Source: Falsiroseomonas tokyonensis
GTDB lineage: Bacteria > Pseudomonadota > Alphaproteobacteria > Acetobacterales > Acetobacteraceae
Length of the DNA stretch: 64,000 nt
Direction of reading: 5' to 3'
Assembly: GCF_019024325.1 (NCBI RefSeq)
Contig: NZ_JAFNJS010000003.1
Location: forward strand, 124,001-188,000
The notes under the pieces were generated by a model. The model saw nothing but the letters and a program-made list of their open reading frames with translations, did no database searches and was not told the DNA's origin. Position numbers and translations under genes: made by a program. This document shows, piece after piece, positions 1 through 64,000 of the stretch (positions within the stretch are counted from its first letter, which is position 1; each line of letters starts with the position of its first letter).

Positions 1-543
1 CGTGTGGCGGTTGGAGACGCGGTAGAAGCAGAAGGCGGAGATCAGCATGTGCAGGTCCAGCGCATCGATCCCCGGCCGGAAGGCGCCCTCCCGCTCGCCC
101 CGCGCCAGCAGCGCTTCCAGCATGCCGATCACCGCCGCATTGCGTTCGCGGATGGTGGCGGAGGTTTCGACGATGCGGGCGCCATGGATGTTCTCCACGC
201 TCACCAGCCGGACGAATTCCGGATGCGCCGCATGGTGGTCGAAGGTGACGCCGACCAGGCGCGCCAGCGCCTCGCGCGGGGCCAGCGCCTCCAGCTCCAG
301 CGCGGCTTCCGCATCGCGCATGCCGCCATAGAGGCGTTCCAGCACGGCGGCATAGAGCTGCTGCTTGCCGCCGAAGTAGTAGTAGATCATGCGCTTGGTG
401 GTGAGGGTGCGCGCGGCGATGCGATCCACCCTTCCGCCGGCAAAACCCTTCTCGGAAAACTCGGCCGTCGCCGCCTCCAGGATCTCGCGCCGCGTCTGCT
501 CGGGCGCGCGGGGCCGGGGCGGCGTTCTGGGCGGAAGCACCAT
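1..543 (-). CDS. TetR family transcriptional regulator (partial, C-terminus beyond window)
   Basis: The gene enters from the left edge, so 181 codons are visible and the C-terminal end is missing. The N-terminus carries a typical TetR helix-turn-helix at about residues 17-63, ending in the family hallmark IYYYFGGKQQLY. The remainder is the start of the ligand-binding helical domain (HAAHPEFVRL and following). It would bind DNA as a dimer and repress a nearby operon; the ligand cannot be told. A weak AAGG sequence lies upstream of the ATG at 543. The next gene upstream on the same strand is a GntR regulator with 61 nt between them, so co-transcription is possible. Confidence 0.88.
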   Translation of the reverse strand, partial: MVLPPRTPPRPRAPEQTRREILEAATAEFSEKGFAGGRVDRIAARTLTTKRMIYYYFGGKQQLYAAVLERLYGGMRDAEAALELEALAPREALARLVGVTFDHHAAHPEFVRLVSVENIHGARIVETSATIRERNAAVIGMLEALLARGEREGAFRPGIDALDLHMLISAFCFYRVSNRHT

Positions 544-604
544 GCGGGCGGACCCTTTGGTTCACCGCTGGGCCATAGCATGCAGCGCCGCCCGTAACCC
601 AGAG

Positions 605-1270
605 TCAGGGGCCGCCTTGCGCCAGCGCGTGGTCGACCCCGCCCAAAATATGCCGCGCCAGCACCTGCCGCGCCGTGACGGCATCCCGCCGCAGCGCGCA
701 GTCGCAGAGCGCCGCGTGTTCCTGCACCGCGATCTCGCCGCGGAAGCCGAGCGCGCGGTTCTGGTAGCGCTGGTAGCGATCGAAGACGGCGGCGTGTGTC
801 GCCATCAGCGTGCGCGACCCGCAGGCGGAGATCAGCGTCTGGTGGAACTGCGAATCGAAGCGCCGCCAGGGGTCCAGCGCCGTCGCATCCCCCGCGCCCA
901 GCCGTTCCTCCATCTGCGCCAGCTTGTGGTTGGCGGCGACGACATGCGCCTCCCACTCCACATCGCCGGCGCGGAAGGCCTGTTCCAGCGCATGGCCCTC
1001 CAGCAGCAGGCGCAGATTGGCCAGTTCGCGCAGCTCCGCCGCCGAGAAGGGCGCCACCTCAAAGCCGCGCTGGCCCTCGGCCAGCACCAGCCGCTCCGCC
1101 ACCAGGCGGTTCAGCGTCTCCCGCAGCGTGCCGATGCCGGCGCCATAGGCGTCGCGCAGCGCATCCAGCTTCAGCTTCTGGCCGGGGGCCAGGACATTGC
1201 GCAGGATATCGGCGCGAATCTGCCGATAGGCGCGCTCGCCAGCGGTCTCGGCCTCGGTGATGCCGGTCAT
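605..1270 (-). CDS. GntR family regulator, FCD (FadR-type) domain
   Basis: A 221-residue regulator. The N-terminal winged helix (about residues 12-75, AYRQIRADIL through LVLAEGQRGFEV) is followed by an all-helical FCD ligand-binding domain (about 80-215). Conserved polar and His residues (FDSQFH, QEHAAL, ARHI) could form the usual metal/carboxylate site. The ATG at 1270 overlaps the stop of the next upstream gene by four bases (ATGA), so it is translationally coupled to a clear paralogue. Proteins of this class usually repress uptake or catabolism of small organic acids; the TRAP operon at 2158 is the obvious candidate target, but that is inference. Confidence 0.9.
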   Translation of the reverse strand: MTGITEAETAGERAYRQIRADILRNVLAPGQKLKLDALRDAYGAGIGTLRETLNRLVAERLVLAEGQRGFEVAPFSAAELRELANLRLLLEGHALEQAFRAGDVEWEAHVVAANHKLAQMEERLGAGDATALDPWRRFDSQFHQTLISACGSRTLMATHAAVFDRYQRYQNRALGFRGEIAVQEHAALCDCALRRDAVTARQVLARHILGGVDHALAQGGP

Positions 1271-1998
1271 CGCGCCATCGCCCGCCGTGGCTCGGCGGTC
1301 CGGCGCGGGGTGAAGGGCAGCAGCGCGCCGGTGCGCGCCACATGCTCGACGCAACTCGCCACATGCGCCTCCAGCACCCGGCAGGCGCGGTCGGCGTCGC
1401 GGCGGAGTGCGCAATCCAGTAGCGCCGCATGCTGCTCCGCCGCCACCGCGCCGCGGAAGACCACGGCCACCATCTGGTAGCGCAGGTAGCGGTCATAGGC
1501 GGCGCCATAGGTCTCCAGCAGCACGGCGGAGCCGCAGGCCTCGATCAGCGCCTGGTGGAATTCCAGGTCGTAGCGCTTCCACACTACCGGGTCTGCCGCC
1601 TGGCCCGCCAGCAGGCGCCGCTCCAGCACCGCCAGCTTGTGATGCGCACCGACCACGCGCCCCTCCCAGTCCAGGTCGCCGGCGGCGAAGGAATCGCGGA
1701 TGGCGTGGCGTTCCAGCAGCAGGCGCAGGTCGGCGATTTCGGCGAAATCCTCGGCGGAAACCGGCGCCACGCGGAAGCCGCGCTGGCCCTCGGCCACCAC
1801 CAGCTCCTCCGAGGCCAGGCGGGTCAGCGCCTCCCGCAGCGTGCTGACGCCGGCGCCATAGGCCAGGCGCAGCTCCTCCAGCCCCAGCTTGCGGCCGGGG
1901 GCGAGGCGCCCGGCGATGACGTCCGCGCGCAGGCGGCGATAGGCCACCTCGCCCGGCGTATCCACGGCCGCCGGAGCGCGCGTCGGGCCGGCGATCAT
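1267..1998 (-). CDS. GntR family regulator, FCD (FadR-type) domain, paralogue of the following gene
   Basis: A 243-residue protein with the same architecture as the gene it overlaps: winged helix at about 15-80 (AYRRLRADVIAGRLAPGRKL) and an FCD domain with DLEFHQALIEACGS, EQHAALLDCALRRDAD and EAHVASCVEHV. The two proteins match closely along their full length, including the sequence AEGQRGF at the end of the wing, so this is a tandem duplication. It starts at 1998 and faces away from the TRAP operon at 2158; the 159-bp gap between them is a shared promoter region. I did not find a convincing GntR operator palindrome there. Confidence 0.9.
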   Translation of the reverse strand: MIAGPTRAPAAVDTPGEVAYRRLRADVIAGRLAPGRKLGLEELRLAYGAGVSTLREALTRLASEELVVAEGQRGFRVAPVSAEDFAEIADLRLLLERHAIRDSFAAGDLDWEGRVVGAHHKLAVLERRLLAGQAADPVVWKRYDLEFHQALIEACGSAVLLETYGAAYDRYLRYQMVAVVFRGAVAAEQHAALLDCALRRDADRACRVLEAHVASCVEHVARTGALLPFTPRRTAEPRRAMAR

Positions 1999-2157
1999 GC
2001 TGCAACCTCGCTCATGCGGCGGAGTATCGGCGCCGGCGGGGTGTCTCGCAACACATGACGTTCGCCCAAATATCCAAGGTTCTGCAATTTCACCCTTGAT
2101 GCCGCCGATCCGCCGACATAGCGTTCCGATTAACAGAATCCCGGGAAGGAAACACGC

Positions 2158-3147
2158 ATGTCATCGCCCCTCGGCCGCCGTGCCCTGCTGGCCAGTGCCG
2201 CCCTCCTCAGCGCCGCGCCCGTGGCGGGCGCCCGCGCCCAGTCGCGCCGCCGGCTTCGCTTCACCGCCGTCTTCTCTGACCAGGACATCCGCGCCGACGC
2301 GATGCGCGGCTTCCAGCGCGACCTGGCTGCGGACTTCGACGTGGAGCTTCACCTGAACGCCACCCTGTTCCGCCAGGGCACGGAGCTGGTGGCGATCCAG
2401 CGCGGCAATGTCGAGATGGCCAATCTGTCGCCGCAGGACCTGTCGCGGCAGATCCCGGCCTGGTCCGTGATGGCCTCGGCCTATCTGTTCCGCGACGCCG
2501 ACCACATGCGCAAGGTCTTCGCCGGCCCGATTGGCGCCGAGTTCAACCGCATGGCGCGCGAGCAGCTGAACGTGCATATCCTGGGCCCGCTGTATTTCGG
2601 CACCCGGCACGTGAACCTGCGGCCGCGTACCCGCATCTCGACGCCCGCCGACATGCGCGGGCTGAAGCTGCGCATGCCGCCGGGCGAGACCTGGCAGTTC
2701 CTGGGCGAGGCGCTGGGCGCGAACCCGACGCCGGTGGCCTTCGCCGAGCTCTATACCGCGCTGCAATCCGGCACCGTGGACGGGCAGGACAACCCGCTGC
2801 CCACCAGCCGTACCATGCGCTTCCATGAGGTCACCACGCAGTTCGTGCTGACCAGCCATCTGGTGGCCTACGACCTGCTGTCCGTCTCTTCCCGCGTCTG
2901 GGATGCGCTGACGCCGGCGCAGCGCCAGGCGGTGCAGGCCGCGGCGGACAAGGCGATCGAGGAAAGCACCCGCCGCCACCTGGCGCAGGAGGAGGAGATG
3001 ATGGCCTTCTTCCGCAGCCAGGGCCTGGAGGTCTATGCGCCGAACCAGGACGCCTTCCGCGCCGAGGCGCAGCGCCGCTACCTGGCCTCCGCCCAGTCGC
3101 AGAGCTGGCCGGCCGGAATCCTCGACCGCGTCGCCGCGGTGCGCTGA
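2158..3147 (+). CDS. dctP: TRAP transporter substrate-binding protein, DctP family
   Basis: A 329-residue periplasmic binding protein, the normal length for DctP/TAXI-type TRAP receptors. The N-terminus has a signal peptide with a twin-arginine-like start (LGRRALLASAALL) and a cleavage region after GARAQS. The DctP core includes GNVEMANLS, the RTRISTPADMRGLKLRMP segment and the VDGQDNPLP loop, which usually contacts the carboxylate of an organic-acid ligand. A Shine-Dalgarno sequence (GGAAGGAAAC) precedes the ATG. It is the first gene of dctPQM-aroQ. The ligand is unknown; the dehydroquinase downstream makes quinate, shikimate or a similar hydroaromatic acid worth testing. Confidence 0.92.
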   Translation: MSSPLGRRALLASAALLSAAPVAGARAQSRRRLRFTAVFSDQDIRADAMRGFQRDLAADFDVELHLNATLFRQGTELVAIQRGNVEMANLSPQDLSRQIPAWSVMASAYLFRDADHMRKVFAGPIGAEFNRMAREQLNVHILGPLYFGTRHVNLRPRTRISTPADMRGLKLRMPPGETWQFLGEALGANPTPVAFAELYTALQSGTVDGQDNPLPTSRTMRFHEVTTQFVLTSHLVAYDLLSVSSRVWDALTPAQRQAVQAAADKAIEESTRRHLAQEEEMMAFFRSQGLEVYAPNQDAFRAEAQRRYLASAQSQSWPAGILDRVAAVR

Positions 3148-3151
3148 CGCG

Positions 3152-3631
3152 ATGAGCCTTGCGTGCCGCCTGTTCGGCTGGGCCAGGCGGCGCGCCGAGA
3201 ACCTGCTCTCGCTGCTGCTGGTCGTGATGTTCGTCGCCTTCCTGCTGCAGATCGTCACGCGCTACGTGCTGAACGCGCCGCTGAGCTGGACGGCGGAGCT
3301 TTCGACGCTGGCTTGGCTTTGGGGCGTGCTCTGGGGTGCGGCGCTGGTGCTGCGGGACGAGGAGGAGATCCGCTTCGACGTCGTCTATGGCGCGCTCGGC
3401 GATGGCGCCCGGCGCGTCTGCGATGCCGTCACCGGCCTGGCGGTGGTCGCCGTCTTCGGTTGGTCGCTGCCGGCGATGTTCGACTACGTCACCTTCATGA
3501 AGGTCGAGCGCAGCGCCTATCTCGGCATCCGCTTCGACATCCTCTACTCCGTCTGGCTGGTCTTCGCCGTGGCGATGATCGTGCGCCACGCCGCCATCGC
3601 CTGGCGCGCCGTGGTGGGGCGGCGGGCATGA
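3152..3631 (+). CDS. dctQ: TRAP transporter small permease, DctQ family
   Basis: A 159-residue membrane protein with four predicted helices (about residues 17-38, 50-68, 88-108 and 128-150), the standard DctQ layout. The LQIVTRYVLNAPLSWTAEL stretch near the end of helix 1 is the family signature. The ATG at 3152 lies four bases after the dctP stop, and the gene ends in an ATGA overlap with dctM. It forms the membrane complex with DctM that couples sodium or proton entry to uptake of the substrate delivered by DctP. Confidence 0.93.
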   Translation: MSLACRLFGWARRRAENLLSLLLVVMFVAFLLQIVTRYVLNAPLSWTAELSTLAWLWGVLWGAALVLRDEEEIRFDVVYGALGDGARRVCDAVTGLAVVAVFGWSLPAMFDYVTFMKVERSAYLGIRFDILYSVWLVFAVAMIVRHAAIAWRAVVGRRA

Positions 3632-4920
3632 CGCCTTTCACCCTATCGATCCTAGCGCTACTCGGCCTGTCGCTGATGGGCCTGCCGCTCGGCCTCACCA
3701 TGATCGTGGCCGCCATCATCTATCTCGGCGCCGCCGGGCAGGACATGTCGATCGCGGCGGAGCAGGTGCTGAACGGGCTGAACGGCAGCTATGTGCTGCT
3801 CGCCGTGCCGCTGTTCATCTTCTCCGCCGGGCTGATGAATGCGGGCAGCCTGACGGACCGGCTGCTGCGCTTCTGCAACCTGCTGGTCGGCCGCATGCGC
3901 GGCGGGCTCGGCCATGTGAACATCGTCCAGAGCGTGATCTTCGCCGGCATGTCCGGCTCCGCCATCGCCGATGCCGCGGGCAGCGGCAAGGTGCAGATCG
4001 AGATGATGGCCCGCGGCGGCGCCTATCCGGCGAGCTATGCGGCGGCGCTGACGGCGGTGACGGCGGTGATCGGGCCGATCATCCCGCCCTCCATCCCCAT
4101 GGTGCTCTACGCGCTCGTGGCCGATGCCTCGATCGGCTACCTCTTCCTCGCTGGGGTGATCCCGGGCCTGCTGATGGCTTCGGCGCAGATGGGCATCAAC
4201 AGCTGGATGGCGCATCGCCACGACTTCCCGATCGCGGAGCGCGTGCCGCTGCGCGAGGTGCCGCGCCTGACGCTGGAGGCGCTGCCGGCGCTGCTGATGC
4301 CGGTGATCCTGCTGGGCGGAATCTATGGCGGCGTGATGACGCCGACCGAGGCCGCCGCGGTGGCCGCGGCCTATGCCTTCCTCATCGCCGCGCTGTTCTA
4401 CCGCAGCCTGACGCTGCGCCAGACCTATTCCGCCGTGGTGGACAGCGCACGCTCGACCGCCGCCATCGGCATGCTGATCGCCGGCGCGCTGGCCTTCAAC
4501 TACGTCATCACCAGCGAGAACGTGCCGAATGCGGTGCGCGACCTGCTGGCGGGGTGGAACCTGTCGCGCCTCGAATTCCTGCTGGTGGTGAACCTGATCC
4601 TGCTGGTGCTGGGCTGCCTGATGGAGGGCAGCACCATCCTTCTGGTGGTGGTGCCGGTGCTGGTGCCGACGGCGCAGGCGCTGGGCGTGGACATGGTTCA
4701 TTTCGGCATCGTCGTCGTGGTGAACATCATGATCGGGCTGGTCACGCCACCCTATGGCCTGCTGCTGTTCATCGTGGCCAAGCTCTCCGGCGCGCCGATT
4801 TCCGCCGTGGTGCGCCACACGCTGCCCTTCCTGGCCGCCATGCTCGCCGCGCTGATGCTGATGACCTTCGTGCCGGAGATCGTGCTCTGGCTGCCCCGCC
4901 GCTTCGGCTACCAGGGCTGA
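3628..4920 (+). CDS. dctM: TRAP transporter large permease, DctM family
   Basis: A 430-residue polytopic protein with about 12 hydrophobic segments. Family features are clear: the AVPLFIFSAGLMNAG motif near residue 60, FAGMSGSAIADAAGSG near 110, GPIIPPSIPMVLYA near 150 and GLVTPPYGLLLF near 370. This is the ion-coupled translocation subunit. The start ATG overlaps the dctQ stop by four bases, so both are translated together. Length and motif set are complete with no sign of damage. Confidence 0.95.
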   Translation: MTPFTLSILALLGLSLMGLPLGLTMIVAAIIYLGAAGQDMSIAAEQVLNGLNGSYVLLAVPLFIFSAGLMNAGSLTDRLLRFCNLLVGRMRGGLGHVNIVQSVIFAGMSGSAIADAAGSGKVQIEMMARGGAYPASYAAALTAVTAVIGPIIPPSIPMVLYALVADASIGYLFLAGVIPGLLMASAQMGINSWMAHRHDFPIAERVPLREVPRLTLEALPALLMPVILLGGIYGGVMTPTEAAAVAAAYAFLIAALFYRSLTLRQTYSAVVDSARSTAAIGMLIAGALAFNYVITSENVPNAVRDLLAGWNLSRLEFLLVVNLILLVLGCLMEGSTILLVVVPVLVPTAQALGVDMVHFGIVVVVNIMIGLVTPPYGLLLFIVAKLSGAPISAVVRHTLPFLAAMLAALMLMTFVPEIVLWLPRRFGYQG

Positions 4921-4947
4921 CCGGCACCCCCAGGAGGAAACAAGGCC

Positions 4948-5388
4948 TTGCCCAGGACCATCCACGTGCTGAACGGCCCCAACCTGAACCGCCTGGGCAA
5001 GCGGGAGCCGGAAATCTACGGCCGCACCACGCTGGCCGAGGTGGAGGCGCTGTGCCGCGCCGCCGCCGGCGCGGACAGCCTGGTGTTCCGTCAGACCAAT
5101 TACGAAGGCCAGCTGGTGGACTGGATCCATGAGGCGACGGATGCCGAGGCGGCCGGCATCGTCATCAACCCCGCGGGCCTGACCTTCACCTCCATCCCCG
5201 TGCTCGACGCGCTGAAGATGTTCAAGGGCCCGATCGTCGAGCTGCATATCTCGAACATCCATCGGCGGGAGGCGATCTACCACCGCAGCCTGGTCTCCAC
5301 CGTGGCCACGGCGGTGATCGCGGGCCTTGGCGCCGCCGGCTATGCCACCGCGGTGCAGGCGCTGCAGGGGCTGCTGGACGCCGCGTAA
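4948..5388 (+). CDS. aroQ: 3-dehydroquinate dehydratase, type II
   Basis: A 146-residue enzyme converting 3-dehydroquinate to 3-dehydroshikimate, working as a dodecamer in the family. Visible signatures are LNGPNLNRLGKREPEIYG at the N-terminus (with the catalytic Tyr near residue 24 and Arg near 19), the FRQTNYEGQLVDW segment, NPAGLTFTS and the ELHISNIHRRE active-site His region. The start is a TTG at 4948 preceded by a strong AGGAGGAAA at 4931-4939; no ATG is available in frame. It follows dctM after 27 bases. Type II enzymes serve either shikimate synthesis or quinate/shikimate breakdown; the position behind a TRAP transporter favours catabolism, but that is inference. Confidence 0.93.
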   Translation: MPRTIHVLNGPNLNRLGKREPEIYGRTTLAEVEALCRAAAGADSLVFRQTNYEGQLVDWIHEATDAEAAGIVINPAGLTFTSIPVLDALKMFKGPIVELHISNIHRREAIYHRSLVSTVATAVIAGLGAAGYATAVQALQGLLDAA

Positions 5389-5453
5389 CCGCGCCACGCC
5401 GCGCGGCGAAACCACGGATGCCGGGCACTCCGCCCGGATCGTGGAGACGCTGC

Positions 5454-5672
5454 ATGCCGATCTGGATCGCGGAAGCCGTGCTCGCGGCCGGCATGGGCTA
5501 TGCGCTGGCCGGGCTGGCCGTGGCCATCGCCTTCCTGGCCTTCGGCATCGAGCGGGTCGATCCCGCGGCGCGCGGCGCCTATGGCATGCGCCCGCTGCTC
5601 CTGCCGGGCCTGGCGCTGCTCTGGCCGTTGGTAATCTGGCGCTGGGCGCGCCTGGCCGCTGGCCGGGGCTGA
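5454..5672 (+). CDS. Small two-helix membrane protein (hypothetical)
   Basis: A 72-residue protein (start MPIWIAEAVL) with two predicted transmembrane segments, residues about 5-26 and 47-63, joined by a short loop containing GIERVDPAARGAYG. I do not recognise the family. A longer reading from an upstream ATG at 5418 adds 12 residues but has no better ribosome site. It is the first of five tightly packed genes up to the SDR at 7827, and the next gene begins four bases after its stop, which supports a shared role with the Rieske protein. Confidence 0.6.
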   Translation: MPIWIAEAVLAAGMGYALAGLAVAIAFLAFGIERVDPAARGAYGMRPLLLPGLALLWPLVIWRWARLAAGRG

Positions 5673-5676
5673 GCGG

Positions 5677-5826
5677 ATGCAGCTGCGGCACCGTCGCGCC
5701 CATCGGGCGGCCTGGATCTTCCTGACACTGCTGCTGCCGCTGCTGCTGGCGGCCGCCTTTGCGCTGCGCGGCGGGCCGGAGGTGGAGGCACCACGCCGCC
5801 TGGCCCCGCCGGGCGCGGCAGGATGA
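5677..5826 (+). CDS. Very small single-helix membrane protein (hypothetical)
   Basis: A 49-codon reading frame beginning MQLRHRRAHRAAW, with a basic N-terminus, one hydrophobic helix (IFLTLLLPLLLAAAFAL, about residues 14-30) and a polar tail. The stop overlaps the start of the Rieske fusion gene in ATGA, and the start lies four bases after the preceding stop. Tight coupling on both sides and the charge pattern (positive inside) argue it is translated. It could be an accessory subunit of the neighbouring membrane redox protein. No family was recognised. Confidence 0.5.
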   Translation: MQLRHRRAHRAAWIFLTLLLPLLLAAAFALRGGPEVEAPRRLAPPGAAG

Positions 5827-7634
5827 GCGCGCGCCACCGCCCGGTCTCCTGGACGCCGGCGAAGCGGCTGTACGACGCGGCGCTGCTGCTCGGCATCCTC
5901 GGCTATCTGCTGGCCTTCCTGCATCTGGCGCCGCGCTTCTCGGGCCAGGAACTGGACGGGCAGAGCCTGGCGATGCGGGCCTATGGCAGCTGCGCCTTCC
6001 TGCTGCTTTCTGCGGCGCTGGCGATCGGGCCGCTGGCACGGCTGGCGCCGGCCGCGCTGCCGCTGCTGTATAACCGCCGGCACCTCGGCGTGCTGACCTT
6101 CCTGGTGGCGCTGGCGCATGCGCTGGAAGTGCTCGGCTGGTACTTCGCCTATAGCCCCGTGCCGCCGCTGGTCGCGCTGCTGTCCAGCGAACCGGCGCCG
6201 GGCCTGGCCTTGGGCCTGCCCTTCCTGCCGCCGGGCATCCTGGCGCTGCTGATCCTCTTTGCCCTGGCCGCCACCAGCCACGACTTCTTCCTGTCCTTCC
6301 TGACGCCCGCCGCCTGGAAGGCGCTGCACATGGCGATCTACCCCGCCTATGCGCTGGTGGTGGCGCATATCGCTTTCGGCGCCCTGCAGGATGCATCGAG
6401 CCCAGGCCTCACCGCCCTGCTGCTGGCCTGCGCAGCGCTGGTGGCGGGGCTGCACCTGGCGGCGGCGCTGCGCCAGCGCGGGGTGGAGCGGGCCCAGCGC
6501 GCCCTCGGCGCCGCGCCCTGGCTGCGGGTCGGTCCCGCCGATGCGGTGCCGGAGGGCGCGGGCCTGGTGGTGCATCCGCCGGAAGGCGAGGCGGTGGCGA
6601 TCTTCCGGCACCAGGGCCGGCTTTCCGCCGTGACCAATCTCTGCGCGCACCAGAACGGCCCGCTGGGGGAGGGGCGCGTCGTCGATGGCTGCATCACCTG
6701 CCCCTGGCACGGCTTCCAGTACCGGCTGGAGGATGGCTGCGCGCCGCCGCCCTACACGGAGAAGCTGGCGACCTACCGGCTGGCGCTGGAGGGTGCGACG
6801 CTGCTGCTCGACCCGCGGCCGAACCCGCCCGGCACGCGGGTGGAGCCGCTGGCCCTGCCAGGGCCGGTGGCGACCGCCGCCGAGGCCGGCGGCTTCTTCA
6901 TCGGCTGGTCCGGCACCCTGCCGCCCGCGCTGCGCCGGCTGGCGGGCGGCGCCCTGGCCGCCACCCTGCTCGGCCTGCCCGGGCTTGGCCTGCTGATGGG
7001 GCTTGCCGCCGGCGATCCGGCGGGGCCGGCCTTCGCCACCGTGCCGGGCAGCCCGCCGCGGCTCGATCTGCCGGAACCCGCCGCGCTGCGCGGCCTGGTG
7101 ATCGACGGCCCCTATCCGCTGCTGCACCTGCCCGCCAGCGGGCCGGCAGGCCGCGGCCGCACGCTCCTGCTGGCCAGCGAGGGCAAGCTCGGCGCGTCGG
7201 AGGAGGTCCGCGCCCTGCATGGCCGGCTGGTGGCGGCCGAGGGCGCGGTGCTGCGCCGCGGAGATATCGAGATGCTGGTGCTGGGTGCGCCGTTGGTCCC
7301 GCTGGAGGACACCGCGCCACTGCCGCCGGCCGAGCCGCTCGGCCGCTGGCGCATCCAGGGCGAGATCTGCGATGGCAAATGCGCGGCCGGCGGCATGCGG
7401 CCGGGCACAGGCATCGCGCATCGCGCCTGTGCCACGCTCTGCCTGGACGGCGCCCTGCCTGCGGTTTTCGTGGCGACGCGGCCGGTGGCGGGCCACGCCT
7501 TCCTGCTGCTGGGCGATGCGGCGGGCGGCCCGGCGCTGCCCGCCTTTCGCCACCTGGTCGGCCATCGCGTGACGCTCGAGGGGGAGGTGACCCGGCTGGG
7601 CGACCTGCTGGTCTTCCGGGCGGAGCGGCCATGA
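5823..7634 (+). CDS. Ferric-reductase-like transmembrane protein fused to a Rieske [2Fe-2S] domain
   Basis: A 603-residue fusion. Residues about 20-225 form a ferric-reductase-like haem-binding membrane domain with paired His residues (NRRHLGVL and ALAHALEV; KALHMAIY and VVAHIAFG). Residues about 235-325 form a Rieske domain with C274-x-H276 and C293-x2-H296 (CAHQNG, CPWHG). After a further hydrophobic segment near 365-390, the C-terminal part has an uncommon Cys pattern, C516-x3-C520 and C536-x3-C540, suggesting a third metal site. Electron transfer between haem and the iron-sulfur cluster in the membrane is a fair inference; donor and acceptor are unknown. Neighbours on both sides overlap it by four bases. 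Confidence 0.82.
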   Translation: MSARHRPVSWTPAKRLYDAALLLGILGYLLAFLHLAPRFSGQELDGQSLAMRAYGSCAFLLLSAALAIGPLARLAPAALPLLYNRRHLGVLTFLVALAHALEVLGWYFAYSPVPPLVALLSSEPAPGLALGLPFLPPGILALLILFALAATSHDFFLSFLTPAAWKALHMAIYPAYALVVAHIAFGALQDASSPGLTALLLACAALVAGLHLAAALRQRGVERAQRALGAAPWLRVGPADAVPEGAGLVVHPPEGEAVAIFRHQGRLSAVTNLCAHQNGPLGEGRVVDGCITCPWHGFQYRLEDGCAPPPYTEKLATYRLALEGATLLLDPRPNPPGTRVEPLALPGPVATAAEAGGFFIGWSGTLPPALRRLAGGALAATLLGLPGLGLLMGLAAGDPAGPAFATVPGSPPRLDLPEPAALRGLVIDGPYPLLHLPASGPAGRGRTLLLASEGKLGASEEVRALHGRLVAAEGAVLRRGDIEMLVLGAPLVPLEDTAPLPPAEPLGRWRIQGEICDGKCAAGGMRPGTGIAHRACATLCLDGALPAVFVATRPVAGHAFLLLGDAAGGPALPAFRHLVGHRVTLEGEVTRLGDLLVFRAERP

Positions 7635-7834
7635 GGGCGGCCGCCATCACCCTGGCCCTGCTGGCCCTCGTCTGGCCGGCCTGGCTGGCGACCGGCTGGC
7701 TGGCCGATCGCCTGGCGCCGGAGGGCACCGTGCTGCTGCTGCGGGCGGCGCTGCTGCTGTTGCTGCTGGATCAGGTCGGCGGCCTGGTCGAGCGCCGGGA
7801 GGACCGCCGGCAGGGAGGCGAAGGGCATGGCTGA
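7631..7834 (+). CDS. Small membrane protein (hypothetical)
   Basis: A 67-residue protein with two hydrophobic stretches (ITLALLALVWPAWLATGWLA, then TVLLLRAALLLLLLDQVGGL) and a charged C-terminus rich in Arg, Glu and Gly. Its ATG overlaps the stop of the Rieske fusion gene (ATGA), and it overlaps the following SDR start by eight bases. It belongs to the same operon, but I recognise no family. Confidence 0.55.
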   Translation: MRAAAITLALLALVWPAWLATGWLADRLAPEGTVLLLRAALLLLLLDQVGGLVERREDRRQGGEGHG

Positions 7835-8537
7835 GTTGGAGGGTCCCGTCCTGGTGACGGGGGCGGCGGGCAATCTGGGCCGCGCCGTGGCGGCGGCGCT
7901 GGCCGCGCGCGGCGCGGCGGTGGTGGCGCTGGACCGCGTGGCGGCGCCGCTGAAGGCGATGCTGGCCGCACTGCCCGGGCCGGGCCGCCACATGGCGCTG
8001 GCGGAGGTGGACCTGGCCGAGCCCGAGGCCTGCGCCCAGGCCGTGGCGGCCGTGCTGGCGCGTCACGGACGGTTGGCGGGCGTGGTGCATACGGTGGGCG
8101 GCTTCGCCATGGCCCCGATCGCGGAGACGCCGCCCGCGATGTTCGAGGCGATGTTCCGCCTGAACCTGCTGACCACCGCCAATCTCTTCGGCGCCACCGT
8201 CGCCGCCATGCGCCCGGCCGGGCGCGGCAGCCTGGTGGCGATCGGCGCCGTGGCCGGGCTGCGGGCGCCGGCCGGCATGGCCGCCTATGCGGCCTCCAAG
8301 GCCGGGGTGCTGCGGCTGGTCGAGGCCTATGCGGAGGAACTGAAGCCCACAGGGCTGCGCGTGAATGCGCTGCTGCCCGGCACGCTCGACACGCCGCAGA
8401 ACCGCGCCGCCATGCCCGAGGCCGATCCCGCCGGCTGGGTCGCGCCGGCGCAGGTGGCCGAGGCCGCCTGCTTCCTGGTCTCGGGCGCCGCCTCCGGCAT
8501 CACCGGGGCGCTGCTGCCGGTGACGGGGCGCGGCTGA
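7827..8537 (+). CDS. Short-chain dehydrogenase/reductase (SDR)
   Basis: A 236-residue classical SDR, the usual length. It has the nucleotide-binding motif TGAAGNLG near residue 11, and the catalytic YAASK (Tyr near 152, Lys near 156). The typical NNAG is replaced by HTVGG. It would reduce or oxidise a carbonyl/hydroxyl group using NAD(P). It is the last gene of the Rieske operon, overlapping the preceding small membrane gene by eight bases. The substrate is not evident. Confidence 0.85.
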   Translation: MAELEGPVLVTGAAGNLGRAVAAALAARGAAVVALDRVAAPLKAMLAALPGPGRHMALAEVDLAEPEACAQAVAAVLARHGRLAGVVHTVGGFAMAPIAETPPAMFEAMFRLNLLTTANLFGATVAAMRPAGRGSLVAIGAVAGLRAPAGMAAYAASKAGVLRLVEAYAEELKPTGLRVNALLPGTLDTPQNRAAMPEADPAGWVAPAQVAEAACFLVSGAASGITGALLPVTGRG

Positions 8538-8568
8538 GGCGGGCGGGCCGGCGTCAGCCCTGCCCGCC
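8538..8568. terminator. GC-rich hairpin between convergent genes
   Basis: The arms GGCGGGC (8538-8544) and GCCCGCC (8562-8568) form a 7-bp stem between the SDR stop and the end of the convergent LysR gene, whose stop codon lies in the loop. There is no T-run, so it is only a possible bidirectional terminator. Confidence 0.35.
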
Positions 8569-9468
8569 CAGCCGCGCATCGGCGGCAAATTCCTCCGCCA
8601 GGAAGTCGATCATCGCCCGCACCTTGGGCGCCAGGTAGCGGCGGGTGGGGAAGACTGCCTGGATCGGCAGCGGCGGCGCCTCCCAGTCCGGCAGCAGCCG
8701 GGTCAGGCGGCCGGTCTCGAATTCGCCATCGACGAAGTGCCAGACCGGCACCATGCCGATGCCCAGGCCCTGCAGCGTCGCCGCGCGCACCGCCTCCGTG
8801 CTGTCCAGGCGCAGCCGACCGCCGACCGTGACGCTGGTCGGCCCCTCCGGCCCCTGGAAAGGCCAGGCGGCGCCGGTGGCGAGGCCGGCATAGACGAGGC
8901 ACTGGTGCCGGCGCAGATCCTCCGGCACCGCCGGCATGCCATGCCGCGCCAGGTAGTCGGGGGTGGCGGCGACCACGCGGCGCGACTGGCCGATGCGGCG
9001 GGCGACCAGGCCCGGATCCTCCAGCACGCCGACGCGCAGCGCCAGGTCGATGCCCTGTTCCACCAGGTCGATGAAGCCATCGCCCAGCACCAGGTCCAAG
9101 GCGAGGTCGGGGTGGCGCTCCAGGAAACGCGGCAGGCGCGGCAGGACATGCAGCCGGCCCATGACGCTGGAGGCGGCGAGCCGCAACGTGCCGGTGGCGC
9201 GCCCCTTGCGCCGGCCGACAGAGCCCTCGGCCTCCGCCACCGCCTCCAGCGCCCGGCGGGCGGTTTCGTAGAAGGCGCGGCCATCCTCGGTCAGCGTCAG
9301 GCGGCGCGTCGTGCGCTGGATCAGCAGGCAGCCGAGATGCGCCTCCAGCGCCGCCACCTGGCGGGAGATGGTGGGCTGGGTGGTGCCTTCCTGCCGCGCC
9401 ACCGCGCTGAAGGACCCGGCCTCCACCACCCGGACAAAGCTGCGGAACAGGGGAAGCGGATCGCTCAT
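8554..9468 (-). CDS. LysR family transcriptional regulator
   Basis: A 304-residue LysR regulator. The N-terminal winged HTH (about residues 3-62) contains FSAVARQEGTTQPTISRQVAALEAHLGCLL, and the effector-binding type 2 periplasmic fold follows from about 90. It starts at 9468 and is divergent from the crotonase gene at 9592, the classic LysR arrangement, so it probably controls the crotonase-SDR pair. The effector is unknown. Confidence 0.92.
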   Translation of the reverse strand: MSDPLPLFRSFVRVVEAGSFSAVARQEGTTQPTISRQVAALEAHLGCLLIQRTTRRLTLTEDGRAFYETARRALEAVAEAEGSVGRRKGRATGTLRLAASSVMGRLHVLPRLPRFLERHPDLALDLVLGDGFIDLVEQGIDLALRVGVLEDPGLVARRIGQSRRVVAATPDYLARHGMPAVPEDLRRHQCLVYAGLATGAAWPFQGPEGPTSVTVGGRLRLDSTEAVRAATLQGLGIGMVPVWHFVDGEFETGRLTRLLPDWEAPPLPIQAVFPTRRYLAPKVRAMIDFLAEEFAADARLGGQG

Positions 9469-9477
9469 TGATGCAGT

Positions 9478-9491
9478 TTATGTATGGATAA
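9478..9491. promoter_or_regulatory. Possible LysR-type binding site (T-N11-A)
   Basis: TTATGTATGGATAA, with arms TTAT and ATAA, lies 10 bases upstream of the lysR start in the divergent intergenic region. It fits the loose T-N11-A pattern and is one of very few AT-rich patches here. Such short patterns arise by chance. Confidence 0.3.
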
Positions 9492-9591
9492 GGTTCCAAC
9501 AAGCCATGTTCCGCGCAATCGGCGCATGAAGGAAGGTCCGGGTCACGCAGAAGCCGGCGCTGCCGCCGCGACCTGCCAAGGAGAGACCTCG

Positions 9592-10359
9592 ATGACCACC
9601 CCCGCCTATTTCACCCGCTTCCCCAGCATCCGCTTCGACCGCGACGCGGAGGGGATCCTCACCATGGCGCTGCACAAGGATGGCGGCCCGCTGACCTTCG
9701 GCGCGGCCGAGCACGAGGCCTTCGTCGATGCCTTCTACGAGGTGGCCCGCGACCGCGCGAACAGCGTGGTGATCCTGACCGGCGCCGGCGGCGACTTCAT
9801 CCCGGCGATCGACTTCGCCTCCTTCGGCGATGTCTCCGACCCGGATGTCTGGTCCAAGGTGCATGACGAGGGCACGCAGATCCTGGAGAACATCGCCAAT
9901 ATCCGCGTGCCGATGATCTTCGCCCTGGAAGGCCGGGCGCATGTGCATGCGGAATACGGGCTGCTGGCGAACCTGATCGTCGCGGGCGCCGGCGCCAGCT
10001 TCGACGACCTGCCGCATTTCGCCGGCGGCATCGTGCCGGGCGATGGCGTCCATACGCTCTGGTCGCATCTGGTGGGCCCCGGCCGGGCGCAGGCCATGCT
10101 GCTCGACCCGAAGCCGCTCTCGGCGCAGGCCGCGCAGGCGCTGGGCGTGGTGGCGGAGGTGGTGCCGGATGGCACGGCCCTGGCGCGGGCGAAGCAGATC
10201 GCGCGGTCCTGGCTGACCCGGCCCGCGGTGACCCGGCGCAATACGCGCATCCATTTCATCCAGCCGATCAAGGAAAGGCTGGTGCGTGAGGTCGGCTACG
10301 GCCTGGCGCTGGAAGGCGCCTCCGCCGCCGCGCTGGTGAAGAGCTTCCGCGCCGCCTGA
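9592..10359 (+). CDS. Crotonase-fold hydrolase, 6-oxocamphor hydrolase-like
   Basis: A 255-residue crotonase-superfamily protein. Unlike ordinary enoyl-CoA hydratases it lacks the two catalytic Glu positions and instead shows GRAHVHAEYG, the DDLPHF segment and GIVPGDGVHTLW, which resemble the His-His-Asp residues of 6-oxocamphor hydrolase and related beta-diketone (retro-Claisen) hydrolases. The predicted reaction is C-C bond cleavage of a cyclic or linear beta-diketone. The start was chosen at 9592 because AAGGAGAGA lies just upstream. It is followed by an SDR, which could generate the ketone. Substrate unknown. Confidence 0.78.
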   Translation: MTTPAYFTRFPSIRFDRDAEGILTMALHKDGGPLTFGAAEHEAFVDAFYEVARDRANSVVILTGAGGDFIPAIDFASFGDVSDPDVWSKVHDEGTQILENIANIRVPMIFALEGRAHVHAEYGLLANLIVAGAGASFDDLPHFAGGIVPGDGVHTLWSHLVGPGRAQAMLLDPKPLSAQAAQALGVVAEVVPDGTALARAKQIARSWLTRPAVTRRNTRIHFIQPIKERLVREVGYGLALEGASAAALVKSFRAA

Positions 10360-10387
10360 ACCATCGCAGCAGTCGAGGAACATCCCC

Positions 10388-11209
10388 ATGAACATTCAGG
10401 GCAGACGCATCCTCATTACCGGCGGCTCCAGCGGCATCGGCCGGGAGATGGCGCGGCAGCTGGCGCTGAAGGGCGCGCAGCTGGTGCTGACCGGGCGCAA
10501 CCCGGCAAGGCTTTCGGCCGCCGTTGCCGAGCTGCGCGCCGCGACGGGCGCCGTGATCCACGGCATCCCGGGCGATATCGCGGAGGCGGCGGTGCGGGAC
10601 GCGCTGCCGGCCCAGGCGGTGGCGCTGCTCGGCGGGATCGAGGTGCTGGTGAACAATGCCGGCGGCGTCCGCGCCGGGCGGCTGGAGGAGACCGCGGAGG
10701 CCGAGCTGCGGGCGATGATCGAGGTGGACCTGCTCGCGCCGATCCTGCTGACCCGCGCCGCACTGCCGGAGCTGCGCCGCGGCGCGGCGGCATATGGCGG
10801 CGCCATGGTGGTGAACATCGCCTCCGGCCTCGCGCAGCTGGGCCTGCCCTTCTACGCCGGCTATGCCGCCGCCAAGGCCGGGCTCGCCCGCTTCGGCGAG
10901 GCGATGCGGCGCGAGCTGAAGGGGGAGGGGGTGCATGTCATGACCGTCTATCCCGGCGCCACCGACACGCCGATGATGGCCAGCTCCCGCGCCGATGCCA
11001 GCATGGGCTTCGTCCTGCAGCCGGTGGAGGAGGTGGTCGGCGCCATCATCGAAGGCATCGAGGCCGAGGCCTTCGAGGTGGTGCGCGGCGGCGCGGCGCG
11101 GCAGGCGCTGCTGGCGCAGAATCGCGAGGACCCCGCCGCCGTGGATGCCCGCTTCCTCGCGCTGAAGCCGCAGCTGCAGGCAGCCGTGCGGGACCATTCG
11201 GCGCTATAG
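10388..11209 (+). CDS. Short-chain dehydrogenase/reductase (SDR)
   Basis: A 273-residue classical SDR with TGGSSGIG near residue 11, NNAGG near 89, and an unusual active site in which YAGYAAAKAG supplies the Tyr and Lys (about 157-161). The C-terminal tail is longer than average. It lies 28 bases after the crotonase gene and is probably transcribed with it. A plausible job is oxidation of an alcohol to the ketone that the crotonase-fold enzyme cleaves, but this is inference. Confidence 0.87.
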   Translation: MNIQGRRILITGGSSGIGREMARQLALKGAQLVLTGRNPARLSAAVAELRAATGAVIHGIPGDIAEAAVRDALPAQAVALLGGIEVLVNNAGGVRAGRLEETAEAELRAMIEVDLLAPILLTRAALPELRRGAAAYGGAMVVNIASGLAQLGLPFYAGYAAAKAGLARFGEAMRRELKGEGVHVMTVYPGATDTPMMASSRADASMGFVLQPVEEVVGAIIEGIEAEAFEVVRGGAARQALLAQNREDPAAVDARFLALKPQLQAAVRDHSAL

Positions 11210-11219
11210 GCAACCGCCT

Positions 11220-12221
11220 TCAGCCGGCGCCGTCGCGCCAGGCGAGCAGGCGGCGCAGGCCCTCCCGCATATCCACCTGCGGTTCCCAGCCGATGGCCTC
11301 CTTTGCCGCCGCGTGGACGATGGCGAAGGCGCCGCCCGACGTCAGGCGCACCTTGTTCGGATCGGGCGGCACCAGCTCCGGCGCCAGATCGGGGCGGCCG
11401 GCGAGTTCCGCCACCAGCCGCACCAGCTCCAGCGTGGCCACCGGGGCGGGGCCGGAGGCATTGAGGGCGATATCCGTCGCCGGCGCCTCCAGCGCCATGC
11501 AATTGGCGCGCGCCAGGTCGCCGACATAGACGAAATGCTTGGTCTCGCTGCCGTCGCCGATCACCTTCGGCCGCTCGCCACGCTTGATGGCATCGTGTGT
11601 TTCGACAATGTAGAGCGCATTGGCGGCGCGGTAGTGCTGGCGCTCGCCATAGACGGTGGAATAGCGCAGCACGACATAGTCCAGCCCATGCCGGCGATGC
11701 GCGTCGCGGCAGAGCTGCTCGCCCATGATCTTGCTGGCGCCATAGAGAATGGCGGCGGGCGGCGCGCCGGCGGCGTGGAAGGGCGTCGTCTCCACCAGAT
11801 CGCCCTTCACGCCGGGACCATAGCCATAGACGGCGTTGGAGGAGGCGAAGACCAGCTTCCGCACGCGATTGGCGCGGCAGGCCTCCAGCACGTTCTGCAG
11901 GCCGCGGATATTCACGTCGATGCCGCCCCAGGGGTCGCGGTCGAAGTTCAGCGTCATGAAGGCGGCCAGGTGAACGATGCCGTCCAGCCCCTCCGTCGCC
12001 GGCAGAAGCTGGTGCAGCTTCAGCACATCGCCGGCCAGGATGCGGACGCGCGGATCGTCCTTCAGATGCGCGATATTGGCTTCCCCATCGAAGGAGAGGT
12101 TGTCGTAGATCACGACCTGCGCGGCGCCGCGCGCGAGCAGCGCCTCCACCGTGGCGGAGCCGACCAGGCTGGCGCCGCCTACCACCATGATGCGGCTGCC
12201 CTGCAGCGCAATTGCGCTCAT
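11220..12221 (-). CDS. NAD-dependent epimerase/dehydratase (extended SDR)
   Basis: A 333-residue extended SDR of the nucleotide-sugar epimerase type. The variant nucleotide-binding loop VVGGASLVGS lies near residue 14, and the active site has SSNAVYG and the LYGASKIMGE Tyr-x3-Lys motif near 165. RYSTVYGERQ and the DLARAN segment are also typical of GalE/WcaG-like enzymes. The ATG at 12221 overlaps the stop of the TctC gene (ATGA). Pairing with a tripartite-tricarboxylate binding protein is common in this bacterial group and suggests sugar-acid metabolism rather than envelope synthesis. The exact substrate is unknown. Confidence 0.85.
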   Translation of the reverse strand: MSAIALQGSRIMVVGGASLVGSATVEALLARGAAQVVIYDNLSFDGEANIAHLKDDPRVRILAGDVLKLHQLLPATEGLDGIVHLAAFMTLNFDRDPWGGIDVNIRGLQNVLEACRANRVRKLVFASSNAVYGYGPGVKGDLVETTPFHAAGAPPAAILYGASKIMGEQLCRDAHRRHGLDYVVLRYSTVYGERQHYRAANALYIVETHDAIKRGERPKVIGDGSETKHFVYVGDLARANCMALEAPATDIALNASGPAPVATLELVRLVAELAGRPDLAPELVPPDPNKVRLTSGGAFAIVHAAAKEAIGWEPQVDMREGLRRLLAWRDGAG

Positions 12222-13189
12222 TCGGCGCGGATGCCGGCTTCGGCGATCAGCTTCTCCCACTTCGCCGTCTCTTCCGCCACGAAGCGGGCGGCGGCCGCGC
12301 GGTTGCGCTCCGCGGCGGCCGGCACCTCGACGCCGAGCTCCACCAGCCGGGCTTGCAGCGCGGCATCGCCCAGCGCGGCGGTGATGGCGGCGGAGATCGC
12401 GGCCAGTATGGGTTCCGGCGTGCCGGCCGGCGCCAGCACCGCGTTCCAGGTGGTGGCGGCAAAGCCGGGCACCGTCTCCGCCACCGTCGGCAGGTCCGGC
12501 AGGGCGGAGGAGCGGCGCGGGCCGGTGGTGGCGATGCCGCGCAGCGCGCCGCCGCGCACCAGCGCCGCGCCGGTGGCGACGCTGTCCATCACCAGCGCGA
12601 TGCGCCCGGCCATCAGGTCCACCACCGCCGGCGCGGTGCCGCGATAGGGGATGTGCTCGGCCTGCACGCCGGTCATGCTCTTCAGCAGCTCCACCCCGAG
12701 ATGTGAGGATCCGCCGGCGCCGCTGCTGCCATAGGCGCGCGGCGCGGCGCGCAGGAAGTCCAGCAGCCCTGGCATGTCCCGCACGGGGCTCGAGGGCGGC
12801 ACCATGATGACCTGCGGCACCACGCCCACCAGCGCCACCGGCGCGAAGTCGGCGGCCGGGTCGAAGCTCAGCCGCTGGCCGTGCAGCGCGCGATGCACCG
12901 CATGCACCACGGTGGTGAAGAGCAGGGTGGTGCCATCCTTCGGCGCCCGCGCCACCGCTTCCGTGCCGATCAGCGCGCCGCCGCCGGCGCGGTTTTCCAC
13001 CACCACGCGCTGCGGCAGGTCGGCGGACAGACGCTCCGCCAGCAGGCGGGCGACGGTATCGGTGGGGCCGCCGGCGGCATAGGGCACGACCAGTCGCACC
13101 GGCCGGTCGGGCCAGCCTTGCGCCAAGCCGGAATTGGCCAGGAAGGGCAGGGCCAGCGCGCCCAGCAGGGCGCGACGCTGCATCATCAT
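12218..13189 (-). CDS. Tripartite tricarboxylate transporter substrate-binding protein, TctC/Bug family
   Basis: A 323-residue periplasmic protein. The start was taken at the first of three consecutive Met codons (13189), directly behind GAGAGGAAACC, which gives a normal signal peptide (QRRALLGALALPFLANSGLAQ). The mature part shows the Bug signatures WPDRPVRLVVPYAAGGPTD and the ENRAGGGALIGTE loop. No TctA or TctB permease lies nearby, as is usual for the large Bug families, so it either works with a distant permease or acts as a sensor partner. It is coupled to the epimerase downstream by a four-base overlap. Confidence 0.92.
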   Translation of the reverse strand: MMMQRRALLGALALPFLANSGLAQGWPDRPVRLVVPYAAGGPTDTVARLLAERLSADLPQRVVVENRAGGGALIGTEAVARAPKDGTTLLFTTVVHAVHRALHGQRLSFDPAADFAPVALVGVVPQVIMVPPSSPVRDMPGLLDFLRAAPRAYGSSGAGGSSHLGVELLKSMTGVQAEHIPYRGTAPAVVDLMAGRIALVMDSVATGAALVRGGALRGIATTGPRRSSALPDLPTVAETVPGFAATTWNAVLAPAGTPEPILAAISAAITAALGDAALQARLVELGVEVPAAAERNRAAAARFVAEETAKWEKLIAEAGIRAE

Positions 13190-13220
13190 GGTTTCCTCTC
13201 CCCCTGACGGTCGCTGGCAT

Positions 13221-13238
13221 GGCGCCGCCTTCGGCGCC
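13221..13238 (-). terminator. Hairpin downstream of the BLUF gene
   Basis: GGCGCCG and CGGCGCC (7-bp perfect stem, 4-base loop) sit between the stop of the BLUF gene and the start of tctC on the minus strand. There is no T-run; it may be a terminator or chance in GC-rich sequence. Confidence 0.35.
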
Positions 13239-13284
13239 GATCCTGCCGGCATTGGCCGCAGGGCGCCAGCCGGAGGGGAGGGCG

Positions 13285-13743
13285 TCAGGCGATGCCGGAG
13301 GCCACCTCGCCGGCCACGCGGCGGAACACGGCGCGGGCCTCGCCGGAGGTCGCCTGCAGGATGGCCCCCGCCCGCACCGCATCGCGGTTCCACATCCAGC
13401 TGCGCGCCGGGTCGTCCATCATGTCCCAGTCGGGAAACAGCCGGGCCGGCGCTTCGCCGGACCAGATCAGCGAAACCTCCATGTGCCGGTCATCGCGCAG
13501 GATGCGGCCGAAGGTGGCGGTGACCTTCTCGCGCGGGCCCTCCAGCAGCTGCAGGAACAGGTCGGCGCGGCAGATCAGCGCGCCGGTCAGCCCGTCCCGC
13601 CGGTTGTTGCGGCGCGCCGCCAGCAGGATGTCGTCCAGCATGTCGCCCGAGAAGCCGAAGGGGCGGGAGGCATAGATCAGCTGCATCAGCGGGCCGGCGG
13701 CGGAGGCAGGGCCAGCGACAGGGGCGTGGAGCAGGGTGGGCAT
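13285..13743 (-). CDS. BLUF-domain blue-light photoreceptor (short, stand-alone)
   Basis: A 152-residue protein consisting of a BLUF domain (about residues 20-110) and a short tail, with no output domain. The flavin-site residues are present: Tyr24 (LIYAS), Asn47 (ARRNN), Gln65 (FLQLLEG), and Trp106 and Met108 (PDWDM). BLUF proteins bind FAD and signal blue light through a hydrogen-bond switch around this Tyr-Gln pair. GGGAGA upstream of 13743 supports this start; a shorter start at the Met at residue 20 has no ribosome site. Short BLUF proteins act by protein-protein contact; the partner is unknown. Confidence 0.9.
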   Translation of the reverse strand: MPTLLHAPVAGPASAAGPLMQLIYASRPFGFSGDMLDDILLAARRNNRRDGLTGALICRADLFLQLLEGPREKVTATFGRILRDDRHMEVSLIWSGEAPARLFPDWDMMDDPARSWMWNRDAVRAGAILQATSGEARAVFRRVAGEVASGIA

Positions 13744-13782
13744 GGGCGCGTCTCCCGATCATTGCGCGCATCATGCACAGCT

Positions 13783-15591
13783 TCAGCGGCGGCCGAACAG
13801 CTTCTCCAGCTCCGCGCGACCGAAACGCAGCACGGTGGGGCGGCCGTGGGAACAGGTGGCGGCGCGCGGCGTCGCCTCCATCTGGCGCAGCAGCGCCGCC
13901 ATCTCGGCGCCGGCCAGGCGGCGCCCGGCGCGGATCGAGCCGTGGCAGGCCAGCCGCGCCACCGCCGCATCCAGCCGCGCCTCCAGCGCCAAGGCCTCGT
14001 CCATCTCGGCCAGTTCCTCGGCCAGGTCGCGCAGCAGCGGCGCCGGGTCGGGCGCGCCGAGCAGCGCCGGCATGGCGCGCACCAGCAGCGCGCCGGGGCC
14101 GCCGAAACCCTCGATCTCCAGGCCGAGGCGGGCAAGTTCCGCGCTGCGGTCCAGCAGGCGCGCGGCATCCGCGGCCGGCAGTTCCACCACGGCAGGCAGC
14201 AGCAGCGGCTGGGCGCGCACCCCGCCCTCCACCAGCTGGGCGCGCAGCGCCTCATGCGTCAGCCGTTCGTGGGCGGCGTGCTGGTCCACCAGCACCAGGG
14301 ACCCGTCCGGCGCCTCCGCCAGCACATAGGTGTCGAGGATCTGGCCGAGTGGCCGGCCGAGCGGGCCCTCCTGGCCGAAATCGGGCAGGGGCGCCGGCGG
14401 CGGGGCGGGGGCGAAGCCGAGGGGGAGGGAGGGCGCGCGCGGGCGCTGCGGCAGCGGGCCGGCGGGCGGCTGCCAGCCGGGGAAGTGGCCGGCGGGCGGG
14501 CGGGAGTCATAGCCGGGCGCCACCGCCTCGGCGAAGCCGGCGGGATGCCATTGGGGTTGCCAGTCCTGCACGGCCACGGCCTCCGGCGCCGCGCCGGCCG
14601 CGCCCACGGCCAGCGCCCGGCCGAGCGCCGAGATCAGTAACCCGCGCACCGCGGCGGGGTCGCGAAAGCGCAGCTCCGTCTTCATCGGGTGGACGTTCAC
14701 ATCCACCGCCTCGGGCGGCACTTCCAGGAACAGCGCCGCCACGGGGAAGCGCTTGGCCGGCACCATGTCCCGATAGGCGACGCGCAGCGCCGTGCGCAGC
14801 AGCGGGTCGCGCACCGGGCGGCGGTTCACCACCAGGTGCTGCGCGGCGCCCGTGGCCATGTGATGCGTCGGCAGGCCGGCCAGGCCGGTCAGCGCCAGCC
14901 CCTGGCGCTCCGCCTCCACCGGCACGGCGGCGGCGGCGAAATCGGTGCCGAGCAGCGCGGCGATGCGGCCATTGCGGTCGGTGGGCGGCAGGTTCAGGGC
15001 GAGGCGGCCCTCCACCTCAACCCGGAAGGCCACTTCGGGCCAGGCCATGGCGAGCCGGCGCACAGCCTCCACCGCCTGCTCGGCCTCGTGCCGCGGGCTG
15101 CGCAGGAAGGCGCGGCGGGCCGGGGTGGCGAAGAACAGGTCGCGCACCTCGACCCGCGTGCCGGGCGGCCCGGCCGCCGGGCCCACGGCCGACTTGCGGC
15201 CGCCCTCGACCTGGATGGCATGCGCCGCGCCATCCGCGAGGCGGGAGGTGAGGGTGAGGCGGGAGACGGCGCCGATCGAGGGCAGCGCCTCCCCCCGGAA
15301 GCCCAGGGTGGCGATGCGGAACAGCATCGCCTCCTCCGCCAGCTTGGAAGTTGCATGGCGTTCGAGGGCCATGGCGAGGTCGGCCTCGCCCATGCCATGG
15401 CCGTCATCCTCCACCAGGATGCGGCCAATCCCGCCGTCCTCGAGCGAGACCAGGATGCGCCGGGCGCCGGCATCCAGGGCATTTTCCACCAGCTCCTTCA
15501 CCGCGGCCGCCGGGCGCTCCACCACCTCGCCGGCCGCGATGCGGTTGGCGGTGGTCTCGGGCAGCAGGCGAATCCGGGGCGCGGGAGCCAT
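13783..15591 (-). CDS. mutL: DNA mismatch repair protein MutL
   Basis: A 602-residue MutL of normal length. The N-terminal GHKL ATPase shows ENALDAGARRI, the EDDGHGM motif and ATLGFRGEALPSI in the first 100 residues. A Pro-rich linker runs from about residue 345 to 415. The C-terminal dimerisation domain carries the metal-endonuclease motif DQHAAHERLTHE (starting near residue 436) plus ACHGSIRAG and CSHGRPT, so it should be a nicking MutL as in organisms lacking MutH. The start at 15591 gives the usual N-terminus (IRLLPETTANRIAAGEVVERP pattern). Confidence 0.96.
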   Translation of the reverse strand: MAPAPRIRLLPETTANRIAAGEVVERPAAAVKELVENALDAGARRILVSLEDGGIGRILVEDDGHGMGEADLAMALERHATSKLAEEAMLFRIATLGFRGEALPSIGAVSRLTLTSRLADGAAHAIQVEGGRKSAVGPAAGPPGTRVEVRDLFFATPARRAFLRSPRHEAEQAVEAVRRLAMAWPEVAFRVEVEGRLALNLPPTDRNGRIAALLGTDFAAAAVPVEAERQGLALTGLAGLPTHHMATGAAQHLVVNRRPVRDPLLRTALRVAYRDMVPAKRFPVAALFLEVPPEAVDVNVHPMKTELRFRDPAAVRGLLISALGRALAVGAAGAAPEAVAVQDWQPQWHPAGFAEAVAPGYDSRPPAGHFPGWQPPAGPLPQRPRAPSLPLGFAPAPPPAPLPDFGQEGPLGRPLGQILDTYVLAEAPDGSLVLVDQHAAHERLTHEALRAQLVEGGVRAQPLLLPAVVELPAADAARLLDRSAELARLGLEIEGFGGPGALLVRAMPALLGAPDPAPLLRDLAEELAEMDEALALEARLDAAVARLACHGSIRAGRRLAGAEMAALLRQMEATPRAATCSHGRPTVLRFGRAELEKLFGRR

Positions 15592-15768
15592 GGCGCAAGG
15601 TGTGCGTCCGCGTGCCGCGCTGTGCAAGCGCCGAGCCGCCGCCGAGGTTGCGGAAGTGAGGCGAAACCGAGGCGGAATGGGGCGAAAAAAGGGCGAACTT
15701 CGCCGGAGGTGACCCGTTCCCCCGGGCAGCGCCGCCCCGGCGGCGCGCAGACAGAAGGAGGAAGCCTC

Positions 15769-16362
15769 ATGAAGGCCAAGTGGATCAGCACCACCGCAAC
15801 CGCCGCCCTGATCGCGGTCTCCGGCGCGGCGCTCGCCCAGTCGGGCGGGGCCACCCCGTCCAACCAGAACCGCCAGGGGCACAGCGCGACCTCCCAATCC
15901 TCGGGCCACTCCTCGGGCAGCCAGTCTGGCGCCAACTACAACCGGGCGGAAACGCGCGGTGCGCCGGCGGTGCCGGCGGGTGATGCGGAATATGGCCAGG
16001 CCATGCAGCGCCTGTTCCAGGCGGCGCAGCGGCTGCGGGAATCGGTGCAGGCCATGGCGGACATGCCGCCGGGCGAGCAGCGCAACCGCGCCATGGAGGT
16101 GGCGAACCAGGCCCTGCGCGAGACGCAGCAGGCGATGGTCAGCGCCCATGCGGCGAATATGGCCCAGTCCGGCGGCACCAACGGTGGCCGCCAGGCGAGC
16201 CAGGGATCTTCGGGCGAGCGCGCGTCCAGCCAGAGCGGTTCCAGCCAGGGTAGTTCCGCCCGCACCAGTGGCAGCCAGTCCACCGGCAGCTCGCCCAACC
16301 CCTCCTCCAGCCAGGGTGGCGGCCAGGGTGCCAGCCCGTCAGGCAGCCGCTCCAGCAACTGA
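15769..16362 (+). CDS. Secreted Ser/Gly/Gln-rich low-complexity protein (hypothetical)
   Basis: A 197-residue protein with a clear signal peptide (KAKWISTTATAALIAVSGAALAQ) behind a strong AAGGAGGAAG ribosome site. The middle (about residues 70-130) is a helical segment (YGQAMQRLFQAAQRLRESVQAM and a following ANQALRETQQAM), and both flanks are low-complexity Ser, Gly, Gln and Asn. The design resembles an envelope or biofilm-associated protein, but no family was recognised. It is divergent from mutL and ends in a strong hairpin terminator, so it is probably a single-gene unit. Confidence 0.75.
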   Translation: MKAKWISTTATAALIAVSGAALAQSGGATPSNQNRQGHSATSQSSGHSSGSQSGANYNRAETRGAPAVPAGDAEYGQAMQRLFQAAQRLRESVQAMADMPPGEQRNRAMEVANQALRETQQAMVSAHAANMAQSGGTNGGRQASQGSSGERASSQSGSSQGSSARTSGSQSTGSSPNPSSSQGGGQGASPSGSRSSN

Positions 16363-16372
16363 GCCGGCGATC

Positions 16373-16401
16373 GGCCGGGCGGGGATCGCCCCCGCCCGGC
16401 C
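16373..16401 (+). terminator. Rho-independent-like terminator of the Ser/Gly-rich gene
   Basis: GGCCGGGCGGGG (16373-16384) and CCCCGCCCGGCC (16390-16401) make a perfect 12-bp stem with a 5-base loop, followed by TTAAGG. It begins 10 bases after the stop codon at 16362. The T-run is minimal, as is common at this GC content. Confidence 0.65.
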
Positions 16402-16415
16402 TTAAGGCACCAACT

Positions 16416-16456
16416 CTAGCGCACGAGATCCGTCCGAGAGGACGGATCGTGCGCTA
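16416..16456 (-). terminator. Long hairpin overlapping the yqgE stop codon
   Basis: CTAGCGCACG-ag-ATCCGTCC and GGACGGATCGTGCGCTAG form an 18-bp stem with a two-base bulge and a GAGA loop. The outer CTA is the TAG stop of yqgE on the minus strand. It probably ends the yqgE transcript and, with the hairpin at 16373, insulates the two convergent genes. Confidence 0.55.
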
Positions 16457-17068
16457 GGCGTGGCCGGCGTGGCCCGAGAGCAGCGAGGGATCGACCCGCA
16501 GCTTGGCTAGCGCTTGGCGCCAGAGCTGCTCGGGCTCCTCGGCAAACAGCAGCGCCTCATCCGCCGGGACGCTCAGCCAGGCATTGCGCTGGATTTCCTC
16601 ATCCAGCTGGCCGGGGCCCCAGCCGGCATAGCCCAGCGCCAGCACGCCCTGGCGCGGGCCGCCGCCCTCGGCGATGGCCTTCAGGATCTCGACGCTGGCG
16701 GTCAGCGCCAGGCCGTCCATCACCTTCAGGCTGCCCTCCGTCTCCCAATCCGCCGTATGCAGCACGAAGCCGCGGCCGCCCTCGACCGGGCCGCCCTGGG
16801 TCAGGCGGATGCGCCGCGCCGGCGGCACCGGGTCCAGCTTCAGCTGGCCCAGCAGCTCGTCGAAGGTCAGGCTTTCCAGCGGCTGGTTCAGCACGATGCC
16901 CATCGCGCCGTCCGGTGAATGGGCGCAGAGGCAGATCACGCTGCGGGCGAAGCGCGGATCGGACATGCTCGGCATGGCGACCAGGAGCTGGCCGGCCAGG
17001 TAGCCGTCCGTCTGCTTGTCCGCGGAAGCCGGGGCATCTTTCGGGGGGGAGGTATCGCGGCGTGCCAT
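16454..17068 (-). CDS. YqgE/AlgH (UPF0301) family protein
   Basis: A 204-residue member of the YqgE/AlgH family. Conserved stretches include GQLLVAMPSMSDPRFARSVI near the N-terminus, AMGIVLNQPLESLTF, the GGPVEGGRGFVLH turn and LGYAGWGPGQLDEEI near residue 150. The biochemical role of this widespread family is not established. The start was set at MARRDTS (17068); another in-frame Met five codons upstream (17083) is possible, and neither has a clear ribosome site. It is divergent from a peroxiredoxin gene. Confidence 0.9.
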   Translation of the reverse strand: MARRDTSPPKDAPASADKQTDGYLAGQLLVAMPSMSDPRFARSVICLCAHSPDGAMGIVLNQPLESLTFDELLGQLKLDPVPPARRIRLTQGGPVEGGRGFVLHTADWETEGSLKVMDGLALTASVEILKAIAEGGGPRQGVLALGYAGWGPGQLDEEIQRNAWLSVPADEALLFAEEPEQLWRQALAKLRVDPSLLSGHAGHA

Positions 17069-17201
17069 GATGAAGGGGAACATGGCGGTGGGTCGGTGCC
17101 ATCGCAAGCAGCCCTGCCTTCGAACTGCGGGGTCCGGGACCCGCATGGACGCGGCCGGTGCTTCTGCTCTAATCAGCTGGCACGTTCAGGAGACCTTTCG
17201 G

Positions 17202-17684
17202 ATGACGATCAAGCAAGGCGATGCGATTCCCGCCGCGAAGCTCATGCAGGCCACGGCCGAGGGGCCGAAGGAGGTCTCGACCGAGGAGCTCTTCGGCGGC
17301 AAGACCGTGGTGCTCTTCGGCGTGCCCGGCGCCTTCACGCCCACCTGCTCCGCCAAGCACCTGCCGGGCTTCGTGACGCAGGCCGATGCGCTGAAGGCCA
17401 AGGGCGTCGACACCATCGCCTGCATGTCCGTGAACGACGCCTTCGTCATGGGCGCCTGGGCCAAGGACCAGGGCATCACCGACCAGGTTGTGATGCTGGC
17501 CGATGGCTCGGCTGGCTTCACCAAGGCGCTGGGGCTGGAGCTGGACCTGACGGCGCGGGGCCTGGGCATCCGCAGCCAGCGCTTCGTGCTGGTGGCGAAG
17601 GACGGCCGCGTGACGCATGTGGCCGTCGAGGCGCCGGGCGCCTTCGAGGTCTCCAAGGCCGAAGCGGTGCTGGCCGTCCTGTGA
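17202..17684 (+). CDS. Peroxiredoxin, Prx5/AhpE-like (redoxin family)
   Basis: A 160-residue atypical peroxiredoxin of the Prx5 group. The peroxidatic Cys49 sits in GAFTPTCSAKHLPGF; a second Cys near residue 73 (TIACMSVND) could serve in resolution or glutathione/thioredoxin exchange. It reduces hydrogen peroxide and organic hydroperoxides. The ATG at 17202 is preceded by CAGGAGAC. Its stop overlaps the GTG start of the phasin-like gene (GTGA). Confidence 0.94.
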   Translation: MTIKQGDAIPAAKLMQATAEGPKEVSTEELFGGKTVVLFGVPGAFTPTCSAKHLPGFVTQADALKAKGVDTIACMSVNDAFVMGAWAKDQGITDQVVMLADGSAGFTKALGLELDLTARGLGIRSQRFVLVAKDGRVTHVAVEAPGAFEVSKAEAVLAVL

Positions 17685-17950
17685 CGCATCCCGCCGCCTA
17701 TGCGCTGTTCGCCTGGCAGGCAGGCTGGGTCTTCACGCTGCGCAGCCTGCAGCTGACGACCGACCCCGCCGGTGCCAGCGCGGCGCTGGCGGCCATGGTG
17801 GCGGAAAAGCAGAAGGCCTTCGCCGATGGGGCCTTCGCCGCCGGCCGCGCGGCGATGGCCGGCGCGCGGATGGATGTGGTGGCGGAGGCCGCGCTGCGCC
17901 CGGCGCGGCGGCGTGTGGCCGCCAATATGCGGGCCCTGCGGAAGGGCTGA
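17681..17950 (+). CDS. Small phasin-like helical protein
   Basis: An 89-residue protein starting with GTG at 17681 in a four-base overlap with the peroxiredoxin stop. It is nearly all helical: a hydrophobic N-terminal half (AYALFAWQAGWVFTLRSL) and a second half AAMVAEKQKAFADGAFAAGR followed by ARRRVAANMRALRKG. This matches the layout of small alphaproteobacterial proteins often annotated as phasin-like or, misleadingly, antifreeze proteins. Binding to PHA granules is plausible because phaC is in the same window, but not shown. Confidence in translation rests on the coupling and family look-alike. Confidence 0.65.
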   Translation: MTHPAAYALFAWQAGWVFTLRSLQLTTDPAGASAALAAMVAEKQKAFADGAFAAGRAAMAGARMDVVAEAALRPARRRVAANMRALRKG

Positions 17951-17955
17951 GCTGC

Positions 17956-18007
17956 GCCATCGGCCCCCGTCATCGGCCCTCGCCATCGGCCCCCGCCATC
18001 GGCAGGG
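17956..18007. repeat. Four tandem copies of a 13-bp unit
   Basis: The unit GCCATCGGCCCCC occurs four times in a row with small changes (17956, 17969, 17982, 17995) just after the phasin-like gene stop. A similar copy (GCCATCGGCGGGC) appears at 18536 in the next gap. It is non-coding and may be slippage-derived. Confidence 0.7.
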
Positions 18008-18097
18008 CCTCTGGCTGGCATAGGCGATGCCCTATGGGCAGCCCCCTGCCGCCCGTCCATGCTGCCAGTGCGGAAGCTGGTGGGTGTGGAGGCGGCG

Positions 18098-18523
18098 ATG
18101 ACCCTGCGAATGAGGCGTGACCTGCGCGCCCTGGCCTCGCTGACTGCAGCCGCTCTGACCATAATGGCGCTGGGCGGTGGCGCGCCGGCGGCCGCGCAGC
18201 AGGCCAGCTTCTGCGGCGGTGCGCTGGTCGGCCAGTCCTTCTACAGCACCGTGCAGAGCACCAGCGCCGGCGCCGTCGTCGATTATCATGGCGTGCTTCA
18301 GAACCAGGATCCGCAGCGGCGCACGCTGGTCGCGCTGCTGCTGCCTGTTTCGCGGATGGGCCAGTTCAGCGTGGCCTTCCAGGCCCCGCCGATCACGCTG
18401 CGGCCCAACGAGCAGAAGACCGTCCTGCTGTTGCGCCTGCGTCTCAACAATCCGAGCGGGGCAGGCGCGCCGACCTCCGCCCAGCTGGCCAACGAGTTCC
18501 GCCTCAGCTGCAGCTTTTCCTGA
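18098..18523 (+). CDS. Small secreted protein (hypothetical)
   Basis: A 141-residue protein with a basic start (TLRMRRDLRAL) and a hydrophobic signal segment ending in GAPAAAQQA. The mature part has two Cys residues (ASFCGGAL and the C-terminal RLSCSFS) that could form a disulfide, with beta-rich sequence between them (SVAFQAPPITLRPNEQ). I recognise no family. The start was chosen at 18098; a longer reading from 18059 would put 13 extra residues before the signal peptide. Confidence 0.65.
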   Translation: MTLRMRRDLRALASLTAAALTIMALGGGAPAAAQQASFCGGALVGQSFYSTVQSTSAGAVVDYHGVLQNQDPQRRTLVALLLPVSRMGQFSVAFQAPPITLRPNEQKTVLLLRLRLNNPSGAGAPTSAQLANEFRLSCSFS

Positions 18524-18579
18524 TCCGCGCGCCTCGCCATCGGCGGGCGCGGCCTGGCTGGCGGTCAAAGCGGATCGGA

Positions 18580-18990
18580 TCAAAGCGCCGCGGGTGCCTC
18601 GCCCTGGGCCAAGGCAAAACCCTCATCGATCCAGCCGGTGATCCCGCCGGCCATGATCTTCACCGGACGACCGAGCTGCGCCAGGCGCAGCGCGCCCCGG
18701 GCGGCGCCGTTGCAATGCGGTCCGGCGCAATAGGTGACGAAGAGCGTCCTCTCCGGCCATTGGGCCAGCTTGGAGGCGATGATCTTGCCATGCGGCAGGT
18801 TGATCGCGCCCGGCACATGGCCCTGCGCGAAAAGCGCCGGGCTGCGCACATCCAGCAGCACGAAGTCCGGGCCGCGTGAGAGCGCGTCGTGCACGTCCCA
18901 GCAATCTGTCTCGAAGCTGAATTCGGCGGCGAAATGCGCCTGGGCGAGGTCGCTGGGCGCGGCGGGGATGGCGGTGACGGCGCTGGGCAT
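18580..18990 (-). CDS. Rhodanese-like domain protein
   Basis: A 136-residue single-domain rhodanese. It has LLDVRSPALFAQGHVPGAINLPHG (aspartate and arginine of the fold) and the active loop YCAGPHCNGA, where the first Cys would carry the persulfide and a second Cys follows four residues later. The C-terminus GGITGWIDEGF is typical. It may transfer sulfur or reduce arsenate-like substrates. AAAGGACC precedes the ATG at 18990. It is divergent from the GlxA regulator across 76 bp, so the regulator may control it. Confidence 0.9.
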   Translation of the reverse strand: MPSAVTAIPAAPSDLAQAHFAAEFSFETDCWDVHDALSRGPDFVLLDVRSPALFAQGHVPGAINLPHGKIIASKLAQWPERTLFVTYCAGPHCNGAARGALRLAQLGRPVKIMAGGITGWIDEGFALAQGEAPAAL

Positions 18991-19066
18991 CGGTGCGGTC
19001 CTTTCATGGCCCGCCCATGTCGCCCGGGCGGTGGCGGACTTGCCAGTGGCACGAACGCCAATCACC

Positions 19067-20113
19067 ATGCAGATCATGCCAAATCTCTCCGGACTTGTCG
19101 TCGGGGCCCCGGCGGGTTCTTTTGCCGGTGCCCCGGCGGGTTCTTTCGCCGGAGCCCCGGCGGGCCCGCTCGTCGTCGCGCTGCTCTATGACGGGCTCTG
19201 CACCTTCGAATTCGGCATCGTGGCGGAGGTCTTCGGCCTGGCCCGGCCGGAGATGGGGGAGGGCTGGTACCGCTTCGCCAGCTGCGCGATCGAGGACGGT
19301 CCGCTGCGCGCCCAGGGCGGCCTGCGCCTGACGCCGGAGCAGGGGCCGGAACTGATCGACCAGGCTGACATCATCGTGGTGCCGGGCTGGCGGGGCACGC
19401 CGGTGCCCGAAGCCCTCTGCGCGCGGCTGCGGGCGGCGCATGGCCGCGGCGCGCGGCTCGTCTCCCTCTGTTCCGGCGCCTTCGTGCTGGCGGCGACGGG
19501 GCTGCTGGATGGCGGCACGGCCACCACCCATTGGCGCTATGCGGAGGCGCTGCGCGCGCGGCATCCGGCCATCACGGTCGACCATGCCTCGCTCTATCGT
19601 TCGCATGGGCGCCTCTTCACCGCGGCTGGCAGCGCGGCCGGGATCGACCTGCTGATCGAGATCGTGCGCCAGGATTTCGGGCCGGAGGCGGCCAATTCGG
19701 TGGCGCGGCGCCTGGTGATGCCGGCGCATCGCACCGGCGGCCAGGCGCAGTTCCTGGAGCGGCCGGTGCCCGCCCGCCACCAGGCGGAGGTGGCGCCACT
19801 TCTCGATCGCATCCGCGCCGACCTCGCCGCGCCCTGGACCCTGGCGGCCATGGCCCGCGACTGCCGGATGAGCCTGCGCACCTTCATCCGCCGCTTCACC
19901 GAGGCGACCGGCGCGCCGCCGGGGGCCTGGTTGGTGGCGGAGCGGGTCGCGGAGGCGAAGCGCTTGCTGAGCGCCAGCCCACGCAGCATCGAGGAAATCG
20001 CCGCCTGCGTCGGCCTCGGCACCCCGGACACGCTGCGGCATCATTTCCGCAAGCTGGTGGGCATCAGCCCGCGGGAGTATCGTCTGCGCTTCGGGGGAAG
20101 TCCCGCCGCCTGA
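19067..20113 (+). CDS. GlxA family AraC-type transcriptional regulator (DJ-1/PfpI domain plus HTH)
   Basis: A 348-residue regulator. Residues about 34-200 are a DJ-1/PfpI-like domain (LLYDGLCTFEFGIVAEVFGL, the VSLCSGAFVLAATGLLDG elbow), and about 240-340 hold the two AraC helix-turn-helices (MARDCRMSLRTFIRRF and EEIAACVGLGTPDTLRHHF). Before the first domain there is an odd N-terminal extension made of an eight-residue repeat, GAPAGSFA, about 2.6 times. The start at 19067 is the only nearby ATG that includes this extension. Divergent from the rhodanese gene. Confidence 0.9.
   Translation: MQIMPNLSGLVVGAPAGSFAGAPAGSFAGAPAGPLVVALLYDGLCTFEFGIVAEVFGLARPEMGEGWYRFASCAIEDGPLRAQGGLRLTPEQGPELIDQADIIVVPGWRGTPVPEALCARLRAAHGRGARLVSLCSGAFVLAATGLLDGGTATTHWRYAEALRARHPAITVDHASLYRSHGRLFTAAGSAAGIDLLIEIVRQDFGPEAANSVARRLVMPAHRTGGQAQFLERPVPARHQAEVAPLLDRIRADLAAPWTLAAMARDCRMSLRTFIRRFTEATGAPPGAWLVAERVAEAKRLLSASPRSIEEIAACVGLGTPDTLRHHFRKLVGISPREYRLRFGGSPAA
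19103..19165 (+). repeat. 24-bp in-frame tandem repeat inside the GlxA-type gene
   Basis: Two full 24-bp units (19103-19126, 19127-19150) and a partial third (19151-19165) encode GAPAGSFA. Units differ only at wobble positions. The length is a multiple of three, so gain or loss of a unit keeps frame. Confidence 0.85.
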
Positions 20114-20136
20114 CGCGACGGGGCGACGGAATCCCA

Positions 20137-20186
20137 TTGACGGAAGACTGCACTGACCGATATTTCAGAAATTCCTGAAATGTCGG
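20137..20186 (+). promoter_or_regulatory. Promoter and palindromic operator of the gbsR-cioAB operon
   Basis: A -35-like TTGACG (20137-20142) and a -10-like TATTTC (20161-20166) are separated by 18 bases. Overlapping the -10 is a 30-bp inverted repeat: CCGATATTTCAG (20157-20168), spacer AAATTC, CTGAAATGTCGG (20175-20186); the arms match at 11 of 12 positions. It ends six bases before the regulator start codon, so binding would block transcription. Self-regulation by the GbsR-like protein is the simplest reading. Confidence 0.72.
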
Positions 20187-20192
20187 ATCGCC

Positions 20193-20771
20193 ATGAAGCT
20201 CCCCCCCCTCGTCCAGGCCTTCGTGCTGCACTTCGGTGAAATGGGCAGCCGCTGGGGCATCAACCGCACCGTCGGCCAGATCTACGCCCTGCTGTATGTC
20301 TCGCCGGACCCGCTGAATGCCGAGCAGATCGTGGAGGCGCTGGGCGTCTCGCGCTCCAACGTCTCGATGGGGCTGAAGGAGCTGCAGGCCTGGAACCTGG
20401 CCATCCCGAAGCACATCCCCGACGACCGGCGGGACCATTTCACCACACCCGACGATGTCTGGCAGATCCTGCGCACCCTGGCGGAGGAGCGGAAGAAGCG
20501 GGAGGTGGACCCGACCCTCTCGGTGCTGCGGGAGCTGCTGATGCAGACACCAGGCAATGCCGAGGAGCGCCACGCGCAGCAGCGGATGGCGGAGATGCAC
20601 GGGCTGATCGAGCAGCTGACCACCTGGTACGATGACGTGAAGCGCCTGGAGACCGAAAGGCTGGCATCCCTGCTGGCGCTGGGCGCGCGCGTCACGCGGC
20701 TGCTGGAGGCAAAGGACAAGGTCGTCGGGCTCGTGCGGGGCCGCACGCCTGCAAGCGCAAGGGAGAGCTGA
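20193..20771 (+). CDS. GbsR/MarR family transcriptional regulator of cytochrome bd oxidase
   Basis: A 192-residue winged-helix protein of the GbsR subgroup. The DNA-binding part (about residues 20-90) contains PDPLNAEQIVEALGVSRSNVSMGLKEL, and a C-terminal helical region (about 125-185) gives dimer contacts (EMHGLIEQLTTWYDDVKRLE). It lies immediately upstream of cioA with three bases between stop and start, so it is the first gene of the oxidase operon. Its promoter carries a strong palindrome. The signal sensed is unknown. Confidence 0.9.
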   Translation: MKLPPLVQAFVLHFGEMGSRWGINRTVGQIYALLYVSPDPLNAEQIVEALGVSRSNVSMGLKELQAWNLAIPKHIPDDRRDHFTTPDDVWQILRTLAEERKKREVDPTLSVLRELLMQTPGNAEERHAQQRMAEMHGLIEQLTTWYDDVKRLETERLASLLALGARVTRLLEAKDKVVGLVRGRTPASARES

Positions 20772-20774
20772 GCG

Positions 20775-22157
20775 ATGGAACCCATCCTGCTGGCGCGCAT
20801 CCAGTTCGCCGCCAATATCTCCTTCCACATCCTGTTCCCGACCATCACCATCGCGCTCGGCTGGGTGCTGCTGTTCTTCAAGCTCCGCTACGTGGGCACG
20901 AAGAACGAGGCCTGGATGGATGCCTATCGCTTCTGGGTGAAGGTCTTCGCGCTGTCCTTCGCGCTCGGCGTCGTCTCCGGGATCACCATGTCCTTCCAGT
21001 TCGGCACCAACTGGCCGGGCTTCATGGAAAAGGTGGGTAATATCGCCGGCCCGCTGCTGGCCTATGAGGTGCTGACCGCCTTCTTCCTGGAGGCGACCTT
21101 CCTCGGCATCATGCTGTTCGGCTTCAAGCGCGTGCCGGGATGGGTGCATACCGGCGCCACCTTCCTGGTCGCCTTCGGCACCACCATGTCCGCCTTCTGG
21201 ATCCTGGTGCTGAATTCCTGGATGCACACGCCGGTGGGCTTCGAGATGCGCGACGGCGTCGCGCATGCCACCGACTGGTTCGCCATCGTCTTCAACCCCT
21301 CCATGCCCTATCGGCTGAGCCATATGCTGACGGCCAGCGGCCTGACGGTGGCCTTCCTGCTGGCCGGCATCTCCGCCTGGCGCTGGCTGCGCGGCGATCG
21401 GGCGGAGGGCGTGCGGCTCGGCCTGCGCACCGGCATCGTCATGGCCGCCCTGCTGGCGCCGTTGCAGATCGTGCTGGGCGACCTGCACGGGCTGAACACG
21501 CTGGAACATCAGCCGGCCAAGGTCGCCGCCATGGAGGCGAACTGGGAAACCCGCGGCAACGTCCCCCTGGTGCTGTTTGCCCTGCCGGACGAGGCGGCGC
21601 GGGAGAACCGCTTCGAGATCGCCATCCCCAACGGCGCCAGCCTGATCCTGCGGCATGAGGCGGCGGGCGTGGTGCCCGGGCTGAACCAATTCGAGGGCAA
21701 CCACCCGCCCGTCGCCCCGGTCTTCTTCGCCTTCCGCATCATGGTCGGCATCGGCGTGCTGATGCTGCTGATGGGCTGGGCTGGCGCCTGGTACCTCTGG
21801 CGCCGCGGCAGCCTGCCGAAGCTGATGCTGCGCGGCTTCGTGGCGATGAGCTTCGCCGGTTGGGCCGCCACGCTGGCCGGCTGGTATGTGACGGAGATCG
21901 GCCGCCAGCCCTGGCTGGTCACCGGCGTGCTGAACACCGCCCAGGCGGCCGGGCCGCTGCCGGCTTCCTCCATCGGCACCACGCTCGCCATGTACCTGGT
22001 GCTCTATACCGCGCTGATGGTCGCCTATATCGCCACCATCTTCCGCCTGGCCCATGCCGGCCGCGCCGCGGACAAGGTGGACGGGGTTATGCTGAAGCCG
22101 GGCAGCGCGCCCGGCGATGCCACCCGCGACAAGATGGGCGAGGAGCTGACGGCATGA
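20775..22157 (+). CDS. cydA: Cytochrome bd-type ubiquinol oxidase subunit I (CioA/CydA)
   Basis: A 460-residue membrane protein, short for CydA, which fits the cyanide-insensitive (Cio) subclass with a short Q-loop. Haem ligands and signatures are visible: FAANISFHILFPT (His18 region), SGITMSFQFGTNW, the EATFLGIMLFG segment, and the quinol-site-like GWYVTEIGRQPW near residue 375. It oxidises ubiquinol and reduces oxygen to water at high affinity. It is coupled to subunit II by an ATGA overlap. Confidence 0.95.
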   Translation: MEPILLARIQFAANISFHILFPTITIALGWVLLFFKLRYVGTKNEAWMDAYRFWVKVFALSFALGVVSGITMSFQFGTNWPGFMEKVGNIAGPLLAYEVLTAFFLEATFLGIMLFGFKRVPGWVHTGATFLVAFGTTMSAFWILVLNSWMHTPVGFEMRDGVAHATDWFAIVFNPSMPYRLSHMLTASGLTVAFLLAGISAWRWLRGDRAEGVRLGLRTGIVMAALLAPLQIVLGDLHGLNTLEHQPAKVAAMEANWETRGNVPLVLFALPDEAARENRFEIAIPNGASLILRHEAAGVVPGLNQFEGNHPPVAPVFFAFRIMVGIGVLMLLMGWAGAWYLWRRGSLPKLMLRGFVAMSFAGWAATLAGWYVTEIGRQPWLVTGVLNTAQAAGPLPASSIGTTLAMYLVLYTALMVAYIATIFRLAHAGRAADKVDGVMLKPGSAPGDATRDKMGEELTA

Positions 22158-23167
22158 CCCCTTTCCTGCCGGGTGACTGGCTGCCGATGATCTTCGCCGG
22201 CCTGATGGCGGTGGCGATCCTGGCCTATGTGGTGCTGGACGGCTTCGACCTCGGCGTCGGCATCCTGCTGGAAACGGTGGCGGAGGAGCATGAGCGCGAC
22301 CGCATGATCGCCGCCATCGGCCCCTTCTGGGATGCCAACGAGACCTGGCTGGTGCTGGGCGTCGGCCTGCTGCTGGTGGCCTTCCCGGTGGCGCATGGGG
22401 TGATCCTGACCGCGCTCTACATGCCGGTCGCCATCATGCTGGTGGCGCTGACGCTGCGCGGCGTCGCCTTCGAATTCCGCGCCAAGGCGCGCGATGCCGC
22501 GCATAAGCGGCGCTGGGACCGCTGGTTCTTCGCCGGCTCCCTGATCTCCGCCCTCGCCCAGGGCTGGATGCTGGGCCGCTATGTGCTGGGCTTCGCCGAG
22601 GGCTGGGCGGCGCTGGGCTTCGCCGTGATGGCGGCGATCGGGCTGGCCATCGCCTATGCCTTCATCGGCGCCTGCTGGCTGATCTGGCGCACGGAAGGCG
22701 CGCTGCAGGCGCATGCCATCGCCTGGGCGCGGCATGCACTCTGGCCGGTGGCGCTCGGCATCCTGCTGGTCTCCGCCGTCACGCCGCTGGTCTCCGCCCG
22801 CATCGCCGCGCGCTGGTTCGACTGGCCGGGCATCGTCATGCTGGCGCCGCTGCCGATCCTGACGGCGCTGCTGGTCTTCGGCCTGGCGCGGCTGCTGGCC
22901 CGCATGCCGCTGGCCGAGGATGCCTGGCACGACATCCCCTTCTGGGGCGGCACGGGCCTTTTCGTGCTGTTCTTCGCCGGCCTCGCCTCCTCCTTCTTCC
23001 CCTATGTGGTGCCGGAACGGCTGACCATCTGGGAAAGCGCCAGCGCGCCGGAGAGCCTGTCCATCATCCTGGCCGGCGCCATCTTCGTGCTGCCGGTGAT
23101 CGTGCTCTACACCGTCTTCGCCTGGCGGGTTTTTGGCGGCAAGGCGCGGGACCTGACCTATTACTGA
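22154..23167 (+). CDS. cydB: Cytochrome bd-type ubiquinol oxidase subunit II (CioB/CydB)
   Basis: A 337-residue polytopic partner of subunit I. The N-terminus has YVVLDGFDLGVGIL, then GPFWDANETWLVLGVGLLLVAFP, the standard CydB motifs, with about eight membrane helices. The start overlaps the cydA stop by four bases. No cydX-like or cydDC genes are seen next to it. The operon is therefore regulator-cydA-cydB. Confidence 0.95.
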   Translation: MTPFLPGDWLPMIFAGLMAVAILAYVVLDGFDLGVGILLETVAEEHERDRMIAAIGPFWDANETWLVLGVGLLLVAFPVAHGVILTALYMPVAIMLVALTLRGVAFEFRAKARDAAHKRRWDRWFFAGSLISALAQGWMLGRYVLGFAEGWAALGFAVMAAIGLAIAYAFIGACWLIWRTEGALQAHAIAWARHALWPVALGILLVSAVTPLVSARIAARWFDWPGIVMLAPLPILTALLVFGLARLLARMPLAEDAWHDIPFWGGTGLFVLFFAGLASSFFPYVVPERLTIWESASAPESLSIILAGAIFVLPVIVLYTVFAWRVFGGKARDLTYY

Positions 23168-23189
23168 GGGTCTTGATGGGGCGCGCCCC

Positions 23190-23651
23190 ATGGAGCGGGT
23201 GGCGGATTATCCGCGCCCGCCGCGGCTGGAGGCGAGCCCGAGGCGGGTGCGCATCCGCCTCGGCGGGGTCTGGATCGCGGAGACCCGGGCCGCCTTCCGG
23301 GTGCTCGAAACCTTCCACCCGCCCAGCTGGTACCTGCCGCCGGAGGCCTTTGCGCCCGGCGTGCTGCGCCCGGCCAGCGGCAGCAGCTTCTGCGAGTGGA
23401 AGGGCGTGGCGCGCTACTGGGACCTCGTGGCCGGGGGCGTGACCGCCCGCCGCGCCGGCTGGAGCTACCCGGACCCCACCCCCGGCTTCGCCGCGCTCCG
23501 CGACCATGTCGCCGTCTATGCCGGGCTGATGCAGGAATGCCGGGTGGATGAGGAGGTGGTCCAGCCGCAGCCCGGCGGCTTCTATGGCGGCTGGATCACC
23601 TCGGAGCTGGTCGGGCCCTTCAAGGGCGGGCCCGGCACGCTGGGATGGTAG
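23190..23651 (+). CDS. DUF427 domain protein
   Basis: A 153-residue protein of the DUF427 family. Key stretches are the RVRIRLGGVWIAETRAAFRV strand-turn, PPSWYLPPEAF, FCEWKGVARYWDL and the FYGGWITSE end. Its biochemical function is not established. It lies 22 bases after cydB on the same strand and could be read through from the oxidase operon. It converges with the DedA gene with only four bases between stops. Confidence 0.88.
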   Translation: MERVADYPRPPRLEASPRRVRIRLGGVWIAETRAAFRVLETFHPPSWYLPPEAFAPGVLRPASGSSFCEWKGVARYWDLVAGGVTARRAGWSYPDPTPGFAALRDHVAVYAGLMQECRVDEEVVQPQPGGFYGGWITSELVGPFKGGPGTLGW

Positions 23652-23655
23652 CGGC

Positions 23656-24222
23656 TTAGGCGGGAAGCGCCCGCCGCGCCGCGCGCCGCCGCAGCAGGCC
23701 GCGCGTCACCAGCACGCCCAGCGCCAGGAAGACCGCGCCGCAGATCAGCTGGAACAGCCGATCGACGCCCAGCCAGCTGCCGAGGAACCAGCCCGCGGCG
23801 ACGAAGCTGCCGGCCCAGACCCCGGCGCCGATGAAGTTGAGGATGGCGAAGCGGCGATAGGACATGCCGGCCAGGCCGCAGGCGGCGGCGGCCACGTTGC
23901 GGATGCCATAGAGGAAGCGGAAGGACAGCACGAAGAGCGTGCCATGCCGGTGCAGCAGCCGCATCGCCTTGTCGGCATTGCACTGCCAGCGCGGGAAGCG
24001 CGCCAGCGCCGAGGGGCCGAAGCGGCGGCCGATGAAGAACCAGGTCTGGTCCCCTGCGAAGGACCCGCCCCAGACCACCACCATCAGCAGCCAGGGATCG
24101 ATGCCCCCCGCCGCGGCGCCCACGGCGGCGGCGGCCAGGACGAAGGTCTCGCCCTCGAAGAAGGCCCAGAGGGCCGCGATGGCATAGGCGACGCCACCCC
24201 ACTCTGCCCAGAGCTCAGCCAT
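23656..24222 (-). CDS. DedA family membrane protein
   Basis: A 188-residue inner-membrane protein of the DedA/SNARE-associated family. Motifs are FFEGETFVLAAAAVGA near residue 22, FAGDQTWFFIGRRFG near 55, the FRFLYGIRNV segment with essential Arg residues near 100, and FIGAGVWAG. Members act in lipid carrier recycling and membrane-potential homeostasis. The start MAELWAEWG at 24222 is preferred; an ATG at 24291 would add 23 residues that look non-native. No good ribosome site was found for either. Confidence 0.88.
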   Translation of the reverse strand: MAELWAEWGGVAYAIAALWAFFEGETFVLAAAAVGAAAGGIDPWLLMVVVWGGSFAGDQTWFFIGRRFGPSALARFPRWQCNADKAMRLLHRHGTLFVLSFRFLYGIRNVAAAACGLAGMSYRRFAILNFIGAGVWAGSFVAAGWFLGSWLGVDRLFQLICGAVFLALGVLVTRGLLRRRAARRALPA

Positions 24223-24394
24223 GGGCGGCGGCCATGCCCGGGTCGCCCGGCAGGGCGCGGTCAGGGTCAGGAAGGGCCATGGCACGGACATTCATGAGGA
24301 GGTTTCCCCGCGGAGGCGTCGCAGGATGCCGCAGAGTCCCTAAAGAAACAGCCCTTGATTCAGATCGGTGCAAAAAAAGCTGTGGCGGCGAAAC

Positions 24395-25135
24395 TTACGA
24401 GACATCCCATCCCCGCCTGGGAGCCTTGGCCCCAGCGCCGCCCGCGCGCGTCTCGTCCTGCAGGATGCGACCATCCTCCAGCGTCAGGATCCGGTCGGCC
24501 AGTTCGAGGATCCGGTTGTCATGCGTGACCATCAGCGTCGTGGTGCCGCGTTCATGGCCGAGCCGCCGGAGCATCTCGACCACCGCCCGGCCGCTCTCGC
24601 GATCCAGCGCCGCGGTCGGCTCGTCGGCGAAGACAATGTCGGGGTTGCCGACCAGGGCACGCGCCACGGCCACGCGCTGCTTCTGCCCGCCGGAAAGCTG
24701 GGCCGGCAGATGGTGCAGCCGGTCGCCAAGCCCAAGCAGCCCGAGCAGATGCGCGGCGGCCACCTCGGCGCCCGGCAAGGGGCCGTGCACCGCAAGGCCC
24801 ATCTGGACATTCTGCAGCGCGGTCAGGCTTTCGTGCAGGTTGTGCGCCTGGAAGATGAAGCCGAGGCGGCGGCGCGCCGCCACCATTTCCGCCTCCGCCG
24901 CGCCCGCAAGCTCCCGCCCCAGCACCACCACGCTGCCCTCCTGCACCGCGCGCAGGCAGCCCAGCAAGGTCAGCAGCGTCGTCTTTCCGGATCCGGAGGC
25001 GCCCATCAGGATCACGAGCTGCCCTCGGGGGATATCGAGGGCGATGTCCTGCAGCACCTTGCGGCGCGCCTCGCCCTCGCCGAAGGCGTGCGACAGGCCG
25101 GCGACGCGGATGGCGGGTCCGAGGCCGGGCGCCAT
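24395..25135 (-). CDS. devA: DevA-type ABC transporter ATP-binding protein
   Basis: A 246-residue ABC ATPase of the MacB/LolD/DevA class. Walker A (GASGSGKTT near residue 44), the Q-loop FIFQAHNLHES, the signature LSGGQKQR near 145, Walker B (DIVFADEPT) and a His switch (MVTHDNR) are all present. It powers the exporter formed with the two genes upstream. The ATG shares one base with the preceding permease stop (TGATG). Confidence 0.93.
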   Translation of the reverse strand: MAPGLGPAIRVAGLSHAFGEGEARRKVLQDIALDIPRGQLVILMGASGSGKTTLLTLLGCLRAVQEGSVVVLGRELAGAAEAEMVAARRRLGFIFQAHNLHESLTALQNVQMGLAVHGPLPGAEVAAAHLLGLLGLGDRLHHLPAQLSGGQKQRVAVARALVGNPDIVFADEPTAALDRESGRAVVEMLRRLGHERGTTTLMVTHDNRILELADRILTLEDGRILQDETRAGGAGAKAPRRGWDVS

Positions 25136-26322
25136 CAGAACAGCGCCGCCGGTTCGGCACGGGCCAGGCGCCGCGTCGCCACTGCGCCGGACAAGGTGCA
25201 CATGGCGATCGTGCCCAGAAGGACGCCAGCGAGCCGGAACCCATCCATCGAAACGGGCAGCCCGACGGCGGCGGTAACAAGCGCATAGAGGCCGGTGGCG
25301 ACGAGCGAGCCCGGGATGAAGCCGAGCAGCGCCAGGATCACCGCCTCTTCGAAGACGATGCCGAGGAAGAAGCGCTGCCCATAGCCGATGGCCTTGAAGG
25401 TCGCGTATTCCCGAAGGTGGTCGGCCACGTCGGTGGACAGCACCTGGTAGACGATGATGATGCCGACCAGCGCGCCCATCGCGACGCCGAAGCCGAAGAT
25501 GACGCCGACCGGGCGCTGCGTGGTCTGGAAGCGCTGGTCGCGCGCCACAGCCTCCGCCACCGTCCGCACGGCACTGTCGGATGCGGGCAATACGGCACGC
25601 AGGCGGCGCGCCAGCGCGTCGAGATCGGTCCCCGGCTCGGCCCGTAGCAGCACGATGTTCGGCGCGCCCGCGCTGCGCTGGGGGAAAAGCTTCAGGAAGG
25701 TCTGGTCCGAAACCACCAGGTAGCCATCCGCCGAGAAGCCGCCGCCGATGTGAAAGGTGCCGACCACGTCCACGGCGCGGCCCCCGGCCTCGAAATGCAG
25801 GGTCTGTCCGGCCGCGATGGCCTCGAAGACGGCGGGCGGCACGTTGCGCGTGCCGCTGTCCAGCAGGGCGGCGCGCGACAGGGTCAGCAGGTCGCGCTGC
25901 CGCTCGATCGCGCGCAGGCTGAAGCTGCGCGCGCGCGGATCGACGCCCAGGACATCGAGCGTGCGGACCGTCCCGTCCGGCTGCTTCCAGTCGAGCCGGC
26001 CGTAATGCAGCGCGGTCGCCGCCGCCACGCCGGGCACCGACAGCGCCTCCAGCATGCGCTGCCGCGGCAGGGGGCTGCCGTCCTGCAGGGTATTGGCGTC
26101 CGAGGCGAGAACCAGGAGGTCCGCAGCGAGCGCCTGATAGGGCAGCCGGATCGTGGAGATGAGGGCGCCGAGGAAGCCGAGCTGCATGAAGACCAGCACA
26201 TTGGCGAAGGCGACGCCGGCGATCGCCGCAGCGAGGCGCCCGCGATTATGGGTGAGCTGCAGCCAGCCGATCGGCAGCCGGCCCAGCAGCCGCGTCAGCA
26301 GCCCGGTGACCGGCGCGGTCAT
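25135..26322 (-). CDS. devC: DevC-type ABC transporter permease (FtsX/MacB family)
   Basis: A 395-residue permease with four membrane helices: one near residues 24-44, a large periplasmic domain (about 60-260) and three C-terminal helices (about 275-385, including GVIFGFGVAMGALVGIIIVYQV). The N-terminal GWLQLTHNRGRLAAAIAGVAFA is typical of DevC proteins. It starts in an ATGA overlap with the adaptor gene and overlaps devA. Known DevBCA systems export glycolipids or act in multidrug efflux; the cargo here is unknown. Confidence 0.92.
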   Translation of the reverse strand: MTAPVTGLLTRLLGRLPIGWLQLTHNRGRLAAAIAGVAFANVLVFMQLGFLGALISTIRLPYQALAADLLVLASDANTLQDGSPLPRQRMLEALSVPGVAAATALHYGRLDWKQPDGTVRTLDVLGVDPRARSFSLRAIERQRDLLTLSRAALLDSGTRNVPPAVFEAIAAGQTLHFEAGGRAVDVVGTFHIGGGFSADGYLVVSDQTFLKLFPQRSAGAPNIVLLRAEPGTDLDALARRLRAVLPASDSAVRTVAEAVARDQRFQTTQRPVGVIFGFGVAMGALVGIIIVYQVLSTDVADHLREYATFKAIGYGQRFFLGIVFEEAVILALLGFIPGSLVATGLYALVTAAVGLPVSMDGFRLAGVLLGTIAMCTLSGAVATRRLARAEPAALF

Positions 26323-27530
26323 GGTGCGGCCCCGGTCGTGATACGCGCCGTGACCTGCAGCCCCGGGAAGCGCGCCGCGACCGGCCGGGACGCATCATCG
26401 AGATCCACGGTGATGCGCGCGACGCGGCTGTCCGTATTCGCGGCCGGGCTCGTGTCGGTCAGGGTCTGGCGCAGGATTTCTGCCCCGACGCGGGAGACCC
26501 GTCCCGCCAGAGGCGCCGGCAAGGCGGGCGAGACGATCGTCACGGGCTGGCCGAGAGCCAGTGCCCGCAAATGGGTTTCATAGACCTCGATCTCCGCGAC
26601 CATGTCCTCGAGGTCGGCGAAGCTGCCGAGACCGGCATCGCCGATGCGTTCCCCGGCGCGGGCCTGGAGCGTCAGGATGGTGCCGGCGAAGGGCGCGCGC
26701 AGCAGCGCGCGTTCCAGGTTCGCGCGGGCCTGCGCGGCATCGGCGCGCGCGGCCTCCAGCTCCCGTCGCGCCAGGACGACGTCGGCCTGCTGCTCCGGCG
26801 GGCCGTCGTAGCGCAGCAGGCTGGCGCGGGCACGGGCCTGGTCGGCCTCGGCCTCGGCCAGTGCGACGCGGCGCTGGTCCAGCACCTGCTCGGTGGTCGC
26901 GCCGCGCCCGACCAGGGTGAGGGCGCGGTCGAGATCGCGCCGGTTCGCCAGGATCACGGCCTCGGCCCGCCGCAGGCTGGCCTGCGCATCGTTCCGCGCG
27001 ACCGCGGCGATGACGCGGGCCTGGTCGAGCGCGGCCTGGCGCGCCGTCACATTGGCCTCGGCGGCGACAAGGGCGGCCTGCAGCGAGGGCGCGCTGTCGA
27101 GCAGCGCGAGCACCTCGCGGGCCTCCACCCTGTCCCCCTCGTTGGCCTGGAGCTCCGCGATGCGGGCGTCGCCGCTTCCAAAGGGGGGTGCGAGCACCAC
27201 GATCCGGCTGCGCGGAACAAGCCGGCCAAGCCCCAGCACGGTGCCCGGCGTGGCGGGCGAGGCCACCGGACCGCTCGGCAGGACCAGGGGTGCCGGCATG
27301 GCGGCGTCGGGCCGAGCGCCGCGGCCGAGCCAGACCGCGGCCGCCGCGGCTGCCAGCCCGAGGAGCAGGAGGAGGCCGAGGCCGCGCCACCATGCCGATC
27401 TGCCGCGCCTGGCCGCCCCAGCCGCTCGGTGCGCCGGCGCATCCGCCGCCTGCGGCGCAGCGCGATGGACCAGGGGCAAGGGAAGGCCGGGCTGGGTCTC
27501 GGCCATCGATGGGTCTGCCGGGGGCGGCAT
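26319..27530 (-). CDS. devB: DevB-type periplasmic adaptor (HlyD/MFP family)
   Basis: A 403-residue membrane-fusion protein. A cytoplasmic N-terminus is followed by one membrane helix (about residues 49-68). Then come the barrel-sandwich half-motifs (GRLVPRSRIVVLAP, LLRAPFAGTILTLQARAGE), long coiled-coil hairpin arms (about 125-265, Ala/Arg/Glu-rich) and a beta-barrel domain (LGQPVTIVSPALPAP). GGAGG precedes the ATG at 27530. It heads the devBCA operon, divergent from a TetR gene across 85 bp that holds a palindromic operator. Confidence 0.92.
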   Translation of the reverse strand: MPPPADPSMAETQPGLPLPLVHRAAPQAADAPAHRAAGAARRGRSAWWRGLGLLLLLGLAAAAAAVWLGRGARPDAAMPAPLVLPSGPVASPATPGTVLGLGRLVPRSRIVVLAPPFGSGDARIAELQANEGDRVEAREVLALLDSAPSLQAALVAAEANVTARQAALDQARVIAAVARNDAQASLRRAEAVILANRRDLDRALTLVGRGATTEQVLDQRRVALAEAEADQARARASLLRYDGPPEQQADVVLARRELEAARADAAQARANLERALLRAPFAGTILTLQARAGERIGDAGLGSFADLEDMVAEIEVYETHLRALALGQPVTIVSPALPAPLAGRVSRVGAEILRQTLTDTSPAANTDSRVARITVDLDDASRPVAARFPGLQVTARITTGAAP

Positions 27531-27568
27531 GCGGACCTCCGTTGCCCGCGCGGGGCATGTCGCTATAG

Positions 27569-27582
27569 TGACCCCCAGGTCA
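27569..27582. promoter_or_regulatory. Palindromic TetR operator, upstream copy
   Basis: TGACC-CCCA-GGTCA, a perfect 5-bp inverted repeat with a 4-base spacer, lies in the devB-tetR divergent region and abuts a -10-like TATAGT (27564-27569). It shares form and flanking sequence (GTCAGTA) with the second palindrome at 27617. Confidence 0.65.
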
Positions 27583-27615
27583 GTAACGCATCGCCCACCC
27601 AATGGGAAGGATTTA

Positions 27616-28236
27616 ATGACTGAGGAGTCAGTAGTGCCCACCCGTCGTCGCCGCAAGGAGGCGCGGCCGGGGGAGATCGTGGAGGCGGGCCTGGCCGAAT
27701 TCGGGGCGCGGGGCTTCGCGGCGGCGCGCATGGAGGATGTCGCCCGACGCGCGCAGGTCGCGAAGGGGACGGTGTTTCTGTATTTCCCGACCAAGGAGGC
27801 CCTGTTCGAGGCGGTGGCGGCGCGCGCGACCCCGCTGCAGGATGATCTGCTGGCGCAGATCGAGAGCGAGCAGGGAAGCAGCCTCGACCTGCTGCGCGCC
27901 CTGCTGTCGCGCCTCTATGCGGCGATGGCGCGGCCGGAAACGGTGGCGCTGATGCGCATCATGATCATGGAAGGACAGCGCTTTCCCGCGATCCTGGAGA
28001 GCTGGCACCGGGTCTCGGTCCAGCGGGCGCAGGTGATGCTGGAGCGCATCGTAGAACGCGGCATCGCGGCCGGGGAGATCCGCCCGGGTGCCCTGACGGC
28101 CCTGCCCATGGTCCTGGCTGGTCCCGCGGTCATGGCCGCGCTCTGGCGCATCACCTTCGACCCGCTCCAACCGCTGCCGATCGAGCAGTTCCGCGACGCC
28201 CACCTCGACCTGGTGACCCGCGCCTTCGGGCCCTGA
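27616..28236 (+). CDS. TetR family transcriptional regulator of the devBCA operon
   Basis: A 206-residue TetR regulator with HTH at about residues 15-65 (ARMEDVARRAQVAKGTVFLYFPTKEALFEAV) and a C-terminal domain of the TetR C-terminal type (GQRFPAILESWHRV). It is divergent from devBCA, whose expression it most likely represses. GGAAGG lies seven bases before the ATG at 27616. The start codon itself lies at the edge of a palindrome that matches a second one upstream, suggesting autoregulation. Confidence 0.92.
   Translation: MTEESVVPTRRRRKEARPGEIVEAGLAEFGARGFAAARMEDVARRAQVAKGTVFLYFPTKEALFEAVAARATPLQDDLLAQIESEQGSSLDLLRALLSRLYAAMARPETVALMRIMIMEGQRFPAILESWHRVSVQRAQVMLERIVERGIAAGEIRPGALTALPMVLAGPAVMAALWRITFDPLQPLPIEQFRDAHLDLVTRAFGP
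27617..27630. promoter_or_regulatory. Palindromic TetR operator, copy over the tetR start codon
   Basis: TGACT-GAGG-AGTCA is a perfect 5-bp inverted repeat that begins at the second base of the tetR ATG. Its centre is 48 bp from that of the palindrome at 27569, and both are followed by CAGTA-like sequence. The pair looks like two sites for one dimeric repressor. Confidence 0.6.
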
Positions 28237-28270
28237 CGCAAAGCATCCGCCCGGCTGAGCGGGTCGTTCT

Positions 28271-28741
28271 CTACCCCAGCCCTTCCCGCGCCCGCGTCGC
28301 CAGCACGTCGGCGCGCTCGTTCATCACATCGCCATTGTGGCCGCGCACCCAGCGCCACTCCACCTCATGCGGCTTCGCCGCGGCCAGCAGGCGCTGCCAC
28401 AGCGGGTAGTTGGCCACCGGCTGCTTGGCCGCGTTGCGCCAGTTGTTGCGCACCCAGCCCTTGATCCAGCGCTCCATGCCGTTGCGGACATATTCGCTGT
28501 CGGTATGCAGCACCACGCGGCAAGGTTTCTTCAGCGCCTCCAGCGCGGCGCAGGCCGCGGTGAGTTCCATGCGGTTGTTGGTGGTGGCGGCCTCCCCGCC
28601 GGTCAGCTCCTTCTCCACCGTGCCGGCGCGCAGGATGGCGGCCCAGCCGCCGGGGCCGGGATTGGGCTTGCAGCCGCCATCGGTCCAGATCTCGACGAAG
28701 GGCCGGTCTTCCGGCGGCGCGACGTCAAACTCCGATGGCAC
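28271..28741 (-). CDS. rnhA: Ribonuclease HI
   Basis: A 156-residue RNase H. The catalytic acidic residues are evident: Asp in [16 protein letters not shown], Glu in NNRMELTAA, Asp in VLHTDSEYV and Asp in the C-terminal NERADVLA. It degrades RNA in RNA-DNA hybrids. The start overlaps the 3' end of thrB by 17 bases, so it is the last gene of an ispH-thrB-rnhA run, an order I recall from other alphaproteobacteria. Confidence 0.96.
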
Positions 28742-29705
28742 CGGGGGTCTCCACCTGCGCGAAGAAGCGCAGCTTTCGCAGGTATTCCAAGGGATCCTTC
28801 CGGGTCACCAGCGCATCCGCCGGCGTATGAGTCCAGTCATAGAGGCGGGTCAGCAGGAAGCGGATCGCCGCCCCGCGGCAGAGCACGGGCAGGGCGGCGC
28901 CCTCCGCCTCCGTCAGCGGCCGCAGCGCCTGGTAAGCCTGCACCATGGCGCGCGCCTTGGTCAGGTTGAAGGCGCCATCGGGCTCGAAGCACCAGGCGTT
29001 CAGGCAGACGGCGATGTCGTAGGCCAGCAGGTCGGTGCAGGCGAAGTAGAAGTCGATCACGCCGGAAACGCGCGGCCGGCCCTCGGCATCGGCCAGGAAG
29101 AAGACATTGTCCGGGAACATGTCGGCATGGATCTGCCCCACCGGTAGCGCGCCGGGTGCCGGCCAGGCGGCCAGGATTTCCGTCAGATGCCGGTCGAGTT
29201 CCGCCATCAGCCCGGGCTGCACCTCGTCGCCCCGGCCGCGGCAGGCCTCCAGCAGCGGCGCCCAGCCGGCCGGGCCCAGCGCATTGGGGCGGGTGGCGGC
29301 GAAGTCGCCGCTGGCCGCATGCAGCCGGGCCAGCGCCCCACCCAGCGGCGCCAGGTGTTCGGGGCGCACCCGGCGCGGCCAGACGCCTTCCAGGAAGGTG
29401 CAGATCGCCGCAGGCCGCCCGGCCAGTTCGCGCAGTGCCGCGCCGTCCCGGCCCCGCACCGGCGTCGGGCAGGCCAGGCCCGCGCGCGCCAGGTGCTCCA
29501 TCAGCCCCAGGAAATAGGGCAGCTCGGCCGGGTCGACGCGCTTCTCGTACAGCGTCAGCACGAAGTCGCCCTGCGTGGTGCGCAGCGCGTAGTTGGAATT
29601 CTCCACCCCCTCCGCGATGCCGCGGAAGGCGAGCAGATCGCCGATCTCGTAATCCGCCAGGAAGGCGCGCAGCGCCTCATCGGTCACTTCGGTATAGACA
29701 GCCAC
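28725..29705 (-). CDS. thrB: Homoserine kinase (ThrB, APH-fold type)
   Basis: A 326-residue kinase of the aminoglycoside-phosphotransferase fold, the type used for homoserine kinase in alphaproteobacteria. It has the N-terminal [12 protein letters not shown] common to the family, the [11 protein letters not shown] loop, the catalytic [14 protein letters not shown] and the metal-binding [11 protein letters not shown]. It makes O-phospho-homoserine for threonine synthesis. It follows ispH after nine bases and overlaps rnhA. Confidence 0.95.
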
Positions 29706-29714
29706 GGCCTTGGT

Positions 29715-30713
29715 CTATTCGGCAGCCAGGGCCGGCGGCAGGCGGAACACCACCTTCTCCTCGGCCACCACGACCTCCTCCACCTCCAGGGTGAAGCGGG
29801 TGGACAGGCGCGCCAGCACCTCGTCCACCAGCACCTCCGGCGCGCTGGCGCCGGCGGTGAGCCCGATGGTCGCGCAGCCATCGGCGACGGAGGGATCGAG
29901 CCCCGCGCCGCGCTGCACCAGCAGGGACCGCGCCGCCCCGGCGCGACGCGCCACCTCCGCCAGCCGGACGGAGTTCGAGGAATTCGGCGCCCCCACCACG
30001 ATCACCAGCTCCGCCCCGCGCGCCGCGATCGCCTTCACGGCAGCCTGACGATTGGTGGTGGCGTAGCAGATATCCTCCTTGGCCGGTCCGGCGATCTCCG
30101 GGAAGCGGCGCTGCAGGATGGCGACGATTCCGGCGGTGTCATCCACCGAGAGCGTGGTCTGCGTCGTATAGGCCAGGGGAAGGTCGCCGGGCGGTATCAC
30201 CGTCTCGGCCTGGTCGGCGTCCTCCACCAGCGTCACGGCGCCGGGCGGCAGCTGGCCCATGGTGCCGATCACCTCGGGGTGGCCCTCGTGGCCGATCAGC
30301 AGGATGTGCTTGCCGCGGGCGTAATGCCGCTCCGCCTCCCGATGCACCTTGGAGACCAGCGGGCAGGTGGCATCGAGCGCGAACATTTTGCGCTGTGCCG
30401 CCGCCTCGGGCACCGATTTGGGCACGCCATGGGCGGAGAAGACGACGGGGCGGCCGTCATCGGGAATTTCCGACAATTCCTCGACGAAGACGGCGCCCTG
30501 GCGTTCCAGGCTTTCCACCACGAAGCGGTTGTGGACGATCTCGTGCCGCACATAGACCGGCGCGCCGTGGCGCTTCAGCGCCTCCTCCACGATCTTGATG
30601 GCGCGATCGACGCCAGCGCAGAAGCCGCGTGGGCCGGCGAGCAGCACCTTCAGCCGAGGCTTGGTGCCGGAAGTCCCGTTGGGGGAGGAGGAGGGCATCA
30701 TGGTCTCGGGCAT
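29715..30713 (-). CDS. ispH: 4-hydroxy-3-methylbut-2-enyl diphosphate reductase (IspH)
   Basis: A 332-residue enzyme for the last step of the MEP isoprenoid pathway. The three cluster-binding Cys lie in [20 protein letters not shown] and [10 protein letters not shown], and the catalytic Glu/His residues are present (HEGHPEV, TQTTLS). A TPXXS-like region is replaced by APNSSNS, as usual in this family. The start at 30713 was chosen, with Met codons 12 and 15 bases downstream as alternatives. It is divergent from a lipoprotein gene. Confidence 0.95.
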
Positions 30714-30917
30714 ATGGGTGCTCGGCGCCTCGCTGCCCCCGGAAAATGCAGCCGGGGGGCTGCGCCGCCTGGGGGCGGGGGGTCGGGGATGGTCGGACGG
30801 CGCCGGCGATGCGATAGACGCAGCGTGGCGACGCCGCACCACCTTACCGGCCGCCCGCCCTGCTTCAAAGGGGGGCCGGCGGCACGGGTGGGTGGCGAGA
30901 TCAGGAAGGGCGCCGGG

Positions 30918-31502
30918 ATGGCACGATTCGGCATGGCTTCGGGGAAAAGGGGGCGCCTGGCGGCCCGTTCCGGTCTGCTGCTTGCGGGCCTGGCCCTGCT
31001 GGCGGCCTGCGGCGGCGATGGCGGGGCCTCCACGGCGGGGCAGGCGCCCTGTCCGCGAATCGTCATCCTGGCCGAGGGCGCGGACCTCACCCGCTTCCGC
31101 GGCAATGCCAGCGGCGACCTGACGGCGATGACCGCCGATGCCCGCATCGCCGGCTTCGACGCCACCTGCGACTATGGGGGGCGCAACCGCAGCCGGCTGG
31201 ATGTGCGCGTGACCCCGCGCTTCGAGGTGGAGCGCGGCCCGGCGGCCGAGGGCCGCACGGTGGACCTGCCCTGGTTCGTCGCCCTGACCGATGCCGCGGA
31301 TAGCGCCGTGCTCGACCGCCAGGGCTTCACCAGCCGCGTCGCCTATGCCCCGAACGTCGTCCGCACGGCCGTCCAGGGCCAGACGGCGCGGCTGACCATG
31401 CCGCTGGGCGAGGGCCGCCGCGCCGCCGACTACACGGTCCGGATCAGCCTGCAGCTGACGCCGGAGGAACTGGCGCTGAACCGCGCCCGCGGCCCGCGCT
31501 GA
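30918..31502 (+). CDS. Putative lipoprotein (hypothetical)
   Basis: A 194-residue protein with a lipoprotein signal peptide ([19 protein letters not shown]; the lipobox Cys is near residue 31). The mature part starts [16 protein letters not shown] after a short linker and appears beta-rich ([31 protein letters not shown]). I recognise no family with certainty. The stop is three bases from that of the convergent glutathione transferase gene. Confidence 0.75.
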
Positions 31503-31505
31503 AGC

Positions 31506-32114
31506 TTACCCCTCCCGCTGCTTCCGCGCGGCCAGGGCGGCCGGGCGGTTGAGCGCGGCATCCAGCCAGGCCTTCACCTTCGGGAAGGGGCCGAGGTCGA
31601 AGCCATTGGCCCAGGCGCCGTAGAGCACGCCGGCCAGGTTGCAATCCGCGATGGTGAAGGCGGCGCCCAGCAGCCAGGGGCCACCGGCGGCCAGATGCGC
31701 CTCCAGCACGGCCAGCCGTTGCGCCAGCGCGGCGGCGCCGGCGGCGGCCAGCGCCGGGTCGCGCTTCTCGGCCGGCAGGATGAAGGTGTTGTAGGCCCAT
31801 TGCATGGCCTGCGGCTCGGCCTCCGTAGCGGCCCAGAGGGTCCATTGCAGCACCCGGGCGCCATCGTCGCCGGCGGGCATCAGCGGCGCGCCGGCCTTGG
31901 CGCCGATATGCAGGTTGATGGCCAGGCTCTCGAACAGCACCAGCCCGCCATCCTCCAGCGCCGGGATCTTGCCGTTCGGATTGATCGCCGAGATCGCGTC
32001 CTTCAGGCCCGGGCCGAAGCCCACCGGCACCACCTCATAGGCCTGGCCGGCCTCCTCCGCCGCCCAGATGCAGCGGAAGGCGCGGGAACGGGGGATGCCA
32101 TGGATGCGGAGCAT
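31506..32114 (-). CDS. Glutathione S-transferase family protein
   Basis: A 202-residue GST. The N-terminal thioredoxin-like domain (about 1-80) begins LRIHGIPRSRAFRCIWAAEEAG, with the cis-Pro GKIPALEDGGLVLFES glutathione-binding motif. The C-terminal helical domain (about 88-200) has FTIADCNLAGVLYGAW. It would conjugate or reduce electrophiles using glutathione. Substrate unknown; no operon partner is obvious. Confidence 0.92.
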   Translation of the reverse strand: MLRIHGIPRSRAFRCIWAAEEAGQAYEVVPVGFGPGLKDAISAINPNGKIPALEDGGLVLFESLAINLHIGAKAGAPLMPAGDDGARVLQWTLWAATEAEPQAMQWAYNTFILPAEKRDPALAAAGAAALAQRLAVLEAHLAAGGPWLLGAAFTIADCNLAGVLYGAWANGFDLGPFPKVKAWLDAALNRPAALAARKQREG

Positions 32115-32189
32115 TTTTTCGCGAATCTCTTGCGGTTGCGGGATGAAGTCTGGCCCGCAACCGCCCGATCGGCAATCAGGCCCCTTGCG

Positions 32190-32660
32190 TCAGGCTGGCG
32201 CGTCGCCGGTATCGGCGACCAGCCCGGCGGCCTTGATGCCGGCCACCGCGCAGACCTCGTCCTTGTCCGAGACATCGCCGGAGACGCCGACCGCGCCCAG
32301 CACCGCGCCATCCGCCGCGCGCACCAGCACGCCGCCCGGCACCGGCACGGCGCGGCCGCCCGCCAGGTCGGACAGCGCGTTCATGAAGCCCGGCATGGAC
32401 TGGCTGCGCCGCGCCAGTTCGCGGGACCCGAAGCCCAGCGCCATGGCGCCAAAGGCCTTGCCCCAGGCGATATCGGCGCGTGCGAGGCTGCTGCCATCCT
32501 CCTTCAGCGCCGCCTTCAGCTGGCCGCCGGCATCCAGCACCACGACGGTCAGCGGCGCGAGGCCGAGCTCCCGCCCCTTGGCGAGGGTCGCGTCCAGGAT
32601 GGTGCGGGCGGCGGCGGCGGTGATGCCGTGCTGGAATCCAGCGGGGGCCTGGTGGGTCAT
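32190..32660 (-). CDS. GlcG/HbpS family haem-binding-like protein
   Basis: A 156-residue protein of the GlcG/HbpS (DUF336) family. It has AAARTILDATLAKGRELGLAPLTVVVLDAGG at the start, the AFGAMALGFGSREL helix, GGRAVPVPGGVLVR and GAVGVSGDVSDKDE. Relatives bind haem or cobalamin-like cofactors or sit with glycolate or propanediol operons, but the role is often unclear. It lacks a signal peptide with the chosen start at 32660, which follows AGAGAGAC. Confidence 0.88.
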   Translation of the reverse strand: MTHQAPAGFQHGITAAAARTILDATLAKGRELGLAPLTVVVLDAGGQLKAALKEDGSSLARADIAWGKAFGAMALGFGSRELARRSQSMPGFMNALSDLAGGRAVPVPGGVLVRAADGAVLGAVGVSGDVSDKDEVCAVAGIKAAGLVADTGDAPA

Positions 32661-32728
32661 GCTGTGTCTCTCTTCAATGGGAAGCAGGATGATCCTGTGC
32701 CCGCAAGCCGGCCGCACGGGAAGAGGGG

Positions 32729-34180
32729 TCAGCGGATCTGCAGCGGCACCGGCTCGCCCACCTCGCCATCGGCATAGATCGGCGTCAGCACCAGCAGGCG
32801 CGCCTCCTCCGGCGGGGCGAATTCCACCAGGATGCGCGGCGGATCGCCTTCCAGCAGCGCGGCATCGGGTACGCCGACCGGCACGCGGCGCGGCGCGGCC
32901 TCGTCATCCGTCCGCCATTCCACCGCTTCCAGCCCGGCGCGGAAGGGGCCGGCGATGGGCAGGGGGTTGAGCTGGCCGGGCGCGGTCCAGCCGGGCTGAT
33001 ACAGGGCGAAAGGCCCCTGGCGCTGCAGCGCGCGCTGCGCCTGGCGGCGCAGGATGCCGACCGGATCGAAGGCATAGGACAGCGGCGCGGAGGGCTGACC
33101 CTCCCGGTCCAGGTAGCGCAGTTCCAGCTCCTGCGGCTGGAAGGGGCGCGGCATGCGCAGGGTGGGCGTGGCATCGCCGGGCGTCTCGGGCAGGGGCTGC
33201 CAGGCCTCCCCCTGGCGGATCTGCACCGCCTGGGCAGGTTCCGGCAGCTCGATGCGCAGCAGCATCGGCAGGCTGTTCTGGCCGGGCGGTGGCACCAGCG
33301 GCGTCACCGCCAGCCGCCGCGCCGCCAACTCCCGCGTCCAGTCCAGCGCCTCGATGCCCTCCCGCAGGCGGAGCGCCCGGAGGGGGTCCAGGAAGGTTTC
33401 GGCGAAGGCGGCGAAGCGGGCCTCGTCCGAGAAGGCCTCCACCGTGGCGGCGATGCGCGCGGCGTTGGCTATGGTCGGGCCCAGCGGCAAGGCTGCGGCG
33501 ATGCGCGCCTGGGCGAGCGCGGCCAGGCCGAGCAGAGGGGCGTCCGGCGCCTCTCCCAGCAGCGCCTCCAGCGCCGCGAGCCGCGCCTGCGGATCGGGCA
33601 GGGACCGGGCTTCCAGCAGTGCGGCGGCCTCGGGCGCCACCTTCAGCTCGGCCAGCAACTCGCGCGCTTGCGGCCAGAAGCGCAGCGCCTCCAGCAGCAG
33701 CAGCGCATCCGGGCGGGGCTGCGGCGCCAGGCGCAAGGATTCTGCCAGGGCCGCCGCGGCGCCGGCGCGATCGCCCCGCGCGTCCAGCAGCAGCGCATTG
33801 AACAGGTATTCGTCCGAGGAGGCCGGGGCGGGGCGGGGCCGCGCGCCGGGCTGGGCCAGGGCCGCCCGCAGCCGTGCCGCATCCCAGGGCGGTGGCGGCC
33901 GGGTCTGCAGCACCTCGTCCTGCCAGGCAGCGAGCGCCGGCATATGCCCGCCAAGCAGCCCGCGCGGCGCGCCGGCCAGCCATTGCGCCAGGGCCAGGCC
34001 GGCGAAACCGAGCAGCGCCGCCGCCGCGATCCGCGGCGCATAAGCCGCCCGCCCGGCCGGCAGGGCCAACCCCAGCGCCAGCGCGCTGCACAGCGCCAGC
34101 AGCCCGGCGGCCGGCAGCACCGGCTGCGCCAGGTCGGCCGCGATGCCGAGCGGGATGCCAACCAGCGCCAGCAGGGCCAT
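32729..34180 (-). CDS. Membrane-anchored protein with helical repeats (hypothetical)
   Basis: A 483-residue protein. The first 80 residues hold about three hydrophobic helices (MALLALVGIPLGIAADL, GLLALCSALALGLALPAG, IAAAALLGFAGLALAQWLAG). Then come Ala/Leu-rich helical repeats that look TPR-like (ARGDRAGAAAALAESLRLAPQPRPD), and the last third appears beta-rich, ending in LTPIYADGEVGEPVPLQIR. I do not recognise it. It starts 25 bases downstream of the etfD stop, on the same strand, so it may be co-transcribed with ETF-QO without a functional link. Confidence 0.65.
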   Translation of the reverse strand: MALLALVGIPLGIAADLAQPVLPAAGLLALCSALALGLALPAGRAAYAPRIAAAALLGFAGLALAQWLAGAPRGLLGGHMPALAAWQDEVLQTRPPPPWDAARLRAALAQPGARPRPAPASSDEYLFNALLLDARGDRAGAAAALAESLRLAPQPRPDALLLLEALRFWPQARELLAELKVAPEAAALLEARSLPDPQARLAALEALLGEAPDAPLLGLAALAQARIAAALPLGPTIANAARIAATVEAFSDEARFAAFAETFLDPLRALRLREGIEALDWTRELAARRLAVTPLVPPPGQNSLPMLLRIELPEPAQAVQIRQGEAWQPLPETPGDATPTLRMPRPFQPQELELRYLDREGQPSAPLSYAFDPVGILRRQAQRALQRQGPFALYQPGWTAPGQLNPLPIAGPFRAGLEAVEWRTDDEAAPRRVPVGVPDAALLEGDPPRILVEFAPPEEARLLVLTPIYADGEVGEPVPLQIR

Positions 34181-34205
34181 CGGCCAGCGCCGTGGCGCGG
34201 CCTGG

Positions 34206-35855
34206 CTACATGCCGCCGATGTAGTTCGGGCCGCCGCCACCTTCAGGGGTCTTCCAGTCGATATTCTGCAGCGGGTCCTTGATGTCGCAGGTCTTGCAGT
34301 GGACGCAGTTCTGCGAATTGATCACCAGGTGCATCTCGCCCGGCCCATTGCCGGCCTCCTCGCCCACCGCCTCATAGACCGCCGCCGGGCAGTAGCGGCT
34401 TTCGGGAGATGCGAACTTTTGCCAGTTCGTCCCCTTCCAGGCGGCTGGGTCGCGCAGCACCAGATGGCTCGGCTGGTGTTCCTCGTGGTTGGTATTGGAC
34501 AGGAAGACGGAGGAAAGCCGGTCGAAGGTGAGCACGCCGTCCGGCTTGGGATAGGCGATCTTTTTGGACTCAGCGGCGGGCTTCAGCGTCTCGTGGTCGG
34601 CGTGATGGCCCCAGGTCCAGGGCGCCTTGCCGCGGAAGACGTAGGTATCCAGCGCGGCGGCGGCCATGCCGCCCCAGAAGCCATACTTCGCGAAGCCGGG
34701 GCGGATGTTGCGCACCCCCTCCAGCTCCGACCACACCCAGCTCGCCTTCAGCGCCGTGGGGTAGCTGTCCAGCACCGGGGCGGGGGCGTCGCCGTCCAGG
34801 GCGGCGGCGATCGCCTCGGCGGCCACCATGCCGGACTTCATCGAGGTATGCGTGCCCTTGATCTTCGGCACGTTCAGGAAGCCGGCGGCATCGCCCACCA
34901 GCATGCCGCCGGGGAAGACCAGCTTCGGCACCGCCTGGATGCCACCCTCGTTCAGCGCGCGCGCGCCGTAGCTGATGCGCTTGCCGCCCTCCAGGAAGCC
35001 GCGCACGGCCGGGTGGGTCTTGAAGCGCTGGAACTCGTCGAAGGGGGAGAGCCAGGGATTCGGGTAGTCCAGCCCGACTACGAAGCCGATCGAGACCAGG
35101 TTGTCGCCCAGCATGTAGAGCCAGGACCCGCCATAGGTGTCGGAGGGCAGCGGCCAGCCGGTGGAATGCCAGACCAGGCCGGGTGTGTGCTTCTCCTTGG
35201 GGATCTCCCACAGCTCCTTCATGCCGAGCGCATAGGTCTGCGGCGCGACGCCCTCGCGCAGGCTGAAGGTTTCGAATAGGCGCTTGGAGAGGCTGCCGCG
35301 GCAGCCCTCGGCAAAGACCGTGTAGGTGGCGCGCAGCTCCATCCCCGGCTCGTAGGAGGGGCCCTTGCTGCCATCCTTCAGGATGCCGGCCACACCGGCG
35401 ACGACGCCGCGCACCTGCCCATCCTCCAGGATGAAGTCCGAAGCCGCAAAACCCGGATAGAGCTCCACCCCCAGCGCCTCCGCCTTGGCGGCCAGCCAGC
35501 GGCAGACATTGCCGAGGGAGACGACGTAGTTGCCCTCATTGTGCATCTGCGGCGGCGTCGGCAGTTTCAGGCCGCGCGTCTCCGTCAGCAGCATGAAGCG
35601 GTCGTCGGTCACCGCCGTGGCGAGCGCCGGCGGATCGTCGCGCCAATCCGGGAACAGCTCGTCCAGCGCGCGGGGTTCCAGCACGGCGCCGGAGAGGATG
35701 TGGGCGCCGATCTCGCCGCCCTTCTCCACCAGGCAGACATTGGTGTCCGGACGGGCCTGCTTCAGCCGGATGGCGGTGGCGAGGCCGGCGGGGCCGCCGC
35801 CCACCACCAGCACGTCGAACTCCATCGATTCCCGCTGTTCGGCCCCATCCGACAT
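34206..35855 (-). CDS. etfD: Electron transfer flavoprotein-ubiquinone oxidoreductase
   Basis: A 549-residue ETF-QO, the normal size. FAD binding is shown by VVGGGPAGLATAIRLK near residue 16 and by GDAAGFLNVPKIKGTH. The C-terminus carries the [4Fe-4S] motif NCVHCKTCDIKDPLQNI with the PNYIGGM end typical of the family. It passes electrons from acyl-CoA and amine dehydrogenases via ETF to ubiquinone at the inner membrane. The start at 35855 gives MSDGAEQRESMEFDVLVVGG. ETF subunits are not in the window. Confidence 0.97.
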   Translation of the reverse strand: MSDGAEQRESMEFDVLVVGGGPAGLATAIRLKQARPDTNVCLVEKGGEIGAHILSGAVLEPRALDELFPDWRDDPPALATAVTDDRFMLLTETRGLKLPTPPQMHNEGNYVVSLGNVCRWLAAKAEALGVELYPGFAASDFILEDGQVRGVVAGVAGILKDGSKGPSYEPGMELRATYTVFAEGCRGSLSKRLFETFSLREGVAPQTYALGMKELWEIPKEKHTPGLVWHSTGWPLPSDTYGGSWLYMLGDNLVSIGFVVGLDYPNPWLSPFDEFQRFKTHPAVRGFLEGGKRISYGARALNEGGIQAVPKLVFPGGMLVGDAAGFLNVPKIKGTHTSMKSGMVAAEAIAAALDGDAPAPVLDSYPTALKASWVWSELEGVRNIRPGFAKYGFWGGMAAAALDTYVFRGKAPWTWGHHADHETLKPAAESKKIAYPKPDGVLTFDRLSSVFLSNTNHEEHQPSHLVLRDPAAWKGTNWQKFASPESRYCPAAVYEAVGEEAGNGPGEMHLVINSQNCVHCKTCDIKDPLQNIDWKTPEGGGGPNYIGGM

Positions 35856-36023
35856 ATGGCTTGTCCTCCGCCGTTCCTGCTCCGGCACCGGCGAATGCCC
35901 AGGTGCTGGGATCTGCGATTGTCGCGGGCCGAAAGCCCCTGCGCGGGGGAATCGCCTGCGGTATCCCGCATGTAGCCCTGCACCCCATTGCGCGGAACCC
36001 CGAAGCCGCCCGATATCGGCGCC

Positions 36024-36827
36024 ATGCAGGCAGGAATGCGCGAGGAATTGCTGGCCGCCCTGCGGTTGCAGCTGGATTGGGGGGCGGATGAGGCGCTGGA
36101 ACTGGCGCCGATCGACCGCTTCGCCGCGCGTCCGCCCGCCAATCCGCCAGTCGCGGCCCCGCGGGCCGAACTGGCGCGCCCCGCCATCCAGCCGGCCGCC
36201 CTGCCGCTGGTCGCGCCCCCCGCCGCGGCCGCCGGCGCACGGGCGGCGGAGGCGCAGGACCTGGCGGCGCTGCGGGCCGCCATCGCCGAGACCGACAGCC
36301 CGCTGCGCGACACCGCCACCAACCTGGTCTTCGCCGATGGCGTGGCCGAAAGCGGGCTGATGATGATCGGGGAGGCGCCTGGCGCCGATGAGGACCGCCT
36401 GGGCCGGCCGTTCGTCGGCCTCTCCGGCCAATTGCTGGACCGGATGATGGCCAGCATTGGCCTGGACCGGTCGCGCAACTTCTACCTGACCAATATCCTG
36501 CCCTGGCGCCCGCCGGGCAATCGCACGCCGACGGATGGGGAGATCGCGCTCTTCCTGCCCTTCCTGCTGCGCCATATCGAGCTGGTCCAGCCACGGCACC
36601 TGGTGCTGCTGGGCGGCACCCCGGCCAAGACGCTGCTGCGGGCGAAGGAGGGCATCACCCGCCTGCGCGGCCGCTGGCACCGCCTTCCGGGAGAAGCGGG
36701 CGGCCTGCCGGCCCTGCCCACCCTGCACCCCGCCTATCTGCTGCGCAGCCCGGCGGCCAAGCGGGAGGCCTGGATGGACCTCGTCTTGCTGCGGCGCACA
36801 CTGGACGGCGAATTCACGCCGCCTTGA
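36024..36827 (+). CDS. Uracil-DNA glycosylase family 4/5-like protein lacking iron-sulfur cysteines
   Basis: A 267-residue protein of the UDG superfamily. It has motif [18 protein letters not shown] (from about residue 116), the [14 protein letters not shown] segment, [13 protein letters not shown] and motif B HPAYLLR (His near 235). The N-terminal 90 residues are a Pro/Ala-rich, low-complexity extension. Family-4 enzymes bind a [4Fe-4S] cluster through four Cys; this protein contains no Cys at all (the CxL position reads DSPL). It may fold without a cluster. Divergent from etfD. Confidence 0.85.
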
Positions 36828-36950
36828 AATTTTACCAATGAGAAAAATGCGTTAACGGACTGATTTTCGCGGTGCGTCCAAAAAAGCCGCGAAGATGCGA
36901 TGAATTGCGGAGTTGCCACGGCTGGTCGGGCGCCTTACGGGTGGCCCGCC

Positions 36951-38774
36951 ATGCAAGCGTTCTGCCCCATGGCCCTGCGTTCCCTTGCGGCATCCCGCCT
37001 TCGCCATGCGGCCAAGGCCCTGCTTCTGGGGACGACGTTGACGCTGGGGGCTCAGGTCCCTGCCGTCGCGCAAGGGGTCGACCAGACCGCCATGAGCGTC
37101 CCGCGCCCTGCCATGCAGGGCCGGGTCGCCGGGTTCCCGCAACCGCTCGCGCCCTCGGACGCGGCGCGCCTTCGACGCATCTTCGAGCTGCAGGCCCGGG
37201 GCGAGTTCGGCCCCGCGACGCGGGAGCTGGAACGGCTGGAGGATCGGCGCCTGCTCGGCCATGTGCTGGCCGACCGCTGGCTGCGCCCGGGTGCCGAGCC
37301 GCCGCTGCCCGATATCGTCGCCTGGCTGGCCGATTTCAGCGACCATCCGGATGCGCCGGCGATCCACGCCAGCCTGGTGCGCCGCGCCCCGCGCGGCATG
37401 ATGCTGCCCGCCGCCCCGTTGCAGGAGGCGCTGTCCGATACCACCGAGGTGGTGCCGGAGGAGCGCGAGCCGCAGGCCCGCCGCATCACCCGCAACCCGG
37501 CGCTGGACCGCACGGTGCGCGAGCGCGCCCGGGACGGGGAGGTGGCCGCGGCGCTGGCCGCCATCGAACGCAGCCGCGCCGAGGGCGCCTATGCCGCGCT
37601 GCTGAAGGCCGAGGTGGCGCAGGCCCTGCTGCAGCAGGGCCGCGACGAGGAGGCCTTCCGCATCGCCGCCGAAGCCGCCCGCCAATCCGGCGGCAGCGCC
37701 CTGCCGGGCTATATCGCCGGCCTCGCCGCCTGGGCGCTGAACCGGCCGGAGGCGGCGCTCGCCTATTTCGAACATGCAGCGCGGTCCGAGATCGCGGCGC
37801 CTGCCACCCGCGCCGCCGCCGCCTTCTGGACCGCCCGCGCCGCCGTCCGCGCCCGCCGTCCGCAGGCCTATGTGCCCTGGATGATGCAGGCGGCGCAGGA
37901 GCCGCGCACCTTCTACGGCCTGGTCGCGCGCCGCGCGCTGGGACTGCCCATGGGCTTCGCCTGGCAGAGCGAGGTGGCAGGCGAAAGCGAGGCCGCCGCC
38001 ATGGCCGAGACCGCCGGCGGCTGGCGCGCGCTCGCTTTGCTGCAGATCGGCCAGGCCGCCCGGGCGGAGGCGGAGCTGCGCGTGCTCTGGCCGCGGGTGC
38101 AGGGCAATGCCGGCGTGGTGCGCGCCATGCTGCTGGTCGCCACCCAGGCCAGCATGTCGGAGCTGGCTTCCCAGCTCGCCGCGCTGTCGCAATCCGCCGA
38201 TGGAAGGCCGCGCGACTTTGCCCGCTTCCCGCTGCCGCGGCTGGAGCCGCTGGGCGGCTTCCGCATGGATCCCTCGCTGCTCTATGCGCTGGCGCGGCAG
38301 GAATCGAACTTCAATCCGGCGGCGGTCTCCTCGGCCGGGGCGCGGGGCATCCTGCAGATCATGCCCTCCACCGCCAGCTACATCACGGGCGATTCCAGCC
38401 TGCGCGGGGCCAATGTCTCCCGCCTGCATGATGCCGGCTTCTCGCTGGAGCTGGGTCAGCGCTATGTCTACTACCTGGCCCGCAACGGCCAGGTGAATGG
38501 CGACCTGATCCGCTTGCTGGCCGCCTACAACAACGGGCCCGGCAATATGTCCCGCTGGCTGCCGGCGGTGCGGCACCGCGCCGACCCCTTCCTCTTCATC
38601 GAAAGCATCCCGATCGGCGAGACGCGGCTCTATGTGCAGCGGGTGCTGGCCTATTCCTGGATCTATGCCGCCCGCCTCGGCCTGCCCTCGCCTTCGCTGG
38701 ACGCGCTGGCCACGGGCCGCTTCCCGCAGTTCCAGGGCGCCCCGGCGGTCGCCGCCATGCTGATCTCGCGCTGA
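36951..38774 (+). CDS. Soluble lytic murein transglycosylase (SLT domain)
   Basis: A 607-residue periplasmic protein. A signal peptide (ALRSLAASRLRHAAKALLLG and following, cleavage after VPAVAQ) precedes a long alpha-helical superhelix (about 50-430), then a C-terminal lysozyme-like SLT domain (about 435-590). The catalytic Glu lies in ALARQESNFNPAA, followed by SSAGARGILQIMPSTA and AAYNNGPGN. It cleaves peptidoglycan with anhydromuramyl formation. The start is uncertain: ATGs at 36900, 36951 and 36969 are in frame, and 36951 has GGTGG upstream. Confidence 0.92.
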   Translation: MQAFCPMALRSLAASRLRHAAKALLLGTTLTLGAQVPAVAQGVDQTAMSVPRPAMQGRVAGFPQPLAPSDAARLRRIFELQARGEFGPATRELERLEDRRLLGHVLADRWLRPGAEPPLPDIVAWLADFSDHPDAPAIHASLVRRAPRGMMLPAAPLQEALSDTTEVVPEEREPQARRITRNPALDRTVRERARDGEVAAALAAIERSRAEGAYAALLKAEVAQALLQQGRDEEAFRIAAEAARQSGGSALPGYIAGLAAWALNRPEAALAYFEHAARSEIAAPATRAAAAFWTARAAVRARRPQAYVPWMMQAAQEPRTFYGLVARRALGLPMGFAWQSEVAGESEAAAMAETAGGWRALALLQIGQAARAEAELRVLWPRVQGNAGVVRAMLLVATQASMSELASQLAALSQSADGRPRDFARFPLPRLEPLGGFRMDPSLLYALARQESNFNPAAVSSAGARGILQIMPSTASYITGDSSLRGANVSRLHDAGFSLELGQRYVYYLARNGQVNGDLIRLLAAYNNGPGNMSRWLPAVRHRADPFLFIESIPIGETRLYVQRVLAYSWIYAARLGLPSPSLDALATGRFPQFQGAPAVAAMLISR

Positions 38775-38821
38775 GCCCTGGCCGGCCCTAGATTGGGGCT
38801 GGACTTCCAGGGGCAGGGCCG

Positions 38822-39361
38822 ATGCCGATCGACGAGTCGAGAAAATTCCTGCCGGTGCGCATCGCCGTGCTCACCGTCTCCGACAGCCGCGACCTGGCCA
38901 CCGACCGGTCCGGCGATACGCTGGTGGCGCGCATCGCGGAGGCGGGGCATGAACTGGCGGCGCGCACCCTGCTGCGCGACGAGGCCGCGCTGATCGAGGC
39001 GCAGCTGCGCGCCTGGATCGCGGACCCCCAGGTGGATTGCGTCATCACCACCGGCGGCACCGGCATCACCGGCCGGGACGTGACGCCGGAGGCCTTCGCC
39101 CGGGTGCTGGAGAAGGAGATCACCGGCTTCGGCGAGCTGTTCCGCATGCTGAGCTATGCGACGATCGGCACCTCCACCATCCAGTCCCGCGCCATCGGCG
39201 GGGTGGCGGGCGGGACCTATCTGTTCGCCCTGCCGGGCAGCACCGGGGCCTGCAAGGATGCCTGGGACGATATTCTTGTCCACCAGCTCGACAGCCGCTT
39301 CCGGCCCTGCAATCTGGTGGAGCTGATGCCGCGGCTGCAGGAACACCTGCGGGCGGCGTGA
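38822..39361 (+). CDS. moaB: Molybdenum cofactor biosynthesis protein MoaB/MogA family
   Basis: A 179-residue protein of the MoaB/MogA fold, trimeric or hexameric in the family, acting in molybdopterin adenylylation. Signatures are [19 protein letters not shown], the [21 protein letters not shown] loop, [18 protein letters not shown] and [18 protein letters not shown]. It lies 47 bases after the lytic transglycosylase. No other molybdenum-cofactor genes are nearby. Its stop borders an inverted-repeat element. Confidence 0.94.
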
Positions 39362-39362
39362 T

Positions 39363-39536
39363 GGCTCAGAGACCGTTTGAGAATGCCGGCGGCTGAGGGA
39401 CCGCAGGCGATTTTTCGTTCCTGCAAGGCGGGCGGTGCGGCCGATGCTGGTTGCATCGGCAAGCCGCCCAACGCCGCAGGGGCGGAAAAGCGCCGCGGAA
39501 CCGACCCGTCCGGTGTTCTCAAACGGTCTCTCAGCC
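39363..39536. mobile_element. 174-bp element with matching inverted ends (MITE-like) between convergent genes
   Basis: The ends AGAGACCGTTTGAGAA (39368-39383) and TTCTCAAACGGTCTCT (39516-39531) are perfect 16-bp inverted repeats; allowing three mismatches they extend to 27 bp. Inside are two further hairpins: GCAGG/CCTGC around a T-rich loop (39403-39424) and GCCGATGC/GCATCGGC (39440-39460) nested in GGGCGG/CCGCCC. It contains no convincing gene and its right end overlaps the stop of the next gene. A miniature non-autonomous element or a large transcription barrier are both possible. Confidence 0.55.
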
Positions 39537-40430
39537 GCCCAGCCGCACCTCGTAGCCCAGCGCCTGGCGGATCTGCAGGCGCACAGGGTCCTGCTGCGAC
39601 CGCTCCACGAACTTCACGCCGAAGACCTCCTCGGCCGTGTTGCGGGCCTTGAGCAGGGCGGGAAGGGCGGCGAATTCCTGCGCCGTCATCGCCTCCCGCC
39701 AGGCCTTCTTCCGGCCGGTCACGGTCTCGAAGAAATTCCCGTCCGTGGTCTGCACCAGGTTGCGCGCCAGGCGCAGCTGGCGCTTGGCCATATAGCCCGC
39801 GACCAGGGTCGGCACCGCGATCTCCTCGAAGGGGTAGTTCTTGAACCAGGGGCGGGTGGCGTCGAAGGACTCGCATTTCAGCATCAGCGCCATCAGCTCC
39901 AGGAAAATGTCCCGGCGGAAGAAGGCGCCCTCCACCCGGCCCTTGCGCAGGCGCCGGTCGGGCACGATCAGCTGGCAGAGTTCGAAGAAGTGGGTGTCGT
40001 TGGTCGCCCGCTCGTAATAGGGGTCTTCCTTGTAGAGATGCTCCCGCCAGGGGCAGCCGATGTCGCGGCTTTCGATGTAGCTGGCGGGAAGGCGGCGGAA
40101 AAACAGGTCGGAGCTGGTGTGGATCAGCACATAGTCGAAGGAAAGACCCAGCCGGATCGCCTCGATGACATTGGCATAGTGGAAGCCGAGCAGGGAGGAG
40201 ATCACCCCGGTGCCACTGGAATAGGCGCTGCTATTGAAATGGACATTCGGCAGGCTGCGGAAATCGACGCCGGACCGGTCGGCCTCGGCGGCGAATTCGG
40301 CCTGGGTGTCGCGGGAGATATGCGCCATGTGGAGCAGCGGCGCCTCCACCGCGGCGTTGTAGTTCAGGAACTGCTCGTAAAGCTCCACCGGCCGGGCATG
40401 GGCGCAGACGCTGCAGAGAATCGTCGTCAT
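39531..40430 (-). CDS. Putative glycosyltransferase-like protein (uncharacterised)
   Basis: A 299-residue protein without signal peptide. It begins TTILCSVCAHARPVELYEQF, has an FDYVLIHTSSDLFFRRLP segment (resembling the nucleotide-sugar site region of GT-A enzymes) and EGAFFRRDIFLELMALM followed by the acidic PFEEIAVPTLVAGY. The pattern loosely recalls branching (GT14-like) transferases, but I cannot assign it. It is divergent from the IMPase gene that opens the nonulosonate-type cluster, so a part in glycan assembly is a fair inference. Confidence 0.6.
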   Translation of the reverse strand: MTTILCSVCAHARPVELYEQFLNYNAAVEAPLLHMAHISRDTQAEFAAEADRSGVDFRSLPNVHFNSSAYSSGTGVISSLLGFHYANVIEAIRLGLSFDYVLIHTSSDLFFRRLPASYIESRDIGCPWREHLYKEDPYYERATNDTHFFELCQLIVPDRRLRKGRVEGAFFRRDIFLELMALMLKCESFDATRPWFKNYPFEEIAVPTLVAGYMAKRQLRLARNLVQTTDGNFFETVTGRKKAWREAMTAQEFAALPALLKARNTAEEVFGVKFVERSQQDPVRLQIRQALGYEVRLGG

Positions 40431-40602
40431 TCACCTGATCCTTCAAACCGGCGCGGGCCGCGCTGAGCCCTTGGGGGCGTTGACTTTTTTCCGGCAGGGG
40501 GAAGAGTCTTGGCCCGACCTCCCTGGGCGGGCGGGGCCGGTGCCGGCTTGTCTAGGTAAGCGGCCGGCCGAAGGCAACATCACAGGTCGAGGCATATCGC
40601 GC

Positions 40603-41334
40603 ATGCAGTTGCAGGAGGTGCGGTCCTTTCTCCGGGGCGCCGCGGACCTGGTGATGGAGAGCCTGCCCGCCGTGATGGAACGGCGGCGGGACATCACCTG
40701 GAAGGGCGATGGCAGCCCGGTGACGGCGGCCGACCTGCATCTCGAGGCGCTGGTCCGCGCCCACGTCGCCCACCACCTGCCTGGCGCCGATTTCGTGGGG
40801 GAGGAAAGCTACCGCGAAGGCGACGCCCTGGCCGGCGGCCATCTGGTGCTGCTGGACCCGATCGACGGGACGGAGAATTTCTGCTCCGGCCTCAAGGAAT
40901 GGGGCGTCTCGCTCGGCCTCTGGCAGGGCCGGGACCATCTGGGCAGCCTGCTGCTGCTGCCGGAGCTTGGCCAGTCGCTGATGACCGGGGACCGGATCGT
41001 GCCGGAGCGGTCGCGCATCGTGGGCTTCTCCTCCTCCTTCCATGAGGAGATCGCCCGGCAGATGGGCGAGGTGCGGGAGTCGAGGATCACCGGATGCGCG
41101 GTCTATAACCTGTACAACGTGGCACGCGGCGCCTTCGCGCGCTTCTGCAACCCGAAGGGGGCCCATGCCTGGGACCTGCTGCCCGGGCTGATGCTGGCGC
41201 GCGAGCAGGGCTGCGATGTGATGGTCGATGGGAGCCGGTTTGATGGACGATTTCTCGAGCCTCATCGCCGATATCGCGTCGATATACAGCACCGACACGA
41301 TCTTCATCCTGGGCAAGGGCCGCTCGGCGGATGA
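40603..41334 (+). CDS. Inositol monophosphatase/CysQ family phosphatase
   Basis: A 243-residue magnesium-dependent phosphatase. The metal-binding motifs are visible: FVGEESYREG (Glu-Glu), LLDPIDGTENF (Asp-x2-Asp) and the C-terminal AHAWDLLPGLMLAREQG. It could remove a phosphate from a sugar intermediate, as NANP phosphatases do in sialic-acid pathways, or act on 3'-phosphoadenosine. The last 92 bases overlap the next gene in another frame. The start MQLQEVRSF at 40603 fits family length. Confidence 0.88.
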   Translation: MQLQEVRSFLRGAADLVMESLPAVMERRRDITWKGDGSPVTAADLHLEALVRAHVAHHLPGADFVGEESYREGDALAGGHLVLLDPIDGTENFCSGLKEWGVSLGLWQGRDHLGSLLLLPELGQSLMTGDRIVPERSRIVGFSSSFHEEIARQMGEVRESRITGCAVYNLYNVARGAFARFCNPKGAHAWDLLPGLMLAREQGCDVMVDGSRFDGRFLEPHRRYRVDIQHRHDLHPGQGPLGG

Positions 41335-42772
41335 GGTGCGCAAGGAGGTCTTCCGCGGCTCCCTCGTCATCGGGCTGAACGATGCCGAGCGCATCGCGCC
41401 CACCGATATCACGGTCTTCCATGCCGAATGGGTGAAGCAAGGGCTGCGCGCGATGGCCCGCGGCGCGCAGCTCTATGTCACCTCGACCGATTTTGCCGTG
41501 CCGGGCCGCCGCGTGCTGCGCGTGCCGCACCATCCGCTGACGCAGGAATCCTCCGACCTCGTCATGCAGCGCTTCCTGACGGATGAGCTGGCGCTGGAGG
41601 ATATCCTGTTCCTCACCGCGCTGAAGATCGCCCGCAAGGTGGCCGAGGCGCGCGGCCGGCCGCAGACCGTCTATATGGTGGGCTTCGATTTCCGGCCCGA
41701 GACGGGCTACAGCCACGAGATCACCACCGACTACGCGCCGCAATCGGCCGATGAACGCCAGGCCCGCATCTCGCAACAGGAATTCTACTTCCTCAACACG
41801 CTTTACTTCCTGCAGCAGTCGAACCTGGTCGTGAAGCATGTCGGCACGCGCGCTTTCAGCGCCATCGCGCCCGAGGATCTGAACCGCCTTTTCCTGGGCA
41901 GCGCCGCGGTGCCGGATGCGCCGCGCCATGCGGTGGCGGTGGTGGCGGAACTCACCACCAACCACTTCGGCGACCGCGCACGGCTGGAGCGGATGATCCG
42001 CGCCGTGCGCGCCGCCGGCGCGGATTTGGTGAAGCTGCAGAAGCGGGATGTGGAGACCTTCTATCGGAAGGAACAGCTCGACTCAGCCTACCGCTCCCCC
42101 TTCGGCCGCACCTTCGGCGACTATCGCCGCCAGCTGGAGCTGTCGGCGGAGGATTTCGCCTTCGTCGATGCGCTGTGCCGCGAACTCGGCCTCGGCTGGT
42201 TCGCCTCGCTGCTCGACCAGCCCTCCTTCGAATTCATGCAGCAATTCGCGCCCACCCTGGTGAAGCTGCCCTCCACCATCTCCGAGCACCGGGACTACCT
42301 GGCGCATGTCGCGCGCAGCTATCGCCACGGCGTCGTGCTCTCCACCGGCATGACCGACCAGGCCTATGAACGCTGGGTGCTGGAGACCTTCACGAACTGC
42401 GAGCGGCTGTACCTGATGCAGGCGAACAGCGCCTATCCGACGCCGCTGCACGAATGCAATATCGGCGTGGTCCGCCACTACGACCATTTGTCCAAGCAGC
42501 ACCGTCGGATCGTGCCGGCCTATTCCAGCCACGACCTGGGCTGGAAGGGCTCGGCGCTCGCGGTTGCCGCCGGGGCGCGGATGGTCGAAAAGCATGTGAA
42601 GCTGGGCAATACGGAATGGGCGCATTTCGACGCGGTGGCGGTCGATCTCACCACGCCGAAATTCCGCGAATATGTCGAGGCGATCCGGGAGGCGGAGCTG
42701 ATCACAGGCAGCGAGGAAAAGCGCGTGAACCCGACCGAGCACCACAAGTACTTCGTCCGGGCGACCGGCTGA
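41243..42772 (+). CDS. NeuB-like nonulosonate synthase fused to an N-terminal Rossmann-like domain
   Basis: A 509-residue protein. Residues about 1-225 form an unfamiliar domain starting TIFILGKGRSADEVRKEVF, recalling the GxGxS start of DUF115 or sialyltransferase-type folds. Residues about 230-509 are a NeuB-type TIM barrel: VVAELTTNHFGDRARLERMI, VKLQKRDVETFY, LSTGMTDQAYE, NSAYPTPL, YSSHDLG and VEKHVKL. NeuB condenses phosphoenolpyruvate with an N-acyl hexosamine. The usual C-terminal SAF (antifreeze-like) domain is absent. GGGAGCC precedes the ATG at 41243; an ATG at 41228 is possible. Overlaps the IMPase gene by 92 bases. Confidence 0.82.
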   Translation: MDDFSSLIADIASIYSTDTIFILGKGRSADEVRKEVFRGSLVIGLNDAERIAPTDITVFHAEWVKQGLRAMARGAQLYVTSTDFAVPGRRVLRVPHHPLTQESSDLVMQRFLTDELALEDILFLTALKIARKVAEARGRPQTVYMVGFDFRPETGYSHEITTDYAPQSADERQARISQQEFYFLNTLYFLQQSNLVVKHVGTRAFSAIAPEDLNRLFLGSAAVPDAPRHAVAVVAELTTNHFGDRARLERMIRAVRAAGADLVKLQKRDVETFYRKEQLDSAYRSPFGRTFGDYRRQLELSAEDFAFVDALCRELGLGWFASLLDQPSFEFMQQFAPTLVKLPSTISEHRDYLAHVARSYRHGVVLSTGMTDQAYERWVLETFTNCERLYLMQANSAYPTPLHECNIGVVRHYDHLSKQHRRIVPAYSSHDLGWKGSALAVAAGARMVEKHVKLGNTEWAHFDAVAVDLTTPKFREYVEAIREAELITGSEEKRVNPTEHHKYFVRATG

Positions 42773-42806
42773 CCTGCCCCGCCCGCCCCTGCCGCCGGAG
42801 AGCCGC

Positions 42807-43517
42807 ATGCCCCCCTATATCGGTTTCCTGCCCTGCCGCGCCGGCAGCGAGCGGGTTCCCAACAAGAACACCCGCCCCTTCGCCGGCTTCGAGAAGGGGC
42901 TGATCGAGCTGAAGCTGCGCCAGATGGCCGCGGTGCCGGAACTGGCCGAGATCATCGTCTCATCCAACGATCCGCAGGTGCTGGATTATGCGGCGGATTT
43001 CGCGGCGAAGCTCGATTCCCGCATCAAGCCCCTGCCGCGCCCGGACGAACTCGGCCGCAGCAGCACCGCGATGGACGACTTCATCCTCTATATCGCGGAT
43101 CTGGTGCAGGAGGGTGTGATCGTCTGGAGCCACGTCACCTCCCCCTTCGTGCGGGGCGAGGACTACCGGCACTTCATCCGCGAATACGAGGCCTGCCTGG
43201 CCCGCGGTCATGATTCGCTCATCACCGTCACCACGCTGCACAAGTTCCTCTGGGACGAGAACGGGCCGATCAACTACAACCCGCATCCCATCAAGTGGCC
43301 GCGCAGCCAGGACATCAAGCCGATCATGGAAATCAATCATGCGGCCTATATCATGCCCTTCGCGCTGATGCGGGAAACCCGTGACCGCATCGGCCGCAAG
43401 CCCTACTTCATGCCGATCGCCGAGGACCTCGCCATGGACATCGACTGGCTGGACCAGTTCATCCTGCTGGAACGCCTGGCGCGGCTGCGCCTGGATGCCG
43501 GCGAGCAGCTGATCTGA
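42807..43517 (+). CDS. Acylneuraminate cytidylyltransferase-like protein (NeuA family)
   Basis: A 236-residue CMP-sugar synthetase. The nucleotide-binding start GFLPCRAGSERVPNKNTRPF matches the NeuA pattern (AR-x-GS-x-R-x3-KN), with HVTSPFVRGEDY for CTP or sugar contact and AEDLAMDIDWLDQF for the metal-binding Asp residues. It would activate the NeuB product with CTP. It lies 34 bases after the NeuB-like gene. Together with the IMPase this gives synthesis, dephosphorylation and activation of a nonulosonic acid; which sugar is unknown. Confidence 0.88.
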   Translation: MPPYIGFLPCRAGSERVPNKNTRPFAGFEKGLIELKLRQMAAVPELAEIIVSSNDPQVLDYAADFAAKLDSRIKPLPRPDELGRSSTAMDDFILYIADLVQEGVIVWSHVTSPFVRGEDYRHFIREYEACLARGHDSLITVTTLHKFLWDENGPINYNPHPIKWPRSQDIKPIMEINHAAYIMPFALMRETRDRIGRKPYFMPIAEDLAMDIDWLDQFILLERLARLRLDAGEQLI

Positions 43518-43553
43518 CCGCCATGACCGTCCCCCGCCGCCTGGAACCGACCG

Positions 43554-46160
43554 ATGCCGGCTGACACGCTTCCCACCAGTGGCATCGGCGGCCTCGATAT
43601 CGGCGTGGTCATCCCGGCCTATCGGCAGCCGGGCTTCCTGGCGGAGGCGCTGGAATCCGTCCTCGCCCAGCAGGGCCCGCTGCGCATCGGCGCCGTGGTG
43701 GTGAATGACGGCTGCCCCTTCGCGCAGACCCATGCCACGGGGCTTGCCTATGCCAGGCGCCATCCCGACCGCATCGCCTATCTGCGCCGCGCCAATGGCG
43801 GACTCTCGGCCGCGCGCAATACCGGCGTGGACTTCCTGCTGGCGGCCGCGCCGGCCTGCCGCGGCATCTTCCCGCTCGATGCCGACAACCGCCTGAAGCC
43901 GCCCATGCTGGCCCGCGCCCAGGCCTTGCTGGATGCAGCACCAGCCGATTGCGGCTGGGTCTATCCGGATTTCGACTTCTTCGGCTTCGAGGCGAACTAC
44001 ACCACCGCCGGCGACTATTCCCGCTTCATGCATCTCGCGGAGAATGTCTGCGAGGCCGGCAGCCTGGTGCGGCGAGAGGTCTTCGCCAGCGGCCTGCGCT
44101 ACGACGAAAGCATGCGCCAGGGCTTCGAGGATTGGGACTTCTGGCTGCGCGCCGCGGCCGCCGGCTGGCGTGGCCGGCACCTGCCCCATTCCGGCTTCCA
44201 GTACCGCAAGCGGGCGGAGAGCATGCTCGCCACCTCGGAACGCCAGCGCGGCACCATCCTCGGCCAGATGCGCAACCGCCAGGCGCGGCAGCTGCAGGTG
44301 CGCCACCTGGCGCCGCTGGAGGCCGCGGAGGTGCCGCGCTTCGCGCTGTTCCTGGAAGGGGAGGAGCAGGTGGGCTTCCTGCTGGATCCCGCCGCGGCGC
44401 CACCGGCCAGCCAGCCCATCGCCGCGGCGCGCGACCGCTTCATCCAGGCCAGCCACACGCCGGCGGCGCTGCATTTCCCGCCGCATTGCGCCTTCACCAC
44501 GCCAGCGACCCTGGCGGTGCTGCGCCGGTCCGGCCTGCTGCGCAACATCTTCTACCACGCCAACCTGGCGCTGCGGGATGCGCATGTGCTGGCGGTGACG
44601 ATCGAGATGGCGGCGGATGGCGCGCTCGGCCTCGCCTTTACCCCCGCCCCCGCGGCGGATGGCCGCGCCAGCCGCGCCGCGCTGATCCTGGCCCGCACGC
44701 AATTGCTGCAGGAGGTGGCGCGGGACACCTATCGCGGCTGGATCAACTCCTTGCGGGAGGAGGCGCCGCGACCGCTGGTCGCGCATCTTGCCGTGACGCT
44801 GCCCGAGGCAACGGAGGCGCCGCCCGCTGTGGAGTTCCTGCTGGCCGAGGTCGACGCGATGCGCGACCGCACCCTGGCGCGTTCCGCCCTCGGCACCGAA
44901 TGGCGGACGGATGACAGGCGTCCGCGCTTCTCGGCGCAGGATCTCTATCCGGAACTCGCGCGCTGCGGCGCCATCCTGCCCTATGTGCCGCCGGGAGACC
45001 GGCGCGACATCGGCTTCATCCTGCCGCTGTTTGCCTTCGGCGGCGTGGAAAAGGTGGTGTTCAACTATGCCGCGGCGCTGCGCGAACAGGGCTGGCGGCC
45101 GCATCTCTTCATCACCGGCGCGCATCGCATGCAGCCGCAGCCAGGCCATTTCGAGGTCTTCGAAAGCGTGAACTTCTTCGAAGGCCAAGGCATCGAGGGC
45201 GGCGACTACGAGAAGCTGCATCTCGGCGCCCCCGTCTCCGGCTTCGCCAATTGGCGCGACATGCGGGACGCGGTGGGGCTGCTGGCCAGCATGGATGTGG
45301 TGCTGAACACCCATGCGCTGGGCGGCCATGGCATCATGCAGCAGCTGCGCCAGCAGGGCGTGCAGACCTGGCTCGGCCTGCACTTGGTGGAGAAGGGGCC
45401 GCTCGGCAATCCGCTCGGCAATCCGCATATCGCGCTCGCCTATGAGGGCGCCTATGACGGCTTCGTCGTGATCTCCGACAAGCTGCGCGACTGGTGCATC
45501 GGCCAGGCGGTGCCGGAGGAGAAGATCGTCCGGGTCCTCAACGCGCCTTCCTACGCCGCCGATCCTTCCGCGGTGGCGCAGGGGCTGGCGGCGCGGCAGG
45601 TGGCGGAGGACCGGCCGCTACGGGTGCTTTATCTCGGCCGGCTGGATGCCCAGAAGGGGCTGGAGCGGCTGCGCGACATCATCCTGGAAACCCAGGGCCC
45701 CGCCATCACCTGGCGCGTGGTCGGCAAGGCCGTGCTGAACGAAACGGTCTTCGATCTCTCGGCCGCCGGGCTGGTCATCGAGCCGCCGGCGATGACGGCA
45801 GCGGCGCTGGATGCACTCTATGCCTGGGCGGATGTCGTGGTGCTGCCATCCCACTTCGAAGGCGTGCCGCTGACCATCCTGGAAGCCCAGCGCTTCGGCT
45901 GCGTCATGCTGGCCACCGATGTCGGCGCGGTGGCGGAGGTGGTGCGGGACCGAGTGGATGGCTTCCTCGTCTCCAATGCGCAGCAGGATCCGGCGCTGGT
46001 CTCGCAATGCGCCGTCATCCTGCAGCAGCTGGCGGCGGATCGCGCCAGGCTGCGGCAGATGGCCGCGGCCGCGGCGGCACGTGGCGCGGAATCGAGCTGG
46101 AGCCGCAATATGCAGGACTGGGTCCTGCGCATCGAGCAGGGGTTGAGGCGGACGGCATGA
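43554..46160 (+). CDS. Bifunctional glycosyltransferase, GT2 plus GT4 domains
   Basis: An 868-residue cytosolic protein in one uninterrupted frame. Residues about 13-230 are GT2/GT-A: DIGVVIPAYRQPGFLAEALE, RRANGGLSAARNTG, the PLDADNRL metal-binding Asp and GFEDWDFWLRAA. A linker of about 250 residues follows. Residues about 485-865 are GT4/GT-B: RDIGFILPLFAFGGVEKVVF, VLYLGRLDAQKGL, LPSHFEGVPLTILEAQRFG (E-x7-E) and DGFLVSN. It could add two different sugars to one acceptor. It is coupled to the next gene by ATGA. Confidence 0.9.
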   Translation: MPADTLPTSGIGGLDIGVVIPAYRQPGFLAEALESVLAQQGPLRIGAVVVNDGCPFAQTHATGLAYARRHPDRIAYLRRANGGLSAARNTGVDFLLAAAPACRGIFPLDADNRLKPPMLARAQALLDAAPADCGWVYPDFDFFGFEANYTTAGDYSRFMHLAENVCEAGSLVRREVFASGLRYDESMRQGFEDWDFWLRAAAAGWRGRHLPHSGFQYRKRAESMLATSERQRGTILGQMRNRQARQLQVRHLAPLEAAEVPRFALFLEGEEQVGFLLDPAAAPPASQPIAAARDRFIQASHTPAALHFPPHCAFTTPATLAVLRRSGLLRNIFYHANLALRDAHVLAVTIEMAADGALGLAFTPAPAADGRASRAALILARTQLLQEVARDTYRGWINSLREEAPRPLVAHLAVTLPEATEAPPAVEFLLAEVDAMRDRTLARSALGTEWRTDDRRPRFSAQDLYPELARCGAILPYVPPGDRRDIGFILPLFAFGGVEKVVFNYAAALREQGWRPHLFITGAHRMQPQPGHFEVFESVNFFEGQGIEGGDYEKLHLGAPVSGFANWRDMRDAVGLLASMDVVLNTHALGGHGIMQQLRQQGVQTWLGLHLVEKGPLGNPLGNPHIALAYEGAYDGFVVISDKLRDWCIGQAVPEEKIVRVLNAPSYAADPSAVAQGLAARQVAEDRPLRVLYLGRLDAQKGLERLRDIILETQGPAITWRVVGKAVLNETVFDLSAAGLVIEPPAMTAAALDALYAWADVVVLPSHFEGVPLTILEAQRFGCVMLATDVGAVAEVVRDRVDGFLVSNAQQDPALVSQCAVILQQLAADRARLRQMAAAAAARGAESSWSRNMQDWVLRIEQGLRRTA

Positions 46161-48070
46161 GCATCCTTCACATCCGGGCGGCCGACCTGCCGGCGCTGAT
46201 GTCCGGCCAGCCCGCGGTGCTGGCCAGCGCCACCCTGCCGGGGGTGGAAAAGCTGGCCCTGCCGGGGCTGGCGCTCTGGCTGCTGGCGCGGCGGGAGGAT
46301 CGGCTTCTGCTGCAGCGGCATGGCGCGGCGCAGGCCGAGGGCCCGCTTGTGCCACTGGCGTTGCCACCGGCCGGCGCCCTGGCCCTGCTGGCCGCGAACG
46401 AGGCCGAGGTCGCGCCCGTCGCCGCCTGGTGGCAGGCGGCCTCCGGCCAGCCTGCGCCGCTGCAGATCGTGGCCGATGCGGCCGCCGCGCTGCCCGATCT
46501 GCTCGGCCGCCTGCTGGCGGAGCTGCAGGACAGCCAGGCGCGCGCCGTGCAGCTGGAACGCAGCCTGGTCGAGACCCGGCTGGACTATGAGGAAACCCGC
46601 ATCGCCATCGCCGCCGCCGCGCGCAGCCTGGGCCACCGCCCGCCGGCGCCGCTGACCCTGGCGCTGGCGCTGGAAGCCTCGGCGGAGCGGATCGGCGCGG
46701 CGGCGGAAGGGGAGCGCCTGTTCCTCCGCCAACCTTTGGCCCGCAGCCTGGACGGGCTGGCGGCGCTGGCGGTGCATATCGGCGGCATCAGCGCCGCCAC
46801 CACCGGCCCGCTGCGGCTGCGCATCCGCGGCGAGGAAAGCGGCCGCATCGTCGCGTCCTGGACCGTGGAGATGGCGGAGGTGACGGAGGGCTGGCTGACC
46901 CTCGACCTGCCCACGCCCCTGGCCCCGCTGCGGGAAACGGCGGTGCTGGAAATCTCGGCCGATGTCGCCGGACCGCATTCCCTGGCCTTCTCCCTCGACC
47001 AGGGCTGGGTGCCGGCGGAAGCGGCGGCGACGCCGGCCGGCGGCGAGGGGCAGGGCCGCGCCCTGGCGCTGCGGATCTGGACCGCGGGGCTGGGCGCGCG
47101 CTTCGTGGTGCCGGCGCATTGGAACTGGGACGAGGCCGGCGCCAGCCTGCCGCTCACGGGCGTGCCGCAGGCCATCGCGCCCGCGGAGCTTGCGGCCGCG
47201 CGGGTGTTGTCCGGTGACTGGGACGGGTTGCAGGCGAAGCTGAACGGCGCAGGCACCGCCGCACTGCGGCTGCCGCGCGTGTCGCTGGGCGGGGCGGATG
47301 TGCTGCGCCTGCGCTGGAACCTTTCGGGCAGCGCCGCGCAGCCGCTGCGCCTGGCCGCCTGGGCGCTGTCCCCCGGCCAGCCGGTAACGCGGCTGGAGGC
47401 GCTGTCGGCGCAGGCTGCCTTCTCCGGCTGGCGCGACATCGTGCCGGGGCAGGAGGGGGCGCTGACCCTGCTGCTGCCGCTTGCGCTCGGCACCCAGGCG
47501 CAGATCGTGCTGGCGGTCGAATGCCCCGATGCCGCGGCCGAGGCGCAGCTACAGCTGACGGAGGCCAGCCTGCTCGCCACCCGCGACCCGGCCGTCCTGC
47601 GCACCCTGCAGCGGGAAGCGGCGGCGGAACTGGTGCCGGCGGAGCCGCCGGGGCCTGGTCTCGGCCGGGTGGAGCTGCTGCAGCACCTCGTCAGTGGCCG
47701 CTACCAGCATTTCGACCTGCTGCTCCATGAGGTGACGGGTGGCGGGCAGGACTGGCCGCAGCTGCGCTTCAAGCTGGCCATCGCCGCCAGCGGCCCGCTG
47801 CTGGAATTCCGCCGCGCCAAGGGCTGGCCGGATGCCTTCGCCCGTTGGCCGGGCACGGAGACGGACCAGTTCGGCCCCGTGCTGCGCGTGCGCCAGCCGC
47901 AGCTGCGCGAATTCCGCGATGGTCTGGCGCATCCGCGCGATGCGGCGCTGGCCGCCACGCTGCTGGCCCTGCTGGAGCAGATCGCCGAGGAAGCCGGGCG
48001 CCTCGCCAGCCTGGACGCCGAGGCCGCCACCGGATGGCGCGAGGCCGCGCTGGCGCTGCGCGACGCCTGA
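46157..48070 (+). CDS. Large uncharacterised protein of the glycan cluster
   Basis: A 637-residue protein with no signal peptide or membrane helix. An N-terminal alpha/beta part (about 1-105) is followed by a helical segment with coiled-coil character (LGRLLAELQDSQARAVQLERSLVETRLDYEETRIAIAA, about 113-150, split here from a longer run). Several beta-sandwich-like stretches follow (LRLRIRGEESGRIVAS, LEISADVAGPHSLAFSLD) that look like carbohydrate-binding modules. I do not recognise the family. Its ATG overlaps the stop of the GT2-GT4 gene, which ties it to the glycan. Confidence 0.7.
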   Translation: MSILHIRAADLPALMSGQPAVLASATLPGVEKLALPGLALWLLARREDRLLLQRHGAAQAEGPLVPLALPPAGALALLAANEAEVAPVAAWWQAASGQPAPLQIVADAAAALPDLLGRLLAELQDSQARAVQLERSLVETRLDYEETRIAIAAAARSLGHRPPAPLTLALALEASAERIGAAAEGERLFLRQPLARSLDGLAALAVHIGGISAATTGPLRLRIRGEESGRIVASWTVEMAEVTEGWLTLDLPTPLAPLRETAVLEISADVAGPHSLAFSLDQGWVPAEAAATPAGGEGQGRALALRIWTAGLGARFVVPAHWNWDEAGASLPLTGVPQAIAPAELAAARVLSGDWDGLQAKLNGAGTAALRLPRVSLGGADVLRLRWNLSGSAAQPLRLAAWALSPGQPVTRLEALSAQAAFSGWRDIVPGQEGALTLLLPLALGTQAQIVLAVECPDAAAEAQLQLTEASLLATRDPAVLRTLQREAAAELVPAEPPGPGLGRVELLQHLVSGRYQHFDLLLHEVTGGGQDWPQLRFKLAIAASGPLLEFRRAKGWPDAFARWPGTETDQFGPVLRVRQPQLREFRDGLAHPRDAALAATLLALLEQIAEEAGRLASLDAEAATGWREAALALRDA

Positions 48071-48076
48071 ACTTCG

Positions 48077-48100
48077 CTCCCCCGGCGCAGGCCGGGGGAG
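48077..48100. terminator. Hairpin between the glycan cluster and the M20 gene
   Basis: CTCCCCCGGC and GCCGGGGGAG form a perfect 10-bp stem with a GCAG loop, seven bases after the stop at 48070. It lies between convergent genes and could act in both directions; no T-run follows. Confidence 0.6.
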
Positions 48101-48112
48101 GGGACGCCGCCT

Positions 48113-49288
48113 TCAGCCGCGCTTCAGCTCCTGCTCCACGATGCCGGCGAAGAAGCTGGCACCGATCGGCAGCAGGTCGTCGTTGAAGTCGTATTGCACC
48201 GTATGCACCGGCGCGCTGCCCTTGGCGCCGGCCGCCTGGCCCAGCTTGATATAGGCGCCCGGCTTTTCCAGCAGCATGAAGCTGAAATCCTCGCCGCCCA
48301 TCACCGGCGGCATGTCGCGCCGGACCTTGCCCTCGCCCAGTATGCCGCTGCAGATGCGCGCGGCCAGCCGCGCATTCTCGGCATGGTTCACCGTGGCGGG
48401 ATAGCCGCGGGTATAGGTGAATTCCGCCACCGCATCATGCGCCGCCGCCGTCGCCTCCACCACGCGGCGCATGCTGGCCTCCACCAGGTCCTGCACCGCG
48501 GGGTTCAGCGTGCGCACCGTGCCGTTCAGCACCGCCTCGTCCGGGATGATGTTGCTGGCGGTGCCGGCATGGAATTGCGTGGTGGAGATCACCGCGGATT
48601 CCAGCGGATCGACGCGCCGCGCCACGATGGTCTGCAGCGCGCCCAGGATCTGCGCGCCGACCACGATCGGGTCGATCCCGCCATGCGGCCGCGCCGCATG
48701 GCCGCCCTTGCCGCGCACCGTGATGGTGAAGACGTCGGAGGCCGCCATCATCACGTCGTCGCGGATATCCGCCTCGCCGATCGGCAGGGAGGGGTCGTTG
48801 TGCATGCCGTAGACGCTGTCGCAGGGAAAGCGCGTGAACAGGCCTTCCTCCATCATCACCTTCGCACCCGCGCCGCCTTCCTCCGCCGGCTGGAAGATGA
48901 AATGTACGGTGCCGTCGAAGTTGCGCGTCTCCGCCAGGTACTTGGCCGCGCCCAGCAGCATGGTGGTGTGGCCGTCATGGCCGCAGGCATGCATCACGCC
49001 GGGCGTCTGGGACGCATAGGGCAGGCCGGTCGCCTCCGTCATCGGCAGCGCGTCCATATCCGCCCGCAGGCCGATGCTGCGCGTGGAATTCCCGTTGCCG
49101 CGCAGCACGCCGACCACGCCGGTTGTCGCGATCTTCTCGTGCACCTCGATGCCCCAGGCGGCGAGCAGCTTCGCGACCTGCGCCGCCGTGCGGTGCTCCT
49201 CGTAGCGCAGCTCGGGATGGGTGTGCAGGTCGCGCCGCCACACCTCCATCTCCGGCTGCATCGCGGCAATCCTGTTGTTGATGGGCAT
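48113..49288 (-). CDS. M20 family amidohydrolase (peptidase M20D)
   Basis: A 391-residue zinc amidohydrolase of the M20D group (hippurate hydrolase or IAA-amino-acid hydrolase type). Metal and catalytic motifs are visible: HTHPELRYEEHRTA, RADMDALPM, the HACGHDGHTTML block, FQPAEEGGAGAK and GGEDFSFML. A dimerisation domain sits in the middle (RGKGGHAARPHGGIDP). It would cleave N-acyl amino acids. Start set at MPINNRIAAM (49288). It is the last gene of a minus-strand run with a DUF1028 protein. Confidence 0.94.
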   Translation of the reverse strand: MPINNRIAAMQPEMEVWRRDLHTHPELRYEEHRTAAQVAKLLAAWGIEVHEKIATTGVVGVLRGNGNSTRSIGLRADMDALPMTEATGLPYASQTPGVMHACGHDGHTTMLLGAAKYLAETRNFDGTVHFIFQPAEEGGAGAKVMMEEGLFTRFPCDSVYGMHNDPSLPIGEADIRDDVMMAASDVFTITVRGKGGHAARPHGGIDPIVVGAQILGALQTIVARRVDPLESAVISTTQFHAGTASNIIPDEAVLNGTVRTLNPAVQDLVEASMRRVVEATAAAHDAVAEFTYTRGYPATVNHAENARLAARICSGILGEGKVRRDMPPVMGGEDFSFMLLEKPGAYIKLGQAAGAKGSAPVHTVQYDFNDDLLPIGASFFAGIVEQELKRG

Positions 49289-49305
49289 GATGTCAGTCCT
49301 TGCGT

Positions 49306-49962
49306 CTAAAGGGCGATGGCGTCGTCGGGGTTCAGCACGCGCACCACATAGGCATCGACCAGCGGCGCATATTCCTCCCACAGGGCGCGCAGCGCGGGGA
49401 TGGGCTGCGCATGGCCATCGGCGCGCAGGTCGACCAGCGCGAAGTCATGCACGCCATGGACCAGCAGGCTGGCGGAACGCACCTCGCCATGCTCGCCCCC
49501 CGCCGCCTCGCCCGCCTCCAGCCCCCGCACCAGCCGCTCCGCCAGCGGCAGATCGGGATCGGCCAGGAAGCCCGCCACCATCGCCTCCGGCACCTTGTCG
49601 CTGGCCAGGATGTTGCCGATGGCGACCACATCCGTGCCATGCGCGGCGCCATGTTCCGGCTTCACCCGCGCACCATGGAAATGCGCCGTGCGCCCCGCGG
49701 CATCGATCGCCGCAAGCTGCCGCCAGCCGTGATCGGGGGTGGAGGCGACCAGCGCCGCCACCGTCTCCGCCGCCGTGCAGCCGGAGCGCAGCAGGCCGAT
49801 GCCGCGCGGGCCGAGGCGCGGATCCGTCCGATGCTGCGTGAGCACCGCGCCCACACCCGCCGCCACCGCATGCACCCGCGCCCCGACGGCGAGGGAGGAG
49901 GTGGTGGCCGCCGCGCCGAACTGCCCGGTGCGGGCGCAGCGGGCGATCAGGGAAAAGGTCAT
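49306..49962 (-). CDS. DUF1028 family protein
   Basis: A 218-residue member of the DUF1028 family, thought from its fold to resemble Ntn hydrolases. Conserved parts are TFSLIARCARTGQFGAAATTSSLAVG at the N-terminus, QHRTDPRLGPRGIGLL, and ATGHGTDVVAIGNIL-like GTDVVAIGNILASD. The internal Thr/Ser next to the N-terminus could be a nucleophile. It is 17 bases upstream of the M20 gene and 23 bases downstream of a GST gene, so it probably acts with the amidohydrolase on a shared amide substrate. Confidence 0.88.
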   Translation of the reverse strand: MTFSLIARCARTGQFGAAATTSSLAVGARVHAVAAGVGAVLTQHRTDPRLGPRGIGLLRSGCTAAETVAALVASTPDHGWRQLAAIDAAGRTAHFHGARVKPEHGAAHGTDVVAIGNILASDKVPEAMVAGFLADPDLPLAERLVRGLEAGEAAGGEHGEVRSASLLVHGVHDFALVDLRADGHAQPIPALRALWEEYAPLVDAYVVRVLNPDDAIAL

Positions 49963-49985
49963 CCGCGGGCCTCAGTCGAAGTGCT

Positions 49986-50678
49986 TCAGTCGAAGGCTGG
50001 CACGTCGCGCGCCAGGCCGCCATGCAGGTCCAGCATGCGCTGCCGCCAGGCTTCCACCGGATCATCCGCCGCCAGCAGCTTGAAGGGGCTGACGCAGCGC
50101 GCCCATTGGAAGCCGCCGAAGACGATGGAATCGACATGCAGCGGCGCGGCGCCGCCCAGGAAGGGCTGCGTCCGCAGCATCATGCGCAGCGGCTGCAGGT
50201 CCTTCCGGAAGACCTCCACCTGCCGGTCGCGATCCGCCTGCACCGCCTCCAGGCTCATGCCGAAGCGGGCCTCCCGGCTCGTGCGGAAATACTCCACATC
50301 GCCGGGGTCCAGCACCTTCACGATATCCGCCACCACCAGCCGCACCAGCCCGGCCATCACCACCGCATCGGCCCAGGCATTGATGAAGCGCGCGCTGGCG
50401 CGGCCACCCTCGCCGCCGAACAGGCTGGGGCGTTCGGGATAGGTCTCCTCCAGGTATTCGGCGATGGTCCAGCTGTCGGAGACGGCGCGGTCGCCATCCA
50501 GCAGCAGGGGCACCTTCTCCCCGCCATGCCGGGCCAGCAGGTCCTTCTGCACGAAGCGCCAGGGGATGGTTTCCACCGGAAGCCCCTTGGCCGCCAGGGC
50601 CAGCTTCACGCGCCAGCAATAGGGGCTGAAACGCCGGGCCGGATCGGCACCGGCCAGGTCGTACATCCGCAGCGTCAT
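49986..50678 (-). CDS. Glutathione S-transferase family protein
   Basis: A 230-residue GST-like protein. The thioredoxin-like N-terminal domain has FSPYCWRVKLALAAKGL (a Cys where many GSTs have Ser or Tyr), EKVPLLLDGDRAVSDSWTIAEYLEETYPE, and a helical C-terminal domain from about 90. The layout recalls beta-etherase-like GSTs, though substrate is unknown. Its ATG overlaps the stop of the large TPR-like gene by four bases. Confidence 0.9.
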   Translation of the reverse strand: MTLRMYDLAGADPARRFSPYCWRVKLALAAKGLPVETIPWRFVQKDLLARHGGEKVPLLLDGDRAVSDSWTIAEYLEETYPERPSLFGGEGGRASARFINAWADAVVMAGLVRLVVADIVKVLDPGDVEYFRTSREARFGMSLEAVQADRDRQVEVFRKDLQPLRMMLRTQPFLGGAAPLHVDSIVFGGFQWARCVSPFKLLAADDPVEAWRQRMLDLHGGLARDVPAFD

Positions 50679-52936
50679 GGCAGCTCCTCGATTTCCCCGC
50701 GCAGCACGGCGCGCGCGCCTTCCGCATCGCCGAGCGCGGTCAGCCGGGCGGCAATCTCCTGCCGCTCCGCCAGGCCCTCCGGCGTCGCCTCTGCCAGCGC
50801 GGCGCGGATGCGCAGCGCGGCCAGAAGCTCGGCACGGCGGCCCTGGCGGTCCAGCGCCGCCTCGTAGCGTGCATGCCAGCCGGCGCCGAGCACCGCCCCC
50901 GCCAGCTGGCGCAGCGCCGCCTGCGAATCCTGCGGCGCGGCGGCCAGCACCAGGAACAGCGCCGCCTCCCGCTGCGTGCGGTCGAGCTGCGGCAGCAGCG
51001 CGCGCAGCGCCTCCAGCCCCGGCCCGGCGCCCTCGCCGCGCAGCCGCGCCAGCACCAGGGGCGGGCCGAAGCGAGCCGGATCCTCCGCCGCGCGCTGCGC
51101 CAGCAGGGGCAGGGCCTCGGCCGGGGCCAGCACGGACACCAGCGCCAGCCGGTCGCGGCCGGCCTCGTCGCGCGCCTGCGCGCCGCGCAGCAGCCGCGGC
51201 AGCGCCGGGTGCTGGGCGGCGCCGAACAGGCCGGCGCCCGCCACTTCCGGCGCCGCCGCCAGCAGCGCCACCACCCGGTCGCGGGCCTCGATATCGCCCG
51301 CCCAGTCGAGCAGGTTCAGCGCCGCGGCGAGATTGGCAGGGCCGAGCGGCCGGGCCAGCGCCGCGGTCACCGCCACCTCCTCCGCCGTCCAGCCCTCGGG
51401 CAATCCGGGCAAGGACCGCAAGGCAGCGGAAGCCGCCTCGGCCAGCGCCGGCAGGCGGCGCTGCGCCGCCAGGGTCAGCGCCTCCGCCAAGGCGGGGGCA
51501 GGGGCGGTGCCGCCGCCGTGCAGGAAGCGCACCGCATCCTCCAGCTTGTCCTCCGCCAGGGCCAGGCGCAGCCAGGCCTCGCCCGCCACCGGGCTGTCGC
51601 CGCGCAGGCGCTCCAGCAGCGGCAGGGCGGCGGCGCGGCGGCTGGGCAGGTTGGCCAGCTCGGCGAAAAGGCGGATGGCCTGCGCATCGGGCGCGGCCTG
51701 GATTTCCCGCCGCAGCCGGTCCTGCGCCGCCTGGTCCAGGCCCAGCTCGCGCAGCACGGCGGCCAGGCCCCGCGCGCCCTCGGCGGTGGCGGGCGGCTGG
51801 TCCAGGGCAAGCTGCGCGTAACGGCGCGCCTCCGCCCGGTCGCCGCGCGCCAGGGCCAGCACCGCCGCAGCCTCCGGCCGTGCGGCCAGGCGGGACGGGT
51901 CCAGCCGGCGGGCGAGCGAGGGGTCGCGCGCGGCGCGGGCAGCCTCCAGCAGCCGCAGCGGCAGCCCGGCCGGCCAGGCGTCCGTCGGCAGCAGCGCGGC
52001 GACGGTGAAGGCTTCCTCCAGCTGGCCCTCGGCCAGGGCGAGGTCGATCAGCTGGGCGCCGCCGCCGGGGGGCAGGCCTGCGGTGGCGCGCAGCGCCATC
52101 AGCCGGGCGAGCGCCGCGCCGCCCCAGCCGGCGCGCGCCTCGGCCTGCGCCACGGCGAGCGCGATGGCGGGCTGGGCCAGCGTCTCCGCCGGCAGTCCTT
52201 CCAGCAGATACAGCGCCAGGTCCGGCCTTCCGTCCTTCATCAGGACGCGGCGCAGCGCCTCCATCAGGTCCGGCGCCACTTCCGCCAGCAGGGCGCCGAG
52301 CGGGCGCATCGCCATGGCCGGGTCGGGCAGCCGGGCGGCCGCCTGCATGGCCCGCAGGGCGAGCTCGGGGGTGGGGTTGCGGCCGATCGCGGCATGCAGG
52401 CCGGCAAAGGCGCCGGCGGCGTCACCGGCCTCGATGCGCAGCGCGGCCAATTGCCGCGCCTCCTCATCCGTCGTCGCGCCGATGGCGGAAAGCCGTTCCA
52501 GCGCCAGGCGCGCGGCTTCCGCATCGCCGAGGTCGCGGCGCAGCATCATCGCCTCCCGCAGCGCGGCGGGGTCCCCGGTCAGCGCATGCAGCCGTTCCAG
52601 CACCTCGGCCAGCTGCACCGGGCGATGGCTGGCCCGCAGCTGGGTGGCGAGGCGGCGCAGCGGCGCGGGATTGTCCGGCTGCGCCGCCACGGCGCGTTCC
52701 AGGCTGGCGGTGGCGCGGTCCTCCGCCGGGCGCAGCGGCTCGGCGAGGCGCAGCGGCGGGGGCGCGGCGGGGGGCGGCAGCAGCGCCGGGGTTGCCAACG
52801 CGGCCAGCCCGGCCGCACCCAGCGCCAGGCCGAAGCGCCGCGCCGCGGAAAGCCCCGCCGGCTGGCGGGGCCCGAGCGGGCCCAGGAGCATGGCCAGGGG
52901 CATGAGCGGCTGGCCGGGCAGGACGCGGGTGGACAT
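50675..52936 (-). CDS. Membrane-anchored TPR-like repeat protein beside the pelD-like genes
   Basis: A 753-residue protein with one hydrophobic segment near residues 30-50 (FGLALGAAGLAALATPALLPP) and then some 650 residues of Ala/Leu-rich helical hairpins that read as degenerate TPRs (SLERAVAAQPDNPAPLRRLA, RRDLGDAEAARLALERLSAIG). No beta-barrel or enzymatic domain is seen. It is divergent from the pelD-like gene across 169 bp. In Pel systems PelB has a periplasmic TPR region plus a porin; this protein could match only the TPR part. The ATG at 52936 follows a TTG at 52945. Confidence 0.7.
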   Translation of the reverse strand: MSTRVLPGQPLMPLAMLLGPLGPRQPAGLSAARRFGLALGAAGLAALATPALLPPPAAPPPLRLAEPLRPAEDRATASLERAVAAQPDNPAPLRRLATQLRASHRPVQLAEVLERLHALTGDPAALREAMMLRRDLGDAEAARLALERLSAIGATTDEEARQLAALRIEAGDAAGAFAGLHAAIGRNPTPELALRAMQAAARLPDPAMAMRPLGALLAEVAPDLMEALRRVLMKDGRPDLALYLLEGLPAETLAQPAIALAVAQAEARAGWGGAALARLMALRATAGLPPGGGAQLIDLALAEGQLEEAFTVAALLPTDAWPAGLPLRLLEAARAARDPSLARRLDPSRLAARPEAAAVLALARGDRAEARRYAQLALDQPPATAEGARGLAAVLRELGLDQAAQDRLRREIQAAPDAQAIRLFAELANLPSRRAAALPLLERLRGDSPVAGEAWLRLALAEDKLEDAVRFLHGGGTAPAPALAEALTLAAQRRLPALAEAASAALRSLPGLPEGWTAEEVAVTAALARPLGPANLAAALNLLDWAGDIEARDRVVALLAAAPEVAGAGLFGAAQHPALPRLLRGAQARDEAGRDRLALVSVLAPAEALPLLAQRAAEDPARFGPPLVLARLRGEGAGPGLEALRALLPQLDRTQREAALFLVLAAAPQDSQAALRQLAGAVLGAGWHARYEAALDRQGRRAELLAALRIRAALAEATPEGLAERQEIAARLTALGDAEGARAVLRGEIEELP

Positions 52937-53105
52937 TCGCCGCAACAGGTAGCGGGCATGACCCCAACCCGCCAGGGCTTTCGCGGCTTCGCCTCACAGG
53001 CGAGTACAACTCCCGCGCGGCCCTGGCGCGTCGCCGGCTTCACCGATATTGCTGGTGCGGGGCGCGGGTGGGGATGATGGCAGGTTCGGGGATGCGCGCG
53101 TGAAG

Positions 53106-54809
53106 ATGCCGACGGCCGCGGCGGGGCGGCGTGCCGCCTCGCCACCCGCGTCGCCCGAAGGATCCGCCGAGGCCGCGGCGATTCGGCCGCACGGCCAGGC
53201 TGCGGCGCCCGAGCCGACCCCCGATGTGGTGCCGGACCCCTGGGCGGAACCCTGGGCGGCGCAGACGCCGCCGGCCGCCTCGCCACCGGCGCCCGGCGCG
53301 GCGCGGCGCGCCTGGTCCTGGCTGCGCCGCCCCCGCCCTGCGGAGGCCGCGGCGGCGCGGCTGCGCGCCATGGCCGAGCCCGAGGCCGAGCCCGAGGCCG
53401 GGGAGGCGCCACCGCCACCCGAGGCCCGGCCGCTGCCCGGGACGCTGCCCGAGACGCTGCCCTTCCCCAACCTCTCCCCCTTCAGCCTGCCGATGCGGCC
53501 GCTCGCCGAGGGGCTGGCCGGGCTGCTGCTGCTGGTGGTGCTGGACTGGGCGGTGACCGGGGGCAGCGGCTTCGCGCATTGGCCGGCCTCCCCCCTGGTT
53601 CTGCCGGTGCTCTACGTCGCCGCCCGCTACGGCATGGTAGCCGGCTGCGCCGTGGCCGTGGTGGCCGGCGTGCTGCGCCTCGGCCTCGCCGTCACCAGCG
53701 ATCTCTGGAACAGCGGCGCCTGGGCGCTGCCGCTGGCCTGGCCGCCCCTCGCACTGATGGTCGGTGCCTTCACCGACCTGGCACGGCATCGCATGCGACA
53801 GGCCCAGGCCGCCGCGGCCGCCGCCATCGCGGACCGGGAGGCGATGGCCGAATCGAACCAGCGCCTGGCCGACCGCGCGCTGGAGCTGGATGCGCGGCTC
53901 GGCGCCCGGCTGCAGGCCACCACCGCGGTCTTCGAGGCCGCGCGCATCCTGGGCAATGGCACGGAAGGCGTCATCCGCGGCGCCACCGGCCTGCTGCGCG
54001 CCGCCACCGGCTGCACCGCCTGTTCCTTCTGGATGGCCGAGGACCGCACCCTGCACCTGGTGGCGGCGGAGGGCTGGCCGCCCGAGGGTAGCGGCAAGCT
54101 GTCGCAGGTCCTGCTGCCCGGCCCGCTGACCGATGCGATCGGCCGCGGCCGCGGCGCCCTGGTGGCGACGCGGCAGGCGGACCGCCTGGCCCTGGGCGGG
54201 GAGGGGCTGCTGGCCGCGCCGGTGCTCTCGCCCTGGGATGGCTTCCTGCTCGGCATGGTGAAGATCGAGGATATCGGCTTCAGCGAGCTGGGGCTCGAGA
54301 CCATCGCGGCGCTGGAAGCCGCGGCCGGCTGGATCGGCGCCGCCCTGGCCGAAGCCCGCGCGCGGGAGGCGGCGGAGTCGGCCGCCGGCGGCAGCGCCCT
54401 GTCGGGCTTCCCGGCCGCCGGCGGGCTGATGGTGCCCGGCGAGGAAGCCTCCCGCGCCATTTCCGTGATGACCGGGCTGGCGCGCCGGCTGGGCTTCGAA
54501 CTGGCGCTGCTCTCGGCCGAGATCCCGGCCGGGCCGCGCGGCGCGGCGGCGCTGGAGGCGACGCGGGCGGCGATGGCCGAGGCCTTCCGCGGCTCCGACC
54601 TGCTGCTGGAGGCGCGGCTGGAGGAACGGCGCCTGTCCATCCTGCTGCCCGGCGCCGCGGTGGCGGGGGCGGAAATCGCCGCCGCCCGGCTGCGCGCCCT
54701 GCTGGCCCAGCGCGCGCCCTCGGCCACCGCGCAGGTGGTGGTCAGCGTCGCGCTGCTGCATGGCATGACCGGCGGCGGCTGGCAGGTGGCCGAGGCGCAT
54801 GGCGGTTAG
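53106..54809 (+). CDS. PelD-like c-di-GMP receptor (TM-GAF-degenerate GGDEF)
   Basis: A 567-residue protein with PelD architecture. A Pro/Ala-rich cytosolic N-terminus (about 1-125) precedes about four membrane helices (135-225), a coiled coil (about 235-265), a GAF domain (about 270-415) and a degenerate GGDEF domain (about 420-560). The GG(D/E)EF site is replaced by RLEERR, so it cannot be a cyclase. The inhibitory-site motif is kept as R495-G-S-D498 with another Arg 35 residues on (R530), the same spacing as R367, D370 and R402 of P. aeruginosa PelD as I recall it. Start is the ATG at 53106; a GTG at 53100 is possible. Confidence 0.8.
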   Translation: MPTAAAGRRAASPPASPEGSAEAAAIRPHGQAAAPEPTPDVVPDPWAEPWAAQTPPAASPPAPGAARRAWSWLRRPRPAEAAAARLRAMAEPEAEPEAGEAPPPPEARPLPGTLPETLPFPNLSPFSLPMRPLAEGLAGLLLLVVLDWAVTGGSGFAHWPASPLVLPVLYVAARYGMVAGCAVAVVAGVLRLGLAVTSDLWNSGAWALPLAWPPLALMVGAFTDLARHRMRQAQAAAAAAIADREAMAESNQRLADRALELDARLGARLQATTAVFEAARILGNGTEGVIRGATGLLRAATGCTACSFWMAEDRTLHLVAAEGWPPEGSGKLSQVLLPGPLTDAIGRGRGALVATRQADRLALGGEGLLAAPVLSPWDGFLLGMVKIEDIGFSELGLETIAALEAAAGWIGAALAEARAREAAESAAGGSALSGFPAAGGLMVPGEEASRAISVMTGLARRLGFELALLSAEIPAGPRGAAALEATRAAMAEAFRGSDLLLEARLEERRLSILLPGAAVAGAEIAAARLRALLAQRAPSATAQVVVSVALLHGMTGGGWQVAEAHGG

Positions 54810-55896
54810 CGCGGAACGGCGGCATCAGGAGCGCCGCGCCCGGCCGCGGCCGGGCCCGGACCGCCGCGCCCCGCGCGGCCTGCTGCCGGGCGGCGAGGGC
54901 CAGGGCCTGCCTGCCCTGGCCGGGCTCGGCCTGGCGCAGGCGCTGGTGGTGCTGGCGATGCTGGCTGGCTGGTGGGCGCTGGCGCTGGGCCTGCACCTGC
55001 TGGGCTGCCTGGCCCTGCCGAGCCTGCTGCGCCAGCGCCCGCCCGGCTGGCCGGGCGCGGTGCTGCGGCTGCTGGCCATGACGCTTCCGGCACTCGGGCC
55101 GCTGGCCATGCTGGGCGCCCTGGCCGCGCTGGCCATCGGCCTGCCGCGACGGCTGCGCGATGTGGCGCCGCCCTTGCCGGAAGATCCGCTGGATGCGCGG
55201 CTGGATGCCATCGCCGCGGCAGGGCCTGGCGGCGGGCTGCCGGATGGGCTGCTGCTGGAATCGCTCGGCGATGTGCTGCGCTGGGGCCATGCGCGGCAGA
55301 AGGCGCGGGCGCTGGACCTGGCGGCCGAACCCTCCCGCCCCGGCGGCGCCGCCCTGCTGCGTCTGGCGCTGAGCGATCCGGACCCGGCCGTGCGGGCGCG
55401 AGCCGAGGCGCTGCGCCCGGGGGTGGAACTGCGGCTGCTGGAGGCAGCGGCGGAATGCCGCGCCGCGGCGCGCGGCCAGTCCGGCGCCGCGGCTATCGCC
55501 GCGCAGCGGGCCCTGGCCCGCGCATTGGATCGCGCCGCCGGCTCCGGCCTGCTCGATGCCCCGCGCGCCGATGCCTGCCGGGCGGAGGCCGCCGGACTCT
55601 GGCAGGCGCTGGCCGAGGCGAGCGGCGCGGATGCGGAGGCCGAGGCGGCGCTGGGCCGCGAGTTGCTGGCGCTGGGCGATCTGCCGGCGGCGCGGCTCGC
55701 CCTGGAAGCCGCGGTGACGCGCGGGGCGGCGGGGACGGCGGCGCTCGGCTGGCTGGCCGAATGCCTGTTCCGCGCCCGGGATTTCGCGGCGCTGGAGGCG
55801 CTGGTGGCGCGCTGGCGCCCGGTGCTGGAGGCCGAGGCGCAGGAGGGTACTGCAGGCCCGCATGCTGGCGCCTGGCGCCTCTGGCTCGCCCGATGA
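54799..55896 (+). CDS. PelE-like membrane protein
   Basis: A 365-residue protein. A basic N-terminus (RRHQERRARPRPGPDRRAP) precedes two hydrophobic regions (about residues 41-70 and 85-115), then a soluble helical domain with PelE-like text (LGDVLRWGHARQKARALDL and ALLRLALSDPDPAVRARAEALRP) and TPR-like hairpins to the end. PelE partners PelD at the inner membrane in Pel secretion. It overlaps the pelD-like gene by 11 bases and the next gene by four, so all three are co-translated. The assignment rests on architecture, sequence flavour and position. Confidence 0.65.
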   Translation: MAVSAERRHQERRARPRPGPDRRAPRGLLPGGEGQGLPALAGLGLAQALVVLAMLAGWWALALGLHLLGCLALPSLLRQRPPGWPGAVLRLLAMTLPALGPLAMLGALAALAIGLPRRLRDVAPPLPEDPLDARLDAIAAAGPGGGLPDGLLLESLGDVLRWGHARQKARALDLAAEPSRPGGAALLRLALSDPDPAVRARAEALRPGVELRLLEAAAECRAAARGQSGAAAIAAQRALARALDRAAGSGLLDAPRADACRAEAAGLWQALAEASGADAEAEAALGRELLALGDLPAARLALEAAVTRGAAGTAALGWLAECLFRARDFAALEALVARWRPVLEAEAQEGTAGPHAGAWRLWLAR

Positions 55897-56978
55897 GCGC
55901 GGCCCTGAACCCCCCGCAGGGCGAGTCCCCAATGGCCCCCGGCGCGCTGGTGGCCGGCGCCTGGCTGGGGCCGGCGCTGGCGGCGCTGGCCGGGCTGGCG
56001 CTGCTGCGCCTGGCCGGCATAAGCGGCGAATTCCTCGGTCTGCTGATCATCATCGGCCTGTCGCTGCTGGCCGGCGCGCCGGCGGCGCTGCTGGCGGCAC
56101 GGCGGGGCCTGCAGGGGCTGCCGCTCGGCCTGGCCATGGGCGGCGCCGGCCTGGCCGCCTTCCTGCAACTGCATCTGGTGGACCGGCTGGGCCTGGCGGA
56201 GGCGGTGCCGGGCGGGCTGGCGGCGGCGGCGCTGGTGCTGCTCTGGACCGGGCTCACCCTGGCGGCGGGCTTCGGCCTGCCGCCGCTGGCGGGGCTGGCG
56301 GCGGGGCTGCTGGCGGGCGGGCTGCTGGCCTGGGGGCTGGGCGGGCTGGCCGGCGGCTTCGGGGGGCTGGCCCTGGCGGCGGCCATTGCCGGCTTCGTCG
56401 CAACGGTGCCGGCCGCTGCTCTGCCGCTGGGCCTGCCGCGCCGCCTGCCGCGGGGTGGCACTGACCCGGTGCTGGCCGGGCTGGCCCTGGCGCTGGCGGT
56501 GCTGGCCGGGCCGCTTTCCACCTATCTGCTCGGCGGGCCGCTGATGGCGGTGACCCTGGCCCTGCTGGTGGCGCTGCCGGGGCTGGTCTTCGTCGCCCTG
56601 GCCCGCGACCTGGCACCGCTGCCGCTGGCCACAAGGCTGCTCGGCCTGCAGGCCATGGCGGTGGTGCTGGGCCTGGTCATCGGCTCCGCCCCCGCCGCGG
56701 CCGGGCTGGTGGCCGCCGATTCGCTGCCCGCCTATCGCCTGGCGCTGCTCGGCGCCGGTTTCCTGCCGGCCTTCGCGGCGCTGCTGGCGGCGCTGCTGGC
56801 GCGCGAGGCGCCGGGGGCGGCCACGCTGGCGGCGGGGCTGCTGGCGGCGCTCTCGGCCGGGCTCGGCCCGCTGCTGGGCTGGGTCGATCCGCGCCTGTCG
56901 GATCACGGCGCGCTGCTCGCGCCGCTGCTGGCCACCGGCTTCGCCTTCTGGCTGCTCGCTCGGGAGCAAGACGCATGA
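55893..56978 (+). CDS. Polytopic membrane protein in the pel-like operon
   Basis: A 361-residue, extremely hydrophobic protein with about ten predicted helices (for example [55 protein letters not shown]) and short charged loops. PelG in known Pel systems is a 12-helix Wzx-like transporter of about 450 residues; this protein is shorter and I could not see clear PelG motifs, so that name is not applied. Start overlaps the pelE-like stop (ATGA), and its own stop overlaps the glpK start. Confidence 0.6.
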
Positions 56979-58462
56979 CGGACCTGCTGCTCGCCATCGA
57001 CCAGGGCACCACCTCCACCCGCGCCATCCTGCATGGGCCGGACCTGGCGCCGCGCGCCAGCGCGCAGCTTCCCCTGGCGCAGCACTTCCCGGCGCCGGGC
57101 TGGGTGGAGCATGAGCCGGAGGAAATTTTTGCGGCGACACTCGCCACGATGCGGGACGCGCTGGCGCAGGGCGGTGCCTCGGCCGCGGACCTGGCCGGCA
57201 TCGGCATCACCAACCAGCGCGAGACCACCGTGCTCTGGGACCGGCGCAGCGGGCGGGCCATCCATCGCGCCATCGTCTGGCAGGATCGTCGCACCGCGGC
57301 CCATTGCGCGCGGCTGGCGGCGGAAGGGGCGGGGGCGCTGATCGCGGAGCGCAGCGGGCTGCTGCCGGATCCCTATTTCTCCGCCACCAAGCTGGCCTGG
57401 CTGCTCGAGAATGTGGGCGGCGCGCGGGCGGCCGCGGAACGCGGCGACCTCGCCTTCGGCACCATCGACAGTTTTCTCCTGTGGCGGCTGACCGGCGGGC
57501 GGGTGCATGCGACGGATGCGACCAATGCGGCGCGCACCATGCTGTTCGACATCCGCCGCGGCTGCTGGGACCAGGACCTGCTGAAGCTGTTCGGCATCCC
57601 CGAGGCGCTGCTGCCGGAGGTGCGGGACAATGCCTGCGAGTTCGGCAGCACGGAGCCCGGGCTGCTCGGCGTGGCGGTGCCGGTGCGGGGCATGGCGGGG
57701 GACCAGCATGCGGCGATGCTCGGCCAGGCCTGCTTCGCCCCGGGCATGGTGAAATCCACCTATGGCACCGGCTGCTTCCTGCTGTTGAACACCGGCGATG
57801 TCGCGGTGCCCTCGCAGAACCGGCTGCTGACCACGCTGGCCTGGCAGCTTGGCGGCCAGCGGACCTATGCGCTGGAAGGCGCCATCTTCATCGCCGGCGC
57901 GGCGGTGCAATGGCTGCGGGACGGGCTCGGCATCATCAAGGACGCGGCCGAGAGCGGGCGGCTGGCGGCGCAGGCGGATCCGGCGCAGGGGGTGTATTTC
58001 GTGCCCGCCTTCACAGGCCTTGGCGCGCCGCATTGGGATGCCGAGGCACGCGGCGCCATCCTGGGCCTGACCCGCAACACCGGCCCGGCCGAGATCTGCC
58101 GCGCGGCGCTGGAGGCGGTGGCCTTCCAGACGCGGGACCTGGTGGAGGCGATGCAGGCCGATTGGGGCGCCCGCGGCGGCGCGACGGTTCTCCGAGTCGA
58201 TGGCGGCATGACCGCCTCGGACTATGCCATGCAGGCGCTGGCGGACCTGCTGGGCGCGCCGGTGGATCGGCCGGTGGTGCAGGAAACCACGGCGCTGGGG
58301 GCGGCCTATCTCGCCGGGCTGCAGGCCGGGCTGCTGCCGCCGCCCGGCCCGGCCGTCGCGCATTGGCGGCTGGACCGCCGCTTCCAGCCGGCCATGCCCC
58401 GCGCCGAGGCGGATCGGCGCCATGCCGGCTGGCAGGACGCGGTGCGCCGCGTGCTGACATGA
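56975..58462 (+). CDS. glpK: Glycerol kinase
   Basis: A 495-residue FGGY-family glycerol kinase, full length. Signatures include [15 protein letters not shown] at the N-terminus, [45 protein letters not shown], the [12 protein letters not shown] phosphate loop and [23 protein letters not shown] (FGGY signature 2). It phosphorylates glycerol to sn-glycerol-3-phosphate. The ATG overlaps the stop of the polytopic gene by four bases, which places it in the pel-like transcript. No glpD or glpF is adjacent. Confidence 0.96.
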
Positions 58463-59640
58463 GCGCCCTGGCGGCGCTGGGCCTCGCGCCGATCATCAAC
58501 GCCGCCGGCACCGTCACCCGCCTCTCGGGCGGCATCCTGGCGCCCGAGGTCGTGGCCGCCATGGCCGAGGCCTCCGCCGCCTGCTTCGACATGCTGGACC
58601 TCCAGGCCGCGGCGAGCCGGGAGATCGCGGCGGCGACGGGCGCGGAGGCGGGGATCGTGACCGGCGGCGCCTCCGCGGCCCTGCTGCTGGGCGCGGCCGC
58701 CTGCATGGCCGGGCTCGACCCGGTGGCCATGAACGCGCTGCCGGCGGCCGGGCCGCGTCGCGACTTCGTCATGAGCCGCAGCCAGCGCAACATGTACGAC
58801 CGGGCACTGGAAGTGGCGGGCGGGCGGATCGTCGAGGTCGGCATCCCGGACCGATTCTCGGGCGCCGGGGTGCGCGATGCCTCGGCCGGCGAAATCGCGG
58901 CCGCCATCGGGCCGAATACGGCGGCGGTGTTCTGGGTGGCGCAGCCCTGGTCCGAGCCTTCGCTGGAGGAGGTGGTGCGCGTGGCGCATGCCGCGGGCGT
59001 GCCGGTGCTGGTGGATGCCGCGGCGCAGCTGCCGCCGCTGGCCCATCTGCGCGGCTTCCTCGAAGCCGGCGCGGATCTGGTCGCCTTCTCCGGCGGCAAG
59101 GCGATCGGTGGGCCGCAGGCCAGCGGCATCCTCGCCGGGCGGCGGAAGCTGGTGGCCAGCGCGCTGCTGCAGATGCTGGACCTCGACCTGCCGGAGGCGC
59201 AGTTCCGGCTGCCGCCCGAATTCGCCGGCAATGCCCTGATGCCCTTCCTGCCGCGGCATGGCATCGGCCGGTCCTGCAAGGCGGGGAAGGAGGAGGTGGT
59301 GGGCCTGCTGGTCGCGCTGCGCCGCTTCCTGGCGGAGGGCGAGGCGCCCCGCCAGGCGCGGATGCTGGCGCGGCTGCGCGCGGTGCAGGCGGCGATGGGG
59401 TCCACACCCTGCGAGATCGCGGAAGGCCCGACGCCGCTGCTGCTGCTGCGCTGCGGCGATGCCGCGGCCGCGGCGCGGGTGGAGGCGGCGCTGCGCGCGC
59501 GGCGCGTGCATGTGAACCAGGGCCGCCTGCGGGACGGCGTGCTGGTGGTGCATCCGGCGGCGCTGGCGGAGCGCGACCTGGTGCCGCTGGGCCAGGCCCT
59601 GGCCGCGGCCTTCGCCTCCGATCTAGGATGGGCGCCATGA
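58459..59640 (+). CDS. SelA-like PLP-dependent enzyme (DgaE/aminotransferase family)
   Basis: A 393-residue PLP enzyme related to L-seryl-tRNA selenium transferase but shorter than SelA (about 460). It has the start [19 protein letters not shown], the [21 protein letters not shown] cofactor loop, VDAAAQLPP (Asp for the PLP ring nitrogen) and the Schiff-base Lys214 in [14 protein letters not shown]. Such short relatives are usually ammonia-lyases or racemase/aldolase-like enzymes acting on amino or sugar acids, not selenium enzymes. It overlaps glpK by four bases. Confidence 0.85.
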
Positions 59641-60299
59641 CTCGCCGGGAGACTCCCCTGATGCGGCCTGCCCTTCTGGCGCTTCTCGTCCTCGCGCTCG
59701 CCGGCTGCGCGGAATTGCGCGCGCCGCCGCCGGCTGCGCGGATCCCCGCCGTGCTCGGCGCCGGCAGCGCCGACCCGCTGCGCGATGCCGTGGGCCAGGC
59801 GGCGCTGGCCTATGCCGATGGCGGCCGGTCCCTGACGAATGACCCCGCGGCCATGGCGCGTGCCGCGGCGCAGGTCGAGCTGATGACGGTGGAATTCACC
59901 CGCGACCTGCGCTGGGCCGCGCTGCCGTCCAGCGTGCTGTTCGAGCTGCGCGGCGCCCGGCTGGAAGGCCGCGCCGCCCTCGGCATCCGCGCCGGCGCCG
60001 ATCCGGACGAGGTGGTGCGGGCGTTGGCCGCCGCCCATGCGGCGCTGGCGCGCGGCGACCGCGCGGCGGCGGAGGCCGCGCTGCGGCCGGCGCTGTTCGA
60101 GCCGGGCGGGGCGGGGACGATGGACTTCCTGACCCGGCCCGGCCCGCTGCCGCAGGGCCGCATCGCCACCAGCCTGGCGCGGGACGAGGTGGACCGGCTG
60201 GCGCGCAGCCGCGTCTGGGGCCTGACCGGGGCGCTGGACCCGCAGGCCGGCTGGGTGAATCCGGAGCCCGGGCGGGGCATGGGCATCGGGCCGCGCTGA
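59637..60299 (+). CDS. Putative lipoprotein (hypothetical)
   Basis: A 220-residue protein with a lipoprotein signal peptide (MRPALLALLVLALAGCAEL, lipobox Cys near residue 23). The rest is mostly helical (AVGQAALAYADGGRSLTND, RAGADPDEVVRALAAAHAALARGD) and ends in a Gly/Pro-rich tail. I recognise no family. The ATG at 59637 overlaps the SelA-like stop; an internal ATG at 59661 would also give the signal peptide. Confidence 0.75.
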   Translation: MTRRETPLMRPALLALLVLALAGCAELRAPPPAARIPAVLGAGSADPLRDAVGQAALAYADGGRSLTNDPAAMARAAAQVELMTVEFTRDLRWAALPSSVLFELRGARLEGRAALGIRAGADPDEVVRALAAAHAALARGDRAAAEAALRPALFEPGGAGTMDFLTRPGPLPQGRIATSLARDEVDRLARSRVWGLTGALDPQAGWVNPEPGRGMGIGPR

Positions 60300-60319
60300 G
60301 CCTTCTGCCGGGGCCGGCG

Positions 60320-60342
60320 AACGGCGCGGGTCATGCGCCGTT
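60320..60342 (+). terminator. Hairpin after the lipoprotein gene
   Basis: AACGGCGC and GCGCCGTT form a perfect 8-bp stem with a 7-base loop, 20 bases after the lipoprotein stop and 8 bases before the antiporter ATG. It probably ends the pel-like/glpK transcript or attenuates the antiporter. Confidence 0.5.
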
Positions 60343-60350
60343 AGCGGTGG

Positions 60351-61661
60351 ATGCCCCCCACCGAAACCCTGCTGCCCGATGCCTATATCGTCGTCCTAAC
60401 CGGCACCGGCCTGCTGATCGCGCTGGTGACCTGGCTGCCGCTGGTGTTGCGGCGCCTGCCGCTGTCGCTGCCCATCGTCTGCATCGCCCTCGGCGCCGCC
60501 ATCTTCGCCCTGCCCATGGTGGGCTCGGAACCGCTGCCCCTGGCCTTTCCGGCCTTCACCGAGCGCTTCACCGAATTCGTGGTGATCATCGCCCTGATGG
60601 GCGCCGGGCTGAAGATCGACCGAGTCTTCCATCTCCGGCGCTGGGCCGTCACCTGGCGGCTGCTCGGCATCACCATGCCGCTGTCCATCCTGGCGATCAC
60701 GCTGCTCGGCGCCTGGGCCGGTCTGCCCTGGGTGGCGGCGCTGCTGCTGGGCGCCAGCCTGGCACCGACCGACCCGGTGCTGGCCGCCGATGTGCAGGTG
60801 GGCCCGCCGCAATCGGGGGAGGAGGACGAGGTGCGCTTCGGCCTCACCTCCGAGGCCGGGCTGAATGACGGGCTGGCCTTCCCCTTCGTGCATCTGGCGA
60901 TCGTGCTGGCGCTGGCGGCGGAGACCGGCGAGCCCTGGCTGCTGCACTGGCTGGGCTACCACGCGCTGTGGGAGATCGGCTTCGGCGTGGTGGCGGGCTG
61001 GGCCGTGGGCCGGGCCTTCGGTTGGCTGACCTTCCACATGCCGGGCGAAAGCAGGCTGGCCAAGACCGGCGACGGGCTCATCGCCATCGCCGCCACCTTC
61101 GTCTCCTACGGGCTGACGGAGATGGCGCATTGCTACGGCTTCCTGGCCGTCTTCGTCACGGCGCTGACGCTGCGCCACGCGCATCGGAAGCACGAGTTCC
61201 ATCGCGAGATGCACGACCTGACGGAGCAGGTGGAGCGGCTGACCATGATGCTGCTGCTGCTGCTGTTCGGCGGCGCGCTGGTCTCCGGCCTGCTGGCGCC
61301 GCTCACCTGGGTGGATGTGGGCGTGGCGGTGGTCGTGCTGCTGCTGGTGCGGCCGCTGGCCGGGCTGGCGGGGCTGGTCGGGCTGCGCGCGGCCTGGGGC
61401 GAGAAGCTGACGCTCGCCTTCTTCGGCATCCGCGGCGTCGGCACCTTCTACTACCTGGCCTATGGGCTGAACCACGCGCCCTTCGCGCAGGCGGAGCGGC
61501 TCTGGGCGCTGGTCGGGCTGATCGTGCTGCTTTCCGTGCTGCTGCACGGGCTGACGGTGACGCCCGCGATGCGCTGGCTGGATCGCAGCCAGGGCCGCGA
61601 TCCGGATGCGCCGGAGCGGTCGGAAACTCCGCCGCCCGGCCTGACGGGGCCCGCGCGCTGA
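60351..61661 (+). CDS. CPA1-type cation/proton antiporter
   Basis: A 436-residue polytopic protein with about 12 helices. Key motifs are GASLAPTDPVLAADV near residue 140 (the TDPV unwound helix) and SEAGLNDGLAFPFVHLA near 170 (the ND pair), both typical of NhaP-like sodium or potassium/proton antiporters. The C-terminus is a short Pro/Glu-rich tail. It would help pH and cation homeostasis. The ATG at 60351 is preceded by a purine-rich GCGGTGG. Confidence 0.9.
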   Translation: MPPTETLLPDAYIVVLTGTGLLIALVTWLPLVLRRLPLSLPIVCIALGAAIFALPMVGSEPLPLAFPAFTERFTEFVVIIALMGAGLKIDRVFHLRRWAVTWRLLGITMPLSILAITLLGAWAGLPWVAALLLGASLAPTDPVLAADVQVGPPQSGEEDEVRFGLTSEAGLNDGLAFPFVHLAIVLALAAETGEPWLLHWLGYHALWEIGFGVVAGWAVGRAFGWLTFHMPGESRLAKTGDGLIAIAATFVSYGLTEMAHCYGFLAVFVTALTLRHAHRKHEFHREMHDLTEQVERLTMMLLLLLFGGALVSGLLAPLTWVDVGVAVVVLLLVRPLAGLAGLVGLRAAWGEKLTLAFFGIRGVGTFYYLAYGLNHAPFAQAERLWALVGLIVLLSVLLHGLTVTPAMRWLDRSQGRDPDAPERSETPPPGLTGPAR

Positions 61662-61677
61662 AGCCGGGCGGCTTCCG

Positions 61678-63750
61678 TCAGTCCTTCGCCATCACCAGCA
61701 CATAGCTGCCGGGCGCATCGCCGAGGCCCGCATCGGCCGGCTGGCGTGCCGGCACCAGGGCCTTGTCCTGCGCCGACACCCAGCGCTGCCAGTCCGGCCA
61801 CCAGGACCCGGCGAGCTCCGTCGCGCCCTTGAACCAGTCCTCCGGATCCGGCGGCAGGCTGGTATTCACCCAATGGCTGTACTTCCCCGAGTCGGGTGGG
61901 TTCACCACGCCGGCAATGTGGCCGGAGGCCGCCAGCACGAAGCGGGTCGGGCCGCCATAGATCTGCGTGCCGCGATAGGTGGATTTCCAGGGCGCGATAT
62001 GATCCTCCCGCGTCGAGATCAGGTAGCTCGGCACCTTGATCCGGCGCAGGTCGATCTTCACGCCGTCCAGCCCGATGGCGTCCGGCTTCACCAGGTCGTT
62101 CTGCTGGTACATGCGGCGCAGGTAGAAGCTGTGCATCTTCGCCGGCATGCGCGTGCTGTCGTCGTTCCAGTAGAGCAGGTCGAAGGGAAACGGCTCCTGC
62201 CCCAGCAGGTAGTTGTTCACCACGAAGGACCAGATCAGGTCGTTGGCGCGCAGCATGTTGAAGGTGGTCGCCATCTCCCGGCCCTCGAGGAAGCCCTTCT
62301 TCGACATCTTCTCCTCGATGCCGAGCAGCTGTTCCTCGTCGATGAAGACGCCGAGCTCGCCGGCCTCCTCGAAATCCGTCATGGTGACGAAGTAGGTGGC
62401 CGACTTGATCCGTGTGTCCTTCTTCGCCGCCATATGCGCCAGCGTGCAGGCCAGCAGCGTGCCGCCCAGGCAGTAGCCGATCGCGTTGACGGATGTCTCG
62501 CCGGTCGCCGCCTCGATCGCGTCGAGTGCCGCATAGGGGCCCTCGCGCATGTAGTCCTCGAAACCTTTCTCCGCGAGGTTCTCGTCCGGATTCACCCAGG
62601 AGACCACGAAGACCGTGTGCCCCTGCTCCACCGCCCATTTGATGAAACTGTTCTTGGGGCGGAGGTCCAGGATGTAGAACTTGTTGATCCAGGGCGGCAG
62701 GATCAGCAGCGGGCGCTTCAGCACCTGCGCGGTGGCCGGCGCGTATTGGATCAGCTCCATCAGCGCATTGCGGAACACCACCTTGCCCGGCGTCACCGCG
62801 ATATTCTCGCCGACCTTGAACTTGCTGTCGTCGGTCATGCGGATGCGCAGGTTGCCCTTGCCGCGTTCCAAATCGGCCAGCAGGTGGGACAGGCCCTTCA
62901 GCAAATTCTCCCCGCCCGTCTCCGCCGTCCGGCGCAGCACTTCCGGATTGGTCATCAGGAAGTTGGACGGGCTCATCGCATCGACGAATTGCCGCGTGTA
63001 GAAATCCACCTTCTGCGCGGTCTTGTGGTCCAGCCCCTCCGCCCCCTGCACCACATTGGTGAAGTAGCGGGCGGAGAGCAGGTAGGACTGGCGGATGAAG
63101 TCGAAGACCTCGTTCTCGCGCCAGGCCTCGTCCTTGAAGCGCTTGTCGCCGCGCGGCTCCTCGATCACCGGCGGCGTGGCCTCGCCCATCATGCGGCGGG
63201 CGGTGTTCTGCCAGAGGGTCAGGTAGTCCTGCCAGAAGCCGATCTGCGCCTGCATCAGCCGCGCCGGATTGGCCATCAGCCGCGCCGTCATGTCGAGGAA
63301 GGCGGAGCCGATATGCAGCGGGTCCGGCCCGGTGGCGGGCGTGCCCTCCGCCTGGCGCTTCAGGAAGTCGCCGACGATGCGCTGCCCGCGCTCGGCCACA
63401 TCGGCCATGGTGCGGGTGACCAGGTTGGGGTCGGGCAGGCGGAAGCCGGGGGTCTCGGCGCGCGGCGGCTCGGCGGCCGGGGACGGCCGGGCCGGGTGGG
63501 GGCCTTGGCCGTTGGGGGCGTGGCCATTGGCAGTTGGGCCCGGTACCGGCTTACCCGGTGCAGGCTGGTTCGGCGCAGGCTGGTTCGGCGCCGTGAGGCC
63601 GGCCGCCTCGGCCGCCTGGCTCGCTTCCTCAAGCGCCGCGCCAGTCCCAGCCCCGGCGGCGGGACGCCTGGCGCCCTTGCCGCCCGCCGCCCCAGGGGCT
63701 GGCTTGTCTCGGCCCGCCTTGCCCCGGCCCGCTTCCCTGTCCTGCGACAT
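61678..63750 (-). CDS. phaC: Poly(3-hydroxyalkanoate) synthase PhaC, class I, with long N-terminal extension
   Basis: A 690-residue class I PHA synthase, about 100 residues longer than usual. The extension (about 1-105) is Pro/Ala/Gly-rich with repeats such as APNQPAPNQPAPGKP. The catalytic domain has the lipase-like box GYCLGG with nucleophile Cys427, the Asp in STREDHIAPW and the His in ASGHIAGV, plus PPWINKFYILDL. It polymerises hydroxyacyl-CoA on granules. GGGGGGAT lies upstream of the ATG at 63750. A phasin-like gene lies far away at 17681. Confidence 0.95.
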   Translation of the reverse strand: MSQDREAGRGKAGRDKPAPGAAGGKGARRPAAGAGTGAALEEASQAAEAAGLTAPNQPAPNQPAPGKPVPGPTANGHAPNGQGPHPARPSPAAEPPRAETPGFRLPDPNLVTRTMADVAERGQRIVGDFLKRQAEGTPATGPDPLHIGSAFLDMTARLMANPARLMQAQIGFWQDYLTLWQNTARRMMGEATPPVIEEPRGDKRFKDEAWRENEVFDFIRQSYLLSARYFTNVVQGAEGLDHKTAQKVDFYTRQFVDAMSPSNFLMTNPEVLRRTAETGGENLLKGLSHLLADLERGKGNLRIRMTDDSKFKVGENIAVTPGKVVFRNALMELIQYAPATAQVLKRPLLILPPWINKFYILDLRPKNSFIKWAVEQGHTVFVVSWVNPDENLAEKGFEDYMREGPYAALDAIEAATGETSVNAIGYCLGGTLLACTLAHMAAKKDTRIKSATYFVTMTDFEEAGELGVFIDEEQLLGIEEKMSKKGFLEGREMATTFNMLRANDLIWSFVVNNYLLGQEPFPFDLLYWNDDSTRMPAKMHSFYLRRMYQQNDLVKPDAIGLDGVKIDLRRIKVPSYLISTREDHIAPWKSTYRGTQIYGGPTRFVLAASGHIAGVVNPPDSGKYSHWVNTSLPPDPEDWFKGATELAGSWWPDWQRWVSAQDKALVPARQPADAGLGDAPGSYVLVMAKD
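63560..63589. repeat. Two perfect 15-bp tandem repeats in the phaC N-terminal region
   Basis: The unit GCAGGCTGGTTCGGC occurs twice in a row (63560-63574, 63575-63589) and encodes the repeated APNQP on the minus strand. It keeps the frame and probably arose by slippage. Confidence 0.85.
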
Positions 63751-63880
63751 GCACCTGCATCCCCCCGAATCCGCCAGCGGCCGCTCCTCGGGGTGACTCT
63801 TCCCCGCCGATCCCCAGCCTTGGTGCTTTCGCCCGCAGGTGGTTCGGGGTAACCCTCGGCGCGCGAAGGATTGGGAAGCC

Positions 63881-64000
63881 ATGCACCCGCGCGTCGGACG
63901 CCACGGGAAACACGTCGAAGGTAGGGGCCGCCGGGGGCGCGATCAAGCGCGCCTGGGCCCTTGGCCTGCCCATGCCTGCCTGCTGCTGGCGCTGGCCGGC
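63881..64000 (+). CDS. Possible start of a plus-strand gene cut by the window edge
   Basis: An ATG at 63881 behind GGGAAG opens a frame without stops to the window end. The first 40 residues are basic, then turn hydrophobic at the edge (AHACLLLALAG), which could be the start of a signal peptide. It is divergent from phaC. With so little sequence this may be chance. Confidence 0.25.
   Translation, partial: MHPRVGRHGKHVEGRGRRGRDQARLGPWPAHACLLLALAG

Follow-up and report, generated by a model that had tools for sequence, protein, structure and literature searches.

The 64 kb window of Falsiroseomonas tokyonensis (Acetobacteraceae) DNA analysed here (the whole stretch, 64,000 nucleotides) carries a four-gene Pel-type block without the glycosyltransferase PelF. 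The block lies at 50675-56978 and consists of a gene for a TPR protein on the minus strand and, on the opposite strand, PelD-like, PelE-like and polytopic genes, as an initial annotation of this DNA had described; the reading frames of these three overlap in turn. Because the polytopic protein looks like a diverged PelG (PelG'), we read the block as PelB(TPR)-PelD-PelE-PelG' without PelF. We judge the chances about even that it encodes a c-di-GMP-sensing inner-membrane complex, derived from Pel without its glycosyltransferase, that works with a non-Pel partner. At the borders, the 3' end of the polytopic gene overlaps glpK and the TPR gene overlaps a GST gene, the outermost genes of the block meeting the starts of these neighbours.

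Table 1. Features of the Pel-type block and its flanks (window positions) and the basis of each assignment.
Feature	Position	Strand	Basis
PelB-like TPR scaffold	50675..52945	-	hhalign, HMM, hydropathy
Divergent intergenic region TPR/pelD-like	52946..53099	.	presumed shared promoter region
PelD-like c-di-GMP receptor (putative)	53100..54809	+	hhalign, AlphaFold model
RGSD (RxxD c-di-GMP motif), residues 497-500 of PelD-like protein	54588..54599	+	profile alignment
R530 of PelD-like protein	54687..54689	+	profile alignment
PelE-like protein	54799..55896	+	hhalign, hydropathy
PelG' polytopic protein, 361 aa	55893..56978	+	hhalign, structure model
Flank: glutathione S-transferase-like (GST) gene, one block border	49986..50678	-	Pfam
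Flank: glycerol kinase-like gene (glpK, FGGY), other block border	56975..58462	+	Pfam

The PelD-like protein keeps the c-di-GMP-binding residues

The PelD-like protein was homologous to PelD of four pel loci (hhalign E 3e-38). Read from the start codon at 53100, which was picked by inspection in an ORF that opens at 53049, it opens with a Pro/Ala-rich extension (about 100 residues) at the N-terminus, besides which it has membrane helices, a coiled coil, a GAF domain and a degenerate GGDEF domain. Both hhalign and an AlphaFold model (from 53385) showed the fold of PelD with its membrane part, GAF domain and degenerate GGDEF domain; the best six PDB matches of the model were all PelD crystal structures. 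When the protein was aligned by profile to PelD chains, RGSD (497-500) fell on R367-D370 and R530 on R402 of P. aeruginosa PelD, and R497, D500 and R530 were invariant in 8/8 Falsiroseomonas PelD-like proteins. Residues equivalent to these three are needed for c-di-GMP binding by PelD, as stated in an excerpt of PMC2170427. Given the kept residues, the PelD-like protein is predicted to bind c-di-GMP and would sense it through its degenerate GGDEF domain.

The Pfam PelD_GGDEF model (PF16963) had no match in the F. tokyonensis genome and none in 14 control genomes; since it also misses PelD in two real pel loci, this model is insensitive here. A plasmid search with the PelD-like protein gave nothing useful.

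PelE-like protein and PelB-type scaffold

The PelE-like protein, whose gene adjoins the pelD-like gene, was homologous to PelE of four pel loci (hhalign E 1.6e-25), and its hydropathy profile showed membrane segments close to the N-terminus followed by a helical-repeat part. The TPR protein matched the PelB TPR genes of four pel loci (hhalign E 6.5e-19) in an alignment that stops before the porin; hydropathy places a transmembrane segment near the N-terminus, starting at about residue 38, ahead of the TPR repeats, and there is no porin part. Of 18 further pel loci, 14 show a PelB-TPR gene; an HMM made solely from Falsiroseomonas TPR proteins found it in 8 (best E 3e-22) and matched nothing else in these loci at E 1e-5. 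Judged by its sequence, the TPR protein corresponds to PelB's scaffold half without the outer-membrane porin half, an identification that goes beyond the initial annotation.

A probable PelG derivative: the polytopic protein

PelG' showed 11 hydropathy peaks, and 13 helices in a low-confidence structure model (mean pLDDT 54.6). Its sequence gave nothing informative when searched against NCBIfam, Pfam, PHROGs and PDB, and none of the ORFs in 18 pel loci was picked up at E 1e-5 by an HMM built from the Falsiroseomonas polytopic proteins. Comparison of the family with 18 PelG by hhalign gave a score of 33.8 (probability 17%), colinear over profile residues 21-356. This score lay far above the shuffled controls, 0/150 of which reached it, as did the score of another comparison (0/300), hhalign probabilities being only 6-17%, and PelGs ranked first and second against PelG' among 18 non-orthologous polytopic ORFs. 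The structure model matched MOP-superfamily flippases, WzxE and MATE proteins first and MurJ lower, none at E <= 0.001. Charged residues are about half as many in PelG' as in PelG, and in an alignment optimised for matches PelG' matched 2 of the 16 charged or amide positions conserved in PelG. The profile comparison (at these low hhalign probabilities), the controls and the fold together point to a probable PelG derivative that is shortened, very diverged and poor in polar residues, a second point absent from the initial annotation.

Its fast evolution (see below), few charged residues and few conserved polar positions make a transport role doubtful. The initial annotation had suggested a repurposed c-di-GMP-controlled complex moving or making something other than Pel; since the probable derived PelG matches few conserved polar residues, movement is weakened as the default. 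It seems quite unlikely that the block is a c-di-GMP-gated exporter of another polymer or of a lipid-linked glycan, with PelG' as a working flippase and the TPR scaffold passing the product across the periplasm. The flippase matches and the kept scaffold fit such an exporter, but the matches come from a low-confidence model and miss the above threshold, PelG' fails to match most conserved polar PelG positions, and neither the window nor the flanks of seven relatives gave a match to porin queries.

The PelF domain was not found in 15 Falsiroseomonas genomes

The PelF glycosyltransferase domain DUF3492 (PF11997) was found in 0/15 Falsiroseomonas genomes, that of F. tokyonensis included, and in 2/2 positive controls; in the same 15 genomes, the full PelF profile met only the generic GT4 C-terminal half. 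The PelG domain (PF16933) had no match in the F. tokyonensis genome (99.7% complete, 59 contigs) and matched one of 14 control genomes. No counterpart of GH114, PelA-like, porin, PelF or PelG queries from real pel loci was found by tblastn in the window, the lone match being a GT4 match of 66 codons (E 9e-6) inside an unrelated glycosyltransferase at 43554-46160. Thus, the earlier statement that neither PelF, PelA nor a porin lies beside the block was borne out. Porin, GH114 and PelA-like queries had no match in the flanks of seven relatives (L053-L059) either; in 18 pel loci (L096-L113) they matched in 15/18, 7/18 and 11/18, respectively.

The glycosyltransferase at 43554-46160, whose gene is the nearest of its kind, was considered as the missing partner and dropped, because among the flanks examined by tblastn it lies near the block only in the window and in G126; no partner was thus found. 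In the window this gene is 2 kb beyond the M20 peptidase gene; past the latter the flanks extend for 3.6-6.9 kb, except on the G130 contig, which has none.

That the pel system is complete but split, pelF, pelG and its other genes being located away from the block, is very improbable. Rearranged pel loci do exist (L104; PMC7112194, in excerpt), the genome is in 59 contigs, and the PelA and porin searches covered the window and the flanks of seven relatives. Against this, neither the PelF nor the PelG domain was found in the genome itself, and the search of the genus, in which the positive controls worked, met nothing closer to PelF than generic GT4. As far as PelF and PelG are concerned, we thus rejected a split system. 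A complete pel set elsewhere, which the initial annotation had named as an outcome against its reading, was not found within the range covered: the whole genome for pelF and pelG, the window and the seven flanks for pelA and the porin.

Comparison with other pel loci

Among 23 PelD loci of other taxa (other Alphaproteobacteria, an Acidobacteria MAG and a Lentisphaerae MAG; L018/L061, L019, L060, L062, L063, L096-L113), pelF was in the same locus in 21, the remaining two being cut by contig ends, and PelG was present in 19; for the 18 further loci, the PelF matches listed are those of at least 100 bits. L104 was considered as a second PelF-less locus and rejected, since a gene for PelF starts right at the border of the stretch examined. 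PelB-TPR, PelD and PelE of the compared loci are homologous to those of the Falsiroseomonas block, whereas these loci, the two cut ones apart, have PelF alongside and many match PelA-like, GH114 or porin queries, all unmatched in Falsiroseomonas, where the TPR gene is divergent.

The block resembles the P. aeruginosa PelD-PelE-PelF-PelG complex in the order of its PelD and PelE homologues, in the probable PelG derivative that follows, and in its retained c-di-GMP residues. It differs in having no PelF, a polar-poor PelG derivative about 100 residues shorter, and the N-terminal extension on the PelD-like protein. According to an excerpt of PMC12345266, the pel loci of the Gram-positive B. cereus and S. 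intermedius are also reduced gene sets, but pelF and pelG are retained there and Pel is produced; the described Gram-positive set pelDEA(DA)FG has no pelB. PelD classes with altered domains share the membrane and GAF core, whereas S. intermedius PelD lacks the c-di-GMP-binding GGDEF part that the Falsiroseomonas protein keeps (PMC12345266, same excerpt).

Distribution and constraint in Falsiroseomonas

The initial annotation had named conservation of the triad in related genomes beforehand as a test of its reading, which the outcome did not contradict. The four-gene block was intact between the GST gene and glpK in 8/15 Falsiroseomonas genomes, ambiguous in one and not found in six. The environmental type strain Falsiroseomonas stagni DSM 19981 is one carrier. 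TPR and PelD were found in the same eight genomes; the other six had neither genome-wide, nor a PelE or polytopic gene in the stretch around glpK. In three genomes without the block, the tblastn matches to the GST gene and to glpK end 60-76 bp apart, and in G126 the block looks broken. In the eight genomes, where PelD identity falls as low as 54%, gene order and open frames were kept; taken alone, the open frames carry little weight because GC-rich DNA keeps frames open anyway. By the Nei-Gojobori method, which ignores codon bias in this GC-rich DNA, dN/dS in the five closest pairs was 0.25-0.37 for TPR, PelD and PelE and 0.48-0.75 for PelG', reaching 0.97 for PelG' over all 28 pairs. Protein change is constrained across the block, weakly in the polytopic gene. 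Since it sits in the same place in 8/15 genomes and its protein change is constrained, the block is more than a chance arrangement.

Absence from six genomes and the broken look in G126 suggest repeated loss. The block was probably lost several times in the genus, the number of losses being uncertain owing to missing data and weak nodes in the tree (four flanking proteins, 700 to 1528 of 1528 positions per genome, several weak nodes); such losses would make it dispensable. The pattern of loss, together with the shortened and fast-evolving PelG', is what would be expected of a relic, in which an ancestral pel locus shed pelF, pelA and the porin and the leftover genes are decaying with no current function. 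We consider a relic unlikely: gene order and, within the above limit, frames are intact in eight genomes, dN/dS is well below 1 in three genes, and the c-di-GMP residues are invariant.

The neighbourhood suggests another explanation, which we regard as highly unlikely, namely a membrane signalling device coupled to glpK and the GST gene that connects c-di-GMP with the metabolism of glycerol or lipids. Both neighbours have their starts overlapped by the outermost genes of the block, and glpK adjoins the block in the window and in seven relatives. However, glpK was present in 7/7 further Falsiroseomonas genomes tested and stays put in genomes without the block, so that coupling may be only positional. 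We know of no interaction of the block with glpK or GST.

Possible role of the block

In P. aeruginosa, PelD, PelE and PelG jointly recruit PelF to the membrane (PMC8461298, in excerpt). In the Pel-derived complex that we favour, the PelD-like receptor would pair in the membrane with the PelE-like protein and the derived PelG, and the membrane-anchored PelB-type TPR scaffold would go with them. The PelF-recruiting half of the Pel complex would have been kept, with PelF itself gone; as the chain-building enzyme was not found, the retained Pel parts may now do a different job. The partner on which c-di-GMP would switch the complex to act is most likely a glycosyltransferase encoded away from the block or a different envelope enzyme, and a non-Pel envelope product would be made or positioned as a result. 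More specifically, and tentatively, with the odds against this fuller version, c-di-GMP-bound PelD, PelE, a transport-dead PelG and the PelB scaffold would form a pel-derived switchable platform that recruits a different envelope enzyme, polysaccharide being neither made nor exported. The repurposing part of the earlier suggestion gains from the conserved block, the kept c-di-GMP site and the PelF result in 15 genomes.

We found no description of a PelDEG-type core without PelF among the papers listed in our literature searches, many subscription papers lying outside their scope, and nothing useful on Falsiroseomonas and exopolysaccharide. An excerpt of PMC8461298 describes the way in which c-di-GMP binding to PelD turns on Pel synthesis as not clear. 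Where a PelDEG-type core occurs naturally without PelF, the half that senses and recruits is separated from the polymerase, and its action on its own could become visible. Such a core also means that a pelD gene by itself does not prove Pel production.

Layout of the block and homology of its proteins

The genome of F. tokyonensis analyzed here comprises 6.16 Mb in 59 contigs and is 99.7% complete. In the window, four genes are enclosed by a GST-like gene and the glycerol kinase gene glpK. The TPR gene lies on the minus strand and the PelD-like, PelE-like and polytopic genes diverge from it; these three overlap one another by a few bases, and the polytopic gene overlaps glpK. The GC content of the block is 78.9% vs 72.1% for the window. 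Pfam gave only a sub-threshold GAF match for the PelD-like protein, one sub-threshold match for the TPR protein, and zero matches for the PelE-like and polytopic proteins.

Coordinates of the features discussed
Feature	Stretch	Positions	Strand
NeuB-family gene, GT2-GT4 fusion glycosyltransferase, DUF6212 protein (~2.6-9.4 kb from the block)	window	41258-48070	
Gene with short GT4 match to PelF proteins	window	43554-46160	
GST-like gene	window	49986-50678	-
Four-gene block	window	50675-56978	
Pro/Ala-rich N-terminal extension (~100 residues) of PelD-like protein	window	53100-53480	+
Polytopic gene	window	55893-56978	+
glpK	window	56975-58462	+
Cache-domain methyl-accepting chemotaxis protein between pelD and pelE	L018 (G146, Rhodospirillales bacterium TMPK1)	9529-11361	
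PelE frame continuous with unrelated amidase-like sequence	L044 (G126)	8281-10424	

Falsiroseomonas-only alignments were compared with alignments built from four real pel loci. The PelD-like alignment matched PelD (E 3e-38), the PelE-like alignment matched PelE (E 1.6e-25), and the TPR alignment matched the PelB TPR genes (E 6.5e-19). A Falsiroseomonas-only TPR HMM retrieved the PelB-TPR gene at E <= 1e-5 in 8 of 18 further loci, in 14 of which this gene was visible (best 3e-22). When the PDB was searched with the PelD profile, the five sequences at E <= 0.1 were all PelD, with weak values of 0.06-0.1; single PelD-like proteins used as queries retrieved no PelD. The PelD part was also modelled with AlphaFold (mean pLDDT 72.3); the six chains ranking highest in the PDB for this model all came from PelD crystal structures, with E 1e-7 to 5e-6 and TM-scores, normalized by target length, of 0.46-0.54. 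Most Falsiroseomonas copies carry an N-terminal extension like that of the window protein, whereas the L018 and L019 pel loci encode a PelD in which it is short.

Binding of c-di-GMP by P. aeruginosa PelD is reported to require R367, D370, and R402 (PMC2170427). In the profile alignment, the RGSD motif (R497-D500) aligned with R367-D370, and R530 with R402; the equivalents of all three residues were invariant in 8/8 Falsiroseomonas PelD-like proteins.

The polytopic protein and PelG

Comparison of the polytopic family with five PelG proteins gave an hhalign score of 29.3 at a probability of only 6%. None of 300 block-shuffled alignments reached this score: their means were 13.0-13.6 and their maximum was 21.7. 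Reversed controls gave ~14. With 18 PelG proteins the score was 33.8 (probability 17%), colinear over profile positions 21-356 and reached by 0/150 shuffles; alignment in global mode failed (score 1.7). When 23 polytopic ORFs were compared one by one, five of which were orthologues of the polytopic protein, PelGs took the first two ranks among the remaining 18 (E 0.016 and 0.053), but rank three went to an ORF that is not PelG, and the L018 PelG was tenth.

The model of the polytopic protein was of low confidence (pLDDT 54.6, pTM 0.49). WzxE and MATE proteins came first among its structure matches (TM-scores up to 0.44, none at E <= 0.001), and some MFS and other transporters were also in the list; a rival explanation is that the block is an exporter of another product. 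Of the PelG positions conserved in at least 17/18 proteins, 47 were aligned, and the polytopic family has the identical residue at 20 of these. It keeps 2/16 conserved charged or amide positions, a further 6/16 being unaligned. The polytopic proteins are shorter than PelG (338-374 vs 454-465 residues) and contain fewer charged residues (5-7% vs 9-14%), a skew for which the high GC of the block may partly account. Taken together, these results make the polytopic protein a probable, but not a proven, derived PelG.

Selection

The dN/dS ratios (Nei-Gojobori) of the five closest pairs were 0.27-0.31 for TPR, 0.25-0.37 for PelD, 0.25-0.35 for PelE, 0.48-0.75 for the polytopic gene and 0.10-0.14 for glpK. 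Medians over 28 pairs were higher (0.54, 0.45, 0.47, 0.74 and 0.23, respectively), with a maximum of 0.97 for the polytopic gene. Thus, the TPR, PelD and PelE genes are constrained and the polytopic gene only loosely. A block in decay is a rival explanation.

Search for the remaining pel genes

The PelF family PF11997 had no match in the F. tokyonensis genome, nor in 15 genus genomes, and two positive-control genomes outside the genus both scored; PF16933 (PelG) likewise had no match in the F. tokyonensis genome. A PelF profile had hits in 15/15 genus genomes, whether or not they carry the block, but these covered only the generic GT4 C-terminal part (positions 257-511 of 513). By tblastn, GH114, PelA-like, porin, PelF and PelG proteins were not found in the flanks of seven relatives (L053-L059). 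In the 64-kb window, GH114, PelA-like, porin and PelG proteins were not found, and PelF proteins gave only the GT4 match in the table. The same queries matched porin in 15, PelA-like in 11 and GH114 in 7 of 18 pel loci, and their sensitivity is therefore partial.

The NeuB-family group in the window suggests, from its gene content, a nonulosonate or surface-glycan cluster. Its GT2-GT4 glycosyltransferase was found only in the window and in G126 among the flanks compared.

Distribution of the block

A genome-contig scan yielded 11 loci: seven genus loci without PelF in their flanks and four others with PelF, one of which (L061) is from the same genome as L018 and was checked as L018. In a class-level search, PelD matched 53/385 genomes, with long strong matches (E <= 1e-60) in the F. 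tokyonensis genome and 19 others; the remaining matches were short, weak and nearly all on the GGDEF part. One of the 19 (G146) is the L018 genome, and the other 18 loci were examined separately: PelF was present in 16, and contig ends cut two. Outside the genus, PelF thus accompanies PelD in 21/23 loci (these 18 plus L018, L019, L060, L062 and L063), two being undecided. The pel genes of L104 (G512) are reordered as PelD, PelE, PelB-TPR and then PelF, which starts at the edge of the stretch.

Of the seven named carrier records, three bear the label Falsiroseomonas, three Roseomonas and one Acetobacteraceae bacterium; their genus is taken as Falsiroseomonas. The PelD query matched 9/99 relatives (F. 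tokyonensis, seven congeners and a genome from a different family) in a sample with 15 genus genomes, F. tokyonensis included, and 2/120 genomes of an evenly drawn family sample (F. tokyonensis and G115). The TPR query also matched 9/99, namely F. tokyonensis, the seven PelD-carrying congeners and G126, the last with a fragment only. A contig end truncates the TPR gene of G126, and PelD was not found in this genome; its PelE/amidase-like junction (table) may be a rearrangement or an assembly error.

The position of the block beside glpK is constant in seven relatives, and a metabolic link to glpK is a further rival explanation. The G121 block is spread across two contigs, and the G128 polytopic gene, missed by tblastn, was recovered by translation. 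PelD and TPR were not found in G123, G125, G127, G129, G095 and G132, nor were PelE and the polytopic gene in the stretches around their glpK. The GST-glpK gap is 60-76 bp in three of these six; GST was likewise not found in two, and the G129 contig is short. A tree built from four flanking proteins placed the carriers in two groups, except for G128, which fell among non-carriers (pairing with G095, support 92). That carriers have the block at one and the same site suggests that it is old and was lost several times; alternatively, G128 may have regained it.

Relation to Pel

In P. aeruginosa, a complex of PelD, PelE and PelG recruits PelF, and the same source describes the mode of its activation by c-di-GMP as not known (PMC8461298). 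According to a survey, pel genes have undergone loss, fission and rearrangement (PMC7112194), and reduced gene sets occur in Gram-positive pel loci (PMC12345266); among the matches listed in the literature search, no description of a PelF-less PelDE locus was found. Compared with P. aeruginosa Pel, the block appears to keep the recruiting set or a derivative of it, the c-di-GMP residues and the PelB scaffold, but PelF is absent. We infer that the block would be a c-di-GMP-switched membrane platform acting with a partner other than PelF.
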